From Comamonas flocculans (lineage in GTDB: Bacteria; Pseudomonadota; Gammaproteobacteria; Burkholderiales; Burkholderiaceae_C), in NCBI RefSeq assembly GCF_007954405.1, contig NZ_CP042344.1:1736001-1800000 (forward strand): a DNA stretch of 64,000 bases, given 5' to 3'. Positions 1 through 64,000 of this stretch are shown piece after piece. The notes below the pieces were generated by a model that had not been told where the DNA came from, did not search any database, and saw only the letters and a program-made list of their open reading frames with translations. How positions within the stretch are numbered: the stretch's first letter is position 1; every line of letters begins with the position of its first letter. Position numbers and translations under genes: made by a program.

Positions 1-396
1 TACGGCCAGGTTCTCGCCCCAGACCATGACGGTGAGCCCGCCCACCATGGCCACCGCCGCGCCCACCGCCGCGGCGGCCGAGACCCCCAGCGTGAACGGG
101 CTGGCCAGCGGGTTGTTCAGCGCCGTCTGCATCTGCGCCCCGGCCAGGCCCAGCGCCGCGCCCACCAGCAGCGCCATCAGCGCGTAGGGCAGGCGCACCT
201 CCCAGAGGATGATGCGCTGCTCCAGTGCCAGGTCGGCGGGGCGCACCAGCCCGTCCAGCACCGTGGCCAGCGGCAGGCCCGCGGGGCCGGTGGCCAGGTC
301 CAGCGCCAGCATGGCGCACAGCAGCAGCGCCATGCCCGCCAGCAGCCACAGGCGCAGCGCGGCAAAGCGCCGGTAGCGTGCGGCCAGCGTGCTCAT
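1..396 (-). CDS. FecCD-type siderophore ABC permease (partial)
   Basis: Inner-membrane permease of an iron-siderophore or cobalamin type ABC importer; only the first 132 residues lie in the window and the gene runs off the left edge. A hydrophobic first helix (about residues 14-32) is followed by the family signature VGAALGLAGAQMQ, then NNPLASPFTLGVS, both typical of FecCD/BtuC proteins. The start is fixed by an ATGA overlap: its ATG shares bases with the TGA of the esterase gene upstream, so translation is probably coupled. It is the third gene of a minus-strand operon of binding protein, esterase and permease. The matching ATPase is expected beyond the window edge. The exact substrate cannot be read, but the neighbouring Fur box and PchR-like regulator point to a ferric siderophore. 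Confidence 0.9.
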   Translation of the reverse strand, partial: MSTLAARYRRFAALRLWLLAGMALLLCAMLALDLATGPAGLPLATVLDGLVRPADLALEQRIILWEVRLPYALMALLVGAALGLAGAQMQTALNNPLASPFTLGVSAAAAVGAAVAMVGGLTVMVWGENLAV

Positions 397-1343
397 GCCT
401 GGTCTCCGGCGGCCCAGGCCAGCGCCTGCTGCACTGCGGGGGCCATGCTGCTGCCGTGGTCGGCACCGGCAAAGGAGGTGAATTGCAACGCCAGGCCGGG
501 TGTGCCGCGCAGACCCCGGATCAGGGCTTGCAGGTGTTCGCCAGCGTGCCGCTCGCGGGCGATGGCGGCGCGGGCTGGGTCGGCGGGGGGGGCCGCCTCG
601 CGCGCGCCCTGGGTGAGCAGCAGGCGCAGCGCGCAAGCATCGGCGCGCCGGCGGGCGGTGAAGCGCTCTTGCTCCTGCACGATGAAACCGCCGCGCCACC
701 ACACCGAGGGGCTGGCCGCGACATAGGTCTGAAAGCCGCCCGGCCGCGTGAACAGCGCATGCAGCACGCACAGCCCGCCGTAGGAATGGCCGAAGAAGGT
801 CTGGCGCGCGGCATCCACCGGCGCGGCGCGCGCCACCATGGGCCGCACCACGGCGTCGATGAAGTCGAGGAAGGCATCGGCTCCGCCTTCGGGGCGGCCG
901 CGTTCGCTTGTCGCGGGACCGGGCGCCGGCGGGGTGTAGTCCTGGCTGCGCGCGTCCAGGTCCAGCACCTGCCCTGCCGCCTGCCCGCCCGCATGGCCCA
1001 TGCCCACGATGAGCACGCCCGGCGCGGCCCCGCCCGGCCCGCGCGCGTAGCGGTTGCGCATGAGCTGCGCGGCCAGCGCGAACAGCAGGTCGCCGTCCAG
1101 CAGGTACAGCACCGGCCAGCCCTGGGCGGGCGGCGGCGCGGGCGGCACGGCCAGCATGATGCGGTGCCTGCGGGTGCCCGCGGCCAGATCGATCTGCCGT
1201 GTGCCGGGCAGCGCCACGGGTGGGGCGTGTTCCAGATCCGCGGCGGCTTGTCCGCCGGGTTGCACGGCGCAGCCGGACAGCGCCGACGACACGGGCAATG
1301 TGCCCAGTTTCAGCAGGGCGCGACGGGTGGGTATGGGCATCAT
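393..1343 (-). CDS. Fes/IroE-like siderophore esterase (alpha/beta hydrolase)
   Basis: A 316-residue alpha/beta hydrolase of the putative esterase family that includes ferric-enterobactin and salmochelin esterases. Visible motifs are LLDGDLLF near residue 85, the nucleophile elbow GHSYGG, SPSVWW, and a C-terminal catalytic histidine in GADHGSS. The N-terminus RRALLKLG followed by a hydrophobic stretch and LSGCA looks like an export signal, possibly twin-arginine with a lipobox, so it may act in the periplasm. The start at 1343 is chosen because its ATG overlaps the TGA of the upstream binding protein by 4 bases; the longer in-frame extension has no support. Its place between binding protein and permease suggests it hydrolyses an imported ester siderophore to release iron. 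The substrate is inferred. Confidence 0.82.
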   Translation of the reverse strand: MMPIPTRRALLKLGTLPVSSALSGCAVQPGGQAAADLEHAPPVALPGTRQIDLAAGTRRHRIMLAVPPAPPPAQGWPVLYLLDGDLLFALAAQLMRNRYARGPGGAAPGVLIVGMGHAGGQAAGQVLDLDARSQDYTPPAPGPATSERGRPEGGADAFLDFIDAVVRPMVARAAPVDAARQTFFGHSYGGLCVLHALFTRPGGFQTYVAASPSVWWRGGFIVQEQERFTARRRADACALRLLLTQGAREAAPPADPARAAIARERHAGEHLQALIRGLRGTPGLALQFTSFAGADHGSSMAPAVQQALAWAAGDQA

Positions 1344-2482
1344 GGCGTGAGCGAGGTCCAGTACACGCCTTGCAGCGGGATGGGCTGAAAACGCTCGTAC
1401 ATCGTCTGCAGCGTGGCCCGCGGATCGAGGTCGGCAAACAGCTCGGGGTGCAGCCATTTGGCGAACACCTGCACGGCCACCACGTTGAAGGGTGAGTTGT
1501 AGTAGTGGTGCCAGATGGCGTGCGCGCGCCCCTGCCGCACTGCCTGCAGGGGGGTGATGCCGCGGCGCTGCACGGCGCGGGCCAGCGACTCGCGTGCGGC
1601 TTCGGGCGTGGCGTCCGCGCCCAGCACGATGCGCAGCGGCGTCTGCTGCGCCGTGGCCAGCGCGCCTATGCCGGTGCCGATGTAGTGGTCTGGCTGGCGC
1701 GCAATCAGAAACTCGGGGTTGAGCGTGCCGAACTCGCCCGCAATCAACCCCTCGGCCACGTTGCGCGCACCGGCGGCTTGCAGCAGCTTGCCCACCAGGC
1801 CGACCATGGTGTCGCAGCAGCCCTCGGAGAGGCCGACGCGGTTTTCCAGGAACACCGTGGGGGGTTCGGGGCGGGCGTTGGCCAGGCGCTCGGTCACCAC
1901 GGCCAGCTGGGCGCGCCAGAAGCGGACGAAGGCCTCGGCCTCGGCCCGCCGGCCCAGCACCTCGCCCAGCAGCAGCATGCTGCGCGGGGTGTTCGCCAGC
2001 GGGTCGTGACGCAAGTCGACGAAGACCACGGCCACGCCGGCCGCCTCCAGGCGCGCCAGGGTTTCACGGTCGCGCTCGCTGGGGCCGTGGCCACCGGCCA
2101 GGCCGAGGATGGCCACCTGGGGTCGCAGCGCCAGCGCCTGCTCGTCGCTGAAGCTGCCGCTGCTGGCCCGGCCCACGCGCGGGACGCGGTCCAGTTGCGG
2201 GAAGCGCCGCGCCCACTGCGCATAGCCGGGCGCGTCGAGCTTCTCGAACTCGCCCATCATGGCGACGAGGCGGCGCGTGGGGTCGTCCTTGTCCAGTACT
2301 GCCAGCGCGGGCAGCAGGCGCCCCTCGCCCAGCAGGATGCGCTGCACCTTGGCGGGCAGTTGCACGCTGCGCCCGGCAAGGTCGGTGACGGTGATGGCGC
2401 CCGGCTGGGCCTGGGCCGCGGCGGCCAGGAGAAACAGGGCGCTACCCAGCCAGCGGCGCACGCAGTGCGAGAAACGGAACAT
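1340..2482 (-). CDS. Periplasmic siderophore-binding protein of ABC importer
   Basis: A 380-residue substrate-binding protein of the FecB/BtuF (TroA-like) class. It begins with a clear Sec signal (about residues 1-25, ending AAAQAQ), followed by ITVTDLAGRSVQLP, the standard opening of iron-siderophore binding proteins. It also has VAILGLAGG and a C-terminal region rich in hydrophobic helices. It is the first gene of the minus-strand operon and overlaps the esterase by 4 bases. A Fur-like box lies about 50 bases upstream of its start, so iron repression is likely. It is longer than a typical BtuF (about 270 residues), as is common for siderophore binders. The ligand is not identifiable from sequence. 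Confidence 0.85.
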   Translation of the reverse strand: MFRFSHCVRRWLGSALFLLAAAAQAQPGAITVTDLAGRSVQLPAKVQRILLGEGRLLPALAVLDKDDPTRRLVAMMGEFEKLDAPGYAQWARRFPQLDRVPRVGRASSGSFSDEQALALRPQVAILGLAGGHGPSERDRETLARLEAAGVAVVFVDLRHDPLANTPRSMLLLGEVLGRRAEAEAFVRFWRAQLAVVTERLANARPEPPTVFLENRVGLSEGCCDTMVGLVGKLLQAAGARNVAEGLIAGEFGTLNPEFLIARQPDHYIGTGIGALATAQQTPLRIVLGADATPEAARESLARAVQRRGITPLQAVRQGRAHAIWHHYYNSPFNVVAVQVFAKWLHPELFADLDPRATLQTMYERFQPIPLQGVYWTSLTP

Positions 2483-2533
2483 GAAAGGAATCCGGAATCA
2501 GAATCGAAATCGTGAAGCGCAGGGAATTCTATT

Positions 2534-2552
2534 GAGAATGATTTGCATTAAC
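2534..2552. promoter_or_regulatory. Fur-box-like operator
   Basis: A 19-base AT-rich site, reading GAGAATGATTTGCATTAAC, matches 14 of 19 positions of the classical Fur consensus. It stands out in GC-rich surroundings. It lies between the binding-protein start (2482, minus) and the AraC regulator (2641, plus), so one Fur dimer pair could control both transcripts. Confidence 0.7.
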
Positions 2553-2640
2553 GTTGACTGGGCGCTAGGATCGCACGGATGGTTGTCGTCCACGTTTGCG
2601 GCAGCAACAAAAACGTTTGCGGGCGCTCGCCCGAACCTCC

Positions 2641-3585
2641 ATGTCCACGTATTCCGGCTTTGGCCCCAATGACCGCGTGCCTGCATCTCCCGTGTCCGCC
2701 GACCAGGCGCTGCGCAGCCACTTGGCGCGCCTGCGCGAGCTGCGCCCCGGCCTGCAGATGCACGGCGAGGACGGGCACGAGCCCTGCGACCTGGTCGCGC
2801 AGGCCGAGATCGGTGCCGGCTTGCGGCTGGTGGTGGTGCTGGAGGGAGCGGTGGACGTCTCCTACGGCGGCACGCGTGTGCAGCTTTCGCCGGGGCGCAA
2901 AGGCACGGTCAGCGCCGCGCTGGTGGCGGTGGCCAAGTCCGAACGCTTCACGCGCCGCGCCCGCCGGGGCGTGTATTCACGCCGCGTGAGCCTGGGGCTG
3001 GACCGCGACTGGCTGGCCCAGACGGGCGAAGACGCAGCCACGCCCGAGCTGGCGCACTTCATGCGCCACCACCTGGCACTGCACCATTGGCAGCCTACGC
3101 CACGCGCGGCAGCCATGGCCGAGCAGATCGTGCGCCCGCCGCCGCTGACGCCGCTGCTGCAGCACATCTATCTGGAAAGCCGGGTGCTGGAGCTGGTGGG
3201 CGAGGCCTTGGGCACGTTGTGCCTGTGTGCGCCGGTGCATCCGGGTACGTCGGCGCTGCGCCCGCGGGAGCACCAGCGCCTGCGCGAGCTGCATGCCTTT
3301 CTGGCCTCAGGCCAGGCGGACGCACTGACGCTGGCTCAGATCGCGCGCCACGCGGGTGTGAACGCCAACACCCTGCAACGCCAGTTCCGTGCAGTCTATG
3401 GCACCACGGTGGTCGAGCATTTGCGCGAATGCCGCTTGCAGCGCGCACGCCAGGCGTTGGAGCGTGACGGCATCACTGTCGGCCAGGCAGCGCTGGTCGC
3501 GGGGTATGTCAGCGCGGCCAATTTCGCGACGGCCTATCGGCGCAGATTTGGGTTGTCGCCCAATCAGGCACGAACGCGGATCTAG
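2641..3585 (+). CDS. AraC-family regulator, PchR-like
   Basis: A 314-residue AraC/XylS-type transcription factor. The C-terminal third carries both helix-turn-helix units: LTLAQIARHAGVNANTLQR, then GYVSAANFATAYRRRFG with the conserved ending GLSPNQAR. The N-terminal part resembles the siderophore-sensing domain of PchR-type regulators. The start at 2641 (MSTYSGF) is preferred; an ATG 45 bases upstream would add an arginine-rich extension. It is divergent from the siderophore-uptake operon across a Fur-like box, the arrangement of PchR/AlcR activators that switch on uptake when the ferric siderophore is present. Its stop codon TAG lies inside the left inverted repeat of the palindromic element at 3582, so insertion may have altered the extreme C-terminus. 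Confidence 0.85.
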   Translation: MSTYSGFGPNDRVPASPVSADQALRSHLARLRELRPGLQMHGEDGHEPCDLVAQAEIGAGLRLVVVLEGAVDVSYGGTRVQLSPGRKGTVSAALVAVAKSERFTRRARRGVYSRRVSLGLDRDWLAQTGEDAATPELAHFMRHHLALHHWQPTPRAAAMAEQIVRPPPLTPLLQHIYLESRVLELVGEALGTLCLCAPVHPGTSALRPREHQRLRELHAFLASGQADALTLAQIARHAGVNANTLQRQFRAVYGTTVVEHLRECRLQRARQALERDGITVGQAALVAGYVSAANFATAYRRRFGLSPNQARTRI

Positions 3586-3750
3586 GGCAACGCTGAACAA
3601 GCCCCCCGCGCGTCGCACATCCCAGCCGGCGGCGGTCTGCGGCGTTGCAAATCCTCGCCATAGCTTCGGCTATGGCTGCGCTTTGCGCCTTGCAGCCCAT
3701 CCCCAGGCTGGGCGCGCGCCATCACGGCGACTTGTTCAGCGTCGCCCTAG
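3582..3750. repeat. 169-bp nested palindromic element (MITE-like)
   Basis: The ends are near-perfect 20-base inverted repeats: 3582-3601 reads CTAGGGCAACGCTGAACAAG and 3731-3750 is its complement with one mismatch. Inside are a second inverted pair, CCCAGCC at 3621-3627 with GGCTGGG at 3706-3712, and a perfect 7-bp stem closed by TTCG at 3658-3675 (CCATAGC-TTCG-GCTATGG). It has no coding capacity that I would support. The nested structure fits a non-autonomous miniature element or a structured RNA. The left end contains the stop codon of the AraC gene. Confidence 0.7.
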
Positions 3751-3766
3751 GCTGGTTTTCAAACGT

Positions 3767-3814
3767 CAAATATGCCTCAAACGCTTGTCCGGAAAGCGCT
3801 GGCAGCTAGCATTT
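3767..3814 (-). repeat. Dispersed hairpin repeat, copy A
   Basis: About 48 bases in reverse orientation to the family consensus: CAAAnnnGCCT, an imperfect CGCTT/AAGCG stem, then CAGCTAGCATTT. It sits just outside the palindromic element and before the end of the metallo-hydrolase gene. Confidence 0.6.
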
Positions 3815-3828
3815 CAGCCGCCAATACG

Positions 3829-4467
3829 TCAAGTTCCTCCCACATAGGGGTTGCTGCGCCGCTCGCGCCCAAAGCTGCTCTCGGGCCCATGGCCGGGGAT
3901 GAATACCGTCTCGTCGCCCATGGGCCACAGCCGTTCGGTGATGCTGGCGATGAGCTGCGCGTGGTTGCCCTGGGGAAAGTCGGTGCGGCCGATGCTGCCG
4001 GCGAACAGCACGTCGCCGACGAAGCAGCGCTGGATTTGCGGTGCGTGAAACACCACGTGCCCCGGCGTGTGGCCGGGGCAGTGGCGCACGTTCAGCGTTT
4101 CCCGCCCGATCGTGACCGTGTCCAGGTCGTGCAGCCAGCGCGTGGGCGTGAAGATTTTGGCCTGGGGAAAGCCGAACATGGCGCTTTGCTGGGGCAGGCC
4201 ATCGATCCAGAACTGGTCGCCCTCGTGCGGGCCGATGATGGGCAGGGTGAGGCGTTCGCTGAGCTCGCCCGCGCCGCCCGCATGGTCGATGTGCGCATGG
4301 GTGAGCCAGATGGCCTGCAGCTTGAGCTGGCGCGCGCGCACCTCCCCGAGGATGTGTTCCAGGTCGCCGCCCGGGTCGATGACGGCCGCCTGCAGGCTCT
4401 GCGCGCACCAGACGAGCGAGCAGTTCTGCGCGAACGGCGTGACGGGAATGGTGTGGTAGTGCAGCAT
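3829..4467 (-). CDS. Metallo-beta-lactamase-fold hydrolase (GloB-like)
   Basis: A 212-residue MBL-fold hydrolase of the glyoxalase II-like group. The zinc motif THAHIDH is at about residues 57-63; the later ligands are in CPGHTPGH, GDVLF and the C-terminal PGHGPES. It is shorter than true glyoxalase II (about 250-260 residues) and lacks that protein's C-terminal helical domain, so it is the generic YcbL type of cytoplasmic thioesterase-like hydrolase. The start MLHYHTIPVTPFAQN is the family's usual opening, so the long upstream ORF extension through pobA is discarded. The gene lies 26 bases downstream of the pobA stop on the same strand and may be cotranscribed. The natural substrate is unknown. 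Confidence 0.88.
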   Translation of the reverse strand: MLHYHTIPVTPFAQNCSLVWCAQSLQAAVIDPGGDLEHILGEVRARQLKLQAIWLTHAHIDHAGGAGELSERLTLPIIGPHEGDQFWIDGLPQQSAMFGFPQAKIFTPTRWLHDLDTVTIGRETLNVRHCPGHTPGHVVFHAPQIQRCFVGDVLFAGSIGRTDFPQGNHAQLIASITERLWPMGDETVFIPGHGPESSFGRERRSNPYVGGT

Positions 4468-4493
4468 GGCGGCGATTGTGCCGCGCCGCCGCT

Positions 4494-5732
<1,239 letters not shown>

Positions 5733-5777
5733 CTAGCGACGCAGGCCCCGTGTGGCCAGCCACCTGCCGCAGACCTT

Positions 5778-5812
5778 GTGCGATCATCGCGCAAAACGCC
5801 CGCTGATCGCAC
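5778..5812. promoter_or_regulatory. Inverted repeat, candidate PobR operator
   Basis: Perfect 9-base arms GTGCGATCA (5778-5786) and TGATCGCAC (5804-5812) lie 17 bases apart in the divergent pobA-pobR gap, ending 3 bases before the regulator's ATG. The position and symmetry fit binding by an IclR-type dimer; binding itself is inferred. Confidence 0.55.
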
Positions 5813-5815
5813 GAA

Positions 5816-6601
5816 ATGCACGACACCCCGGCCGCGCTCGCCCATGCCGACTACATCGCCGGCCTGGCCAAGGGCCTGGCGGTGCTGGAGAGCTTCGACA
5901 CCGAACGCCAGCGCCTGAACGCCACCATGGCCGCGCAGCGTGCGGGCATCACGCGCGCGGCCGCGCGCCGCCACCTGCTCACGCTGGCGCACCTGGGCTA
6001 TCTCGAATCGGACGGCGCCTATTACTGGCTGGCGCCCAAGGTGCTGCGCTTTTCCGGCGCCTACATGGCCACGGCGCGGCTGCCGCGCGTGGTGCAGCCC
6101 GAGCTGCACAGCCTGGCCGCGCGCACCGGGCTGTCGTTTTCCTGCGCGGTGCGCGACGGCGACTTCGTCGTGATCGTGGCGCGCAGCGCGGTGCGCGAGA
6201 GCGGCGACCGGCTGCTGGCCCACGGCGTGCACCTGGGTTCGCGCCTGCCGGTGCACGCCACCTCCACCGGCCGCGTGCTGCTGGCGGCCCTGCCCGAGGC
6301 CGAGCGCGCCGCCTGGCTCGCCCAGGCCGAGCCGCAGCGCCTGACCGCGCACACCGTGAGCGACGCGGCCGCGCTGGCGCGCGTGCTGGGCGAGGTGCGC
6401 CGGCTGGACTACTGCATCGAGGCGCAGGAGCACGAACTGGGCGTGCAGGCGCTGGCCGTGCCGCTGCGCGACATGCGCGGGCGCACGCTGGCGGCGATCA
6501 ACGTGGTCACGGCCACGCACCGCGTGGAGGCGCCCTGGCTCGTGCGCCAGGTGCTGCCGCTGCTGCAGGAGTCCGCGCGCCTGCTGCGGCCGCTGCTGTG
6601 A
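5816..6601 (+). CDS. pobR: IclR-family activator of pobA
   Basis: A 261-residue IclR-type regulator. Residues about 14-75 form the winged helix-turn-helix (KGLAVLESFDTERQRLN through RRHLLTLAHLGYLE). The rest is the GAF-like effector domain, with LGSRLPVHATSTGRVLLA, the characteristic IclR segment, and EHELGVQALAVPLRD. Being divergent from pobA with 134 bases between the start codons, it most likely activates pobA in response to 4-hydroxybenzoate, as PobR does in Acinetobacter. A 9-base inverted repeat sits immediately before its start. The alternative PcaU/PcaR role in protocatechuate sensing cannot be excluded, because the same subfamily contains both. Confidence 0.85.
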   Translation: MHDTPAALAHADYIAGLAKGLAVLESFDTERQRLNATMAAQRAGITRAAARRHLLTLAHLGYLESDGAYYWLAPKVLRFSGAYMATARLPRVVQPELHSLAARTGLSFSCAVRDGDFVVIVARSAVRESGDRLLAHGVHLGSRLPVHATSTGRVLLAALPEAERAAWLAQAEPQRLTAHTVSDAAALARVLGEVRRLDYCIEAQEHELGVQALAVPLRDMRGRTLAAINVVTATHRVEAPWLVRQVLPLLQESARLLRPLL

Positions 6602-6619
6602 GCGGCGGGCGCGGCCGCG

Positions 6620-7531
6620 CTACAGGTGGCCGCTTTCCAGCGCGCACACGCGCAGGCTCAGGCGCCGCAGCAGCTCGGCGGTGCGCTGCACCAGCGGCGT
6701 CGCGCCCTTGGTGGCGGGTTGCACCACGCACAGCGTGCTCACCACGTGCGGTGAGTGCAGCGGTGCCTCCATCAGGCCCTCGGCCGAGCCCTGGCCGCGC
6801 AGCGCGCTGTCGGTGAGCGCGGCGTAGCCGTAGCCGGCGCGCACCAGGTCGAGGATGACAGGTACGCTGGAGACCTCCCAGACCACGTCCAGCTTGACGT
6901 GCGCCAGCGTTGCCTGGGCTTCCATCAGCTTGCGAAAGATCTGGTTGCGCTGGGGCATGACCAGCGGGTAGCGCGCCAGCTCGGCAAAGGCGACGCCGCC
7001 CGCAAGCGGCAGGCTGCCGGTCGGGCCGATCAGGCACAGGCGCTCTTCCAGCACCGGCTCGGCCTCCATCTGCGGGTGGCTGGCGGGTGAATACACCAGG
7101 CCCAGGTCCATGCGCGCGCTGCCCAGCCACTCCGCGATGGTGACGGAAAAGGCCTCGACGATCTCCAGCCGCGCCTTGGGCATCTCGCGGCGGAAGCGCT
7201 CGATCAACAGCGGCGTGAGGCGCCGCGCCAGGCTGGGCGGCAGGCCCACGGTCACGCGGCCCACGGGCTCGCCGCGGCGGCTCTTGAGATCGTCGCGCGC
7301 ATGCGCCACGCTCTGCAGGATGGCGTGGCCGTGCTCCAGCAGGCGCAGCCCCGCATCGGTCGGCACCACGCCGCGGCCGGTGCGCGCAAGCAGGGTCTCG
7401 CGCAGCTCCAGCTCCAGCGCGCGCACCTGGCGGCTGAGGGCGGGCTGCGCCACCTCCAGCGCCTGCGCGGCGCGGGTGAAGCTGCCCAGCTCGGCCACGC
7501 GCACGAAGTATTCCAGCTGTTTCAGGTCCAT
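6620..7531 (-). CDS. LysR-family regulator of the protocatechuate operon
   Basis: A 303-residue LysR-type regulator. The N-terminal helix-turn-helix runs from MDLKQLEYFVRVAELG through AQPALSRQVRALE. The effector domain begins near residue 90 with VTVGLPPSLARRLTP. The start at 7531 gives the canonical LTTR opening, so the 23-residue upstream extension is rejected. It is divergent from the operon starting at 7651, with 119 bases between. Regulators in this place in Comamonadaceae control protocatechuate 4,5-cleavage genes, usually with a pathway intermediate as inducer; that role here is inferred from position. No convincing T-N11-A operator could be fixed, though a palindromic core CGATATCG occurs at 7583-7590. 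Confidence 0.85.
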   Translation of the reverse strand: MDLKQLEYFVRVAELGSFTRAAQALEVAQPALSRQVRALELELRETLLARTGRGVVPTDAGLRLLEHGHAILQSVAHARDDLKSRRGEPVGRVTVGLPPSLARRLTPLLIERFRREMPKARLEIVEAFSVTIAEWLGSARMDLGLVYSPASHPQMEAEPVLEERLCLIGPTGSLPLAGGVAFAELARYPLVMPQRNQIFRKLMEAQATLAHVKLDVVWEVSSVPVILDLVRAGYGYAALTDSALRGQGSAEGLMEAPLHSPHVVSTLCVVQPATKGATPLVQRTAELLRRLSLRVCALESGHL

Positions 7532-7650
7532 GTCCGCGTCGCTCCCGGCCAAGCCATGCCGTTTTGTTCTAACTGCTAGTGCCGATATCGCCTTGTTCAC
7601 CAGAGTCTAGCTGTCCACAATCCCTGGCAAAGCATTTTTTTGCCCCTGCC

Positions 7651-8352
7651 ATGCACCCCGCCGCCCCCGCCAGCCTGCGCGCCATCTCTTCGATGGCCAC
7701 GCGCGCCGTGCTGGCTGAGCTGGCGCAGGCCTGGCGCCAGCAGGGCGGTGCGGCGCTGGCGCTGCAGTCGGTGGGCGGCGTGGATGCCGCGCGCCGCGTG
7801 CGGGACGGCGAGGCGCTGGACGTGGTGCTGCTGGCCAGCGACGCCATCGACCGGCTGGTGGCCAGCGGCCACGCGCAGCCGGGCAGCAAGGTGGACTGGG
7901 TGCGCTGCGCCACCGCCGTGGCCGTGCCCGCCGGCGCGCCGCTGCCCGACATTTCCAGCGAGGCCGCGCTGCGGGCGGCGGTGCTGGCGTCGCCAGCCAT
8001 CGCCTGTTCCACCGGGCCCAGCGGCACGGCGCTGCTGCGCCTGTTCGCGCGCTGGGGCGTTGCCGACGAACTCGAAGGCCGGCTGGTGCAGGCGCGCCCT
8101 GGCGTGCCGGTGGCGCAGCTGCTTGCGCGCGGCGAGGCGGCACTGGGCTTTCAGCAACTGAGCGAATTGCTGCACGCGCCGGGCGTCAGCGTGGCGGGCG
8201 CGCTGCCGGCGGCGGTGGCGATCGACACCGTCTTTTCCGGCGCGCTGGTCTGTGGTTGCCAGGACGCCGAGGCGGCGCGGCAGTTTCTGGATTTTCTGGC
8301 CAGCCCCGCCAGCGCGCCGGCCCAGCGCCGCCACGGCATGCAGCCGCTGTGA
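7651..8352 (+). CDS. Substrate-binding-protein-like protein without signal peptide
   Basis: A 233-residue protein resembling the type 2 periplasmic-binding fold of molybdate/SBP_bac_11 proteins: GVDAARRVRDGEALDVVLLASDAID, then TGPSGTALLRLFARWG, then GEAALGFQQLSELL. No plausible signal peptide is present from the start at 7651, or from the in-frame ATG at 7579 that would add 24 residues rich in Ser, Pro and Cys. It therefore appears cytoplasmic, which is odd for a transport protein. It is the first gene of the protocatechuate operon, 30 bases before ligJ. Its role is unknown. It could be an effector-binding or catalytic protein of the pathway; the missing tautomerase step makes the latter worth testing. 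Confidence 0.75.
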   Translation: MHPAAPASLRAISSMATRAVLAELAQAWRQQGGAALALQSVGGVDAARRVRDGEALDVVLLASDAIDRLVASGHAQPGSKVDWVRCATAVAVPAGAPLPDISSEAALRAAVLASPAIACSTGPSGTALLRLFARWGVADELEGRLVQARPGVPVAQLLARGEAALGFQQLSELLHAPGVSVAGALPAAVAIDTVFSGALVCGCQDAEAARQFLDFLASPASAPAQRRHGMQPL

Positions 8353-8382
8353 GGCGGGACATCTTCAACAGGAAAGCGAGCC

Positions 8383-9411
8383 ATGATCATCGACGTGCAC
8401 GGCCACTACACCACCGCCCCCGCGGCGCTGGGCGAGTGGCGCCAGCGGCAGATTGCCGCGCTTGCGGATGCAAGCCTTCAGCCCCGGGCCTCGGAGCTGA
8501 AGATCAGCGACGACGAGATCCGCGAGAGCATCGAAGAAAACCAGCTGCGCCTGATGAAGGAGCGCGGCAGCGACCTGACCATCTTCAGCCCGCGCGCGAG
8601 CTTCATGGCGCACCACATCGGCAATTTCGAGACGTCGAGCACCTGGGCCGCGATCTGCAACGAGCTCTGCCACCGCGTGAGCGAGCTCTTCCCGGACCAT
8701 TTCGTGCCCGCCGCGATGCTGCCGCAGTCGCCCGGCGTCGACCCGGCCAGCTGCATTCCCGAGCTGGAGAAGTGCGTGCGCGAGTACGGCGCCGTCGGCA
8801 TCAACCTCAACCCCGACCCCTCGGGCGGGCACTGGAACAGCCCGCCTTTGAGCGACCGCCACTGGTACCCGATCTACGAGAAGATGGTGGAGCACGACAT
8901 CCCCGCGATGGTCCACGTGAGCACGAGCTGCAACGCCTGCTTTCACACCACCGGCGCGCACTACATCAACGCCGACACCACGGCGGTGATGCAGCTCATC
9001 CAGGGCGATCTGTTCAAGGATTTCCCCACGCTCAAGTTCCTCATTCCGCACGGCGGCGGCGCCGCGCCCTACCACTGGGGCCGCTACCGGGGCCTGGCGC
9101 AGGAATTAAAGAAGCCGCTGCTGGACACGCACCTGCTGAACAACCTCTACTTCGACACTTGCGTCTACCACCAGCCTGGCATCAATTTGCTGACCGAGGT
9201 GATCCCGGTCAAGAACATCCTGTTCGCCAGCGAAATGATAGGTGCGGTGCGCGGCATCGATCCCGAAACCGGGCACTACTACGACGACACCAAGCGCTAT
9301 GTGGAGGCCACGCAGAACCTGACGGCCGAGGAGAAGCACCAGGTCTATGAAGGCAACGCGCGGCGCGTCTTCACGCGCCTGGATGCACGGTTGAAGGCGC
9401 GGGGTTTGTAA
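8383..9411 (+). CDS. ligJ: 4-oxalomesaconate hydratase
   Basis: A 342-residue member of the amidohydrolase 2 superfamily, matching LigJ/PmdE, which adds water to 4-oxalomesaconate to give 4-carboxy-4-hydroxy-2-oxoadipate. The metal motif DVHGHYT is at residues 4-10; later metal or active-site residues are in PAMVHVS, LIPHGGGAAPYHWGR and FASEMIGAVRGIDPETG. A ribosome site (AGGAAAG) lies about 8 bases before the ATG. It is the second gene of the operon; the order ligJ-ligK here corresponds to pmdE-pmdF of Comamonas. The downstream gap to ligK holds a dispersed repeat. Confidence 0.93.
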   Translation: MIIDVHGHYTTAPAALGEWRQRQIAALADASLQPRASELKISDDEIRESIEENQLRLMKERGSDLTIFSPRASFMAHHIGNFETSSTWAAICNELCHRVSELFPDHFVPAAMLPQSPGVDPASCIPELEKCVREYGAVGINLNPDPSGGHWNSPPLSDRHWYPIYEKMVEHDIPAMVHVSTSCNACFHTTGAHYINADTTAVMQLIQGDLFKDFPTLKFLIPHGGGAAPYHWGRYRGLAQELKKPLLDTHLLNNLYFDTCVYHQPGINLLTEVIPVKNILFASEMIGAVRGIDPETGHYYDDTKRYVEATQNLTAEEKHQVYEGNARRVFTRLDARLKARGL

Positions 9412-9412
9412 T

Positions 9413-9462
9413 AAAAAGTGGCTTGAACGCTTTGCCATCAGGCGCAAGCAGCTATTGAATTG
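9413..9462 (-). repeat. Dispersed hairpin repeat, copy B
   Basis: About 50 bases fill most of the ligJ-ligK gap in reverse orientation: AAAAAGTGGCTTGAACGC, an imperfect stem, then GCAAGCAGCTATTGAA. It starts 1-2 bases after the ligJ stop. Confidence 0.6.
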
Positions 9463-9484
9463 AAAGTGTTTTGCGGGGTTTGAG

Positions 9485-10168
9485 ATGTACGAACTGGGTG
9501 TGGTCTATCGCAACATCGAGCGTGCCGATCGCGCCGCCGCCGATGCGCTGGCGCACTACGGCAGCGCCACGGTGCACGAGGCGCTGGGCAAGGTGGGCCT
9601 GCTCAAGCCCTACATGCGGCCCATCTACCCGGGCGCGCGGGTCTCGGGCACGGCGGTGACGGTGCTGCTGCAGCCGGGCGACAATTGGATGCTGCACGTC
9701 GCGGCCGAGCAGATCCGCCCGGGCGACGTGGTGGTCGCCGGCGTGACCAGCGAATGCACCGACGGCTACTTCGGCGACCTGCTGGCCACCAGCTTCAAGG
9801 CGCAGGGTGCGCGCGCCCTCATCATCGATGCGGGGGTGCGCGATGTGCGCACGCTGCACGAGATGAACTTCCCGGTCTGGAGCCGCGCGATCTCGTCCAA
9901 GGGCACGATCAAGGCGACGCTGGGTTCGGTGAACATCCCGGTGGTCTGCGCCGGCATGTGGGTGCGCCCGGGCGACGTGATCGTGGCCGACGACGACGGC
10001 ATCGTCTGCGTGCCGCGCGAGAAGGCCGAGGCCACCCTGGCGGCGGCGAAGAAGCGCGAGGACAACGAAACCGGCAAGCGTGAAATCTTCGCCAGCGGCG
10101 TGCTCGGGCTCGATTACTACAAGATGCGCGAGGGCCTGGCCAAGGCCGGGCTGCGCTACATCGACTGA
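9485..10168 (+). CDS. ligK: 4-carboxy-4-hydroxy-2-oxoadipate aldolase
   Basis: A 227-residue RraA/HMG-aldolase family enzyme that splits 4-carboxy-4-hydroxy-2-oxoadipate into pyruvate and oxaloacetate, the last step of the 4,5-cleavage pathway. Visible features are the opening [61 protein letters not shown] and the metal-binding region [12 protein letters not shown]. Its length equals known LigK/PmdF proteins. The ATG at 9485 has only a weak ribosome site because the preceding gap is occupied by a repeat. It is followed after 5 bases by the DUF1932 dehydrogenase. Confidence 0.94.
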
Positions 10169-10173
10169 GCGCC

Positions 10174-11106
10174 ATGACCATGCCCGCATCGTCCCGCGAC
10201 TGGAAGATCGGCCTCGTTGGTTATGGCGAGGTGGGCCGCATCCTGGCCGAGGATCTGCGCGCGCAGGGCGTGGCTGTTGCCGCTTACGACCTCAAGCTCG
10301 CCAGTACCGAGGCGCCGCCGCTGCGCGCACACGCCGCGCAGCATGGCGTGGCGCTGGCGGGCAGCCCCGCGCAGTTGGCCGCGGGTGCTGATTTCATTAT
10401 TTGCGCCGTCACCGCGAGCCAGACCCTGGCCGCGGCCCAGGCCTGTGCTGCGGCGGTGCGCGCGGGCGCCTTCTATCTCGACTTCAATTCCGCCTCGCCC
10501 GCCACCAAGCAGCAGGCCGCCGCCCTGATCGACGGCGCCGGTGCGCGCTACGTCGAGGGCGCGGTGATGACCAGCGTGCCGCCCTATCGCATCCGGGTGC
10601 CGCTGCTGCTGGGCGGCAGGCACGCGGCGGTACTGGCCGAGGACATCGAGCAACTGGGCTTTGCCGCGAAGGTGGCGAGCGAGCGCATCGGCGTCGCCTC
10701 GGCCACCAAGATGTGCCGCAGCGTGATGATCAAGGGGCTGGAAGCCATGGTCATCGAGAGCTTCACCGCCGCGCGCCACTACGGCGTCGAGGACGCGGTG
10801 CTCGCCTCGCTCGCCGAGACCTTTCCCGGCATCGACTGGGAAAAGCAGGGCGCGTACTTCTTTCAGCGCGTGATCGAGCATGGCCGGCGGCGCAGCGAGG
10901 AGATGTTTGAATCCGCGCGCACCGTGCGCGACGCGGGTCTGCCACCGGCCATCGCGCAGGGCGCGGCCGAGCGCCAGGCGTGGATCGCCGACCTCGCGCA
11001 GGACGGTGTGTTCGGCGAACGTGGCACCCCCGGTTTTGCGCGCAGCGCCGACTGGCGTGTCGAGGCCGACCGGTTGCTCGCCCATCTCAAGAGAGGCAAT
11101 GCATGA
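10174..11106 (+). CDS. NAD(P)-binding DUF1932 dehydrogenase in lig operon
   Basis: A 310-residue protein with an N-terminal Rossmann fold of the 6-phosphogluconate/hydroxyisobutyrate dehydrogenase type (IGLVGYGEVGRILAED, then FYLDFNSASPATK) and a C-terminal all-helical DUF1932 domain. A lysine is in the position typical of this superfamily (SATKMCRSVMIKGLEAM). It lies 5 bases after ligK, and its TGA overlaps the ATG of ligI by 4 bases, so it is clearly part of the operon. No reaction of the textbook 4,5-cleavage pathway needs it: ligC already supplies the dehydrogenase. It may oxidise or reduce a side intermediate or act on an alternative substrate; I do not assign a reaction. Confidence 0.85.
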   Translation: MTMPASSRDWKIGLVGYGEVGRILAEDLRAQGVAVAAYDLKLASTEAPPLRAHAAQHGVALAGSPAQLAAGADFIICAVTASQTLAAAQACAAAVRAGAFYLDFNSASPATKQQAAALIDGAGARYVEGAVMTSVPPYRIRVPLLLGGRHAAVLAEDIEQLGFAAKVASERIGVASATKMCRSVMIKGLEAMVIESFTAARHYGVEDAVLASLAETFPGIDWEKQGAYFFQRVIEHGRRRSEEMFESARTVRDAGLPPAIAQGAAERQAWIADLAQDGVFGERGTPGFARSADWRVEADRLLAHLKRGNA

Positions 11107-12020
11107 GCACGTTCGAGAAAACCCCCGGCTGGCTCGACTGGTACCAGAACCCGTCCAGGCCGCGCTTTCAGCTCCCGGCGGGCGCGGTGGATGCGCACTG
11201 CCATGTGTTCGGCCCGGGCGAGCAGTTCCCCTACGCGCCCGAGCGCAAGTACACGCCCTGCGACGCCGGCAAGGCGCAGCTCTTCGCGCTGCGCGATCAC
11301 CTGGGTTTTGCGCGCAACGTCATCGTGCAGGCCACCTGCCACGGTGCGGACAACCGCGCGCTGGTCGACGCGCTGCAGGCCGCGGGCGGCAGGGCGCGCG
11401 GCGTCGCCACCGTGCGCCGCGGCGTGAGCGACGAAGAACTGCAGCGCCTGCACGCGGCCGGCGTGCGCGGCGTGCGCTTCAACTTCGTCAAGCGCCTGGT
11501 CGATTTCACGCCCAGGGACGAGCTGATGGAGATTGCCGCGCGCATCAGGCCGCTGGGCTGGCACGTGGTGGTCTACTTCGAGGCGGTGGACCTGCCCGAG
11601 CTGCGGGACTTTTTCGCCGCGCTGCCGACCACGGTGGTCGTCGATCACATGGGCCGCCCCGACGTGAGCAAAGGCGTGGACAGCGAGGAATTCGCCCTGT
11701 TCCTCAAGTTCATGCGCGAGCACGACAACATCTGGAGCAAGGTGAGCTGCCCCGAGCGCCTGTCGCTCAGCGGCCCGCCGGCCCTGCAGGGCGAGCAGGC
11801 CCCCTACCGCGACGTGGTGCCCTTCGCGCGCCGCGTGGTGCAGGAGTTTCCCGAACGCGTGCTCTGGGGCACCGACTGGCCCCATCCGAACCTCAAGAAG
11901 CACATGCCCGACGACGGGCTGCTGGTCGATTTCATCGCGCACATCGCGCCCACGGCCGAGCTGCAACGCCAGCTTCTGGTGGACAACCCGATGCGCCTCT
12001 ATTGGCCTGAAGAGCACTGA
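11103..12020 (+). CDS. ligI: 2-pyrone-4,6-dicarboxylate lactonase
   Basis: A 305-residue amidohydrolase-superfamily enzyme that hydrolyses 2-pyrone-4,6-dicarboxylate to 4-oxalomesaconate. The metal motif VDAHCHVFGPG is near residue 30; further markers are QATCHGADNRAL, GVRGVRFNFVKRLVD, VVDHMGRPDVSKGVD and the C-terminal LWGTDWPHPNLK. These match LigI/PmdD. The start at 11103 is set by the 4-base overlap with the upstream dehydrogenase; a longer in-frame ORF beginning at 10980 is not credible. It is followed after 11 bases by ligA, which has a strong AAGGAG site. Confidence 0.95.
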   Translation: MSTFEKTPGWLDWYQNPSRPRFQLPAGAVDAHCHVFGPGEQFPYAPERKYTPCDAGKAQLFALRDHLGFARNVIVQATCHGADNRALVDALQAAGGRARGVATVRRGVSDEELQRLHAAGVRGVRFNFVKRLVDFTPRDELMEIAARIRPLGWHVVVYFEAVDLPELRDFFAALPTTVVVDHMGRPDVSKGVDSEEFALFLKFMREHDNIWSKVSCPERLSLSGPPALQGEQAPYRDVVPFARRVVQEFPERVLWGTDWPHPNLKKHMPDDGLLVDFIAHIAPTAELQRQLLVDNPMRLYWPEEH

Positions 12021-12031
12021 AGGAGCTTCCC

Positions 12032-13380
<1,349 letters not shown>

Positions 13381-13390
13381 GAGGAAAGAA

Positions 13391-14347
13391 ATGAGTACTC
13401 CCATCAAGGTCGCCCTGGCCGGCGCCGGGGCCTTCGGCATCAAGCACCTGGACGGCATGCGCCACATCGACGGCGTGCAGGTGGTCTCGCTCGTCGGGCG
13501 GCGCCTGGCGCCCACCGAGGAGGTGGCGCGCAAGTACGGCATTGCCCACGCCTGCACCGACCTGGCCGAGGCCCTTGCGCGCCCCGAGGTGGACGCGGTC
13601 ATCCTGTGCACGCCCACGCAGATGCACGCGGCCCAGGCCATCCAGTGCCTGGAGGCGGGCAAGCACGTGCAGGTGGAAATCCCGCTGTGCGACAAGCTCG
13701 CCGACGGCCAGCGGGTAGCGCAGGCGCAGCGCCAGAGCGGCAAGGTGGCCATGGTCGGGCACACGCGCCGCTTCAACCCGAGCCACCAGTGGGTGCACCG
13801 GCGCGTGGCCGCCGGCGCGCTGCGCATCCAGCAGATGGACGTGCAGACCTACTTCTTTCGCCGCAGCAACACCAACGCGCTGGGGCAGCCGCGCTCCTGG
13901 ACCGACCACCTGCTCTGGCACCATGCGGCGCACACCGTGGACCTGTTCGCCTGGCAGGCGGGCAGCCCCATCGTGCAGGCCCATGCGCTGCAGGGGCCGA
14001 TCCATCCCGAGCTGGGCATCGCCATGGACATGAGCATCCAGCTCAAGGCGGCCAACGGCGCGATCTGCACGCTCTCGCTGTCGTTCAACAACGACGGGCC
14101 GCTGGGCACCTTCTTTCGCTACATCGGCGACAGCGGCACCTACGTCGCCCGCTACGACGACCTGGCCGACGGGCGCGACGAGAAGATCGACGTGAGCCAG
14201 GTGGACGTCTCGATGAACGGCATCGAGCTGCAGGACCGCGAATTCTTCGCCGCCATCCGCGAGGGGCGCGAGCCCAATGCCAGCGTGGCCCAGGTGCTGC
14301 CCTGCTACGAGGTGCTCGACCAGCTCGAGCGCCAGCTCGCCGCCTGA
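13391..14347 (+). CDS. ligC: 4-carboxy-2-hydroxymuconate-6-semialdehyde dehydrogenase
   Basis: A 318-residue Gfo/Idh/MocA-family NAD(P) enzyme that oxidises the cyclic hemiacetal of the ligAB product to 2-pyrone-4,6-dicarboxylate. The N-terminal fold has VALAGAGAFGIKHLDG, then CTPTQMHAAQAIQCLEAGKHVQVEIPL with the conserved lysine-proline-type region. HTRRFNPSHQWVHRR and SWTDHLLWHHAAHTVDLF complete the family's active-site signature. It matches LigC/PmdC in length. A good ribosome site precedes the start. It is followed after 56 bases by mobA. Confidence 0.94.
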   Translation: MSTPIKVALAGAGAFGIKHLDGMRHIDGVQVVSLVGRRLAPTEEVARKYGIAHACTDLAEALARPEVDAVILCTPTQMHAAQAIQCLEAGKHVQVEIPLCDKLADGQRVAQAQRQSGKVAMVGHTRRFNPSHQWVHRRVAAGALRIQQMDVQTYFFRRSNTNALGQPRSWTDHLLWHHAAHTVDLFAWQAGSPIVQAHALQGPIHPELGIAMDMSIQLKAANGAICTLSLSFNNDGPLGTFFRYIGDSGTYVARYDDLADGRDEKIDVSQVDVSMNGIELQDREFFAAIREGREPNASVAQVLPCYEVLDQLERQLAA

Positions 14348-14403
14348 GGCCTTTCATCGCGCCGCCCCCGCCAGCGCCCGCCCTGACCCGGAGCCAGACT
14401 TCC

Positions 14404-16296
14404 ATGCAGTTTCACCACCACGGCTACGTCTCCAGCGACCCGCGCGTGCAGCCCGCCGCCGGGACGGGGCTGGACCGCCCCACGCAGTTGCCCGGGGAGG
14501 TGGACGTGCTCGTCGTCGGCGCCGGGCCGGCCGGCATGATCGTCGCGGCGCAGCTGTCGCAGTTCGCCGGCATCCACACGCGCATCATCGACCGGCGGGC
14601 TTCGCGCCTGGAGATTGGCCAGGCCGACGGCATCCAGAAGCGCAGCGTCGAGACCTTCGAGGCCTTCGGCTTCGCCGACGAGATCGTCGCCGAAGGCTGC
14701 GAGGTGACGCAGACGGTGTTCTGGAAGCCCGACCCGCTGGATCCCGCGCGCATCGTGCGCGCCTCGCGCGAGCCCGAGGACGAGCACGGCGTGAGCGAGT
14801 ACCCGCACATCCTGGTCAACCAGGCGCGCGTGCTCGACTACTTTGGCCAGGTCATGCGGCGCGCGCCCACGCGCATGCAGGTCGACTACGGGCTGGAGCT
14901 GCAGGAGCTGCGGCTGGCCGAACACGGCCAATACCCGGTCAGCGCGCTGCTGCGGCACACCGCCGGGGAGCACGAGGGCCAGATGCGCACCGTGCGCGCG
15001 CGCTACGTGGTGGGCGCCGACGGCGCGCACAGCCGCGTGCGCCGCGCGGTGGGCTGCGAATTTCAGGGCAGCGCCTCCAACCACGCCTGGGGCGTGATCG
15101 ACCTGCTGGCGGTGACCGACTTTCCCGACGTGCGCACCAAGTGCGTGATCAAGTCGGGCGAGGGCGGCAGCATCCTTCTGATTCCGCGCGAAGGCGGCTT
15201 CATGTTCCGGCTCTACGTGGATCTGGGCGAGGTGGAGCCGGGCGCCGGCGGCGCGGTGCGCCAGACCACGGTGGAGCAGACTATCGCGCGCGCCCGCTCC
15301 ATCCTGCGCCCCTATGCGCTCGATGTGCGCCACGTCGCCTGGTACAGCGTGTACGAGGTCGGCCACCGCGTGTGCGACCGCTTCGACGACGTGCCGGCGC
15401 AGCAGCGCGGTGCGCGCACGCCGCGCGTGTTCATCGCCGGCGACGCCGCCCACACCCACAGCGCCAAGGCCGGGCAGGGCATGAACGTGTCCATGCAGGA
15501 CGGCTTCAACCTCGGCTGGAAGCTGGCGCACGTGCTCGAAGGGCGCAGCCCCGAGAGCCTGCTGGCCAGCTATTCGGCCGAGCGCCAGGTGATCGGGCAG
15601 GACATCATCGACTTCGACAGGCGCTGGGCCACGATGATGGCCACGCCGCCCGAGCAGCTGGGCAGCCCCGAGGAGGTCGAGGCGGCCTACGCGCAGATCA
15701 CCGAGTTCGCCCAGGGCTTCATGACGCAGTACGCACCCTCGTCCATCACCGGCAAGGCCACGTACCAGCACCTGGCCACGGGTTTCCCGATCGGCAGGCG
15801 CTTCAAGTCGGCGCGCGTGGTGCGCGTGGCCGACGCGCGGCCGCTGCACCTGGGCCATCAGGCGCGCGCCGACGGGCGCTGGCGCCTGTACGTGTTTGCC
15901 GACGCGGCGCGCGCGCACGAGGATTCGCCGGCCGCCGCGCTGGGCAGCTGGCTGGCGGATGCGCCGGAGTCGCCCGTGCGCGCCCACACGCCCGTGGGGC
16001 GGGACGACAACGCCTGGTTCGACATCAAGATCATCTACCAGCAGCCGCACGAGGCGGTTGCGATCGAGCAGGTGCCGCTGGCCTACAAGCCGCGCGTGGG
16101 CCCCTGGCAGCTGGTCGACTACGAGAACGTGTTCGCCACGCTGCCGGGGGAGGACATCTTCGCGCTGCGCGGCATCGACCGCGCCGGGGCCATCGTCGTG
16201 GTGCGCCCGGACCAATACGTCGCGCACGTGCTGCCGCTGGCCGCAAGGGCCGAGCTGGCCGCCTTCCTGCGCGGTTTCCTGCGCCCGCGCAGCTGA
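14404..16296 (+). CDS. mobA: 3-hydroxybenzoate 4-monooxygenase
   Basis: A 630-residue class A flavoprotein monooxygenase with the C-terminal thioredoxin-like domain of the phenol-hydroxylase group. From memory it resembles Comamonas MobA (about 639 residues) closely: it opens MQFHHHGYVSSDP, with VLVVGAGPAGMIVAAQL (GxGxxG), GQADGIQKRSVETFEAF, the DG motif GADGAHSRVRR and the GD motif FIAGDAAHTHSAKAGQG. The C-terminal part has LRGIDRAGAIVVVRPDQYVAHVLPL, typical of the family. It converts 3-hydroxybenzoate to protocatechuate, directly feeding ligAB. The start at 14404 replaces a much longer in-frame ORF that overlaps ligC. A related phenol-type hydroxylase is the main alternative. Confidence 0.9.
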   Translation: MQFHHHGYVSSDPRVQPAAGTGLDRPTQLPGEVDVLVVGAGPAGMIVAAQLSQFAGIHTRIIDRRASRLEIGQADGIQKRSVETFEAFGFADEIVAEGCEVTQTVFWKPDPLDPARIVRASREPEDEHGVSEYPHILVNQARVLDYFGQVMRRAPTRMQVDYGLELQELRLAEHGQYPVSALLRHTAGEHEGQMRTVRARYVVGADGAHSRVRRAVGCEFQGSASNHAWGVIDLLAVTDFPDVRTKCVIKSGEGGSILLIPREGGFMFRLYVDLGEVEPGAGGAVRQTTVEQTIARARSILRPYALDVRHVAWYSVYEVGHRVCDRFDDVPAQQRGARTPRVFIAGDAAHTHSAKAGQGMNVSMQDGFNLGWKLAHVLEGRSPESLLASYSAERQVIGQDIIDFDRRWATMMATPPEQLGSPEEVEAAYAQITEFAQGFMTQYAPSSITGKATYQHLATGFPIGRRFKSARVVRVADARPLHLGHQARADGRWRLYVFADAARAHEDSPAAALGSWLADAPESPVRAHTPVGRDDNAWFDIKIIYQQPHEAVAIEQVPLAYKPRVGPWQLVDYENVFATLPGEDIFALRGIDRAGAIVVVRPDQYVAHVLPLAARAELAAFLRGFLRPRS

Positions 16297-16333
16297 GCCG
16301 CTTTTCGCTTTCACCACCCCAAAGGAGACTTTC

Positions 16334-17512
16334 ATGCGACCCGTCAAAACCGCCATCCAGGCCACGCTGGTGGCCGCCGCGCTGGCCAGCGCCGGGCTGG
16401 CCCAGGCCAAGGACCTGACCATCGGCCTGGTGCTTTCGGTGTCCGGCCCGTTCGCCGCCTACGGCAAGCAGATCAAGCACGGCATCGACGTCTACATGGC
16501 CGAGCATGGCGACACCGTGGCCGGGCGCAAGGTCAAGCTCATCGTCAAGGACGACACCGGCATGGCGCCGCAGGTGGCCAAGCGCGCCGCGCAGGAGCTG
16601 CTGGTCAACGACAAGGTGGACATCCTGGCCGGGTTCGACCTCACGCCCAACGCCTTCTCCGTCGCGCCCCTGGCCACCCAGGCCAAGGTGCCTATGATCG
16701 TGATGAACGCCGCCACCTCCTCGATCACCGAAAAGTCGCCCTACATCGTGCGCGTCTCGATGACGCTGCCCCAGGGCTCGTGGGCCATGGCCAAGTGGGC
16801 GGCGGAGAACAACATCAAGTCGGCCTACACGCTGGTGGCCGACTATGGCCCCGGCCACGACGCCGAGACCCAGTTCAAGAAGACCTTCACCGAGCTCGGC
16901 GGCAAGATCGTCGGCCAGGTGCGCACCCCGGTGAACACCGCCGACTACGCCGCCTACCTGGAGCGCGTGAAGGACGCCAAGCCCGACGCCATGTTCACCT
17001 TCGTGCCGCCGGGCAGCTCCATGGTGGCGCTGATGAAGGGCTTTCGCGAGCTTGGCCTGGACAAGGCGGGCATCCAGGCCATAGGCCCGGGCGACCTGAC
17101 GGACGAGAACGAACTGGCGGCCATGGGCAATTCGGCGCTCGGGCTGATCACCGCCTTCCACTACTCGCAGGCGCACGATTCCGCCGAGAACAAGGCCTAT
17201 GTCGCTGCCTACAAGAAGGCCTTTCCCAAGGACCGCCCCAACTTCATGTCCGTGGGCGGCTACGACGGCATGCACCTGATCTACCAGGTGCTGGAGAAGA
17301 CCAAGGGCGACGCCACGGGCGACGCCTTCGTGGCCGCGGCCAAGGGCATGCAGTGGACGAGCCCGCGCGGGCCGGTGCAGATCGACCCCGAGACGCGCGA
17401 CGTGGTCCAGAACGAGTACATCCGCAAGCTCGAGGAGGTGAACGGCGAGCTGCAGAACGTCGAATTCGCCACGCTGCAGGCGGTCAAGGACCCGGGCAAG
17501 GCCGCCAAGTAA
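16334..17512 (+). CDS. LIV-type ABC binding protein, probably for aromatic acids
   Basis: A 392-residue type I periplasmic-binding protein of the LivK group. The signal peptide covers about residues 1-25 (ending AGLAQAK), followed by DLTIGLVLSVSGPFAAYGKQ, the family's standard opening, and later PMIVMNAATSSITEKSPYIVRV. A strong ribosome site (AAAGGAGA) precedes the ATG. It is the first of five importer genes placed directly after mobA. Binding proteins of this class near aromatic operons bind benzoate-like acids rather than leucine; 3- or 4-hydroxybenzoate or protocatechuate is the likely ligand, inferred from context. Confidence 0.9.
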   Translation: MRPVKTAIQATLVAAALASAGLAQAKDLTIGLVLSVSGPFAAYGKQIKHGIDVYMAEHGDTVAGRKVKLIVKDDTGMAPQVAKRAAQELLVNDKVDILAGFDLTPNAFSVAPLATQAKVPMIVMNAATSSITEKSPYIVRVSMTLPQGSWAMAKWAAENNIKSAYTLVADYGPGHDAETQFKKTFTELGGKIVGQVRTPVNTADYAAYLERVKDAKPDAMFTFVPPGSSMVALMKGFRELGLDKAGIQAIGPGDLTDENELAAMGNSALGLITAFHYSQAHDSAENKAYVAAYKKAFPKDRPNFMSVGGYDGMHLIYQVLEKTKGDATGDAFVAAAKGMQWTSPRGPVQIDPETRDVVQNEYIRKLEEVNGELQNVEFATLQAVKDPGKAAK

Positions 17513-17547
17513 GCCGACGCCGCCCGCCCACCCGCACCCCTTGAACC

Positions 17548-18402
17548 ATGACGATCATTTTTGACGGCATCGCCTTCGGCATGCTGCTGTTTCTGATCAG
17601 CGTCGGCCTGTCGGTGACGCTCGGGCTGATGAACTTCGTCAACCTCGCGCACGGGGTGTTCGCCATGGTGGGCGGCTATGTCTGCGTGGTGCTGCTCAAT
17701 GACTGGGGGCTGCCCTTCCTCGCGACCATCCCGTTTGCCATCGTCGTGCCCGGCGTGCTCGGGGTGGTGCTGGAGCGGCTGCTGTACCGGCGCCTGTACG
17801 AGGCCTCGGCGCTCGACCAGGTGCTGTTCTCCCTCGGCCTGGTGTTCATGGCGGTGGCGGCGACGCATTACTTCTTCGGCGCGCGCCAGCAGCCGCTGCA
17901 CCTGCCCGACTTTCTCACCGGGCAGATCCACCTGCCGGGCGTGGACATCGGCGTGTACCGGCTGTTCCTCGTGGTCGCGGGCCTCATCGTCGCGGCGCTG
18001 CTGCAGTGGTCGGTGATCCGCACGCCGTTCGGTGCGCGCCTGCGCGCGGCGGTGGACAACCAGGGCACGGCGCGGGGCCTGGGCATCGACGTGAACCGGG
18101 TGTTCATGCTCACCTTCGCGCTCGGCTCGGCGCTGGCGGGCCTGGGCGGCGCGCTCGGCGTGGAAATGCTCGGGCTCGACCCGGAGTTCCCGGTCAAGTA
18201 CCTGGTGTACTTCCTCATCGTCGTCACCGTGGGTGGCGGCGGCAACATTCTCGGCTCGCTCTGGGCGGCGCTGCTGCTGGGCGTGGCCGATGTCGCGGGC
18301 AAGTACTACGTGCCGCAGGTCGGCGCCTTCATCATCTACGCCATCATGGTCGTCATCCTGATCCTGCGCCCGCAAGGTCTGTTCGGCCGTCCCCACCACT
18401 GA
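17548..18402 (+). CDS. LIV-type ABC permease LivH-like
   Basis: A 284-residue inner-membrane permease with about eight hydrophobic segments. It opens with FDGIAFGMLLFLISVGLSVT and has GLMNFVNLAHGVFAMVGGY, the LivH signature. The EAA-like loop RAAVDNQGTARGLGIDVNRVF and GGGGNILGSLWAALLLG near the C-terminus are also typical. It begins 35 bases after the binding protein and forms the translocation pore with the LivM-like subunit 9 bases downstream. Confidence 0.92.
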   Translation: MTIIFDGIAFGMLLFLISVGLSVTLGLMNFVNLAHGVFAMVGGYVCVVLLNDWGLPFLATIPFAIVVPGVLGVVLERLLYRRLYEASALDQVLFSLGLVFMAVAATHYFFGARQQPLHLPDFLTGQIHLPGVDIGVYRLFLVVAGLIVAALLQWSVIRTPFGARLRAAVDNQGTARGLGIDVNRVFMLTFALGSALAGLGGALGVEMLGLDPEFPVKYLVYFLIVVTVGGGGNILGSLWAALLLGVADVAGKYYVPQVGAFIIYAIMVVILILRPQGLFGRPHH

Positions 18403-18411
18403 GGCGCGCCC

Positions 18412-19461
18412 ATGAATTCTCCCGTCGTGCCCCAGTCCGCCAACGACGCCCGCGCGGCGCTGCACGAGACGCTGCAGCGCCAGCGCCGCTCGGCCCGCTG
18501 GCATGCGCTCGAATACCTGTTCTGGTGCCTGCCGGTGCTGGCCTACTTCCTGTTTCCCGGCAACTACCTGCTGCTCAGCCAGATTGCGATCACCAGCCTG
18601 TTTGCGCTCTCGCTGGACCTGATCTTCGGCTATGCCGGCATCATCTCGCTCGGCCATGCGGCCTTCTTCGGGGTCGGCGCCTACACCGTGGGCCTGCTTG
18701 GCCTCAGGGGCATGGGCGACCCGCTCACCGGGCTGCTGCTGGCGGCGCTGTTCGCCGCGGTGCTGGGGTTTCTGAGCAGCTTCCTGGTGCTGCGCGGCAG
18801 CGATCTGGCGCGGCTCATGGTCACGCTGGGCGTGGCGCTGATGCTCTATGAACTGGCCAACAAGTTCACCCGCATCACCGGCGGCGTGGACGGCATACCG
18901 GGCATAGAGATCAAGCCCATCCTGGGCCTGTTCGAGTTCGACATGTACGGCCGCGTGGGCTATGTCTATGCGGTGGTGGTGCTGTTCGTGCTGTTCTGGA
19001 TCGCGCGGCGGATCGTGCATTCGCCGTTCGGCCAGAGCCTGCGCGGCATCCAGATGAACGCGCAGCGCATGCCGGCACTCGGGGTGCCGGTCCATCGCCG
19101 CCTGGTGGCGGTCTACACGCTGGGCGCGGCCTACGCGGGCGTGGCCGGCGCGGTGCTGGCGCAGACCAACCAGTTCGTCTCGCTCTCGGTGCTGGGCTTC
19201 GAGAACTCGGCCGACCTGCTCCTGATCCTGATCCTGGGCGGCACCGGGCGCCTGTACGGCGGCCTGATCGGCGCCATCGTCTTCATCGTCGCCAAGCATC
19301 TGCTCTCGGACATCAATCCGCAGTACTGGCAGTTCTGGCTCGGCCTGGCGCTGGTGCTGCTGGTGATGTTCGCGCGCGGCGGCATCCTGGGCACGGCCGC
19401 GCAGTGGCTGCGCGCACGCCGCCAGCGCACGCAGCAGCGCAGCCAGGAGGGCGCGGCATGA
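18412..19461 (+). CDS. LIV-type ABC permease LivM-like
   Basis: A 349-residue second permease subunit. An N-terminal cytoplasmic stretch of about 35 residues precedes the first membrane segment (ALEYLFWCLPVLAYFLF). The LivM hallmark GYAGIISLGHAAFFGVGAY follows, and GGTGRLYGGLIGAIVFIVAKH is near the end. The tail RARRQRTQQRSQEGAA is very basic. Its TGA overlaps the ATG of the LivG-like ATPase by 4 bases, so the subunits are translationally coupled. Confidence 0.92.
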   Translation: MNSPVVPQSANDARAALHETLQRQRRSARWHALEYLFWCLPVLAYFLFPGNYLLLSQIAITSLFALSLDLIFGYAGIISLGHAAFFGVGAYTVGLLGLRGMGDPLTGLLLAALFAAVLGFLSSFLVLRGSDLARLMVTLGVALMLYELANKFTRITGGVDGIPGIEIKPILGLFEFDMYGRVGYVYAVVVLFVLFWIARRIVHSPFGQSLRGIQMNAQRMPALGVPVHRRLVAVYTLGAAYAGVAGAVLAQTNQFVSLSVLGFENSADLLLILILGGTGRLYGGLIGAIVFIVAKHLLSDINPQYWQFWLGLALVLLVMFARGGILGTAAQWLRARRQRTQQRSQEGAA

Positions 19462-20210
19462 GCACCCCGGTACTGCAGACCCATGAGCTGGTGTGCCGCT
19501 TCGGCGGCTTCGTCGCCACCGACCACGTGAACCTGTGCGTGCAGGCCGGCGCGCGCCATGCGCTGATCGGGCCCAACGGCGCGGGCAAGACGACCTTGAT
19601 CAACCTGCTCACCGGCTACCTCACGCCGACCGAGGGCCGCGTCACGCTGCTGGGCGAGGACGTGAGCGCCATGGCCCAGTGGGCGCGCTGCCGCCGCGGT
19701 CTGGTGCGCACCTTCCAGATCAACCAGCTGTTCGGCGACATGACGGTGCTCGAGTCCGTCGCCTTGTCGGCCGCCGAACGCCAGGGGCTGGGCGGGCGCT
19801 GGTGGAAGCCGCTGGCAGCCCGCGGCGAGGCGCTGGACGAGGCGGCCGCCATCCTGCAGCGCCTGGGGCTGCTGGCCGACGCCTATGAGCTCACGCGCAA
19901 CCTGGCCTATGGCCGCCAGCGCCTGATCGAGATCGCGCTGGCGCTGGCGCAACGCCCCAAGGTACTGCTGCTGGACGAACCGGCCGCCGGCGTGCCCACG
20001 AGCGAGAGCCGCGAGCTGTTCGAGGTGATCGCGCAGCTGCCGCGCGAGGTCACCATCCTGCTGATCGAACACGACATGGACCTGGTGTTCCGCTTCGCCG
20101 AGCGCATCTCGGTGCTGGTCTCGGGTGCGTTGCTGCTGGAGGACACGCCTGAGGTCATCGCCAACCACCCGCGCGTGCGCGAGGTCTATCTGGGAGAAGC
20201 CCATGCCTGA
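19458..20210 (+). CDS. LIV-type ABC ATPase LivG-like
   Basis: A 250-residue ATP-binding subunit. Walker A is GPNGAGKTT near residue 40. The family's LVRTFQINQLFGDMTVLE follows, then the region around NLAYGRQRLIEIALALA, which replaces the usual LSGGQ signature as in other LivG proteins, and Walker B VLLLDEPAAG. The last codons overlap the start of the next ATPase by 8 bases (20203-20210). It pairs with the LivF-like partner that carries a hemerythrin domain. Confidence 0.92.
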   Translation: MSTPVLQTHELVCRFGGFVATDHVNLCVQAGARHALIGPNGAGKTTLINLLTGYLTPTEGRVTLLGEDVSAMAQWARCRRGLVRTFQINQLFGDMTVLESVALSAAERQGLGGRWWKPLAARGEALDEAAAILQRLGLLADAYELTRNLAYGRQRLIEIALALAQRPKVLLLDEPAAGVPTSESRELFEVIAQLPREVTILLIEHDMDLVFRFAERISVLVSGALLLEDTPEVIANHPRVREVYLGEAHA

Positions 20211-21516
20211 GCTGCTGCAGGTGGAGGACGTCTGGGCCGGCTATGGCGACGCCATCGTGCTCGAAGAGCAGAGCTTCAGTGTCGCCGCGGGTGGCAGCCT
20301 GGCGCTGCTCGGACGCAACGGCATGGGCAAGACCACGCTGCTGACCACGCTGATGGGCGCCACGCGCCTGCGCCGCGGGCGCATCGTCTTCGATGGCGTG
20401 GACATCACGCGCATGCCCAGCCACCAGCGCGCCCGTCTGGGCCTGGGCTGGGTGCCGCAGCAGCGCGACGTCTTTCCCTCGCTCACCGTGGAAGAAAACC
20501 TGACGGTGGTGCAGCGCCCTGGCGAATGGAGCCTGGAGCGCGTGTACGCGCTGTTCCCGCGCCTGCGCGAGCGCCGCGCCAACATGGGCAACCAGCTCTC
20601 GGGCGGCGAGCGCCAGATGCTCGCCATCGGTCGCGCGCTCATGCTCAACCCGCGCATGCTGCTGCTCGACGAGCCGCTGGAGGGGCTGGCGCCCCTGATC
20701 GCGCAGGAGCTGTTGCACATCATCCAGGGCATGGTGCAGCAGGCCAGCATGGCGGTGATCCTGGTGGAGCAGCACGCGCGCCAGATCCTGCCGATCACCG
20801 AGAACGCGCTGGTGCTCGAGCGCGGGCGCATCGTCTACGCGGGCGACAGCGCCGCGCTGCTGCGCGACCGGGACAGGCTCGACGGCTGGCTGGGCGCGGG
20901 TTCGGGCGCCGAGGCCCGGCCCGCCGCCAGGCCGGAGCGCGAGCGCATCGCGGCCATCGACGTGATCCAGAACGAGCATCGCGCGATCGCCGCCGTGCTG
21001 CACGGCCTGAGCCACATCGTGCAGGGCATAGAGGCCGGAAAGATCGAGCCCAACTTCACTCTGCTTGCCAGCCTGATCGAATACATCGCCGAGATGCCCG
21101 ACAAGGTGCACCACCCCAAGGAGAACCAGATCTTCGCGCTGCTGCGCAGCAAGACGCGCGAGCTGGATGCGCAGCTGGACCGGCTGGAGGCCGAGCACCG
21201 CGACGCGGTGGCGATGACCGGCCGGCTCGACCGCGCGCTGGTCAGCTACGTGCAGGCTGGGGCGGCGGGCTTTGCCGGCTTTCGTGATGCGGCGCGCCGC
21301 TACGTGGCCGAGGAATGGGCGCACGTGGGCACCGAAGAGCGCGAGATCCTGCCCGTGGCGCGGCGCCTGTTCACGCCCGCCGAGTGGGAAGCGATCAACG
21401 CCGACTTCGCGCGCAACGGCGATCCTTGGGCGGGGGAGGGCAACCGCTACGCCGAACTGTTCAAGCGCATCACCCAGCTGGCGCCGGCGCCGATCGGCGT
21501 GGGTGAGGCACGCTGA
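20203..21516 (+). CDS. LivF-like ABC ATPase fused to hemerythrin HHE domain
   Basis: A single uninterrupted 437-residue ORF. Residues 1-235 are a complete LivF ATPase: Walker A GRNGMGKT at 37-44, signature LSGGE at 132-136, Walker B LLLDEP at about 153-158. A short linker (GSGAEARPAARPERER) leads to a C-terminal all-helical HHE domain (about 250-425). This has the di-iron ligand pattern NEHRAI (H259), HHPKEN (H303/H304, E307), EAEHRD (H332) and AHVGTEE (H374, E378). LivF proteins normally end near residue 235, so the second half is an addition. Hemerythrin domains bind O2, NO or iron. In this operon the downstream chemistry is O2- and Fe(II)-dependent, so the fusion could tie import to oxygen or iron state; that role is inference. 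The start at 20203 overlaps the LivG-like gene by 8 bases. Confidence 0.9.
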   Translation: MPELLQVEDVWAGYGDAIVLEEQSFSVAAGGSLALLGRNGMGKTTLLTTLMGATRLRRGRIVFDGVDITRMPSHQRARLGLGWVPQQRDVFPSLTVEENLTVVQRPGEWSLERVYALFPRLRERRANMGNQLSGGERQMLAIGRALMLNPRMLLLDEPLEGLAPLIAQELLHIIQGMVQQASMAVILVEQHARQILPITENALVLERGRIVYAGDSAALLRDRDRLDGWLGAGSGAEARPAARPERERIAAIDVIQNEHRAIAAVLHGLSHIVQGIEAGKIEPNFTLLASLIEYIAEMPDKVHHPKENQIFALLRSKTRELDAQLDRLEAEHRDAVAMTGRLDRALVSYVQAGAAGFAGFRDAARRYVAEEWAHVGTEEREILPVARRLFTPAEWEAINADFARNGDPWAGEGNRYAELFKRITQLAPAPIGVGEAR

Positions 21517-21541
21517 GGCTTTGCGCCGCAAGGAACGCGCC

Positions 21542-22579
21542 ATGCCCGCCAGCCTCTTGCCCCATCGCCCTCTGGGACCGTTCAGCGTGAGCGCGATCGC
21601 GCTCGGCTGCATGGGCCTGAGCCACGGTTATGGCCAGCGGCCGGACGCCGCCGGCGCGAAGGCGCTGGTGCACGCGGCGCTGGACGCCGGAGTCACCCTG
21701 TTCGACACCGCGGCACTCTACGGCTTTGGTGCCAACGAATCGCTGCTCGGGCCGCTGCTGCGCGCGCACCGTGCGCGCATCACGCTGGCCAGCAAGGGCG
21801 GGCTCGCCGGCGTGCCCGACCCCGAAGACGGGGTATTGCGCCGCAGCATGGACGGGCGCCCCGAGGCCATCCGGCGCGACTGCGAGGCCAGCCTGCGGCG
21901 CCTGGGCACCGAGGTGATCGACCTGTACTACCTGCACCGCTGGGACCGGCGCGTGCCGATCGAGGAGTCGGTGGGCGCGATGGCGCGCCTCAAGCAGGAG
22001 GGCAAGATCCGCGCGCTGGGCCTGTCCGAGGTGGCTGCGGCGACGCTGCGCCGTGCCCAGCGCGAGCATCCCATCGCCGCGCTGCAGAGCGAGTATTCAT
22101 TGTGGTCGCGCAATGCCGAGCTGGGCACGCTGGCGGCCTGCAAGGAACTGGGCATCGCCTATGTGGCTTTCAGCCCGCTGGGACGGGGTTTTCTCGCCGG
22201 TGCGCTGCAAGACCCGGGCAGCCTGCAGGCGGGCGACTTGCGCACCCGGATGCCGCGCTTCGCGCCCGACGCCTTCGCGCGCAATCGCCAGCATCTGCTC
22301 GCGCCGCTGCAGGCGCTTGCGCAGCGCCTGGGCTGCACGCCGGCGCAGCTGGCACTGGCCTGGCTGCTGCACCAGGGTGATCAAGTGATCGCGCTCACCG
22401 GCACCACGCAGGCCGCGCACCTGCACGAAAGCCTGGGGGCGGCGGCGCTGGCGCTGGATGCGGCCACGCTGGCCGAGCTCGACGCGCTGTTCGCGCCCGA
22501 ACGCGTCGCCGGCGAGCGCTATGCGCTGGCGGCGCAGCGCGAGGTCGATACGGAAAAATTCCCCTTCGAAAGCGCCTGA
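21542..22579 (+). CDS. Aldo/keto reductase
   Basis: A 345-residue NADPH-dependent aldo/keto reductase of the AKR13/YajO-like group. The catalytic tetrad is visible: D55 and Y60 in FDTAALYG, K85 in ASKGG and H132 in YYLHRWD. The cofactor region is near ALTGTTQAAHLHESLGA. The start at 21542 gives the normal N-terminus PHRPLGPFSVSAIALGCMGLS; the 90-residue upstream extension in frame overlaps the hemerythrin domain and is rejected. It begins 25 bases after the LivF fusion on the same strand and may be the last gene of the aromatic operon, perhaps reducing an aromatic aldehyde. That substrate is a guess from position. Confidence 0.88.
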   Translation: MPASLLPHRPLGPFSVSAIALGCMGLSHGYGQRPDAAGAKALVHAALDAGVTLFDTAALYGFGANESLLGPLLRAHRARITLASKGGLAGVPDPEDGVLRRSMDGRPEAIRRDCEASLRRLGTEVIDLYYLHRWDRRVPIEESVGAMARLKQEGKIRALGLSEVAAATLRRAQREHPIAALQSEYSLWSRNAELGTLAACKELGIAYVAFSPLGRGFLAGALQDPGSLQAGDLRTRMPRFAPDAFARNRQHLLAPLQALAQRLGCTPAQLALAWLLHQGDQVIALTGTTQAAHLHESLGAAALALDAATLAELDALFAPERVAGERYALAAQREVDTEKFPFESA

Positions 22580-22611
22580 AGCGCCGCCATCTGCGCGCGC
22601 CCGGCCGGACG

Positions 22612-23424
22612 CTACAGGCCGAGCTCGTAGTGCACGGTCAGCGGCGCGTGGTCGGAAAAGCGCTCGTCCTTGTAGATCGTGGCCGAGCGCGCCAGCGCCG
22701 CCAGTGCCGGCGTGGCCACGTGGTAGTCGATGCGCCAGCCCACGTTGTTGGCCCAGGCCTGGCCGCGGTTGCTCCACCATGTGTAGCACTCGGCGGTGGT
22801 CTCGGGGTGCAGCAGCCGGTAGACGTCCACCAGCGGCGCCGCGCCCTCGCCCGAGAGCAGCTGCGTCATCCAGGCGCGCTCTTCGGGCAGGAAGCCGCTG
22901 TTCTTCTGGTTGCTGCGCCAGTTCTTCAGGTCGATGTTCTGGTGGGCGATGTTCAGGTCGCCGCAGACGATGAGCTCGCGCTCGGCCTTCAGGCGCGCCA
23001 GGTGCGGCGCCATGGCCGCGAGGAAGCGGTATTTGGCCTCCTGGCGCTCGGGGCTGGAGGAGCCGCTCGGGAAATAGCTGCTGATGATGGACAGCTTGCG
23101 CGCCGGGGTGTCGAAGCGCAGCTCCACCCAGCGCCCCTCGCTGTCGAATTCGGGGCTGCCGAAGCCGGTGCGCACCTCGCTCGGTTCATGGCGGGTGTAG
23201 ATGCCCACGCCCGAATAGCCCTTCTTCTCGGCGAAGTGAAAGTGCCCGCGCAGGTCCGCGAGCACGTCCAGGCGCCCCTGCACGTCGGCCGCCTGGGCCT
23301 TGAGCTCCTGCACGCAAATACAATCCGGACGCTGTGCCTCCAGCCACCGAGTCAGCCCCTTGGAGGTGGCCGAGCGGATGCCGTTGAGGTTGAGGCTGGT
23401 CAGGGTGAAAGAGGGTTTTGGCAT
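22612..23424 (-). CDS. xth: Exodeoxyribonuclease III
   Basis: A 270-residue Mg-dependent AP endonuclease and 3' exonuclease of the ExoIII/EEP family. Motifs in order are LNLNGIRSA, the catalytic glutamate in [47 protein letters not shown] and the terminal SDHAPL histidine. Length matches XthA. Its ATG (complement of 23422-23424) overlaps the ATG of pyrE on the other strand within a CATG palindrome, so each gene's promoter and ribosome site must lie inside the other's coding sequence. No alternative start keeps the conserved N-terminal strand. Confidence 0.95.
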
Positions 23425-24121
23425 GACGGATCAAACGGTGACGCCTGCGGGCTCGGATGCGCTGGCGCAGGATTTCGTGCGCTTCGCGCTGGACTGCGGC
23501 GTACTGCGCTTTGGTGAATTCAAGACCAAGGCCGGGCGCATGAGCCCGTACTTCTTCAACGCCGGGCTGTTCGACGATGGCGCCCGGCTGGGGCGGCTGG
23601 CGCAATTCTATGCACAGGCGCTGCTGGCCAGCCGCATCGAGTTCGACATGGTGTTCGGCCCGGCCTACAAGGGCATCGTGCTGGCCGCGGCCGTGGCCGT
23701 GGAGCTCGCGCGCCAGGGGCGCAACGTGCCCTTCGCCTACAACCGCAAGGAGGCCAAGGACCATGGCGAAGGCGGCGCGCTGGTGGGCGCGCCGCTCAGG
23801 GGCCGGGTGCTGATCGTGGACGACGTGATGAGTGCGGGCACGGCGGCGCGCGAATCGATCGCGCTGATCCGTGGCGCCGGTGCGACGCCGTACGCGATGG
23901 CGATCGCGCTGGACCGCCAGGAGATGGCCACGGAAAACGGTCAGGACGTGCCGCACAGCGCGGTGCAGTACGTACGCGAGGTGCTCGGCCTCAAGGTTTG
24001 CGCTATCGCCAACTTGCAGGATTTGCTGCATTATCTGTCCGCAGGCAGTGGTGACGCGCAGTTGCGGCAGCACCGCGAAAGGGTACTGGCATACCGGGCG
24101 CGCTACGGCGTGGCCGGCTGA
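23423..24121 (+). CDS. pyrE: Orotate phosphoribosyltransferase
   Basis: A 232-residue enzyme of pyrimidine biosynthesis that joins orotate to PRPP to give OMP. Visible features are [37 protein letters not shown], the flexible-loop [15 protein letters not shown] and the PRPP-binding motif [13 protein letters not shown]. The start at 23423 follows an AAGAGG ribosome site that lies inside the divergent xth coding region; the 41-residue upstream extension is not conserved and is rejected. A DUF4124-like gene follows after 14 bases and may be cotranscribed. Confidence 0.95.
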
Positions 24122-24135
24122 ACAAGGAAGAGGGC

Positions 24136-24822
24136 GTGACAGCAGTGCGCAGCGTGGCCGGAGCGGCAATGGTGCTTGCGGCGGCCGTGGCCACGTCGGC
24201 ACTGGCCCAGGCGGGCGGCGGCGCGGGCCTGGAGGTCTACACCTGCATCGACAGAAGTGGGCGCAAGCTCACTTCCGACCGCTTCATCGCCGAATGCAGC
24301 GACCGCGAGCAGCGCGTGCTCGACGCCTCGGGCGCCGAGCGCCGGCGCATAGGCCCGGTGCTCACGGAGCACGAGCGCGCCGCGCAGGAGGCCGAGCGGC
24401 GCCAGCGCGCGCAGGCGCGCGCCCAGGAGATCGCCGAGCGCCGCGCCGAACGCGTGCTGATCACGCGCTACCCCGACGAGGCCAGCCACCGCGCCCAGCG
24501 CGAACTGACGCTGAGCCAGGTGGACGAGGTAATCGAGGTTGCCCAGGGGCGCATCGACGAGTTGCGCACCGAGCGCAAGCGCCTCGATGAAGAGCTGGAG
24601 TTCTACAACGGCGCGCTCTACCAGGCACCGGTGAAGCTGCAGCGCCAGTTTGCCGACAACGAGCAGGCGGGCGCCGAGCAGCGGCGCTTCATCGTCTCCA
24701 AGCAGGAAGAGAAGAAGCGCATCAACGAGCGCTTTGACGAAGAGCTCGCCAAGCTGCGCCTGCTCTGGGCGCAGCAGCGGGCCGCGCAAAAGGCCTTGTC
24801 ACCCAAGGCAGAAAAACCCTGA
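24136..24822 (+). CDS. DUF4124-like exported coiled-coil protein
   Basis: A 228-residue protein starting at a GTG with AAGGAAGAGG upstream. It has a Sec signal (about residues 1-25, ending TSALAQ). The mature N-terminus VYTCIDRSGRKLTSDRFIAECSDREQRVLD resembles the DUF4124 domain, with paired cysteines spaced as in that family. The rest is a long charged helical region (about residues 75-225) rich in Glu, Arg, Gln and Ala that should form coiled coil. It is probably periplasmic. It lies 14 bases after pyrE and is followed at once by a dispersed repeat. Function is unknown. Confidence 0.8.
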   Translation: MTAVRSVAGAAMVLAAAVATSALAQAGGGAGLEVYTCIDRSGRKLTSDRFIAECSDREQRVLDASGAERRRIGPVLTEHERAAQEAERRQRAQARAQEIAERRAERVLITRYPDEASHRAQRELTLSQVDEVIEVAQGRIDELRTERKRLDEELEFYNGALYQAPVKLQRQFADNEQAGAEQRRFIVSKQEEKKRINERFDEELAKLRLLWAQQRAAQKALSPKAEKP

Positions 24823-24856
24823 TTTGATAGCTGTCAGCGCTTGACTGGCAAACGTT

Positions 24857-24869
<13 letters not shown>
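24823..24869 (+). repeat. Dispersed hairpin repeat, copy D (contains gatB stop)
   Basis: The clearest copy: TTTGATAGCTGTCAGCG, an imperfect CGCTTG/CAAACG stem, then TTTCAGGCCAATTTG. It begins 1 base after the DUF4124-like stop. The complement of 24857-24859 is the stop codon of gatB, so the repeat forms the 3' ends of two converging genes and could work as a two-way terminator. Confidence 0.75.
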
Positions 24870-26298
<1,429 letters not shown>

Positions 26299-26302
<4 letters not shown>

Positions 26303-27789
26303 GCCGCGTAGCCCTCCGGCTGCTGCAGGTGGTGGTCCGTGGCCTGCTGGAAACGGTGCGCCGCGGCCAGCAGCCGGCCTTCCTGGAAGTGGTTGGCGAC
26401 GAGCTGCAGGCCCACCGGCATGCCGTGTGCGCCGAAGCCCGCTGGGTGCGACAGCCCCGGCAGGCCGGCGAGCGAGGCGGGCAGGGTATAGACATCGGCC
26501 AGGTAGCTCTGCACCGGGTCGTCTTGCGCGCCGATGGCGGGGGCTACCGTGGGGGCGACGGGTCCGGCAATCACGTCGCACCGGGCAAAGGCCTGCTGGA
26601 AATCGTCGGCGATCAGGCGGCGCACTTTCTGCGCCTGCAGGTAGTAGGCGTCGTAATAGCCTTCGGAGAGCACGTAGGTGCCGATCATGATGCGCCGCTT
26701 GACCTCCTCGCCAAAACCTTCGGCGCGGCTCTTCTGGTACATGTCCAGCAGGTCGCCGTAGTGCTTTGCGCGGTGGCCGTAGCGCACGCCGTCGAAGCGC
26801 GAGAGGTTGGAGCTCGCTTCGGCCGGGCTGATGACGTAGTAGACCGGCACGGCGAGCTGCGTGCGCGGCAGCTTCACCGGCACCCGCCGGGCGCCGAGCT
26901 TTTCGTATTCGGCCAGCGCCGCGTCGATGGCGGCGCGCACATCCGGCGCCAGGCCCTCACCGAAGAATTCTTCGGGGATGCCGATGCGCAGGCCGTCGAG
27001 CGATCGATTCAGCGCGCGCGTGTAGTCCTCGGCCGGCTTGTCGACGCTGGTGGCGTCGTGCAGCACGTCCGGGCCGCACATGGCCGAGAGGATGAGCGCG
27101 CAGTCTTCGGCGCTTTGGCCCATCGCACCGGCCTGATCGAGGCTGGAGGCGTAGGCGATCATGCCGTAGCGGCTGGCGCGCCCATAGGTCGGCTTGATGC
27201 CGGTGATGCCGCAAAAGCCCGCGGGCTGGCGGATCGAGCCGCCGGTGTCGCTGCCCGTGGCGGCGGGCGCCAGGCGCGCGGCCACTGCCGCCGCCGAGCC
27301 GCCCGAGGAGCCACCGGGCACGCGCGCCGCATCCCAGGGGTTGCGCACCGGCTGCGGCGCGTCGAAGCCGAGCGCGGCAATGCCCACGTTCTCGCTCGCG
27401 CCGCCCATGGCGAATTCATCGCAGGCGAGCTTGCCCAGCGTGACGCAGCCGGCCTCGGCCAGCCGCGAGACGATGGTGGCGTCGAACGGCGAGCGGTAGC
27501 CCGCGAGCATGCGGCTTGCCGCGGTGGTGGGAAAGTCGCGCGTGACGAAGACGTCCTTGTGCGCGAGCGGCACGCCCGCCAGCGGCCCACCCTGGCCGCT
27601 CGCGATCAGCGCGTCCTGCGCGCGCGCCTGGGCGAGCGTGACCTCTTCGTCGATGGCCAGGAAGGCGGCCAGATGCTGGTGGCGGCGCGCGCGCGCCAGA
27701 AAGTGCTGCGCGGCTTCCACGCTGCTGATGCGCCTGTCGCGCAATTGCGCGGCCAGCGCGGCCACGCCCATGTGGTGCAGTTCGGTCAT
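26299..27789 (-). CDS. gatA: Glutamyl/aspartyl-tRNA amidotransferase subunit A
   Basis: The 496-residue amidase subunit that releases ammonia from glutamine for GatB. The Ser-cisSer-Lys triad is visible in [22 protein letters not shown] and [16 protein letters not shown]. The protein ends [18 protein letters not shown] followed by a short tail, as usual. It sits 4 bases after gatC and overlaps gatB by 4 bases, so the three subunits form one compact minus-strand operon. Confidence 0.97.
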
Positions 27790-27793
27790 GGCG

Positions 27794-28093
27794 TCACTCG
27801 ATCACGCGCGGCACGAGGAAAAGGCCGCGTTCGGCCGCGGGCGCATTGGCCAGGCAGGCATCGCGCTGGTCGGGCTCGCTCACCTCGTCGGCCATCAGGC
27901 GCAGCGCCACGGGCTGGACGGCCGCCAGCGGGTGCGCCAGCGGCTTGACCCCGGCGGTGTCCACCGCCTGCATCTGCTGCACGATGGCAAAGAAGTCGTT
28001 GATCGTGCTGCGCATGCGTTCGGCTTCGGGCTCGGCCAGCTCGAGCCGCGCCAGGCGCGCGATGCGGGTGATGTCTTCAGGTGTCAGGGCCAT
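27794..28093 (-). CDS. gatC: Glutamyl/aspartyl-tRNA amidotransferase subunit C
   Basis: A 99-residue subunit that stabilises GatA and links it to GatB. It opens [19 protein letters not shown], then [25 protein letters not shown], both hallmarks of GatC, and ends FLVPRVIE. The start at 28093 gives the normal N-terminus; an ATG 54 bases upstream is unlikely. It is the first gene of the gatCAB operon, divergent from mreB with 204 bases between, which is the usual betaproteobacterial arrangement. Confidence 0.94.
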
Positions 28094-28219
28094 GGGAGCG
28101 GGCGGCGCCGTAACGACTTGCAAACGCTGCAAACGGCTGCGTGCCACCTCGAGTTGTTCACAGGGGATGCAGTATTATCCGAGCTTTGCCGCAATACCCC
28201 GCGCCGCGCTGGTCATTGA

Positions 28220-29341
<1,122 letters not shown>

Positions 29342-29356
29342 CGCCGGGCCGCGCGC

Positions 29357-30313
29357 ATGCCGCTGGGCACCCTGGAGCGCAAGGCCCCTTCCTTCTTTCG
29401 GCAGGGGCCGTCGGCCCTCTCGCGCCTCGTCATCTACAGCGCCCTGGCGCTGTTTTTCATGGTGGCCGACGCGCGCTTTCACGTCACCGAACCGCTGCGC
29501 CAGGCGATGGCGGTGGTGATCTACCCCCTGCAATGGCTGATGCTGCAGCCGGTGGAGTTCGCCAGTCGCGGCGCGGGCTACTTCCAGTCGCTGGACGAAG
29601 CCCAGGAGGCGCTGCAGGAGGCGCGCCGGCAGATGGCCCAGATGGCGGTGCGCGCCAGCGCGACCGATCTGCTGCAGCGCGAGAACGGGCAGCTGCGCGA
29701 GCTGCTGGCGCTGCGGGCGCGCATCGAACCGCCGTCGATCGCCGCGCAGGTGCTCTACGACACCGCCGACCCCTACAGCCGCAAGGTGACCTTGGACAAG
29801 GGGCAGCTTGCCGGGCTGCAGGCGGGCTCGCCGGTGCTCGATGCGCGCGGCGTGCTCGGGCAGGTCACGCGGGTGTTCGCCACGCTCAGCGAGGTGACGC
29901 TGCTGATCGACCGCGACCAGACCATACCGGTGCTCAACGCCCGCACCGGCGCGCGCAGCATCGCCTTCGGCGACCCGCTGACCAGCCACGGCGGCGGCAT
30001 GGAGCTGCGCTTCACGCCGGGCAACGCCGACGTGCAGGAGGGCGACCTGCTCATCACCAGCGGCGTGGACGGCGTCTACCCCGGCGGCCTGCCGGTGGCG
30101 CGCGTGGTGCACATCGAGCGGCGCGCCGACTCCACCTTTGCCCGCATCTACTGCGCGCCGCTGGCGCAGATGTATGGCGCGCGCCAGGTGCTGGTGCTCG
30201 GCCCCCTGCCGCAGCCGGGTGCCCAGGAGCAGGCGCCGCCCGCGGCCGCGCCGGCCCAGCCCGGTGCCGGGGCGGCGGGTGCGCGGCGCGAGCGCAAGCG
30301 GGGGGCGCCATGA
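29357..30313 (+). CDS. mreC: Cell-shape protein MreC
   Basis: A 318-residue bitopic membrane protein of the elongasome. A short cytoplasmic N-terminus leads to one membrane helix (LVIYSALALFFMVAD, about residues 24-41), then a coiled coil (about 70-115, ending LLQRENGQLRELLALRARI) and two beta domains. GVDGVYPGGLPVARVVHIER is the usual C-terminal motif. A Pro/Ala/Gln tail of about 35 residues follows. The stop overlaps the mreD start by 4 bases. Confidence 0.94.
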   Translation: MPLGTLERKAPSFFRQGPSALSRLVIYSALALFFMVADARFHVTEPLRQAMAVVIYPLQWLMLQPVEFASRGAGYFQSLDEAQEALQEARRQMAQMAVRASATDLLQRENGQLRELLALRARIEPPSIAAQVLYDTADPYSRKVTLDKGQLAGLQAGSPVLDARGVLGQVTRVFATLSEVTLLIDRDQTIPVLNARTGARSIAFGDPLTSHGGGMELRFTPGNADVQEGDLLITSGVDGVYPGGLPVARVVHIERRADSTFARIYCAPLAQMYGARQVLVLGPLPQPGAQEQAPPAAAPAQPGAGAAGARRERKRGAP

Positions 30314-30828
30314 TCCTGCCCAAGGGCCAGCAGCTGCTGCTGCCGGTCAACCCCGCCTTCATGCTGGCCAGCCTGGTGCTGGCGCTGGCGCTGAACCTGC
30401 TGCCGCTGGGCCGCGTGACATGGACGCCCGACTGGCTCATGGTGCTGCTCGCCTTCTGGGGCCTGCATCAGCCGCGCGACGTGGGCATGGGCGCGGCCTT
30501 CGTGCTGGGCCTGGCGATCGACGTGGACCAGTCCACGCTGCTGGGCCAGCATGCGCTGGTCTATTGCCTGCTGGTGTTCGCGGTGCAGCTGCTGCAGCGG
30601 CGCCTGCTGTGGTTCGGCGTGCTCTGGCAGGCGCTGCAGCTCTTGCCGCTGTTCGCCGCAGCCCACCTGCTGGAGCTGCTGCTGCGCCTGGCCGGCTCGG
30701 GCGTGGTGCCAGGCTGGGAGACGCTGCTTGCGCCGCTGCTGGAGGCGCTGCTGTGGCCGCTGGCGAGCTGGCTGCTGCTGGCGCCGCAGCGCCGCCCGCC
30801 CGATCAGGATGAGAACCGACCGCTGTGA
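30310..30828 (+). CDS. mreD: Cell-shape protein MreD
   Basis: A 172-residue inner-membrane protein with about five hydrophobic segments (PAFMLASLVLALALNLLPLG, then PDWLMVLLAFWGL and others). The MreD feature FVLGLAIDVDQSTLLGQHAL is near residue 62. The start at 30310 overlaps the mreC stop (ATGA), and its own TGA overlaps the GTG of mrdA, so the three are translationally coupled. The longer in-frame ORF upstream is a shadow of mreC. Confidence 0.93.
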   Translation: MILPKGQQLLLPVNPAFMLASLVLALALNLLPLGRVTWTPDWLMVLLAFWGLHQPRDVGMGAAFVLGLAIDVDQSTLLGQHALVYCLLVFAVQLLQRRLLWFGVLWQALQLLPLFAAAHLLELLLRLAGSGVVPGWETLLAPLLEALLWPLASWLLLAPQRRPPDQDENRPL

Positions 30829-32771
30829 TCAACGAACTGCGTAGCGCCGAGGCCGAGGCGGGGCGCTTTCGCCTGCGCCTGTGGGCGGTCGCCCTCATGG
30901 TGCTGCTGGCGTTTGCGCTGATTGCCTGGCGGCTGTACGTGCTGCAGGTGCAGCGCCACGATGACCTGGCCGAGCAGGCCGAGAGCAACCGCACCGCGGT
31001 CGTGCCCATCGTGCCGATGCGCGGACAGATCCTGGACCGCAACGGCGTGGTGCTGGCGACCAATTACTCGGCCTATACGCTGGAGATCACGCCCTCGCGT
31101 GCGCTCGACGTCGACGCCACGATAGAGCAGCTCGCGCAGATCGTGGACATCCAGCCGCGCGACAAGCGCCGCTTCAAGCGCCTGATGGACGAGTCGCGGC
31201 GCTTTGACTCGCTGCCGGTGCGCACCCGCCTGAGCGACGAGGAGGTGGCGCGCTTTGCCGCGCAGCGCTGGCGCTTTCCCGGCGTGGAGGTGAAGGCGCG
31301 GCTGTTTCGCACCTACCCGCTGGGGGCGGTGGGCAGCCACGCGATCGGCTACATCGGGCGGATCAACCAGAAGGAGAAGGAGCGCATCGAAGACGCGGAT
31401 GAGGCGGCCAACTACCGCGGCACCGACTACATCGGCAAGCTTGGCGTGGAGCAGAGCTATGAAGCGCGGCTGCACGGGCAGACGGGCTTCGAGCTGCTCG
31501 AGACCTCGGCCGGCGGCTACGCGGTGCGCCGGCTGGAGCACCACTCGGCCACGCCGGGCGACACGCTGATGCTGTCCCTGGACATCAAGCTGCAAAAGCT
31601 CGTCGAAGAACTCTATGGCGAGCGCCGCGGCGCGCTGGTGGCGCTGGACCCGAGGAACGGCGAAGTGCTGGCGCTGGTGTCCATGCCGACCTTCGACCCC
31701 AACCTCTTCGTCGAGGGCATAGACCAGGAGAACTGGCAGGCGCTCAATGAATCGATCAACAAGCCGCTGCTCAACCGCGCGCTGCGCGGCACCTACCCGC
31801 CGGGCTCCACCTACAAGCCCTTCATGGCTCTGGGCGCGCTGCAGCTGCGCAAGCGCGACCCCAAGCTTGTGGTCAACGACCCTGGCTACTACAACTTCGG
31901 CGGGCGCACTTTCCGCAGCCACGAAGGGGGGCTGGGCGGCGTGGACATGACACGCGCCATCCAGTATTCGAGCAACACCTACTTCTATTCGCTGGCGGTG
32001 GAGATGGGCGTCAACGCGATCCACGACGTGATGGCGCCGCTGGGCTTTGGCCAGATCACCGGCATCGACCTGGGCGGCGAGGTGCGCGGCATCCTGCCGA
32101 GCACCGAATGGAAGAAGCACGCCTACAAGCGCCCCGACATGCAGCGCTGGTTCCCGGGGGAGACGGTGTCGCTGGGCATAGGCCAGGGCTACAACAACTT
32201 CACCATGCTGCAGCTGGCGGTGGCCGAGAGCGTGCTGGCCAACGGCGGCACGCGCTACCGCCCGCACGTGGCCAAGGCGGTGCGTGACCAGGTCAGCGGC
32301 CAGGTCAGCGCGGTGGCGCAGCCGCCCGGCGAGCACCTGGGTTACCGCCCGGCGGACATCGCCATCGTGCGCAATGCGCTGGCGGCGGTGAATGAGGCGG
32401 GCACCGGGCGGCGGGTGTTTGCCGGCGCGCCTTATGCCTCGGCAGGCAAGACCGGCACGGCCCAGGCGGTGAGCCTGGGGCAGAACGTGAAGTACAACGC
32501 CAAGCTGCTCGAGGAGCACCAGCGCGACCACTCGCTGTTCGCGGCCTTTGCGCCGCTGGAGGAGCCGAGCATCGTGGTTGCCGCCATCGTGGAGAACGCC
32601 GGCTTCGGCGCGGCCGCCGCGGCCCCCATCGTGCGCCGCGTCTTCGACTACTGGCTGCTGGGCCAGTACCCGAGCGAGGAAGACATTGCCGCGGTGGCGC
32701 GTGGCCAGGCCTCGGTGCCCATCGGCACCCCCCGGCGCGCCGACGACGTGCCGCTGGCCCCAGCGCGCTGA
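30825..32771 (+). CDS. mrdA: Penicillin-binding protein 2
   Basis: A 648-residue class B PBP, the transpeptidase that builds the lateral wall with RodA. An N-terminal membrane anchor (about residues 19-40) precedes the pedestal domain with NRTAVVPIVPMRGQILDRNG. The transpeptidase motifs are complete: STYK at 328-331, SSN at 382-384, KTGT at 542-545. The GTG start overlaps the mreD stop (GTGA). The next gene is on the other strand and is not rodA, so RodA must be encoded elsewhere. Confidence 0.96.
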   Translation: MINELRSAEAEAGRFRLRLWAVALMVLLAFALIAWRLYVLQVQRHDDLAEQAESNRTAVVPIVPMRGQILDRNGVVLATNYSAYTLEITPSRALDVDATIEQLAQIVDIQPRDKRRFKRLMDESRRFDSLPVRTRLSDEEVARFAAQRWRFPGVEVKARLFRTYPLGAVGSHAIGYIGRINQKEKERIEDADEAANYRGTDYIGKLGVEQSYEARLHGQTGFELLETSAGGYAVRRLEHHSATPGDTLMLSLDIKLQKLVEELYGERRGALVALDPRNGEVLALVSMPTFDPNLFVEGIDQENWQALNESINKPLLNRALRGTYPPGSTYKPFMALGALQLRKRDPKLVVNDPGYYNFGGRTFRSHEGGLGGVDMTRAIQYSSNTYFYSLAVEMGVNAIHDVMAPLGFGQITGIDLGGEVRGILPSTEWKKHAYKRPDMQRWFPGETVSLGIGQGYNNFTMLQLAVAESVLANGGTRYRPHVAKAVRDQVSGQVSAVAQPPGEHLGYRPADIAIVRNALAAVNEAGTGRRVFAGAPYASAGKTGTAQAVSLGQNVKYNAKLLEEHQRDHSLFAAFAPLEEPSIVVAAIVENAGFGAAAAAPIVRRVFDYWLLGQYPSEEDIAAVARGQASVPIGTPRRADDVPLAPAR

Positions 32772-32776
32772 CGCGC

Positions 32777-33535
32777 TCAGCCGAGGAAGGCGTCGCGCGC
32801 CGTCTTCAGGATCAGTGCGCCGACCACGATGATGAAGATGCCGCGCACGAAGCCCGCGCCATGGCGCAGCGCCAGGCGCGCGCCCAGGACGCTGCCGACG
32901 ATGTTGGCCGCGGCCAGCCACAGCGTGAGCTGCCACCACACATGTCCCATGGCCGCGAACAGCATCAGTGAGGAGGCATTGGTCGAGAGGTTGAGCAGCT
33001 TGGCCGAGACCGAGGCGTTGAGGAAGTCGTAGCCCAGAAAGCGCACGAAGAAGAAGATGAAGAAGCTGCCGGTGCCCGGGCCGAAAAAGCCGTCGTAGAA
33101 GCCGATCACCAGCGCGATTGCGCAGGCCGCCAGGCGTTCGCGCGCCGCGCTGAGCGTGGGCGCGTGCACGCGGCCCAGTTCCTTGCGCGCCAGCGTGTAG
33201 AGCAGCAGCGCCAGCAGGACCAGCGGCAGCAGCTTGCGCAGCAGCTCGGCCGACACCTGCGTCACCGTCCAGGCGCCGAGCAGCGCGGCGGCAAAGCTGG
33301 TGAGCGCCGCGGGCAGCATGGCCTGCCAGCGGATGCGCACGCGCCGCGCGTACTGCAGCGTGGCCACGCCCGTGCCCCAGATGGAGGCGCTCTTGTTGGT
33401 GCCCAGCAGGTCGCCCGGCACCGCGCTCGGGTAGGTGGCAAACAGCGCGGGCACGAGGATCAGGCCCCCGCCACCGACGATCGAATCGATGAAACCGGCC
33501 AGCAGCGAGGCCAGCGCAACGATGACGGAATCCAT
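32777..33535 (-). CDS. TauE/SafE (TSUP) family membrane transporter
   Basis: A 252-residue protein with about eight membrane segments in two repeated halves. It has the glycine-rich family motif SIVGGGGLILVPAL near residue 21 and the corresponding GFFGPGTGSFFIFFF in the second half. TSUP proteins move small sulfur compounds or organic anions; the substrate here is unknown. The start at 33535 (MDSVIVALASLLAGF) gives a normal first helix, so the 20-residue extension is rejected. It converges with mrdA, leaving 5 bases between the stops, and is insulated from the GMC gene upstream by two terminators. Confidence 0.88.
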   Translation of the reverse strand: MDSVIVALASLLAGFIDSIVGGGGLILVPALFATYPSAVPGDLLGTNKSASIWGTGVATLQYARRVRIRWQAMLPAALTSFAAALLGAWTVTQVSAELLRKLLPLVLLALLLYTLARKELGRVHAPTLSAARERLAACAIALVIGFYDGFFGPGTGSFFIFFFVRFLGYDFLNASVSAKLLNLSTNASSLMLFAAMGHVWWQLTLWLAAANIVGSVLGARLALRHGAGFVRGIFIIVVGALILKTARDAFLG

Positions 33536-33562
33536 TGCGCGGATTTTCCCATCGGCCGGGAC

Positions 33563-33589
33563 AAAAAAAAGCACCCGCTGCGCGGGCGC
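33563..33589 (-). terminator. Intrinsic terminator after GMC oxidoreductase gene
   Basis: On the minus strand an 8-bp stem GCGCCCGC/GCGGGTGC (one G-U pair) with a 3-base loop is followed by eight Ts. It separates the GMC gene from the TSUP gene. Confidence 0.8.
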
Positions 33590-33593
33590 TGTC

Positions 33594-33621
33594 AAAAAAG
33601 TGGCGCCTCTTCATGGGCGCC
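33594..33621 (-). terminator. Second intrinsic terminator in tandem
   Basis: On the minus strand GGCGCC, an 8-base loop, GGCGCC, AC and then six Ts. It lies just before the stronger terminator at 33563-33589 in the direction of transcription. Confidence 0.65.
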
Positions 33622-33751
33622 TTGTCTGTTGCTGTTGTTGTCGGCGGTGTCTCCCCGGCCCCTCGCTGGACGCGCGGCTGCGTGCCTTGAGTGCCCGCAA
33701 TGTAAGGGCTGGCGCGGGCGCCGCGCATCGGGACTTTCCCGGGGGCCGGGT

Positions 33752-35419
33752 CTACTGCCCCGCGGCTATCCAGCCGGCCGCCATCTCGGCCATCATCAGC
33801 GTGGGGCTGTTGGTGTTGCCGCTGGTGATGGTGGGCATGGCGCCGGCGTCCACCACGCGCAGGCCTTCGATGCCGCGCACGCGAAAGTGCGGATCGAGCA
33901 CGGCTTGTGCGTCGTCCGCGCGCCCCATGCGCGTGGTGCCCACCGGGTGGAAGATGGTGGTGGCGATGTCGCCGGCCAGGCGCGCCAGTTCTTCATCGCT
34001 CTGGAATTGCACGCCGGGCTTGTATTCCTCGGGCCGGTAGCGCGCCAGCGCCGGCTGCGAGGCGATGCGCCTTGTCAGCCGCAGGCTGCTGGCGGCGATC
34101 AGGCGGTCTTCATCGGTCGAGAGATAGTTGGGCGCGATCGCCGGCGCATCGCGAAAGTGGGCGCTCTTGATGCGCACGCTGCCCCGGCTCGTGGGCTGCA
34201 GGTTGCACACGCTGGCGGTGAAAGCCGGGAAGTCGTGCAGCGGCTCGCCGAAGGCGTCCAGCGAGAGCGGTTGCACGTGGAACTCCAGGTTCGCGCGCTC
34301 GCGCCCCGGGTCCGAGCGCGTGAATGCGCCCAATTGCGACGGCGCCATGCTCATCGGGCCGCTGCGGCTGAACAGGTATTGCATGCCTATCCAGGCCTTG
34401 CCGAAGGGGTCGCTCGCCAGGGTGTTGAGCGTCTTGACGCCCTGCACCTTGAACACCGCGCGGATCTGCAGGTGGTCCTGCAGGTTGGCGCCGACGCCGG
34501 GCAGCTCGTGCACCAGCGGGATGCCGTGCTGCTGCAGCAGCGCCGCCGGGCCTATGCCCGACAGCTGCAGCAACTGGGGCGAGTTGACCGCGCCCGCGCT
34601 CAGGATGACCTCGCGCACCGCATGCACCGTCACCTGCTGGCCGTCCTTGACGAGCTGTACGCCGCTGCAGCGCTTGCGTCCCTGGGCGTCCACGGTGGTG
34701 ATCAGCTTCGCCGCCTGCGCGCCGGTCCACAGCGTGAAGTTGGGGCGCCCCTCGCAGGTGGGGCGCAAGAAGGCCTTGGCGGTATTCCAGCGCCAGCCGC
34801 GGCGCTGGTTGACCTCGAAGTAGCCCACGCCCTCGTTGTCGCCGGTGTTGAAGTCGCCCGTTGCCGGGATGCCGGCCTGCACGGCAGCGCGCGCGAAGGC
34901 GTCCAGAATCTCCCAGCGCAGGCGCTGGCGCTCCACGCGCCATTCGCCACTGCTGCCGGTGGAAAAGTTGGCGTGCAGTCGCTTGAAGTCTTCGGGCACG
35001 CCATCGGGGCGGTCCAGGCGCCAGTGGTCCTCGTGGCGCCGGAAGGTCTGCAGCACATTGGGCCAGCGCCAGGCGTCTTCGCCGGTCACATCGGCCCAAT
35101 GCTCGTAGTCCTGCGCCTGGCCGCGCAGATAGAGCATGCCGTTGATGCTGGAGCACCCGCCCAGCGCCTTGCCGCGCGGATAGCGCAGCTGGCGGCCATT
35201 CAGGCCGGCGTCGGGCTCGGTCTGGTAGAGCCAGTCGGTACGCGGGTTGCCTATGCAGTACAGGTAGCCGACGGGGATGTGGATCCAGTGGTAGTTGTCG
35301 CGCCCGCCCGCTTCCAGCAGCAGCACGCGGCGCCGGGGGTCGGCGCTCAGGCGATTGGCCAGCAGCGAGCCGGCCGTACCGGCGCCGATGATGATGGTGT
35401 CGAAGGTGGTGTCGCTCAT
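33752..35419 (-). CDS. GMC-family FAD oxidoreductase (choline/alcohol dehydrogenase-like)
   Basis: A 555-residue flavoprotein of the glucose-methanol-choline family. It has the N-terminal FAD motif IIGAGTAGSLLANRL (about residues 8-22), PRGKALGGCSSINGMLYLRG, the GMC signature GAVNSPQLLQLSGIGP, the catalytic histidine H491 in FHPVGTTRMG and the closing DAGAMPTITSGNTNSPTLMMAE. It probably oxidises an alcohol and passes electrons to quinone, like AlkJ or BetA; the substrate is not identifiable. The start at 35419 (MSDTTFD) is the family's normal position. It is followed by tandem terminators, so it is a single-gene unit. Confidence 0.92.
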   Translation of the reverse strand: MSDTTFDTIIIGAGTAGSLLANRLSADPRRRVLLLEAGGRDNYHWIHIPVGYLYCIGNPRTDWLYQTEPDAGLNGRQLRYPRGKALGGCSSINGMLYLRGQAQDYEHWADVTGEDAWRWPNVLQTFRRHEDHWRLDRPDGVPEDFKRLHANFSTGSSGEWRVERQRLRWEILDAFARAAVQAGIPATGDFNTGDNEGVGYFEVNQRRGWRWNTAKAFLRPTCEGRPNFTLWTGAQAAKLITTVDAQGRKRCSGVQLVKDGQQVTVHAVREVILSAGAVNSPQLLQLSGIGPAALLQQHGIPLVHELPGVGANLQDHLQIRAVFKVQGVKTLNTLASDPFGKAWIGMQYLFSRSGPMSMAPSQLGAFTRSDPGRERANLEFHVQPLSLDAFGEPLHDFPAFTASVCNLQPTSRGSVRIKSAHFRDAPAIAPNYLSTDEDRLIAASSLRLTRRIASQPALARYRPEEYKPGVQFQSDEELARLAGDIATTIFHPVGTTRMGRADDAQAVLDPHFRVRGIEGLRVVDAGAMPTITSGNTNSPTLMMAEMAAGWIAAGQ

Positions 35420-35495
35420 GGCTCTGGACCGGCTGCCCTGCACCGGGGCATTGTGCAACACGCCCCGGCGCTTTGGCAAAAGACCATGATCCTCA

Positions 35496-35545
35496 AACAC
35501 GATAGCTGTCGGCGCAATGCGGGCAAGCGCTGGAGCCTGTTTTGC
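35496..35545 (+). repeat. Dispersed hairpin repeat, copy E
   Basis: Forward-orientation copy: CGATAGCTGTCGGCGC, an imperfect stem GCGCAA/CAAGCGC, then TGGAGCCTGTTTTG. It lies in the gap between the divergent GMC and MCE-permease genes, before the chosen permease start. Confidence 0.55.
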
Positions 35546-35616
35546 CTGTGCAGGCCATGTACCGTGGCCAGCTTCGCGATGCTCTGTGTGAAACTATCGG
35601 TTTCCTGCCCGCAGCC

Positions 35617-36738
35617 ATGCAAGCCCTGACCGCTCCCACCGTGACGACAGACCAGGGCGCCGCGCCCCTGGCGCGTGCGCGCGGCGACTGGGTGGCCGCG
35701 GCCCTGGCCGAGCGCGCCCACTGGAGCGCGCTGGCGGCGCAGCTGCGCGCCGCCGCGCGGCCGCTCGCCTGGGACCTGCAGGCGGTGCAGCACATGGACC
35801 ACGTGGGCGCGCAGCTGCTCTGGCACCACTGGGGCGGGCGCTGGCCCGAAGTGCTGCACGCCAGCGCCGCGCAGCGCCAGCTGCTCGAGCGCGTGGCCGC
35901 GCTCACGCCCGCCGCCACCCCGCGCGCGCCGCGCAGCTGGGGCGAGGCCTGGGAGCGGCTGGGCGTGATGGTGCTGGCGGCCGTGGAATTCTTCATGCAG
36001 CTGGTGCAGGTCGTGGGCCAGCTCGTGCTGGACCTGCTGCGCCTGCTGCGCGCGCCGCGGCGCGGGCCCTGGCGCGACATCTCGGGCCACCTCTACCAGA
36101 TGGGGGCGACGGCCCTGCCGATCACCGCACTGGTGGGCTTTCTGATCGGCGTGGTGCTGGCCTACCTGATGAGCCTGCAGCTGCAGCGCTTTGGCGCCGA
36201 GACCTTCATCGTCAACATCCTGGGCATCTCGCTGATCCGCGAGCTCGGCCCCATGCTGGCGGCCATCCTTGTGGCCGGGCGCTCGGGCTCGGCCATCACC
36301 GCGCAGATCGGCGTGATGCGCGTGACCGAGGAGCTGGATGCGATGCGCGTGATGGGCATCTCGCACAGCTATCGGCTGGTGATGCCGCGGGCGATCGCGC
36401 TCGGCCTGGCGATGCCGCTGGTGTCGGCCTGGACCACGGCGGCGGCGCTGGCCGGCGGCATCCTCGCCTCGGACGTGGTGCTGCACATCACGCCCGGCTA
36501 CTTTTTCCAGGCGCTGCCGCTGGCGGTGCAGGGCAGCACGCTGGTGCTGGCCACGGCCAAGTCGGTGGTGTTCGGCGTGCTGATCGCGCTGATTGCCTGC
36601 GTCTGGGGCATGCGCGTCGAACCCAACACCCAGAGCCTGGGCGAGGGCACCACCGCGTCGGTGGTCAGCGCCATCACCATGGTGATCCTGGTGGACGCGC
36701 TGTTTGCCATCGTGTTTCGCAACGTGGGGTTCCAGTGA
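35617..36738 (+). CDS. MCE-type ABC lipid-transporter permease with STAS-like N-terminus
   Basis: A 373-residue MlaE-family permease. Residues about 1-120 are a soluble domain resembling STAS (RPLAWDLQAVQHMDHVGAQLL is its strand-helix core). From about 150 the MlaE permease follows, with GATALPITALVGFLIGVVLAY and GISLIRELGPMLAAILVAGRSGSAITAQIG, the EQ-loop region. Lone MlaE proteins are about 260 residues, so the STAS part is fused here. The start at 35617 is uncertain; two in-frame ATGs lie upstream within 75 bases. It heads a four-gene MCE operon with ATPase, MlaD-like protein and lipoprotein, probably moving lipids between the membranes. Confidence 0.88.
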   Translation: MQALTAPTVTTDQGAAPLARARGDWVAAALAERAHWSALAAQLRAAARPLAWDLQAVQHMDHVGAQLLWHHWGGRWPEVLHASAAQRQLLERVAALTPAATPRAPRSWGEAWERLGVMVLAAVEFFMQLVQVVGQLVLDLLRLLRAPRRGPWRDISGHLYQMGATALPITALVGFLIGVVLAYLMSLQLQRFGAETFIVNILGISLIRELGPMLAAILVAGRSGSAITAQIGVMRVTEELDAMRVMGISHSYRLVMPRAIALGLAMPLVSAWTTAAALAGGILASDVVLHITPGYFFQALPLAVQGSTLVLATAKSVVFGVLIALIACVWGMRVEPNTQSLGEGTTASVVSAITMVILVDALFAIVFRNVGFQ

Positions 36739-37562
36739 GCGCCCCTGTCGCCGCGCCCGCCGCCCCCGCCACGCCCGTGGTCGAGATCCGCGACCTGGCC
36801 ACCGTCTTCGGCACGGGCGCGCAGGCGTTCAGCGTGCACGAGCACCTGAACCTCACGGTGCAGCGCGGCGAGCTGCTGTCCCTGGTGGGGGGCTCGGGCA
36901 CCGGCAAGACGGTGCTGCTGCGCCACATCCTGGGTCTGACCGAGCCCACGCGCGGCACGGTCACGGTGCTCGGGCGCCCGGCGCGCGAGCTCGGCGGCGA
37001 CGGCGCGAGCAGCCGCGTGGGCATGCTGTTCCAGCATGGTGCGCTGTTCACCGCCTTCAGCGTGCTGGACAACGTCGCCTTCGCGCTCTACGAGCTGCGC
37101 ACCCTGCCGCGCGCGCTGGCGCAGGAGGTGGCCATGGTCAAGCTGCGCATGGTGGGCCTCAAGCCCGAGCACGCGCTGCGCATGCCGGCCGACCTCTCCG
37201 GTGGCATGATCAAGCGCGTGGCGCTCGCGCGCGCGCTGGTGATGGACCCGCCGCTGCTGCTGCTCGACGAACCCACCGCCGGGCTGGACCCCAATGGCTC
37301 GGACGAATTCTGCGATCTGCTGCGCGAGCTGCACGCCACCCTGGGCCTGACGGTGATCATGGTCACGCACGACCTCGATACGCTGTACGCGCTGTCCACC
37401 AAGGTGGCGGTGCTGGCTGAAAAGCACGTGATCGCGCACGCGCCGGCGGTCGAGGTGGCGCAGCTCGAGCACCCCTTCGTCGAGCATTTCTTTCGCGGGC
37501 AGCGGGGGCTGCGCGCGATGGCGCCTGCGCCAACCGCCCCGACGCGGGCCGAGGAGTCCTGA
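36735..37562 (+). CDS. MCE-type ABC transporter ATPase (MlaF-like)
   Basis: A 275-residue ABC ATPase. Walker A is GGSGTGKTV near residue 57; then VGMLFQHGALFTAFSVLDNVAF, the MlaF-type Q-loop region; signature LSGGMIKR; Walker B LLLLDEPTAGLDP. The GTG start overlaps the permease stop (GTGA). The TGA of this gene shares its A with the ATG of the MlaD-like gene. The C-terminal extension of about 25 residues is proline- and alanine-rich. Confidence 0.93.
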   Translation: MSAPVAAPAAPATPVVEIRDLATVFGTGAQAFSVHEHLNLTVQRGELLSLVGGSGTGKTVLLRHILGLTEPTRGTVTVLGRPARELGGDGASSRVGMLFQHGALFTAFSVLDNVAFALYELRTLPRALAQEVAMVKLRMVGLKPEHALRMPADLSGGMIKRVALARALVMDPPLLLLDEPTAGLDPNGSDEFCDLLRELHATLGLTVIMVTHDLDTLYALSTKVAVLAEKHVIAHAPAVEVAQLEHPFVEHFFRGQRGLRAMAPAPTAPTRAEES

Positions 37563-38551
37563 TGGAAAACAAAGCACATGCCATGGCAGCCGGTCTGTTC
37601 GTGCTGGTGGTGGGCGCGCTGCTGGTGGCCCTGGGCTACTGGATTTCGAGCGACGAGGTCGCCCATACCACCTACGAGCTGTCCACCACCGAGAACGTCA
37701 GCGGCCTGCAGCCCCAGGCGGCGGTGCGCTACAAGGGCGTGCCCGCCGGGCGCGTGCTCTCCATCGGTTTCGATCCGCGCGAAGCCGGACGCGTGATCAT
37801 CCACATCGACGTGGACAACAACGCCCCGATCAGCGCCACCACCTACGCTACGCTGGGCTACCAGGGCATCACCGGCCTGGCCCACATCCTGCTGAGCGAT
37901 GCACGCGAGCCGCTGCAAAAACAGGCGCGCGGCGCCAGCGGCCTGCCGCGCATCCCGATGAAGGAATCGCCCTTCAGCCAGCTGGCCGAGCAGGGGCCGC
38001 TGCTGCTGAGCAAGATCCAGGATGCGGCCGACCGGCTCAACCGTCTGCTGGGCGACGACAACCTGGCGCTGGTGCACACGATGTTCGGGCGCATCAATGC
38101 CACCGCGCAAAGCATGGACCGGCTGGCGCTGAGCCTGGAGCACACCGTCAAGACCGGGGTGGACCCGGCGCTCGCCCAGCTGCCCGCGCTCGTCGGTGAA
38201 GCGCGCCAGACCCTGCGCACGCTGCGCGAGGCCGGCAGCCAGACCGCGAAGGCCGTGCAGGACGTGGGTGCGGTGGCGCGCCGCATCAATGCCCCGGGCG
38301 GCCTGCTGGAAGACATGGGCAGCGGCGTGCGCAGCTACGGCGGCCTGGCCGAGCGCGCGAGCCGGCGCACCTTGCCGCAGATCGACCGCGTGGCCGACGA
38401 CGCCGCCCAGGCCGCGCGGGCGCTCACGCGCGCGGCCGACGCGGTGAGCGAGAACCCGCAAGGCCTGGTCTATGGCGCGCCGCGCGCCGCTCCAGGGCCG
38501 GGCGAACCCGGCTTCGTGCCGCCCCCTGCCGCCACGCAAGGAAACCGCTGA
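37562..38551 (+). CDS. MlaD/MCE-domain protein
   Basis: A 329-residue inner-membrane-anchored periplasmic protein. One membrane helix (about residues 8-28) is followed by an MCE domain (about 38-115: TYELSTTENVSGLQPQAAVRYKG through GYQGITGLAHILL), then a long helical region with NRLLGDDNLALVHTMFGRIN. It is longer than E. coli MlaD (183 residues) and closer to PqiB/YebT-like or Mce chains in having a long helical tail that may form a needle. It starts in a 1-base overlap with the ATPase and ends in a 1-base overlap with the lipoprotein. Confidence 0.92.
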   Translation: MENKAHAMAAGLFVLVVGALLVALGYWISSDEVAHTTYELSTTENVSGLQPQAAVRYKGVPAGRVLSIGFDPREAGRVIIHIDVDNNAPISATTYATLGYQGITGLAHILLSDAREPLQKQARGASGLPRIPMKESPFSQLAEQGPLLLSKIQDAADRLNRLLGDDNLALVHTMFGRINATAQSMDRLALSLEHTVKTGVDPALAQLPALVGEARQTLRTLREAGSQTAKAVQDVGAVARRINAPGGLLEDMGSGVRSYGGLAERASRRTLPQIDRVADDAAQAARALTRAADAVSENPQGLVYGAPRAAPGPGEPGFVPPPAATQGNR

Positions 38552-39252
38552 TGATTACTATCAAAACCATTGCTGTAGACGCTTGCAGGACGGGCGCCAG
38601 AGCCGTTTTTGGCATTGCAATCAGCCTGCTGCTGCTGGCCTGCTCCGCCCTGCCGCAGCCGCCGGTGCGCAGCGCCGTCTACGACTTCGGCCCCGGCCCT
38701 GGCCCCACCAGCGCCGTGCAGGGTGCGCGCCAGCCGGCCATCGTGCTCAGCAGCGCGGCCAGCGGCGGCGTGCCGGTCAACGACAACGCGCTCTACTACC
38801 GCCTGGCCTATGCCGACGCGCAGCAGCTGCGCCCCTACAGCCTGGCGCGCTGGAGCCAGAGCCCCGCGGCGCTGCTCGCGCAGAGCCTGCGCACCCGCCT
38901 GGGGCAGGAGCGCGCGGTCTTGTCCCCCGGCGTGCCGCTGGTCGGCGGCGGCATGGATGAGCCCGAGCTGCTCAAGGTCGAGCTCGAGGAATTCAGCCAG
39001 GTGTTCGACGCCCCGCAGACGAGCCACGCGCTGGTGCGTGTGCGCGCTTCGCTGTTTGCAAGCCGCGCGGGCGATACCGAGCTGCGCGCGCAGCGGCTCT
39101 TCGTGGTGCAGCACGGCGCGGCCACGCCCGACGCGGCCGGCGGCGCGCAGGCGCTGGCCGCAGCGGCGACGCAGCTGGCCGACGAGCTGGCGCAGTGGCT
39201 GGACGGCCTGCCGGCGCCTGCCGCACCGGGCCTGGCGGCCCCCCGGCGCTGA
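38551..39252 (+). CDS. ABC-type transport auxiliary lipoprotein (PqiC-like)
   Basis: A 233-residue outer-membrane lipoprotein of the DUF330/PqiC family that pairs with MCE transporters. The lipobox is LLLACS with the cysteine at about residue 31, followed by SALPQPPVRSAVYDFGPGP, the family's usual mature start. The start at 38551 shares its A with the TGA of the MCE gene. The first 18 or so codons (MITIKTIAVDACRTG) coincide with a degenerate dispersed repeat, giving an unusually long polar n-region before the hydrophobic part of the signal. It ends the four-gene operon. Confidence 0.87.
   Translation: MITIKTIAVDACRTGARAVFGIAISLLLLACSALPQPPVRSAVYDFGPGPGPTSAVQGARQPAIVLSSAASGGVPVNDNALYYRLAYADAQQLRPYSLARWSQSPAALLAQSLRTRLGQERAVLSPGVPLVGGGMDEPELLKVELEEFSQVFDAPQTSHALVRVRASLFASRAGDTELRAQRLFVVQHGAATPDAAGGAQALAAAATQLADELAQWLDGLPAPAAPGLAAPRR
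38553..38606 (+). repeat. Degenerate dispersed repeat, copy F (within coding start)
   Basis: TACTATCAAAACCATTGCTG, then GACGCTTGCAGGACGGGCGCC and AGAGCCGTTTTTG resemble the repeat family with a decayed stem. It overlaps the first codons of the lipoprotein gene. The assignment is tentative. Confidence 0.4.
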
Positions 39253-39264
39253 CGGCGGGCGCTC

Positions 39265-39900
39265 TCAGCCGCGCAGCGGCGGAAACAGTCCACCCAGGCC
39301 GTTGGCCATCACCTCCACCGCCAGGGCCGCGAGGATCAGGCCCATGAGCCGCGTCATCACGTTGATGCCGGTGCGCCCGAGCACGCGCGAGATCGGCGTG
39401 GCCAGCGCAAAGCACAGCGCCGTGGCCCCGGCCACCACCACGCCATAACCCACCAGCGCCAGGTGCTGCCAGACGTTGCTCGCACGGTCGGCATAGATCA
39501 CCACCGTGGACATGGCCGCCGGCCCGGTGAGCAGCGGAATGGTCAGCGGCACCACCGCGATGCTGTCGCCCTGCGCGGCCTTGTCGGCGGCGTCTTCGAG
39601 CTCCTGGGTGTGCGGCTTGGCCTCGGCCGGGTGGGCGTTGAGCATGTTCAGCGCGCTGATCAAGAGCAGCATGCCGCCGCCCACCTGGAAGCTCGCCAGC
39701 GAAATGCTGAAGAAAGCGAGGATCTGCAGCCCCACCATGGCGCAGACGGCGATCACGCAGAACGCGGTGAACGCGGCCACCTGCACCGTGCGCCGTTTCT
39801 GCGCGGTGTTGAAACCCTCGGTGTAGTGGATGAAGAAAGGCACCACCGCCAGCGGGTTGACGATCGCCAGCAGGGCGATGAGGGGCTTGAGAAATTCCAT
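39265..39900 (-). CDS. MarC-family integral membrane protein
   Basis: A 211-residue protein with six hydrophobic segments. It has the MarC opening FLKPLIALLAIVNPLAVVPFFI, the central GGGMLLLISALNMLN, VVPLTIPLLTGPAAMSTVVIY and the C-terminal NVMTRLMGLILAALAVEVMANGL. The family's transport function is not established; the old link to multiple antibiotic resistance was withdrawn. The start at 39900 gives the normal N-terminus. It converges with the MCE operon (12 bases between the stops) and is divergent from the dienelactone hydrolase. Confidence 0.92.
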   Translation of the reverse strand: MEFLKPLIALLAIVNPLAVVPFFIHYTEGFNTAQKRRTVQVAAFTAFCVIAVCAMVGLQILAFFSISLASFQVGGGMLLLISALNMLNAHPAEAKPHTQELEDAADKAAQGDSIAVVPLTIPLLTGPAAMSTVVIYADRASNVWQHLALVGYGVVVAGATALCFALATPISRVLGRTGINVMTRLMGLILAALAVEVMANGLGGLFPPLRG

Positions 39901-39998
39901 CGATGCTCCTTGCGCCGTCGGCCGCGGCGCTTCTGGCATCCGGCGGCAGAAGGCGGCAAACTCGGCGGGACCGTCATTTTCAGGAAAAAGGAGACCGC

Positions 39999-40688
39999 AT
40001 GGGGCAATGGACCACGCTCAAGAGCCACGACGGCTTCGCATTGCCGGCCTGGCAGGCCGCGCCGGATGCGCCGGCGCGCGGCGCCATCGTCGTGCTGCAG
40101 GAGATCTTCGGGGTGAACGCGCACATCCGCGCCATCGTCGAGCGCCTGGCCGCGCGCGGCTGGTGGGCCATCGCGCCGGCCACCTTCGAGCGGGTGCGCC
40201 CGGGGGTGGATCTGGGCTATGGCGCCTCGGACGTCGGCGTCGGCATGGCGCTCAAGGCCCAGATCGAGCAACTGCCCGCACCCGGGGTGATGGCCGACAT
40301 CCAGGCCGCCATCGACCATGCGGCCAGCGCCAGCGGCCCCAAGGTCGGCATCGTCGGCTTCTGCTGGGGCGGACTGCTGGCCTGGCGCGCGGCGGCGCTG
40401 TGCTCGGGGCTCTCGGCCGCAGCGCCCTATTACGGCGGCGGCATGACGAGCGCAGCAGAAATCGCACGCCAGCCGCGCGTGCCGGTGCTGGCCCACTTTG
40501 GCCGGCGCGACAAGCACATCCCGCTCAGCGGCGTGCAGCAGCTGGCCGCGGCCCACCCCGAGGCCGAGGTGCATCTGTACGACGCCGACCACGGCTTCAA
40601 CTGCGACATGCGCGCCAGCTACGACGAAGCCAGCGCGGTGCGCGCGCGCGATCGCACGCTGGCCTTTTTTGACCGGCACCTGCGCTGA
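39999..40688 (+). CDS. Dienelactone hydrolase family protein
   Basis: A 229-residue alpha/beta hydrolase of the dienelactone hydrolase family. The catalytic cysteine is in VGFCWGGLLAWR near residue 118, the aspartate lies in HFGRRDKHIPL and the histidine in YDADHGFNCD. VVLQEIFGVNAHIRAIVERLA is the standard N-terminal motif. The start at 39999 has an AAAAAGGAG ribosome site. True dienelactone hydrolases act in chlorocatechol breakdown, but no such pathway is nearby, so the substrate is open. It converges with the chemoreceptor gene. Confidence 0.9.
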   Translation: MGQWTTLKSHDGFALPAWQAAPDAPARGAIVVLQEIFGVNAHIRAIVERLAARGWWAIAPATFERVRPGVDLGYGASDVGVGMALKAQIEQLPAPGVMADIQAAIDHAASASGPKVGIVGFCWGGLLAWRAAALCSGLSAAAPYYGGGMTSAAEIARQPRVPVLAHFGRRDKHIPLSGVQQLAAAHPEAEVHLYDADHGFNCDMRASYDEASAVRARDRTLAFFDRHLR

Positions 40689-40706
40689 ATCGGGCTGCGC
40701 GCGCGA

Positions 40707-42371
40707 CTACGCCGGCAAGCGGGCCAGAGCTGCGTGCGCGAGCCGCCCCGATGCCGGAGCAGAGGCGGCCGGCAGCGGCCGGGATGCGGCGCCGGACGCG
40801 TGCGCGCCCTGTTCGAGCCGGAATACCGACACCGCCTGCAGCAGATCCTGCGCCTGGCTGTTCAGGCTGCTGGCGGCCGCAGACATTTCCTCGACCAGCG
40901 CGGCGTTCTGCTGCGTGGTCTGATCCATCTGGATCACCGCTTCGCCCACCTGGCTTACGCCGGCGCTCTGCTCGTGGCTGGCGGCGCTGATCTCGCCCAT
41001 GATGTCGTTGACCCGCCGAATGCTGGCCACCACCTCCTGCATGGTGTCGCCGGCCTGGTTCACGAGTGCGCTGCCCTCGTCCACGCGCGCAACGCTGTCG
41101 GTGATCAGCTGGTGGATTTCCTTGGCCGCCTCGGCCGCGCGCCCGGCCAGGCTGCGCACCTCGCTGGCCACTACGGCGAAACCGCGGCCCTGCTCGCCCG
41201 CGCGCGCCGCTTCCACCGCCGCGTTCAGCGCCAGGATGTTGGTTTGAAAGGCGATGGAGTCGATCACGCCAATGATGTCGGCGATCTTGCGGCTGGCCGC
41301 GCTGATGCCGTCCATGGTCTGCACGACCTGAGTCACCACCGCTCCGCCGCGCGTGGCCACGGCGCTTGCGCTCTGCGCCAGGCCGTTGGCTTCCTGGGCG
41401 TTGTCGGCGTTCTGGCGCACCGTGGAGCTGAGCTCTTCCATCGACGCCGCGGTTTCCTCCAGCGCGCTGGCCTGCTCCTCGGTGCGTGCGGACAGGTCGA
41501 GGTTGCCCTGGGCGATCTGCGCGCTGGCGGCGGCCACCGACTCGCTGCCGCCGCGCACCTGGGCAACTACCCTCGCCAGGCTGTCGCGCATGGCGCGCAT
41601 GGAGGCCAGCAGGCTGGTGCTGTCACCGTCCTTGAGCGTGACCGGCACCGCCAGGTTGCCCTCGGCAATCTCGTGCGCAATGTAGGAGGCGTAGGCTGGC
41701 TCCCCGCCGAGCTGGCGCGTGATGGAACGCGTGAGCCACCAGGCGATGGCAATGCCCAGGGACAGCGCCACGGCGGCCAGCGCGAGCATCAGCACCTGCG
41801 TGCTGAGCGCCGTCTGGCGCACCTCTTGCGCCGACTCCTGCATGAGCTTCTGCTGCGCCGCCACCAAGGCGTTGAGCGCCTTGAAGATCGCCTCATGGGC
41901 CGGGCGCATCTGCACCATCAGCACCTCGCGCCCTTCGTCGTCGCGGTTCTCCAGCGCCAGCGCAATGGCTTGGTTGGCCGCGGCGTTGTAGCTGTCGCGC
42001 GCCTCGATCGCGGCCTTGAGGATGTCGCGCACCTGCGGTATCACCAGGGCCGCGTCCAGCTGCTGAAACAGCGCCGCCGTGTCGGCGCGCACCTCGTCGA
42101 TGCGCTGTTTTTGCGCCTGCAGCTCTGCCGCTTCGTGCAGCAGCAGCATGTTGCGCACGCTGAGCGCCTGGAGGTTCATGTTGTCCTTGATCTGGTTGGC
42201 GAGCGTGACATTGACCATGCGAAAGTCCACCAGGACGCGCACCGCCTCGGTGACGCTGTTCAGGCGCAGGCTGGCCGCCAGCGCGATCAAGGCGCCCAGC
42301 ACGATGACCAGGGCAAAGCCCAGTGCGAGGGATTTGCCCACCGTCATGCGGGCGGCTTGCGTGTTGCTCAT
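40707..42371 (-). CDS. Methyl-accepting chemotaxis protein
   Basis: A 554-residue chemoreceptor. TM1 is at about residues 12-33; a periplasmic four-helix-bundle domain (about 34-190) begins [19 protein letters not shown]2 is at about 190-212; a HAMP domain precedes the cytoplasmic signalling helices. The hairpin tip reads [37 protein letters not shown], identical to the MCP consensus. The C-terminus ends RLPA, without a CheR/CheB tether pentapeptide. The start at 42371 has an AGGAGA ribosome site. It lies 73 bases downstream of the GGDEF-EAL gene on the same strand. The ligand is unknown. Confidence 0.94.
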
Positions 42372-42444
42372 GGGGGTGTTCTCCTGACGGTTGGCAATTG
42401 AAAAATCGTTCATTGGGGATGTTCAGCGGCGGCGGGCCTGTGCC

Positions 42445-44718
42445 TTAGGCTGCCGTGGAGCTGTCGGGTGCAGCCGCGGCCCGTCTTGCCCGCAGTCGTG
42501 CCCAGCGCAGGAAACGCAGGGCCGGCATGGGCCGCGCGAACAGATAGCCTTGGTAGCCGTGGCAGCCCTGGGCGAGCAGCGCGGCCTGTTGCGCGCTGGT
42601 TTCCACGCCTTCGGCGATGGTCTGCAGACCGAGGCTGCCGGCGAGCGCGACGATGGCGCGCACCAGAGTGGCGCTGCCCTCGTCGCCGGCCACGTCGCGC
42701 ACGAAGCTGCGGTCGATCTTGAGCACCTGCAGCGGCAGCTCACGCAGCAGCGACAGCGAGGAATAGCCGGTGCCAAAGTCGTCGAGCGCAAAGCGCACGC
42801 CGTGCCGGTGCAGGGCGCGCATCTTGGCGACGGTGTCGTCGATGTCGTCGATCAGCATGCTCTCGGTCAGCTCCAGCACCAGGCGCGAGGCATCGAGCCC
42901 GTGGCGCTGCATTAGCCGCAGCACCCGCGCGCTGAAGTCCGCCTGCTTGAATTGCCGTGCGCTGACATTGACCGAGAGCTTCAGTCCGCGCAATTCGGGC
43001 TGCCGGCTCCAGGCCTGCAGCTGCAGACAGGCCTGCTGCAAGACCCAGTTGCCTATCGGCACGATGGTGCCGGCGGCTTCGGCCAGCGCGATGAAGAGGT
43101 CGGGCGCCACCTGGCCGTGCACCGGGTGCCGCCAGCGCAGCAACGCCTCGGCGCCCACCAGTTGCCCGGCGGCGTTCATCTGCGGCTGCAGATGCAGCGC
43201 CAGCTGCTCCAGCCTTACCGCGTCGCGCAGCGCCGCCGTGAGCGCCGCATGGTGCTCAAGCTGTATCTGCATTTGTGGGTCGAACAGGCACCACTGGTTG
43301 CGCCCCTGGGCCTTGGCCTGGTACATCGCCAGGTCCGCGCGCTTGAGCAGTTCGGTGGTGTCGCCCTGGCCTGGTCCAAACAGGTACATGCCCATGCTGG
43401 CGCTGCCGTGGTGGACTTGTTCGCGGGCCTGCCAGGGCGCGCCCAGACGCTGCAACAGCTCCTGCGCGAGTTCGCGCGCCTGTGCCAGCGCGGCGCCGGC
43501 GTCGCTGCCCAGCGGCCCGCTCAGTACCACGAACTCGTCGCCGCCGATGCGCGCCACGAAGTGCCGCGGCTGCGCCACCGAATCCAGGCGCCTGGCCATC
43601 TCCTGCAGGTAGCGGTCGCCCACCTCGTGGCCCATGGTGTCGTTGATGGTCTTGAAGTGGTCCAGATCGAGCAGCAGCAGCGCGCGCTGGCCGCTGGCGT
43701 GTGCGCGCGGATTGAGCGCCTGAGCAATGCGTTCGCGCAGCAGCCGGCGATTGGGCAGGCCGGTGAGCTGGTCGTAATGCACCAGGTGATCGAGCTCGCG
43801 TTCGTTGTCGGCGAGCCGCGCCTGCAGGCCTGAGAGGTCGCGCAGCAGCGCGCTGATCTCGTCGCGTCCGCTGATGTCGATCGGCGTGTTGAACTGTCCC
43901 CGGGCGATGCGCTTGAACACCGAGCGCGCCACGCGCAGCGGTGCGGTGATGGCCCGTATCTGTCCCCAGCCGAGCAGCCCCAGCAACACGATGGCGACGG
44001 GCAGCGCCAGGAGGGCACAGTTGCGCGTGCGCCGATAGCGCTGCATGCCCAGCTCATAGGCGGCCTGTGCATGGCTGAACTGCAGCGCCACCAGCGTCTG
44101 CAAGCGGCTCTGTGCCTGCGTGTACAACCGGCGCGCTGCTTGCGCGCGCTCGCTTGCCTGGGCTGCGTCCAGATCGTTCAGCGCCTTGAGCGCCGGGGCG
44201 ATGCCCTCGCGCAGGTAGGCGTCGCGTTCGAGCGCAAATGCCCGTGCTGCCGCGTGTTCCGCTCCATCGGGCGCGAGCACAGCGGCATAGCCCTCCCACA
44301 AGGCGGTGATCTGCCTGGCGTTGCCGGCAATGGCCTCGGCTGCAGAGCGGGCGGCTGCGGCGTCGAGCGCCGGCTGATGCGAGCGGGCATCGGACGCGAT
44401 GGAAGCACGGGCCAGGACCAGTTGCAGTTGGTATTGGTTGTGCAGCATCAACTGGGCGATCTGCGAGAGCGTGCGCACCGGCACCATGCGCTCGTCGTGC
44501 ACGCGCTGCAGCTCGGCGGCGGTGTCGGCCATGCCGCGCAGCCCGCTGGCCGTCAGCGTAATACCGATGGTAGCGGCCAGCGCCATGAGCGCGAGCAAGC
44601 GTGTGCCTATGGTCCAGCGCACCAGCAGACGGCCCGGCCAGCGGCGCGGCGCGCGGGCCGGCAGCGGCGCGCGCCCGGCCGGCGCCGCGCCGGCGCCCAA
44701 ATGCGGCCAAGGCATCAA
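42445..44718 (-). CDS. Membrane GGDEF-EAL cyclic-di-GMP enzyme
   Basis: A 757-residue sensor enzyme. TM1 lies at about 38-58, a periplasmic helical domain follows, TM2 at about 234-250, HAMP at about 255-305. The GGDEF domain keeps its motif (392-396) but lacks the RxxD inhibitory site before it (AQPR instead). The EAL domain keeps EAL (524-526), the DDFGTGYSS loop and EGVET. Both diguanylate cyclase and phosphodiesterase activities are therefore possible. The first 35 residues are Ala/Pro/Arg-rich. The start could be either of two adjacent ATGs. The downstream neighbour is a chemoreceptor, suggesting coordinated control of motility. Confidence 0.92.
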   Translation of the reverse strand: MMPWPHLGAGAAPAGRAPLPARAPRRWPGRLLVRWTIGTRLLALMALAATIGITLTASGLRGMADTAAELQRVHDERMVPVRTLSQIAQLMLHNQYQLQLVLARASIASDARSHQPALDAAAARSAAEAIAGNARQITALWEGYAAVLAPDGAEHAAARAFALERDAYLREGIAPALKALNDLDAAQASERAQAARRLYTQAQSRLQTLVALQFSHAQAAYELGMQRYRRTRNCALLALPVAIVLLGLLGWGQIRAITAPLRVARSVFKRIARGQFNTPIDISGRDEISALLRDLSGLQARLADNERELDHLVHYDQLTGLPNRRLLRERIAQALNPRAHASGQRALLLLDLDHFKTINDTMGHEVGDRYLQEMARRLDSVAQPRHFVARIGGDEFVVLSGPLGSDAGAALAQARELAQELLQRLGAPWQAREQVHHGSASMGMYLFGPGQGDTTELLKRADLAMYQAKAQGRNQWCLFDPQMQIQLEHHAALTAALRDAVRLEQLALHLQPQMNAAGQLVGAEALLRWRHPVHGQVAPDLFIALAEAAGTIVPIGNWVLQQACLQLQAWSRQPELRGLKLSVNVSARQFKQADFSARVLRLMQRHGLDASRLVLELTESMLIDDIDDTVAKMRALHRHGVRFALDDFGTGYSSLSLLRELPLQVLKIDRSFVRDVAGDEGSATLVRAIVALAGSLGLQTIAEGVETSAQQAALLAQGCHGYQGYLFARPMPALRFLRWARLRARRAAAAPDSSTAA

Positions 44719-44953
44719 AGGCCGGGCTCCCGGACTGCTGGCCTCAGCGGGGCGCGCGGCCCATGCCCGAAAAACGTCTCAATCGAAGTGGTGGGGCGCT
44801 GCAACACGAAATCCAATGACCAAAACGGCACCCGCGCGCAAAGGCGGGTGCGTGGCATGGGGCGTGTTCGAGGCCCGGGGCCGCAGCGGGGCGGGGCAGA
44901 GGCACCACCGCGGCAGGAGCGGGAAAGTTAATCCTGCCTGTGGGTGGACGGCA

Positions 44954-44972
44954 ACCCGGGTAAACCCCGGGT
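44954..44972. other. Short GC-rich hairpin after the ANTAR regulator gene
   Basis: A perfect 7-bp stem ACCCGGG/CCCGGGT with a 5-base loop lies 4 bases beyond the stop of the ANTAR regulator (44977, minus). It has no T-run. It might be a weak terminator or an RNA target of the antiterminator protein. Confidence 0.4.
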
Positions 44973-44976
44973 AGCA

Positions 44977-45603
44977 CTAGGAATCCGCCAGCGCGCGCGC
45001 CGACGGGGCATGCAGCAGCTCACTGCCCTGGATCACTTCCTGTGCCAGCGTTGCCAGCCGACGACGCTGGCAGCGCGCGGCCTTGCGCAGCAGCTCGAAG
45101 GCGGCGTCGCGCTTGAGGCGGTGCTGCACCATGAGAATGCCGACCGCGACATTGATCTCGCGGGTTTGCTGCAGTGCCTGCTCGAGCTGTTCGTTGTTCT
45201 GGCGCAGGTTCGCCTGCTCGCGCGCACGCGCCAGCGCGGTGCGCAGCATGGGGCCGAGCTGCAGCGGGTCCAGCGGTTTCACCAGGTAGCCCAGGGCGCC
45301 GCTGTCGCTCGCGCTGGCCACGGTGGCCTCGTCGCCCCAGGCGCTGAGCATGAGGCAGGGCAACTGGTAGCGCTGGCCAAGCTCGCGCGCCAGCGTGACG
45401 CCATCGTCCCCCGGCAGGCGCACGTCCAGCAGCGCGATGTCGGGGCGCAGGCCCGCCGCAAGCTGCGCCCGCGCGTCCTCCGCCGAATCCGCGCAGCTCA
45501 CCTGCCAGCCCTGCGCCGCCATGCCGCGCGCCAGGGTGGCAAGCACCAGGCGGTCGTCGTCCACCAGCAGCAGCCGGGGTAGGGCAGCGTTCATATCAGT
45601 CAT
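44977..45603 (-). CDS. ANTAR-domain response regulator (RNA-binding antiterminator)
   Basis: A 208-residue response regulator. The receiver domain (about residues 10-125) has the acidic pair in LLLVDDDR, phospho-acceptor D60 in LLDVRLPG and K in YLVKPLD. The C-terminal ANTAR domain (about 145-200) reads TREINVAVGILM, then AAFELLRKAA; such domains bind paired RNA hairpins and prevent termination. The start at 45603 overlaps the histidine-kinase gene by 8 bases; an ATG at 45594 is the alternative. The kinase partner is the HisKA_2-type protein encoded just upstream. The regulated RNA is not evident. Confidence 0.88.
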   Translation of the reverse strand: MTDMNAALPRLLLVDDDRLVLATLARGMAAQGWQVSCADSAEDARAQLAAGLRPDIALLDVRLPGDDGVTLARELGQRYQLPCLMLSAWGDEATVASASDSGALGYLVKPLDPLQLGPMLRTALARAREQANLRQNNEQLEQALQQTREINVAVGILMVQHRLKRDAAFELLRKAARCQRRRLATLAQEVIQGSELLHAPSARALADS

Positions 45604-47491
45604 TCGTGATGTATACCACGGGCGCAGACAGCGCCAGGCGCGCAAACACCCAGCCGCCGTGGGTGTTGTGCGTGAGCACAGCGCCCTCGCGCGGCAGCAG
45701 CAGCCGCACCAGATCCAGGCCCTGGCCCGGCGGCGCTGCGGTGTCCGCGCCTGCCGTGGGCCAGTCCCCGCGGTTCGTGATGGTGATGTCCGCGCCGTTT
45801 GCATCGCCCGCGAGTGCGACCCGCACCGTATCCTGCCCCGGCGGGCTGTGCTTGATCGCATTGGTCATGAGCTCGTGCAGTACCAGGGCCACCGCAACCG
45901 CTTCCGCCGCTGCCAGTTGCAGGCGGGCGCTGGCGGCGTCTGCGCTGATCTCGATGTCTGCGTTGCGCGTCTGCTTCAGACCATGGGCAATCGCCAGCAG
46001 CAGTTGCGCCAGGCAAACCTGTTCGCGCGCGTCTTTGCCCTGCAGGCCATGGACGATGGCAATGCTTTGCACCTGCGCGGCCACCTGCCCTATGGCGTCG
46101 CCCAGTTGCGGATGCTCGTGCACCAGCGCGCGCAGCATGCCGACGATGCCTTGCAGGTTGTTCTTGATGCGGTGGTGTACCTCGCGTACCAGGGCGTCGC
46201 GCTGCGCGCATTCGGCTTTACGCAGGCGCTGCTGCTCTGCCTCGAAGTCGCTGACGTCCACCAGTGAAATCACGTAGTGGCCTATGGCCCCGTGCTCATC
46301 CCATACGGGCGAGACGATCGCCCAGACGGCGGTCACCGATGCGTCCGCATGCACCACCTGCAGTGGTCCCTGGCGGTAGTCGCCGGGCGTGAACCAGGCA
46401 GGGTCTACCGCGCCGCCGCCGCGCAGATACAGAAAGTGCGGCCGCCTGCCGACGAGCTCCTGCAGCGGCGCACCCGTCATTTGCCGGGCCGCCGCGTTGG
46501 CCCGCAGGATGCGGCCCGATGCCTCGGTGATCAACAGCCCCTTCTGGGTTTCGAAGGCGGTTGCCGCAATGCGCAGCCCCGTCTGCTGGCGCCGGTGCTC
46601 ATGCACGTAGACGGACAGCGCCAGCGCCATCGTGCCCAGAATCGTCATGTAAGACCCGTAGCCGAAGCCATTGGCATCGGCCAGATCGCGGCTGAAGTAG
46701 CCTTGCTGAAGCAGAGTGCCGCGCAGCGCCAGCAGCGCCACGAGGCACAGCAGGCTGGAGGTCGAGAGCAGCCCCAGCCTCAGGCTGGACCAGCCGATGA
46801 ACAGAAAAATCCAGTAGGCATTGGCCAGCGGCGTATGCGCGAACTCGCTGCTGTCTCGGCCAAAGATGAACAGGCTGAAAGCGATGCTCAGCAGCCAGAC
46901 CAGTGCGCCTTCGGTCCAGCGCGCGGGCGCTTGCCTGGTCTGCAGGGCGAGCCGGCACGAAAGCACCCATACCGCCACGAGCAGCAGGCCCAGCGCATGT
47001 CCCATCCAGGCCTGCCAGAACATCGGCATGGCATGGCCGCCCGCCCACGCACCGGACAGCAAGCCGGCGCAGAGCCAGAAAAGAGCAGCTATGCCGCCGC
47101 CGACCAGGCAGCCCCAGAACAGGAACTGGGGCAATACATTGAGCGAAGGCTGATTGAGGTGGAAGTCCGGGTGTCGCTGCAGCCGATAGCCCACAAAACC
47201 CGCCATGGCAACGAGGCCTGCCGCCTGCAGCAAAGCCTGCACCAGCGGCTGACCCGTCAGCAGGCTGCTCACGAGCATGCCGACGAAAATGGCCGGCAGG
47301 CATTTGGCACCGCCAATCTGCACCAGCGCGAGCGCCAGTCCGCTGGCCGGCAGAAAGAGCAGGATGGGGCCGGGGCCGGGCAGGATGCGCTCGACAAACT
47401 GGCCCGCAAGCAACACCATCAGAGCAGCGGCTGCCAGATGCAGCGCAGAAGGCTGCGGGGCAGTGCTGGGCAGGGCGGTGGCTTCGGTCAT
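45596..47491 (-). CDS. MASE1-PAS histidine kinase (HisKA_2 type)
   Basis: A 631-residue sensor kinase. Residues about 15-297 form a MASE1-like membrane domain with eight or so hydrophobic segments (including FLPASGLALALVQIGG). A PAS domain follows (about 303-415; FETQKGLLITEASGRILRANAAAR). The HisKA_2 domain carries EVHHRIKNNLQ with the phosphorylated histidine at 439/440, and then an ATPase domain with HELMTNAIKHS. HisKA_2 kinases typically pair with ANTAR regulators, and one is encoded in an 8-base overlap downstream. The signal is unknown. Confidence 0.91.
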   Translation of the reverse strand: MTEATALPSTAPQPSALHLAAAALMVLLAGQFVERILPGPGPILLFLPASGLALALVQIGGAKCLPAIFVGMLVSSLLTGQPLVQALLQAAGLVAMAGFVGYRLQRHPDFHLNQPSLNVLPQFLFWGCLVGGGIAALFWLCAGLLSGAWAGGHAMPMFWQAWMGHALGLLLVAVWVLSCRLALQTRQAPARWTEGALVWLLSIAFSLFIFGRDSSEFAHTPLANAYWIFLFIGWSSLRLGLLSTSSLLCLVALLALRGTLLQQGYFSRDLADANGFGYGSYMTILGTMALALSVYVHEHRRQQTGLRIAATAFETQKGLLITEASGRILRANAAARQMTGAPLQELVGRRPHFLYLRGGGAVDPAWFTPGDYRQGPLQVVHADASVTAVWAIVSPVWDEHGAIGHYVISLVDVSDFEAEQQRLRKAECAQRDALVREVHHRIKNNLQGIVGMLRALVHEHPQLGDAIGQVAAQVQSIAIVHGLQGKDAREQVCLAQLLLAIAHGLKQTRNADIEISADAASARLQLAAAEAVAVALVLHELMTNAIKHSPPGQDTVRVALAGDANGADITITNRGDWPTAGADTAAPPGQGLDLVRLLLPREGAVLTHNTHGGWVFARLALSAPVVYITND

Positions 47492-47520
47492 GGAGCGCAG
47501 GGCGTGCTGCGTCCATCATA

Positions 47521-47540
47521 GGGGGCGAAGCCGCCCCCCC
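47521..47540 (-). terminator. GC-rich hairpin downstream of emrB (possible terminator)
   Basis: A GGGGGCG/CGCCCCC stem with a 4-base loop sits 11 bases past the emrB stop. No T-run follows on the minus strand, so factor-independent termination is uncertain. Confidence 0.4.
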
Positions 47541-47550
47541 CAGAATGTCC

Positions 47551-49119
47551 TCAGTGCGCGCCCGCCGCTGCACCCGTGCCGGGGCCGCCACGCCGGGGTG
47601 CGTCGGCCAGCCACACCAGCGGCACCAGCAGCAGGAACAGCAGCGCCGAGGCCCAGTTGACGTCGTTGGCTGCCAGCGTAAAGGCCTGCTGGGTGACCAG
47701 GCGCTCCACCTGCGCCAGCGCCTGCTCGGGCGTGAGGCCGAGCGAGTGCAGCAGGGTCAGCGTCTGCGCCAGCGGGCCGTTGCCGTCGTGCAGGTGCTCG
47801 ATCAGGTTGGCGTGCGCCAGCGTCGCGCGCCGCTCCCACAGCGTGGTGGTGACCGAGGTGCCCACGGCGCCCGCCGTGATGCGCACGAAGTTGGTCAGAC
47901 CCGAGGCGGCGGGGATGCGGTGCGCCGGAATCTCCGAGAGCGTGAGCGTGACCAGCGGCACGAAGAAGAAGGCCACCGCCGCGCCCTGCACGATGGTCGG
48001 AATCATGATGGTGTCGAAGTCCGCCGTGGTGGCAAAACGCGAGCGCAGCCACAGCACCAGCGCGAAGACGAAGAAGGCCACGGTGGCGTAGCGCCGCGGG
48101 TCCACCTTGCCTATGCTCTTGCCCACGATGGGCGAGAGGACCATCGCCAGGAACCCCACCGGCGCCATCAGCATCCCCGCCGACGTGGCGGTGTAGCCCA
48201 TGTACTGCTGCAGCCACAGCGGCAGCAGCACCACGTTGCCGAAGAAGATGCCGTAGCCCACGGCGGTGGCGATGGTGCCGGCCCAGAAATTGCGAATTTT
48301 GAAGAGCGAGATATCAACGATGGGGTGCTCTTCGCCCAGCTCCCAGAACACGAAGGCCACCAGGCCGAAAACCGCAGCCGCCGCAAAGCCGATCACCAGG
48401 CCCGACGAGAACCAGTCGTGCTCCTTGCCGATATCGAGCATGATCTGCAGGCTGCCCACGCCCAGAATCATCAACGCCAGGCCCATGGCGTCTATGGGCA
48501 GCTTGCGTGTGGCGGTCTCGCGCTCGGCGTAGATCGCCATCGTGCCGATGGCGGCAACGATGCCCACGGGGATGTTGATGTAGAAAATCCACGGCCAGCT
48601 GATGTTGTCGGTGATCCAGCCGCCCAGGAGCGGCCCCATCACCGGCGCGATCAGCGTGGTCATGGACCACATCGCCATCGCCAGGCCCGCCAGCGCCTTG
48701 GGGTAGCTGGAGAGCAGCAGCGCCTGCGACAGCGGAATCATCGGCCCGGCGACGAAGCCCTGCAGCACGCGCGCGGCGATCAGCAGTGGCATGCTGGGCG
48801 CCAGCCCGCACAGGAAGGAGGCGGCAACGAACAGCAGCACGCTGGCCACGAACAGGCGCACCTGCCCGAAGCGCTGCGCCAGCCAGCCGGTGAGCGGCAC
48901 CGAAATGGCGTTGGCCACGGCAAAGCTGGTGATGACCCAGGTGCCCTGGTTGGGGCTGACGCCCAGATCGCCCGCGATGGCGGGCAGGGACACGTTGGCG
49001 ATCGACGTGTCCAGCACGTTCATGAAGGTGGCCGCCGACAGCGCCAGCGTGCCCCAGGCGCGTGCCGAGCCGCTCAGGGGTTGCTGTTCGGCGGGAGGGG
49101 TATGGGCGGCGGAGGTCAC
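47551..49119 (-). CDS. emrB: EmrB-type MFS multidrug efflux transporter
   Basis: A 522-residue DHA2-family exporter with 14 expected membrane segments. It follows E. coli EmrB closely: LSAATFMNVLDTSIANVSLPAIAGDLG, then NQGTWVITSFAVANAISVPLTGWLA, GFVAGPMIPLSQALLLSSYP and GVGSLQIMLDIGKEHDWF. A GTG at 49119 is taken as the start. The ORF continues upstream only because the repeat array stays open in that frame, and the next ATG is inside TM1. No clear ribosome site is visible, so the repeat array between emrA and emrB may have displaced it. With the EmrA-type adaptor it would export hydrophobic drugs across both membranes. Confidence 0.92.
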   Translation of the reverse strand: MTSAAHTPPAEQQPLSGSARAWGTLALSAATFMNVLDTSIANVSLPAIAGDLGVSPNQGTWVITSFAVANAISVPLTGWLAQRFGQVRLFVASVLLFVAASFLCGLAPSMPLLIAARVLQGFVAGPMIPLSQALLLSSYPKALAGLAMAMWSMTTLIAPVMGPLLGGWITDNISWPWIFYINIPVGIVAAIGTMAIYAERETATRKLPIDAMGLALMILGVGSLQIMLDIGKEHDWFSSGLVIGFAAAAVFGLVAFVFWELGEEHPIVDISLFKIRNFWAGTIATAVGYGIFFGNVVLLPLWLQQYMGYTATSAGMLMAPVGFLAMVLSPIVGKSIGKVDPRRYATVAFFVFALVLWLRSRFATTADFDTIMIPTIVQGAAVAFFFVPLVTLTLSEIPAHRIPAASGLTNFVRITAGAVGTSVTTTLWERRATLAHANLIEHLHDGNGPLAQTLTLLHSLGLTPEQALAQVERLVTQQAFTLAANDVNWASALLFLLLVPLVWLADAPRRGGPGTGAAAGAH

Positions 49120-49138
49120 GTTGGTGGCTGGTGTGATT

Positions 49139-49400
49139 GCTCCCTCCCCCGCTGGGGGAGGGTGGGGGCGGGGGCCGACGGGCTGCGCAGAAGGCAGGTC
49201 TTCATGCGGTCGGGCGCTGGCCCCCCTCCCGGCCTTCCCCCAAAGGGGGAAGGAGAGGAAGGCGGATCGCGTGGCGGGGCGGGTGCTCCCTCCCCCTTTG
49301 GGGGAGGGTTGGGGTGGGGGCGACGGGCGTGGCCAAGGGCGGTGCCTCATCGAGGCCCAAGCCCCCATCCCGGCCTTCCCCCAAAGGGGGAAGGGGAGAA
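49139..49400. repeat. REP-like array of four alternating hairpins
   Basis: Four GC-rich palindromic units lie at 49139-49172, 49221-49260, 49286-49320 and 49361-49400. Units 1 and 3 read CTCCCTCCCC...GGGGGAGGG then GGGGTGGGGG. Units 2 and 4 are the reverse type, starting CCC(A/T)CCCGGCCTTCCCCC and then AAAGGGGGAAGG. Orientation alternates, as in bacterial interspersed mosaic elements. The array fills the emrA-emrB gap (about 300 bases), where I see no gene. Confidence 0.8.
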
Positions 49401-49422
49401 AACCGAAGCTCGTGCGGCTGGG

Positions 49423-50676
49423 TCATGGCGTGCCGACGTTGGCGGCGATGATGCGCGCGATTTCGGCGTCGGCGTCGCCGTCCTGCAGCGCATACACGCT
49501 GGTCTCGGCCAGCGGCTCGGTGCGAGCGGCAGTGGTGAGCGTGGCGCCGCCGTGCTCGCGCGTATCGACCGTGACCAGCATGGACAGCCCCAGGCGCAGC
49601 GGGTGCTGGGCCAGCGGTTCGGGATCCAGCGCGATGCGCACCGGAATGCGCTGCACCACCTTGATCCAGTTGCCGGTGGCGTTTTGCGGCGGCAGCAGTG
49701 CAAAGGCCGCGCCCGTGCCCACGCCCAGGCCGGCGACGGTGCCGGTGTAGCGCACCTGGCTGCCGTAGAGGTCGGCCGTCAGCGTGGCGCGCTGGCCCAG
49801 GCGCAGATTGCGCAGCTGGGTTTCCTTGAAGTTGGCGTCCACCCACACGCCGTGCAGCGGCACCACGGCCATCAGCGGCGTGCCCGCGGCCACGCGCTGG
49901 CCCAGCTGCACGCTGCGCCGGGCGATGTAGCCGTCCACCGGCGCGGGCAGTTCGGTGCGGTGCGCGGCCAGCCAGGCCTGGCGCAGCTGGGCGGCGGCGG
50001 CCTGCACGCTGGGGTGCCCGGCCACCTGCACGCCCTGGGTCAGGGCCTGGTTGCTGGCCAGCTGCTCGCGCGCCGCGGCCACGCCCGCCTTGGCGGCGGC
50101 CTGGCCCGCCCTGGCGGCGGCCAGCTGCGTGCGCGCCGTGTCCACCGCGCTTTGCGCGTGCTTGAGCTCTTCGCCCGATACCGCGCCGCTGGCGCCCAGC
50201 TGCAGGCGGCGCTGCACGTCCTGCTCGGCGCGCTCCAGATTGGCCCTGGCCTGGGCCTGCAGCGCGTCGGCGTTGGCCACGTCGGTCTCGCGCAGCTTGA
50301 CCTGCGCGGCCAGCGTGGCGTTGTTGGCGTAGAGCTGGCGCACCTGGCGCACGGTCTGCGCCAGCGCCGCCTCGGCCTGATGCAGCGCCACCCCGGTGTC
50401 GGCCGGATCCAGCTTGACCAGCGGCGCGCCGGCGCGCACGAAGTCGTTGTCGTCGGCGAAGATGGCCATCACCGTGCCGCCGACCTGGGGCGTGATCTGC
50501 ACGATGTTGCCCTGCACGTAGGCGTTGTCTGTGCTTTCCTCGTGGCTGGCGATCAGCGCGTCGTAGCCGCCCCAGGCGATCAGGCCGACCAGGGCGACGA
50601 GCACCAGTGCAGCAAGGCGCTTGCGGCGCCGGGCCTTGGCGTGCACCGCGGCGGTGGAAATTTCAGGAGCGGTCAT
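49423..50676 (-). CDS. emrA: EmrA-type membrane-fusion adaptor
   Basis: A 417-residue periplasmic adaptor of the HlyD/EmrA family. One membrane helix (about residues 21-42), then STDNAYVQGNIVQITPQVGGTV, the EmrA-type lipoyl half-motif. A long coiled coil follows (about 95-210), then the second lipoyl half VDGYIARRSVQLGQRVAAGTPL and the beta-barrel with VWVDANFKETQLRNLRLGQ. The C-terminus after TVDTREHGGA is less typical. It lies 95 bases downstream of the marR-type gene and is separated from emrB by the repeat array. Confidence 0.92.
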   Translation of the reverse strand: MTAPEISTAAVHAKARRRKRLAALVLVALVGLIAWGGYDALIASHEESTDNAYVQGNIVQITPQVGGTVMAIFADDNDFVRAGAPLVKLDPADTGVALHQAEAALAQTVRQVRQLYANNATLAAQVKLRETDVANADALQAQARANLERAEQDVQRRLQLGASGAVSGEELKHAQSAVDTARTQLAAARAGQAAAKAGVAAAREQLASNQALTQGVQVAGHPSVQAAAAQLRQAWLAAHRTELPAPVDGYIARRSVQLGQRVAAGTPLMAVVPLHGVWVDANFKETQLRNLRLGQRATLTADLYGSQVRYTGTVAGLGVGTGAAFALLPPQNATGNWIKVVQRIPVRIALDPEPLAQHPLRLGLSMLVTVDTREHGGATLTTAARTEPLAETSVYALQDGDADAEIARIIAANVGTP

Positions 50677-50715
50677 GGCGGGGTGGCATCCGGTGATCCG
50701 GGTACCGAAGTGACT

Positions 50716-50766
50716 ATGAAAAAAGAAGCTTTTGGCGCTTGTGCAGCAAGCGTTTGAGGCGGATTT
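50716..50766 (+). repeat. Dispersed hairpin repeat, copy G
   Basis: This copy keeps the best stem: CGCTTG-TGCAG-CAAGCG, flanked by GAAAAAAGAAGCTTTTGG and TTTGAGGCGGATTT. It lies in the 95-base gap between the marR-type gene and emrA, where a hairpin could affect downstream expression. Confidence 0.65.
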
Positions 50767-50771
50767 CTATC

Positions 50772-51254
50772 TCAATGCAGCGGGTCGTCCGGCGCGGCGG
50801 CGTTGCACTCCATGCGCCGCAGCAGCGCACGTACCTGGGCTTCTTCCTCGCTGCTGAAGCCGGCCAGCAGTTCGCGCTGCACCGCGCAGAGCACGGCGGG
50901 CAGCTGCTCGGCCACGCGCAGGCCTTCGGTGGTGAGCGACACATGCACCACGCGCCGGTCCAGCTCCGAGCGCTCGCGCACGCACAAGCCCTTGGCGGCG
51001 AGGCGGTCTACCAGGCGGGTGAGGCCGCCGGTGTCCAGGTTGCAGCGGCGCGCGAGGTCCGTGGCGGTGACGGGTGAGCCCTCGCTCAGGCACAGCAGCG
51101 GGCGCCACTGCGCGTCGGTCAGTCCCAGGGGCTCCATGCGCCGCTCTATGCGCGCCACCAGCTGCGTGACCACGCGGCGCAGCTGCATGCCCAGGCTGGC
51201 GCGGCTGTCGTAGCGCACGGGCGCGGCTGCGTCGGAGGGCGGATGGCAAGGCAT
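50772..51254 (-). CDS. MarR-family repressor of the efflux operon
   Basis: A 160-residue winged-helix regulator of the MarR/EmrR group. QWRPLLCLSEGSPVTATDLARRC forms the first helices, NLDTGGLTRLVDRLAAKGLCVRERS the recognition helix and start of the wing, followed by DRRVVHVSLTTEGL. It heads the marR-emrA-emrB minus-strand operon and probably represses it until a toxic ligand binds. A 27-bp palindrome lies just upstream of its start and is the likely operator. A TATAAT sequence ends only 5 bases before the ATG, so either the message is leaderless or the true start is the internal ATG 22 codons on (MQLRRVV). Confidence 0.9.
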   Translation of the reverse strand: MPCHPPSDAAAPVRYDSRASLGMQLRRVVTQLVARIERRMEPLGLTDAQWRPLLCLSEGSPVTATDLARRCNLDTGGLTRLVDRLAAKGLCVRERSELDRRVVHVSLTTEGLRVAEQLPAVLCAVQRELLAGFSSEEEAQVRALLRRMECNAAAPDDPLH

Positions 51255-51259
51255 GCCCG

Positions 51260-51265
51260 ATTATA
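51260..51265 (-). promoter_or_regulatory. Candidate -10 box for the marR-emrAB operon
   Basis: Perfect TATAAT on the minus strand, an outlier in this GC-rich sequence. The implied transcription start coincides with the annotated ATG at 51254. No good -35 is seen at the usual distance. Confidence 0.5.
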
Positions 51266-51266
51266 T

Positions 51267-51293
51267 TTGCGCTGGCAGTAATTGCCGTTGCAA
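51267..51293. promoter_or_regulatory. 27-bp palindrome, candidate MarR operator
   Basis: Arms TTGCnnnGGCA (51267-51277) and TGCCnnnGCAA (51283-51293) are symmetric around a 5-base centre. The site abuts the -10 box, so a bound MarR dimer would block RNA polymerase. The repressor-operator match is inferred. Confidence 0.65.
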
Positions 51294-51334
51294 GGAATGG
51301 GTTCGCAGCGCGAGCGGGGCGCCTGGCGCGCCGC

Positions 51335-54211
51335 TCATTGGCCCGGTGCTGCGCCGAGCGGGTCCGCTTGCCCCGCTTCGGCCTGCAGGCGCTCGCCCAG
51401 CGAGCGCGCGTTCATCGGCCGCCCGTACCAGTAGCCCTGGCCGTAGTCGCAGCCTTGGCCGCGCAGGAAGATGTGCTGCTCGCGCGTCTCCACGCCTTCG
51501 GCCACCACTTCGATGCCGAGCTGGTGCGCCATCGCGATGATGGCGCTGCACAGCACGCGGTCTTCCTGGGACTGGGGCAGCTTGCTGACGAAGCTGCGGT
51601 CGATCTTGAGGAAGTCGATGGGGAAGCGCTTGAGGTAGGACAGCGACGAATAGCCGGTACCGAAGTCGTCCAGCGCCACCTTCAGGCCCGCGCCCTGCAG
51701 CGCCAGCATCTTCGCGCCCGTGGCCTGGTCGCCGTCGAGCAGCACGCCCTCGGTGATTTCCACGGTCAGGCTGTCGCTGCGCAGGGCCAGTTGCTGCAGC
51801 CAGTCGAGCCAGTCCTGCACCGCATGCTCGCTCGCGTGCAACTGGCGCGGCGAGACGTTGACGCTGAGCTCGAACGCCGGCGCAGCCAGGTGGCGCCATT
51901 CGGCCAGCTGGCGCGTGGCTTCGCGAAACACCCAGTCGCCCAGCGCCACGATCAGCCCCGATTCCTCCGCCGCCGGGATGAATTCCCCCGGGCTCAGCAC
52001 GCCGTGCAGCGGGTGCTCCCAGCGCAGCAGCGCCTCGGCCTTGACGGTGCGCCCGCTGGCCATGTCCACGATGGGCTGGTAATGCAGCATGAACTGCTCG
52101 CGCGCCAGGCCCTTCTCCAGCTCGTGCAGCAGCTGCAGGCGCCACTGCTCCTCGTGCAGCATCTCGGGCGCGAAGCGGGAAAAGCGGTTGCGCCCCTTTT
52201 CCTTGGAGGCGTACATCGCCAGGTCCGCATGGCGCAGCAGCTGGGCGCTGTCGCTGGCGTCCTGCGGGTAGAAGGCGATGCCGGCGCTCACCGAGATGTG
52301 CACCGTGTTCTGCTTGAGCGCGTAAGGCTGCACGATGCTGTGCAGCGCTTTCTCGCACACCAGCGCAACGTCGCTCTCGTGCTGCACGTCCTGCAGGATC
52401 AGCGTGAACTCGTCGCCGCCCAGGCGCGCCACATGGTCGGATGAGCGCACGCAGGCCAGCAGCCGGCGCGCCACCTCCTGCAACAGCGCGTCGCCCTCGT
52501 CGTGGCCGAAGGTGTCGTTGACCTCCTTGAAGAAGTCCAGGTCCAGGAAGACCAGCGCCATCGGCAGGCCGGTGGTGCGCGCATGCTCCATGCCGGTGGC
52601 CAGGCGCTGCTCGAACATCTGGCGGTTGGCCAGACCCGTGAGGTGGTCGAAGTGCGCCTGGCGCCAGATGCTCGCTTCGCGCACGCGCTCCTCGGTCACG
52701 TCGGAAAACAGGCCTACGCGGCAGTTCACGCTGCCGTCGTCGTTGTATGCGGTGGAGATTTCCAGGTGCTCGATGAACTCCTCGCCACTCTTGCGCCGGT
52801 TGTGGATGTCGCCACTCCAGCTGCCGCTGTCGTGCAGGCTTTGCCACATCGCGTGGTAGAAGGCCCGGTCCTGCTTGCCCGAGCTCAGCAGATTCATGCG
52901 CCGCCCGATGATGTCCGCCGGCGCATAGCCGGTGATCGCGGTGAAGGCGGGGTTCACGTCCTGCACCACGCCGTCGGCGTCGGTTACGACGATGGCGTCG
53001 CGCGTGCTCTGGTAGACGATGTTGGCGCGGCGCATCGAGGCTTCGGCGCGCTTGCGCTGGCTGATGTCGATCAGCAGGCCTATGGTGGCGGGGGCGTCGC
53101 CCAGGCGCATGGCCGAGCCGAAGATCTCGACCTCGATGTCGCGGCCGTCGGCGCGCCGTATGCGACTTTCGTAGCGCGTGCTGCGCGCCTGTCCGTTCAG
53201 GCGCTGCGCCATGCTGCGCGCAGCCTGCGGCCAGGTGGCGTCGGTGTACAGGCGCCGCACCTCGAAATGCGCGCACAGCGTCTCGCGTGCATGGCCGGTG
53301 AGCTCGGCAAAGCGTGCGTTGACGTAGGTCAGCCGCATGTCGGCGTTGACCATGTAGATGCCGGCCACGTCGTTTTGCGCCAGGCCTTCGAACATGGCCT
53401 GCATCTGGGCCAGCGCCGCGCGCTCGCCGCGCACTTCTTCCAGCAGCTCGGCGATGCGCTGCGAGGACGCGTTGAGCGCGCCCGCCAGCTCGGTGAATTC
53501 GGCGCCGGCGGGCACCACCACCTCGGTCACGTAGCGGCCCTCGCCCATGGCGCGCGCCTGGCGGGTGAGCGCGCGGATGGGCGCCAGCACATGGCGCATG
53601 AACAGCGCGTAGCCCAGCGCCAGCAGCAGCAGATCAAGCGCGAACAGCAGCGCGCTGGCGGCGATGGCGTTGCGCTGCACGCGCGCCGATTCCTGCACCA
53701 GCGCGTCCATCAGCGCCTCGTTGTGCGCCAGCATCAGGCTGCTGGCCTGCAGCAATTGCGCGGCCTGCGCGCCGCTCGCGCGCGGGGCCGGGACGACCTC
53801 GGCCATCAGGCGCCGGTAGTCCTGCCAGGCCGATTGCAGTTGCGCCAGCGCCGGCTGCAGCGCGCCCTGCAGCGCGGGCACCTGCAGGCCAAAGGCGCTG
53901 CCGCCCGAGCGCAGCGCGCCCCAGGCAGCGGCAAACTCCCGCTCGTGTTCGCGCAGCGCCGCCGCCCGATCGGCGCCGGGGGCGGCCAGGGCCTGCAGGG
54001 CGGCGCGCTGCCCCAGCATGCGCAGCTTGCCGGCCACATTCAGCGTGGCGGCAATGTTCTCCGAGCGGCGCAGCAACGCGTGCACCGTCAACACGTTGGC
54101 CAGCGCGATCAGGCCGATCAGCGCGAGCGCGAGCAGCGCCTTGCCGCGCAGACTCGCGGGCAGGCTCAGGCGCCTGCGCGCCGCTGGCTCAGAAGCTTTC
54201 CCATTCGGCAT
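51335..54211 (-). CDS. PilJ-PAS-PAS-GGDEF-EAL cyclic-di-GMP sensor enzyme
   Basis: A 958-residue membrane sensor. TM1 lies at about 24-45. Residues about 50-180 form a PilJ/NarX-type sensor domain ([18 protein letters not shown], the P-box-like motif). TM2 is at about 184-205, HAMP at about 207-265, PAS1 at about 275-390 and PAS2 at about 395-510. The GGDEF domain has its motif intact at 598-602 and an RxxD inhibitory site at 589-592. The EAL domain is intact (EAL 726-728, [21 protein letters not shown]). The start at 54211 overlaps the upstream chemoreceptor gene by 23 bases, so the two are coupled. The longer in-frame ORF is a shadow. NarX-type domains in other proteins sense nitrate or nitrite; ligand binding here is not shown. 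Confidence 0.92.
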
Positions 54212-55913
54212 CGCTGCCCTTGTCCGGCAAGGCCTTGGGGCGCACCGCAGGGGCGGGCGCGGCAAGCGGTCGGGCAGAGGGCGCGGGCGCTGGCATCGGC
54301 ACTTGCACGGGCGCCTGAACGGGAGCCGCAGTGGCCGGCCGCTGCATGCGCACCGCAGGCGCGGAGGCGCTGCCTGGCTGCAGCTTGAAGGTGGCGACCG
54401 AGCCGACCATCTCCTGCGCCTGACTTTGCAGGCTGGCCGCAGCGGCGGACATCTCCTCCACCAGCGCCGCATTCTGCTGCGTCACCTGGTCCATCTGGGC
54501 GATGGCCTCACCCACCTGGGTCACGCCCTGGCTCTGCTCCTGGCTGGCGGCGCTGATCTCGCCCATGAGGTCGGAGACGCGCTGTATGCCCGAGACCACC
54601 TGCTCCATGGTGGCGCCGGCCTTGTCCGCCAGCGCAGTGCCCTCGCCTATGCGCCGGGTGCTGTCGTCGATGAGCTGCTTGATCTCCTTGGCCGCGGCGG
54701 CCGAGCGGCCGGCGAGCTGGCGCACCTCGCTCGCGACGACCGCAAAACCCCGACCCTGTTCGCCCGCGCGTGCCGCCTCCACCGCCGCGTTGAGCGCCAG
54801 GATGTTGGTCTGGAACGCGATGGAGTCGATGACGGTGATGATTTCGGCCATCTTCTGGCTGTCGCCGCTGATGCTGCGCATGGTTTGCACCACGTTGCCC
54901 ACCACGTCGCCGCCCTCGCGCGCAACGGTGGAAGCGCCCTGCGCCAGCTGGTTGGCCTGGCGTGCGTTGTCCGCGTTCTGGCGCACCGTGGCGTTGAGCT
55001 GCTCCATCGAAGCGGCGGTCTGCTCCAGGGCGCTGGCCTGCTCTTCGGTGCGCGCGCTCAGGTCCAGGTTGGCCTGGGAGATTTCGGCGCTTGCGGTGGC
55101 CACGCTTTCCGAATTGCCGCGCACCCGTGCGACCACCTGGTGCAGGCCGTCGAGCATCTGCGCGAGCGCGCGCAGCAGCTGTGCGGTCTCGTTGCGGCCG
55201 CGCGCCTCGATCTGCAGCGACAGGTCGCCCGCGGCCACGGCCTCGGCCACGCGCACCGCCTGGTTCAGCGGGCGGGTGATGGCGCGGATGATCCACAGCG
55301 CCAGCAGCACCGCTGCCAGCAGCCCGATGAGCAGGGTGATGGCCACGGCGGTCTGGATGGCGCGCACGTTCTCGCCGGCCGCGCGGCTGTCGCCCTCGAG
55401 CACCTGGCGCTGGAAGGCCTGCAGGTCGGCAATCGCCTTCAGGTAGTCGCTGCGCACCGCCTTGGCCTGCTCCGACAGGAAGCCCTGGGCCGCGCCGGCG
55501 CCGGCCTTGGTGTATTCCTCGAAGAACTGCTCCTGCGCCTGGGCGTAGCGCGCCTGCTGGGCGAAGACCGCATTCAGCAGCTCCTGCGCACGCGGGGCGC
55601 GCATCTGCTGCTTGAGCTCGTCCAGTATCTCGGCGATGCGCTGGCGCGATGCGGGCACCTGGTTCTTGGCGTCCTGGAAGGCCTCGATGTCGCTCTCCAG
55701 CAGCATGTCGCGCATGGCCAGGGCGATCAGATTGATCTGCTGCTGTACCTCATGCAGCGCCAGCACGCGCGGGACGCGCTCCTGCGTCACCGCCTTGAAG
55801 CTCTGCTCCACCGGCGTGGCCTTCCACAGCGCGACGAGCCCGGTGACCACCAGCAGCAGCGCCATCAGTGCAAAGCCCAGGGCCAGGCGGGTGGTGATTT
55901 TCATGTCTCTCAT
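54189..55913 (-). CDS. Methyl-accepting chemotaxis protein with C-terminal EWESF tether
   Basis: A 574-residue chemoreceptor. TM1 lies at about 8-30, with a periplasmic four-helix domain to about 190, TM2 at about 190-212, then HAMP and the signalling hairpin with the consensus tip [40 protein letters not shown] Pro/Ala-rich linker of about 60 residues ends in EWESF, which matches the NWETF-type pentapeptide that tethers CheR and CheB in Tar and Tsr. The start at 55913 has a GGGGAGA ribosome site. It lies 119 bases downstream of the nitrite reductase gene and overlaps the GGDEF-EAL gene by 23 bases. Confidence 0.94.
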
Positions 55914-56032
55914 GCAGGTCTCCCCTGTTGGATTTTCGATAGTTTTGACAAATCGCGAACGAAATGTCTGACATGACAATGAATCGGCTCGAAAAAGGCC
56001 ACCGCTGGGGTGGCCTTTGCGAGAGAGGGCGT

Positions 56033-58009
56033 TCAGCGCTGCGCCTTGACCTCGTCGGCCGTCACCAGCTTGGCCTTGTTGCCCCACTGGGTGCGCTCAT
56101 GGTTGGCGATGTCGGCCACGTCGGCGTCCGACAGCGCGCCGCCAAACGGCGGCATGGGGCTGGGGTAGCTCACGCCGTCGATGACCTCGCCGCTCACGCC
56201 GTGCAGGATGGCGCGGATGTGCTTGGTGCCGTCCGCAGCCAGCACCGCCGGGTTCTTGATCAGCGGCGGGAAGGCGCCCGGCAGCCCTTCGCCATTGGCC
56301 TGGTGGCAGGCCGCGCAGGTGCTGGTGTAGAGCTGCGCGCCGCGCTCTGCGTCGAACTTGTAGGGGCCGGCCGCGGCCGCGGGTGGCGCTGCCGCGGCGG
56401 CGCTGGCGTGGCCTTCGATCTTGGAAATCTTGGGCTTGACGAAGTTGTCCGGGTTGCCGATGCGCAGCGAGCCGGCCGCGCCCTTTTCAAGGTGGGCGAA
56501 GGAGTGGTCCACGAAGACGTAGTTGCCCACGTCCGGAATCACCACGTCGAAGACGATGCCCTCGCCCGGCCCCACGCTGTAGGTGGAGACGCCGCTGAGC
56601 GCGTTCTTCGGGTTGCCGTCCGGATAGACCTTGTCGAAGATCGCGCCGATCACGTGGAAGGCGCTCCAGAGGCTCGGGCCGGCGTTGACCACGTACAGGC
56701 GCACGCGCTCATTGGGTTCGGCGGTGAGCGGATGGTCCTGGTACTGGAAGGCCACGCCGTTGAAGGCGACGATGTCGGGCTGGATCCTCTCCATCTTGCC
56801 GAAATCCGGACCCATCAGGTTGCCCGAAATCTGCCGCGTGTACCACTCGCTTTGCACCAGCACGTATTCCTTGTCGGCCTTGGGGCGCGGGTCGTCGGCA
56901 GGGTCGACGATGATGGCGCCGTACATGCCGTTGGCCATGTGCAGCAGCACCGGCGGCGTGCCGCAGTGGTAGACGAAGGTGCCGGGCACCTTGGCCTCGA
57001 AGGTGAACTCGATCTGCTCGCCCGGGTTGATGTCGGCAAAGCTGGTGTTGGGCGGGGTGAAGGCCGAGTGGAAGTCGATGGAGTGGTGCATCGAAGCCTT
57101 GTTGGCCAGCACCACCCGCACCATCTGGCCCTGCTTGACGTGGATGACCGGGCCGGGCACCGTACCGCCGTAGGGCCAGGCCTGGTACTTGACGCCGCTG
57201 GCGATTTCCACCGCCTCGTCGGTCACGTCGATGGTGACCAGCACTTCCTTGTCGCTGGTCAGCGGCGGCAGCGTCGCGTCGAAGGCCTTCTTGACCGGCT
57301 CCTTGCTCATCAGCTGCAGCGGCGACACCGCCGCGGCCGCTGCAGCGGGGGTGGGCGCCTTCACGTTCATGCTGCTTTGCAGGCCGGCCACCAGGAAGAA
57401 GACGACGGCGGCCACGCCCAGCAGGATGCCGGTCTGCGCCCACCACGCGACGCGCGGCGCGTCCGACAGGCGCCGTTCGCGCCATTCGGCGATCCAGCTC
57501 CAGGCCGGCCACTTGCGCTCGATGAAGTAGTCGACGCTGTAGGGGCTGGTGCCGCTGCGGTGGTTGATGGCGATCAGCACCGCGAAGACCAGCACGTAGA
57601 TGATGCCCACGCCGGTGTTGGATGCGCCTATGGTGTAGGGGCCGCCGAAGCCGCCCGCGGTGCTCCAGATCAGCAGGCTGTAGAGCGCGCCGATCACGTA
57701 CACCGTGCGTCGCGCGAAGCCGAAGAGCAGGGCGAGCGCCAGCAGCGTGGTGGCGATGCGCGTGAGCCACAAAAAGGTGTCGGCGCGCGGCTCGACGATG
57801 GCGATCCAGGTGTCGAACCACCAGGCCGACCATGCGGGCTGGCCGTCGGCGGCGTTGCGCAGATAGCCCGCGTAGTTGTCGGCGAAGCTGGGCATCCAGG
57901 TGAACGCGGCGTTCACGATCCAGATGATGCCGAAGGCGACGCGCAGCGCCGCGGTGGAAAGCGCCGGCCAGGTATCTGGAGCCGGACTGGTTGGGGTTTG
58001 GGTACTCAT
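56033..58009 (-). CDS. nirK: Membrane-anchored copper nitrite reductase with fused cytochrome c
   Basis: A 658-residue three-part protein. Residues about 18-150 form a four-helix membrane domain of DoxX-like appearance, with a fifth helix at about 193-211. Residues about 250-520 are a two-domain cupredoxin nitrite reductase with all ligands: type 1 copper H309, C349, H357, M362; type 2 copper H314, H348, H502; catalytic D312 and H452. Residues about 550-645 are a cytochrome c domain with CAACH (565-569) and a likely axial methionine in SPMPPFGG (M619). It reduces nitrite to nitric oxide, probably taking electrons internally from the heme, and sits on the periplasmic face. Usual NirK proteins are soluble and about 360-380 residues. 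The start has an AGGAAG site. Confidence 0.9.
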
Positions 58010-58328
58010 GAATGCTTCCTGACTCGGAGCAGGCCCGGGGCCTGCGACTTCAAGGACAGGCCATAGTGTAGGGGCCTGCGGCGGCAAGGGGCATGGCAAG
58101 CCGGACGCCGCGGCCGGCGCACCCCTTCGCCATCGCTGCCCGCCGGTTTTTTCCCGCGCAGGCGCAACGAATTGCAAACATTTGTGGCAGGATGCGCAGC
58201 CGGGTTTCCTGCTGCGCCGCGTCGCGTGCCGGCCCCCGCCGCCGCGAGCCCCGCGCCGCGGCCCCCCTCTTTCTTCAAACCCCATTGCCTGGGGCCGCGC
58301 GACCGCGCTGCCCTTCAAGGGAACCGCC
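58010..58328. other. Divergent intergenic region, nitrite reductase to lipoprotein
   Basis: About 319 bases between two divergent starts. Apart from the ribosome sites of both genes I see no supported gene. A less GC-rich stretch near 58168-58190 (AATTGCAAACATTTGTGG) may hold promoter elements. No FNR/NNR-type TTGAT-N4-ATCAA box was found. Confidence 0.6.
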
Positions 58329-60662
58329 ATGCCCCGCTCTGATCGCGATGCCGGCCACACCGACGCCCTGACCCGCACGCTGCCCGCGTCGCCCGCCCCT
58401 GCCCCGATGGCGGACCGCCTGCCGCTGGCGCGCCGCACCCTGTTGCGCGGCGCCTTGCTGGGCGCGGTCGCCAGCGTGGCCACCGCCTGCGGTGGTGGCA
58501 GCGATGGCCAGGAGGGCGGCGACAGCCTCTCGGACCCGCGCGCGCTGCAGCCGCTGGACCCCGAGATCGGCCACGACGAGGACGGCTACCAGCACCAGCA
58601 GGGCCGCCATACCCTGCCGCCGGTGCAGCCGCGCAGCAACGAACTGCTGGCCCAGCCCACCGAGGGCCTGAGCTTTCGCGTGCGCGTGGCCATGGGCGCC
58701 GAGCTGCTGGCGAGCGCGCCGGTGCGGGTGCTCGACATCCACGGTGCCCAGGTGGACGAAGGCAGCACCGACGCCGATGGCGTGTACGCGTCGGCGCAGA
58801 CCGGACGGCGCTTCCTGCTGGCGGAGGCCCGGACCGCAGAGGGCCTGCTCTACGGGCTCGAATACAACGGCGGCGTCAAGATCAACCCCGTCATCGACGT
58901 CAATCTGGCGGGCACGCTGCTCTACAAGGTGTTCCAGCGGCTGTCGGTGGATACCAGCCAGGTGGAGTTCGTGATCAACGACTTCCTGGGTCTGGAATAC
59001 AGCACCAACCTGAGCGACATCGATCCCTTCGACACGGGCCTGGACCAGGAAGCCCTGCGCCAGCAGGCGCGGGACTCTGGCCTGCGCGTGGCCGACTACC
59101 TGGACCGCCTGGCCGATGCGGTCGTGCGAATGCTCGACGCAGAAGAAGGCGACGAGGCGCTCGCGCCGACACCCGCCCTCCAGGGCCAGGCCCTGGTGCG
59201 CAAGGCGACGAGCGCCTGCCCGCCGCCGCCGGACTTCGGCCCCTGGGCACAGGAAATCCCCATCGAGGTGGGCCGCGAGCTGGCGGAATTCTGGTCCGCC
59301 GCGGGCAAGGCCGTGCTGGGCATGGCCTTTGCCAAGGCGATGGCGCTGACCGGGACCGACTTCCTGGAGCCGGGGCTGAACTTCATCCTCGACCGCGCGC
59401 TGCCCACCGACGACCCGGTGCAGAAGGCGCTCGCCACCATGCAGGTGGAGCTCTCGCGCATCGCCTCCAAGGTGGACGAGATCGCCTCCATGGTGTCCAT
59501 GGCCGAGCACAAGCGCGCGCTCGACCGGGTGATCGGCGTGTTCACCGAGTTCAATGCGCTGATCGAGCTGATCCAGGAGCGGCGCCGGCGCCACGTGGGC
59601 GCCACCACCGCCGAGCAGGATCAGCTCTACAAGGACTACGTGCTGGAGCAAAGCCGCAGGCTGATCGTGCTCTACCCCCGGCTCATGGAAGCCCACCAGC
59701 TGTTCGTCGGCCTCGGGCCCGTGGGCAACGATGGCGTGCTCTACCGCTGGTGCACGGTGTTTCGCAAGAAGAAGTACTACACCGCGGTGGTCGAGAAGCA
59801 GTACAACGACCTGCTGGACTGGTACGCACTGTGGAATGCCCGGATCTGCAACTACCTGTTCGACGCCTACGCCACCGTGCAGCAGCTGGGCGGGCAGCGC
59901 GACGCCGACCAGGTCGCGCTCATGCGCGAGCAGCTGCAGCGCCAGACGCTGGCCATAGAGCGCCTGCGCCCGCAGCGCCTGCTCAGCGCCAAGCTGTTCA
60001 TCGACGTGCAATTCCAGCTGGCCTGGGTGGGCGGCTGCAACCAGCCCGCGCGCCTGCCCGAGATGGTGCCCGAGGACGTCTGGTACCCGCGCGACGTGCC
60101 CTGGGGGCCGCGCGATTTCAAGCTGGGCCGGCTGATGCGGGTGCAGTACGACGCGCCCTGCGTGGACAGCGCCAGCGCGCTGGCCGACGCCAGCATCACC
60201 GACGCGCTGGTGCAGGCCTTCGAATGGCGGCTGCCGACGAAGAAGAACATGGACGACTCCTTCGGCGACTACATCAAGCACGGCTACCTGGCGGAGTTCA
60301 ACAGCCCGACCAGGTACTTCAACTGGCACGCCTTCGCCGAGCACTGCGCCATCCCCAGCGTGGTGTGCTTCTTCCGCGAGGACGCGCCGCGCACGCCGCT
60401 GGCGGTGATCCTGCGCAACGACATGGGTCCGAGGGCTGTGGGCAGCTGGATCGCCACCTGGACCTTCCGCGCCGCCCAGTACGACCTGGGCACGCTGCAA
60501 AGCAGCTACACCGCGCTGGAATACATCGGCAAGAACAACCCCCACTACCCGGTGCCGCATTTCTTCCCGGTGGCCGACGTGCCCGTGGCCCTGCAGAAGA
60601 CCCTGCTGCCCTGGCGCGTGTACGAGGAGCAGATCGGCGCCTTGCGCGCCGGCGTGCACTGA
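58329..60662 (+). CDS. Large lipoprotein of unknown function with helical core
   Basis: A 777-residue protein I do not recognise. The N-terminus contains RRTLLRG, a hydrophobic stretch and VATAC, which reads as a twin-arginine signal with a lipobox (cysteine at about residue 57), followed by the flexible GGGSDGQEGG. Residues about 110-180 look like a small beta domain of the carboxypeptidase-regulatory type (VRVLDIHGAQVDEGSTDADG). The middle (about 355-560) is strongly helical, with DPVQKALATMQVELSRIASK and VDEIASMVSMAEHKRALDRV, resembling the amphipathic helices of pore-forming toxins and similar proteins. The C-terminal 200 residues are aromatic-rich. The start at 58329 has an AAGGGA ribosome site; the next ATG (58407) is also possible. 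It stands alone, divergent from nirK and convergent with hemB. Confidence 0.8.
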   Translation: MPRSDRDAGHTDALTRTLPASPAPAPMADRLPLARRTLLRGALLGAVASVATACGGGSDGQEGGDSLSDPRALQPLDPEIGHDEDGYQHQQGRHTLPPVQPRSNELLAQPTEGLSFRVRVAMGAELLASAPVRVLDIHGAQVDEGSTDADGVYASAQTGRRFLLAEARTAEGLLYGLEYNGGVKINPVIDVNLAGTLLYKVFQRLSVDTSQVEFVINDFLGLEYSTNLSDIDPFDTGLDQEALRQQARDSGLRVADYLDRLADAVVRMLDAEEGDEALAPTPALQGQALVRKATSACPPPPDFGPWAQEIPIEVGRELAEFWSAAGKAVLGMAFAKAMALTGTDFLEPGLNFILDRALPTDDPVQKALATMQVELSRIASKVDEIASMVSMAEHKRALDRVIGVFTEFNALIELIQERRRRHVGATTAEQDQLYKDYVLEQSRRLIVLYPRLMEAHQLFVGLGPVGNDGVLYRWCTVFRKKKYYTAVVEKQYNDLLDWYALWNARICNYLFDAYATVQQLGGQRDADQVALMREQLQRQTLAIERLRPQRLLSAKLFIDVQFQLAWVGGCNQPARLPEMVPEDVWYPRDVPWGPRDFKLGRLMRVQYDAPCVDSASALADASITDALVQAFEWRLPTKKNMDDSFGDYIKHGYLAEFNSPTRYFNWHAFAEHCAIPSVVCFFREDAPRTPLAVILRNDMGPRAVGSWIATWTFRAAQYDLGTLQSSYTALEYIGKNNPHYPVPHFFPVADVPVALQKTLLPWRVYEEQIGALRAGVH

Positions 60663-60669
60663 AGCGTGT

Positions 60670-62455
<1,786 letters not shown>

Positions 62456-62541
62456 CGCGCGGCTCTCTCAGGGCGAAAACCGATTGCCTGCGCGCCCACG
62501 CGCTGCCATGATCGGTTTTTTCAACCCGGAGGAAACACGAT

Positions 62542-63732
62542 ATGAAAACACCATGGTTGGTCGCCGCGCTGGTCTTCGGCGCCTGTCAGATCGCCCACGC
62601 CCAGGGCACGCTCAAGATCGGGGTGCTGAACGATCAGTCGGGCATTTACGCCGACTTTGGCGGCAAGACTTCGGTCACCGCAGCCAAGATGGCGGTGGAG
62701 GACTTTGGCGGCGAGGTGCTGGGCCGCAAGATCGAGGTGATCGATGCCGACCACACCAACAAGCCCGACGTCGCGGCCTCGGTCGCGCGCAAGTGGTTCG
62801 ACACCGAGGGCGTGGAGATGATCACCGACCTGACCAACTCGGCGGTGGCGCTGGCGGTGCAGAACCTGGCCAAGGACAAGGGCAAGATCACCATTGCGAC
62901 CGGGCCGTTTTCGTCCGCGCTGACCAATGAATCGTGCTCGCCCACAGGCTTTCACTGGACCTTTGACACCTACGCGGCGCCGCGCGGCGTGGCCACCGGC
63001 ATGATCGACGACGGCGCCAAGAACTGGTTCATCCTGGCCACCGACTACGCCTTTGGCCACGCGATGCAGCAGGACCTGACCGACACCATCAACAAGAAGG
63101 GCGCCAAGGTGGTGGGTGCCGCGCGCGCGCCGCTGGGCACCTCCGACTTTGCCTCCTTTCTGCTGCAGGCCCAATCCTCCAAGGCCGATGTGATTGCGCT
63201 GGCCAACGCCGGCACCGACATGACCAACGCCATCAAGCAGGCCGGCGAGTTCGGCATCATGGCGGGCGGCCAGCGGCTCGCGGCCCTGGCCATGGTGATC
63301 AGCGACGTGCACTCGTTGGGCCTCAAGACCGCCCACGGCCTGGTGGCCGCAACCCCTTACTACTGGGACCGCGATGACGCAAGCCGTGCCTTCGGCAAGC
63401 GCTTCATGGAGAAGACCGGACGCATGCCCGGCATGGTGCAGGCTGGCACCTACTCTGGCGTGCTGCACTACCTCAAGGCGGTGAAGGCCGCGGGCAGCAC
63501 CGACGGCGCCAAGGTGGCCGACAAGATGCGCGAGATGCCGGTCAAGGACTTCTTTGCCGACGGCGCCACCGTGCGCAAGGACGGTCGCGTCGAGCAGGAG
63601 ATGTACCTGGTGCAGGTCAAGAAACCCGAAGAGTCCAAGCAGCCCTGGGACTACTACAAGGTCGTCTCCACGCTGCCCGCAAGCCTGGTGACGCGCCCGT
63701 TGTCCGAGAGCAAGTGCCCGCTGGTCAAGTAA
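62542..63732 (+). CDS. LIV-type ABC substrate-binding protein (orphan)
   Basis: A 396-residue periplasmic-binding protein of the LivK/amide-urea group. The signal peptide (about residues 1-20, ending AHA) is followed by GTLKIGVLNDQSGIYADFGG. Later FILATDYAFGHAMQQDLTD and AGTYSGVLHYLKAVKAAGS are typical of the class. A GGAGGAA ribosome site precedes the start. No permease or ATPase gene lies beside it in the window, so it may feed the LIV-type importer at 17548-21516 or one outside the window. It differs clearly from the binding protein at 16334. The ligand is unknown. Confidence 0.88.
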   Translation: MKTPWLVAALVFGACQIAHAQGTLKIGVLNDQSGIYADFGGKTSVTAAKMAVEDFGGEVLGRKIEVIDADHTNKPDVAASVARKWFDTEGVEMITDLTNSAVALAVQNLAKDKGKITIATGPFSSALTNESCSPTGFHWTFDTYAAPRGVATGMIDDGAKNWFILATDYAFGHAMQQDLTDTINKKGAKVVGAARAPLGTSDFASFLLQAQSSKADVIALANAGTDMTNAIKQAGEFGIMAGGQRLAALAMVISDVHSLGLKTAHGLVAATPYYWDRDDASRAFGKRFMEKTGRMPGMVQAGTYSGVLHYLKAVKAAGSTDGAKVADKMREMPVKDFFADGATVRKDGRVEQEMYLVQVKKPEESKQPWDYYKVVSTLPASLVTRPLSESKCPLVK

Positions 63733-63771
63733 GAGCGCAGGCCGCCGTGGCGCGCGGGCGCCGCGGCGCGC

Positions 63772-64000
63772 TCAGGGCGCTGCCTGAGCGCCCAGCGCAC
63801 CCCACAGCGCCATCAGCAGCAGCACCACCGTGGGCAGCAGCGTGAGGATGAAGCCCGGCGCGCGGCTCGCGGGGTTCCTCACGTACTGCTGGCGGTAGAG
63901 CAGGCGCCCCGCCAGCCAGACCGCGCCGATGCCGGCCACCAGCGCGGGCGGGAAGTACCGCCCCGCCAGCAGCAGCGCCGGCAGGAAGGCGACGATCTGC
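63772..64000 (-). CDS. MAPEG-like membrane protein (partial, C-terminus)
   Basis: The last 76 residues of a minus-strand membrane protein that starts beyond the right edge. The visible part has a hydrophobic segment (IVAFLPALLLAGRYFPPALV), then LLYRQQYVRNPASRAPGFIL, which fits the MAPEG-family motif with tyrosine, arginine and proline, and a final hydrophobic helix. It converges with the binding-protein gene. Members are small glutathione-linked or structural membrane proteins; no function is assigned here. Confidence 0.7.
   Translation of the reverse strand, partial: QIVAFLPALLLAGRYFPPALVAGIGAVWLAGRLLYRQQYVRNPASRAPGFILTLLPTVVLLLMALWGALGAQAAP

Follow-up and report, generated by a model that had tools for sequence, protein, structure and literature searches.

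In Comamonas flocculans, a LivF-type ABC ATPase domain is joined in one protein to a hemerythrin (HHE) domain, and this LivF-HHE fusion is one version of a gene pair that is itself conserved: at most LivF-linked loci the HHE is encoded by a separate gene, the last in the cassette SBP-LivH-LivM-LivG-LivF-HHE. The fusion, together with the neighbouring separate genes, suggests that the HHE domain is a member of the importer. A hemerythrin domain on the motor of a nutrient importer is a location for which we found no description, and with it the unexplained HHE gene of aromatic operons gains a physical partner.

The fused gene (20203-21516, + strand) lies in the window, by which we mean the whole stretch of 64,000 nucleotides that was analysed. 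As the earlier note had claimed, LivF and hemerythrin share one unbroken ORF (437 aa, zero internal stops), in which Pfam recognizes two domains, ABC_tran (residues 21-159, E 1.6e-30) and Hemerythrin PF01814 (residues 251-385, E 1.1e-13, 52.3 bits, above the gathering cut-off of 25.3). The parts of the protein are as follows.

20203..20895, + strand: LivF-type ABC ATPase domain, residues 1-231 (Pfam ABC_tran; Walker A, LSGGE, Walker B, H-loop)
20896..20949, + strand: flexible linker, residues 232-249 (alignment of 41 fusions; AlphaFold2 pLDDT)
20950..21516, + strand: hemerythrin HHE domain with a conserved C-terminal tail, residues 250-437 plus stop (PF01814)

The core motifs of the ATPase, as well as the substrate-binding protein (SBP), two BPD_transp_2 permeases and second ATPase encoded directly upstream, place the protein among the ATPases of Liv-type ABC importers. 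The ABC motifs are invariant across the 41 aligned fusions, and the best solved-structure match of the LivF part is 1ji0. The fused protein reaches neither the LivF equivalog NF008626 of amino-acid importers (184.5 versus 441 bits) nor the UrtE model (219.9 versus 285.8 bits); by these scores the ATPase is LivF-like, and the two models assign it no substrate class. In the AlphaFold2 model both domains are folded (mean pLDDT 85.3; 92.1 for the HHE domain modelled alone), linker residues 232-246 are predicted to be disordered (pLDDT under 50), and the relative domain orientation is not fixed by the model (pTM 0.55 for the whole protein). The linker (232-250) is 11-32 residues long in the 41 fusions, with a mean commonest-residue frequency of 0.40 versus 0.85 and 0.73-0.75 in the domains. 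Being variable and disordered, it argues for a tether and against a rigid joint.

The fused gene is part of a protocatechuate 4,5-cleavage operon that encodes an importer of its own. The features of this region are listed below.

8383..12020, + strand: LigJ-, LigK- and LigI-type genes plus one dehydrogenase (LigK TIGR02798 over cut-off; Amidohydro_2 for the two genes that we take to be LigJ and LigI)
12032..12472, + strand: LigA, protocatechuate 4,5-dioxygenase alpha subunit (TIGR02792 over cut-off; PF07746)
12474..13346, + strand: LigB, protocatechuate 4,5-dioxygenase beta subunit (PF02900; NF009903, class III extradiol dioxygenase subunit beta, over cut-off)
13391..14347, + strand: dehydrogenase, presumably of the LigC type (GFO_IDH_MocA and OxRdtase_C)
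14404..16296, + strand: flavin monooxygenase of the phenol hydroxylase / 3-hydroxybenzoate 4-hydroxylase type, for which we assume the type name MobA (FAD_binding_3, Phe_hydrox_dim)
16334..17512, + strand: periplasmic SBP of the importer (Peripla_BP_6)
17548..18402, + strand: LivH permease (BPD_transp_2)
18412..19461, + strand: LivM permease (BPD_transp_2)
19458..20210, + strand: LivG ATPase (ORF; ABC_tran and BCA_ABC_TP_C)
21587..22579, + strand: aldo/keto reductase, start codon uncertain (PF00248)

LivG shares its last 8 nt with the beginning of LivF-HHE. The extradiol dioxygenase and the flavin monooxygenase to which the earlier note had pointed belong to the same operon and lie upstream of the importer cassette, LigB at a distance of about 7 kb from the fused gene and the monooxygenase of about 4 kb. 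The latter scores 980 bits with NF006144 (cut-off 560; NCBIfam subfamily 'phenol 2-monooxygenase'), and its relatives occur at only two of the 80 named loci described below (L009, L017) and at none of L129-L144; relatives of the aldo/keto reductase, 80-81% identical, are present in L010 and L019 too. Judging from the operon, the importer substrate is probably protocatechuate or a hydroxybenzoate. Another solute-binding protein gene, of the SBP_bac_11 family (7579-8352, + strand), lies just upstream of the lig genes, beside a LysR-type regulator.

A search of genome contigs yielded 251 HHE loci in named genomes, the best 80 of which were analysed. LivF is upstream of the HHE or fused to it at 70 of these 80 (11 fused, 58 with a separate HHE gene, one split, L017), and at 56 of the 58 separate-gene loci the distance between the LivF stop and a start codon is -4 to +48 nt. 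Residues 238-437 of the fused protein, used as the query of a protein search, gave 91 matches (protein clusters from several sources); 52 of them, 419-451 aa long, contain Walker A, the signature motif and HHE, arranged as in the window's protein, and P0019 (348 aa), counted besides these, is a shorter piece of the same kind. An assembly error or frameshift joining two genes, a danger to which the earlier note itself had pointed, is ruled out for practical purposes by 52 intact fusions among 91 protein clusters of several sources and by their single group in the HHE tree. Even where the HHE part has diverged to about 49% identity, the fusion persists and every ligand is retained; its hosts are Comamonas, Castellaniella, other Alcaligenaceae and one Oxalobacteraceae MAG. 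For P0057, the source name in the database already states both domains. Other matches have HHE joined to UspA-type domains. In P0064 (599 aa), HHE stands in front of a PobA-type, 4-hydroxybenzoate 3-monooxygenase-like FAD monooxygenase whose sequence is 48% identical to the window's PobA-like protein; by its domain content it is another join of HHE with aromatic metabolism. In the single sequence P0082 (435 aa, from a 1.9-kb contig) the order is the reverse, with HHE in front of LivF.

The HHE tree (131 rows) and the LivF tree (86 rows), both quick searches without bootstrap, fit a single fusion event. In the former, 24 fused rows (23 of them different, some being near-copies) form one group with L017 (SH-aLRT 96), which nests in an 80-row group with 78 LivF-linked rows. 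The two rows of that group with no LivF link seen, L038 and L073, come from contigs of 3.5 and 5.7 kb; L073 has a mere 0.2 kb of upstream DNA, and no LivF is found in the 2.4 kb upstream of L038. In L017, a Castellaniella MAG, a monooxygenase gene (7907-9778) separates LivF from an HHE that retains all ligands; as L017 sits within the fused group, it looks like a later split. Three lineages of the LivF tree have HHE partners, and in L050 an HHE of one lineage is paired with a LivF of another; the LivF of P0082 is placed next to the LivF of L050, in a third lineage. In L023, the LivF-linked HHE gene is closely followed by another, shorter hemerythrin gene (8174-8644), and some other Thauera/Zoogloea loci are similar.

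The pair goes with several O2-dependent aromatic pathways. The proposal that the fusion tracks lig operons holds, in addition to the window, for all nine named fused loci with enough upstream DNA (L009-L014, L016, L018 and L019); two further fused loci, L015 and L020, are too short and were excluded from this count. Separate HHE genes accompany gentisate dioxygenase and 3-hydroxybenzoate 6-monooxygenase at 15 loci (one such monooxygenase, when tested, gave 695 bits with NF006021 versus a cut-off of 459), catechol 2,3-dioxygenase and/or benzoate dioxygenase genes at another 15 (L056 having BenC alone), and lig genes in L028, L081, L135 and L136 (L032 having LigJ alone). Within one LivF lineage the cassette is constant while the catabolic genes vary from lig to gentisate plus 3-hydroxybenzoate 6-monooxygenase and Rieske types. 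The pair is also found in Rieske-type (L045, L071 and, by the same gene families, L084), AurF-type (L050) and CoA-ligase (L088) clusters, which weakens the idea that HHE is tied only to Fe(II) ring-cleavage dioxygenases. The claim that HHE accompanies the importer in O2-dependent aromatic operons is upheld by gene order as well as by fusion. An oxygenase is near 46 of the 70 LivF-linked loci versus none of the 10 others, a contrast that is biased in favour, since the probes themselves derive from the window, LivF-linked loci or box loci; of the 24 LivF-linked loci where no oxygenase was found, 21 end at a contig edge, while L057, L066 and L088 do not.

In 14 chosen genomes of Thauera, Azoarcus, Aromatoleum, Azonexus and Rhodoferax, scanned for benzoyl-CoA reductase and boxB, none of six benzoyl-CoA-reductase-like matches (only one of which is over the family cut-off) has an HHE within 20 kb on its contig. 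Four of the six boxB matches, in four Aromatoleum genomes (L139-L142), have an HHE gene of a more distant kind 2.7-3.9 kb downstream. No LivF match lies beside the HHE at these four loci, three of which end 1.4-3.4 kb after it, and L139 has one weak LivF match 7 kb downstream. The domain can therefore stand in aerobic aromatic operons without the importer, which counts against a purely importer-bound role. Conversely, such importers exist without HHE: in the 399 genomes of the order, LivF has 10 close relatives, six of which lack it; three of the six HHE-less loci have Rieske genes and one a LigB-type gene. The lig context is seen at four of four HHE-plus LivF loci (one of them the window) versus a LigB-type gene at one of the six HHE-minus loci, for which 20 neighbour proteins were scanned; the loci in this comparison are too few, and too little independent, to carry much weight. 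As to the SBP, the order has 50 places with relatives of it, only four of them with an HHE in the vicinity; an HHE partner is thus no fixed requirement of this SBP family.

All the ligand residues proposed for the di-iron site in the earlier note (H259, H303/H304, E307, H332, H374, E378) are present at the positions that it named. With H303 as the second histidine, these six are invariant in 131 of 131 aligned HHE rows and kept in every fusion; among the 91 matches, the non-fused P0090 departs at 374. The domain is likely of the di-iron type, with the same six residues as likely ligands. The structural matches of its model were 2p0n, 3cax and then FBXL5, a eukaryotic ubiquitin-ligase subunit; the hemerythrin domain of the latter (PDB 3v5z) is 14% identical to the fusion's HHE, and designed helical bundles reach the same Z. 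With the whole protein, Foldseek matches were filled by ABC ATPases, and with the HHE domain alone the best match had E 0.019. YtfE is absent among the structural matches listed for the HHE domain, which we do not weigh as evidence; comparing the HHE sequence with those in the PDB gave nothing reliable (eight profile matches up to E 10, none of them YtfE). When 78 LivF-linked HHE rows were compared with 34 others (seven LivF-adjacent rows outside the main group, L038, L073 and non-LivF fusions being in neither set), only A261 and K301 set the former apart at the thresholds used, and hence no docking surface is evident.

With its four His and two Glu, the fusion's HHE has di-iron ligands at a spacing similar to that of YtfE/RIC (H84, H129, E133, H160, H204 and E208; PMC9268430); the ScdA N-terminal domain is absent, the linker and LivF preceding HHE instead. 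The O2-sensing bacteriohemerythrins have the motif H-HxxxE-HxxxH-HxxxxD (PMC9388753), from which the fusion departs by V336 in place of the second His of HxxxH and by H374-x4-E379 instead of Asp, so that the fifth His and HxxxxD of O2-binding hemerythrins are missing. By these residues, the ligand set is that of YtfE and not that of the O2-carrying hemerythrins. YtfE is described both as an iron-repair protein or iron donor (PMC9268430) and as a nitrite reductase (PMC9052748), so that for the HHE considered here NO or nitrite merits as much attention as O2.

Denitrification markers are frequent in the organisms that carry the pair. Among 50 carrier genomes, chosen from the 70 LivF-linked loci mainly for longer contigs and fewer near-duplicates, 35 have a NosZ match (E up to 1e-50) versus 69 of 399 genomes of the order, and 28 versus 39 of 399 have one over the cut-off; kinship confounds both contrasts, a large share of the carriers being Thauera, Aromatoleum, Zoogloea and Castellaniella. 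Of the 15 carriers in which NosZ is missing, seven score over the cut-off for NirS or NirK, and at least one marker (NosZ, NirS or NirK) is present in 42 of 50, a figure that has no Nir background. The window's own genome has NirS and lacks NosZ; neither NosZ nor a Nir marker was found in G396. Many carriers probably live at the oxic/anoxic border.

Our tentative reading, to which we give somewhat less than even credence, is that HHE acts as an accessory of the importer and that its di-iron state, responding to O2, redox or NO, controls aromatic-acid uptake. The gene product would then be the LivF ATPase of a Liv-type aromatic-acid importer, flexibly tethered to a di-iron-type HHE that serves as an accessory subunit on the cytoplasmic side; O2, redox state or NO would set the di-iron state, this state would raise or lower uptake, and the substrate would enter mainly when the O2-dependent pathway can run. 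More specifically, the fusion could be a built-in di-iron O2/NO/redox sensor that switches aromatic uptake at the ATPase, a transporter-level oxygen checkpoint of facultative denitrifiers, which we regard as doubtful. If the di-iron state alters the ATPase rate, oxygen would control substrate uptake at a post-translational level, which, if true, would also be of relevance to engineering the aerobic degradation of lignin-derived aromatics under fluctuating O2.

Uptake control is suggested by the conserved, ligand-complete fusion, the LivF link at 70 of 80 loci, the re-pairing in L050 and the reversed P0082, and likewise by the nearby oxygenases, the lack of HHE by benzoyl-CoA-reductase-like genes and the NosZ in carriers. 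The disordered linker, the lack of an evident docking surface, the departure from the O2-carrier motif and the kinship-confounded NosZ contrast speak against it, as do the box HHE without LivF, the HHE-less LivF and SBP relatives, L038 and the window's genome without NosZ. An extra C-terminal domain on an importer ATPase has parallels in MalK, ModC and MetN, whose C-terminal domains are regulatory, of beta- or ACT-type; none of them is known to be a hemerythrin. O2-sensing bacteriohemerythrins in turn use the hemerythrin fold as a cytoplasmic sensor that is attached to an effector (PMC9388753).

The statement of the earlier note that it knew of no described importer with such a sensor has to be qualified, as separate HHE genes beside benzoate importers were published in 2019 (PMC6449761): that paper describes a COG3945 HHE gene which shares an operon or cluster with putative benzoate ABC importers of Rhodocyclales and Rhodoferax, and suggests for it protection or a role of oxygen store/scavenger, while also calling the role unclear. 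There the HHE is separate and the clusters are ben/box; the HHE of the window, by contrast, is joined to LivF and belongs to a lig operon, and the pair extends to gentisate and Rieske-type clusters. Our literature search, in which subscription journals were mostly outside the coverage, gave no description of a LivF-hemerythrin fusion or of HHE in lig/gentisate operons.

A rival explanation is only slightly less probable than uptake control: HHE could be a local protective, scavenging or repair protein (O2 buffer, or acting on NO/nitrite or peroxide) that serves the O2-dependent aromatic enzymes and came to be on LivF only through operon adjacency. The YtfE-like ligand spacing, the functions reported for YtfE (PMC9268430, PMC9052748), the denitrification genes of many carriers and the role proposed before (PMC6449761) are consistent with it, and so are the HHE of box operons without LivF and the HHE fusions to the PobA-type monooxygenase (P0064) and to UspA-type proteins. 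Nevertheless, HHE stays beside LivF while the catabolic genes change, and it has been re-paired with another LivF lineage; the constancy of the cassette puts uptake control slightly ahead of a protective or repair role.

It is improbable that HHE serves as an iron donor or iron store for the operon's Fe-dependent oxygenases. Many of the operons do encode such enzymes, of unrelated folds (LigB, gentisate dioxygenase, catechol 2,3-dioxygenase and Rieske oxygenases are all Fe-dependent), but the attachment to LivF would be left without a reason, the PobA-type fusion partner is a flavoenzyme without iron, and Rieske or LigB-type genes are present at four of the six HHE-less LivF loci. A passive fusion, in which two neighbouring genes merged when a stop codon was lost and nothing depends on the join, is a little less probable still: genes with such short gaps are a ready source, the parts are separate again in L017 and the linker is poorly conserved, yet the join is kept over the whole range of HHE identity given above with all ligands intact. 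Feedback inhibition of the importer by the imported acid bound at the HHE iron site would agree with the linkage of HHE to importers in operons for several substrates, with the iron-binding chemistry of hydroxybenzoates and catechols and with the feedback inhibition exerted by C-terminal regulatory domains of other importer ATPases, but is very unlikely, the same ligand residues being present in HHE genes away from any importer.

Two more genes of the window's genome should be mentioned. Outside the window, a second, stand-alone HHE gene (L138, G000 C1:1851199-1851768), 34% identical, has no importer gene match around it. Inside the window, the product of 56459-57253 (- strand) scores 181.5 bits with a copper nitrite reductase model, below the cut-off of 296.3, and is probably some other multicopper protein.
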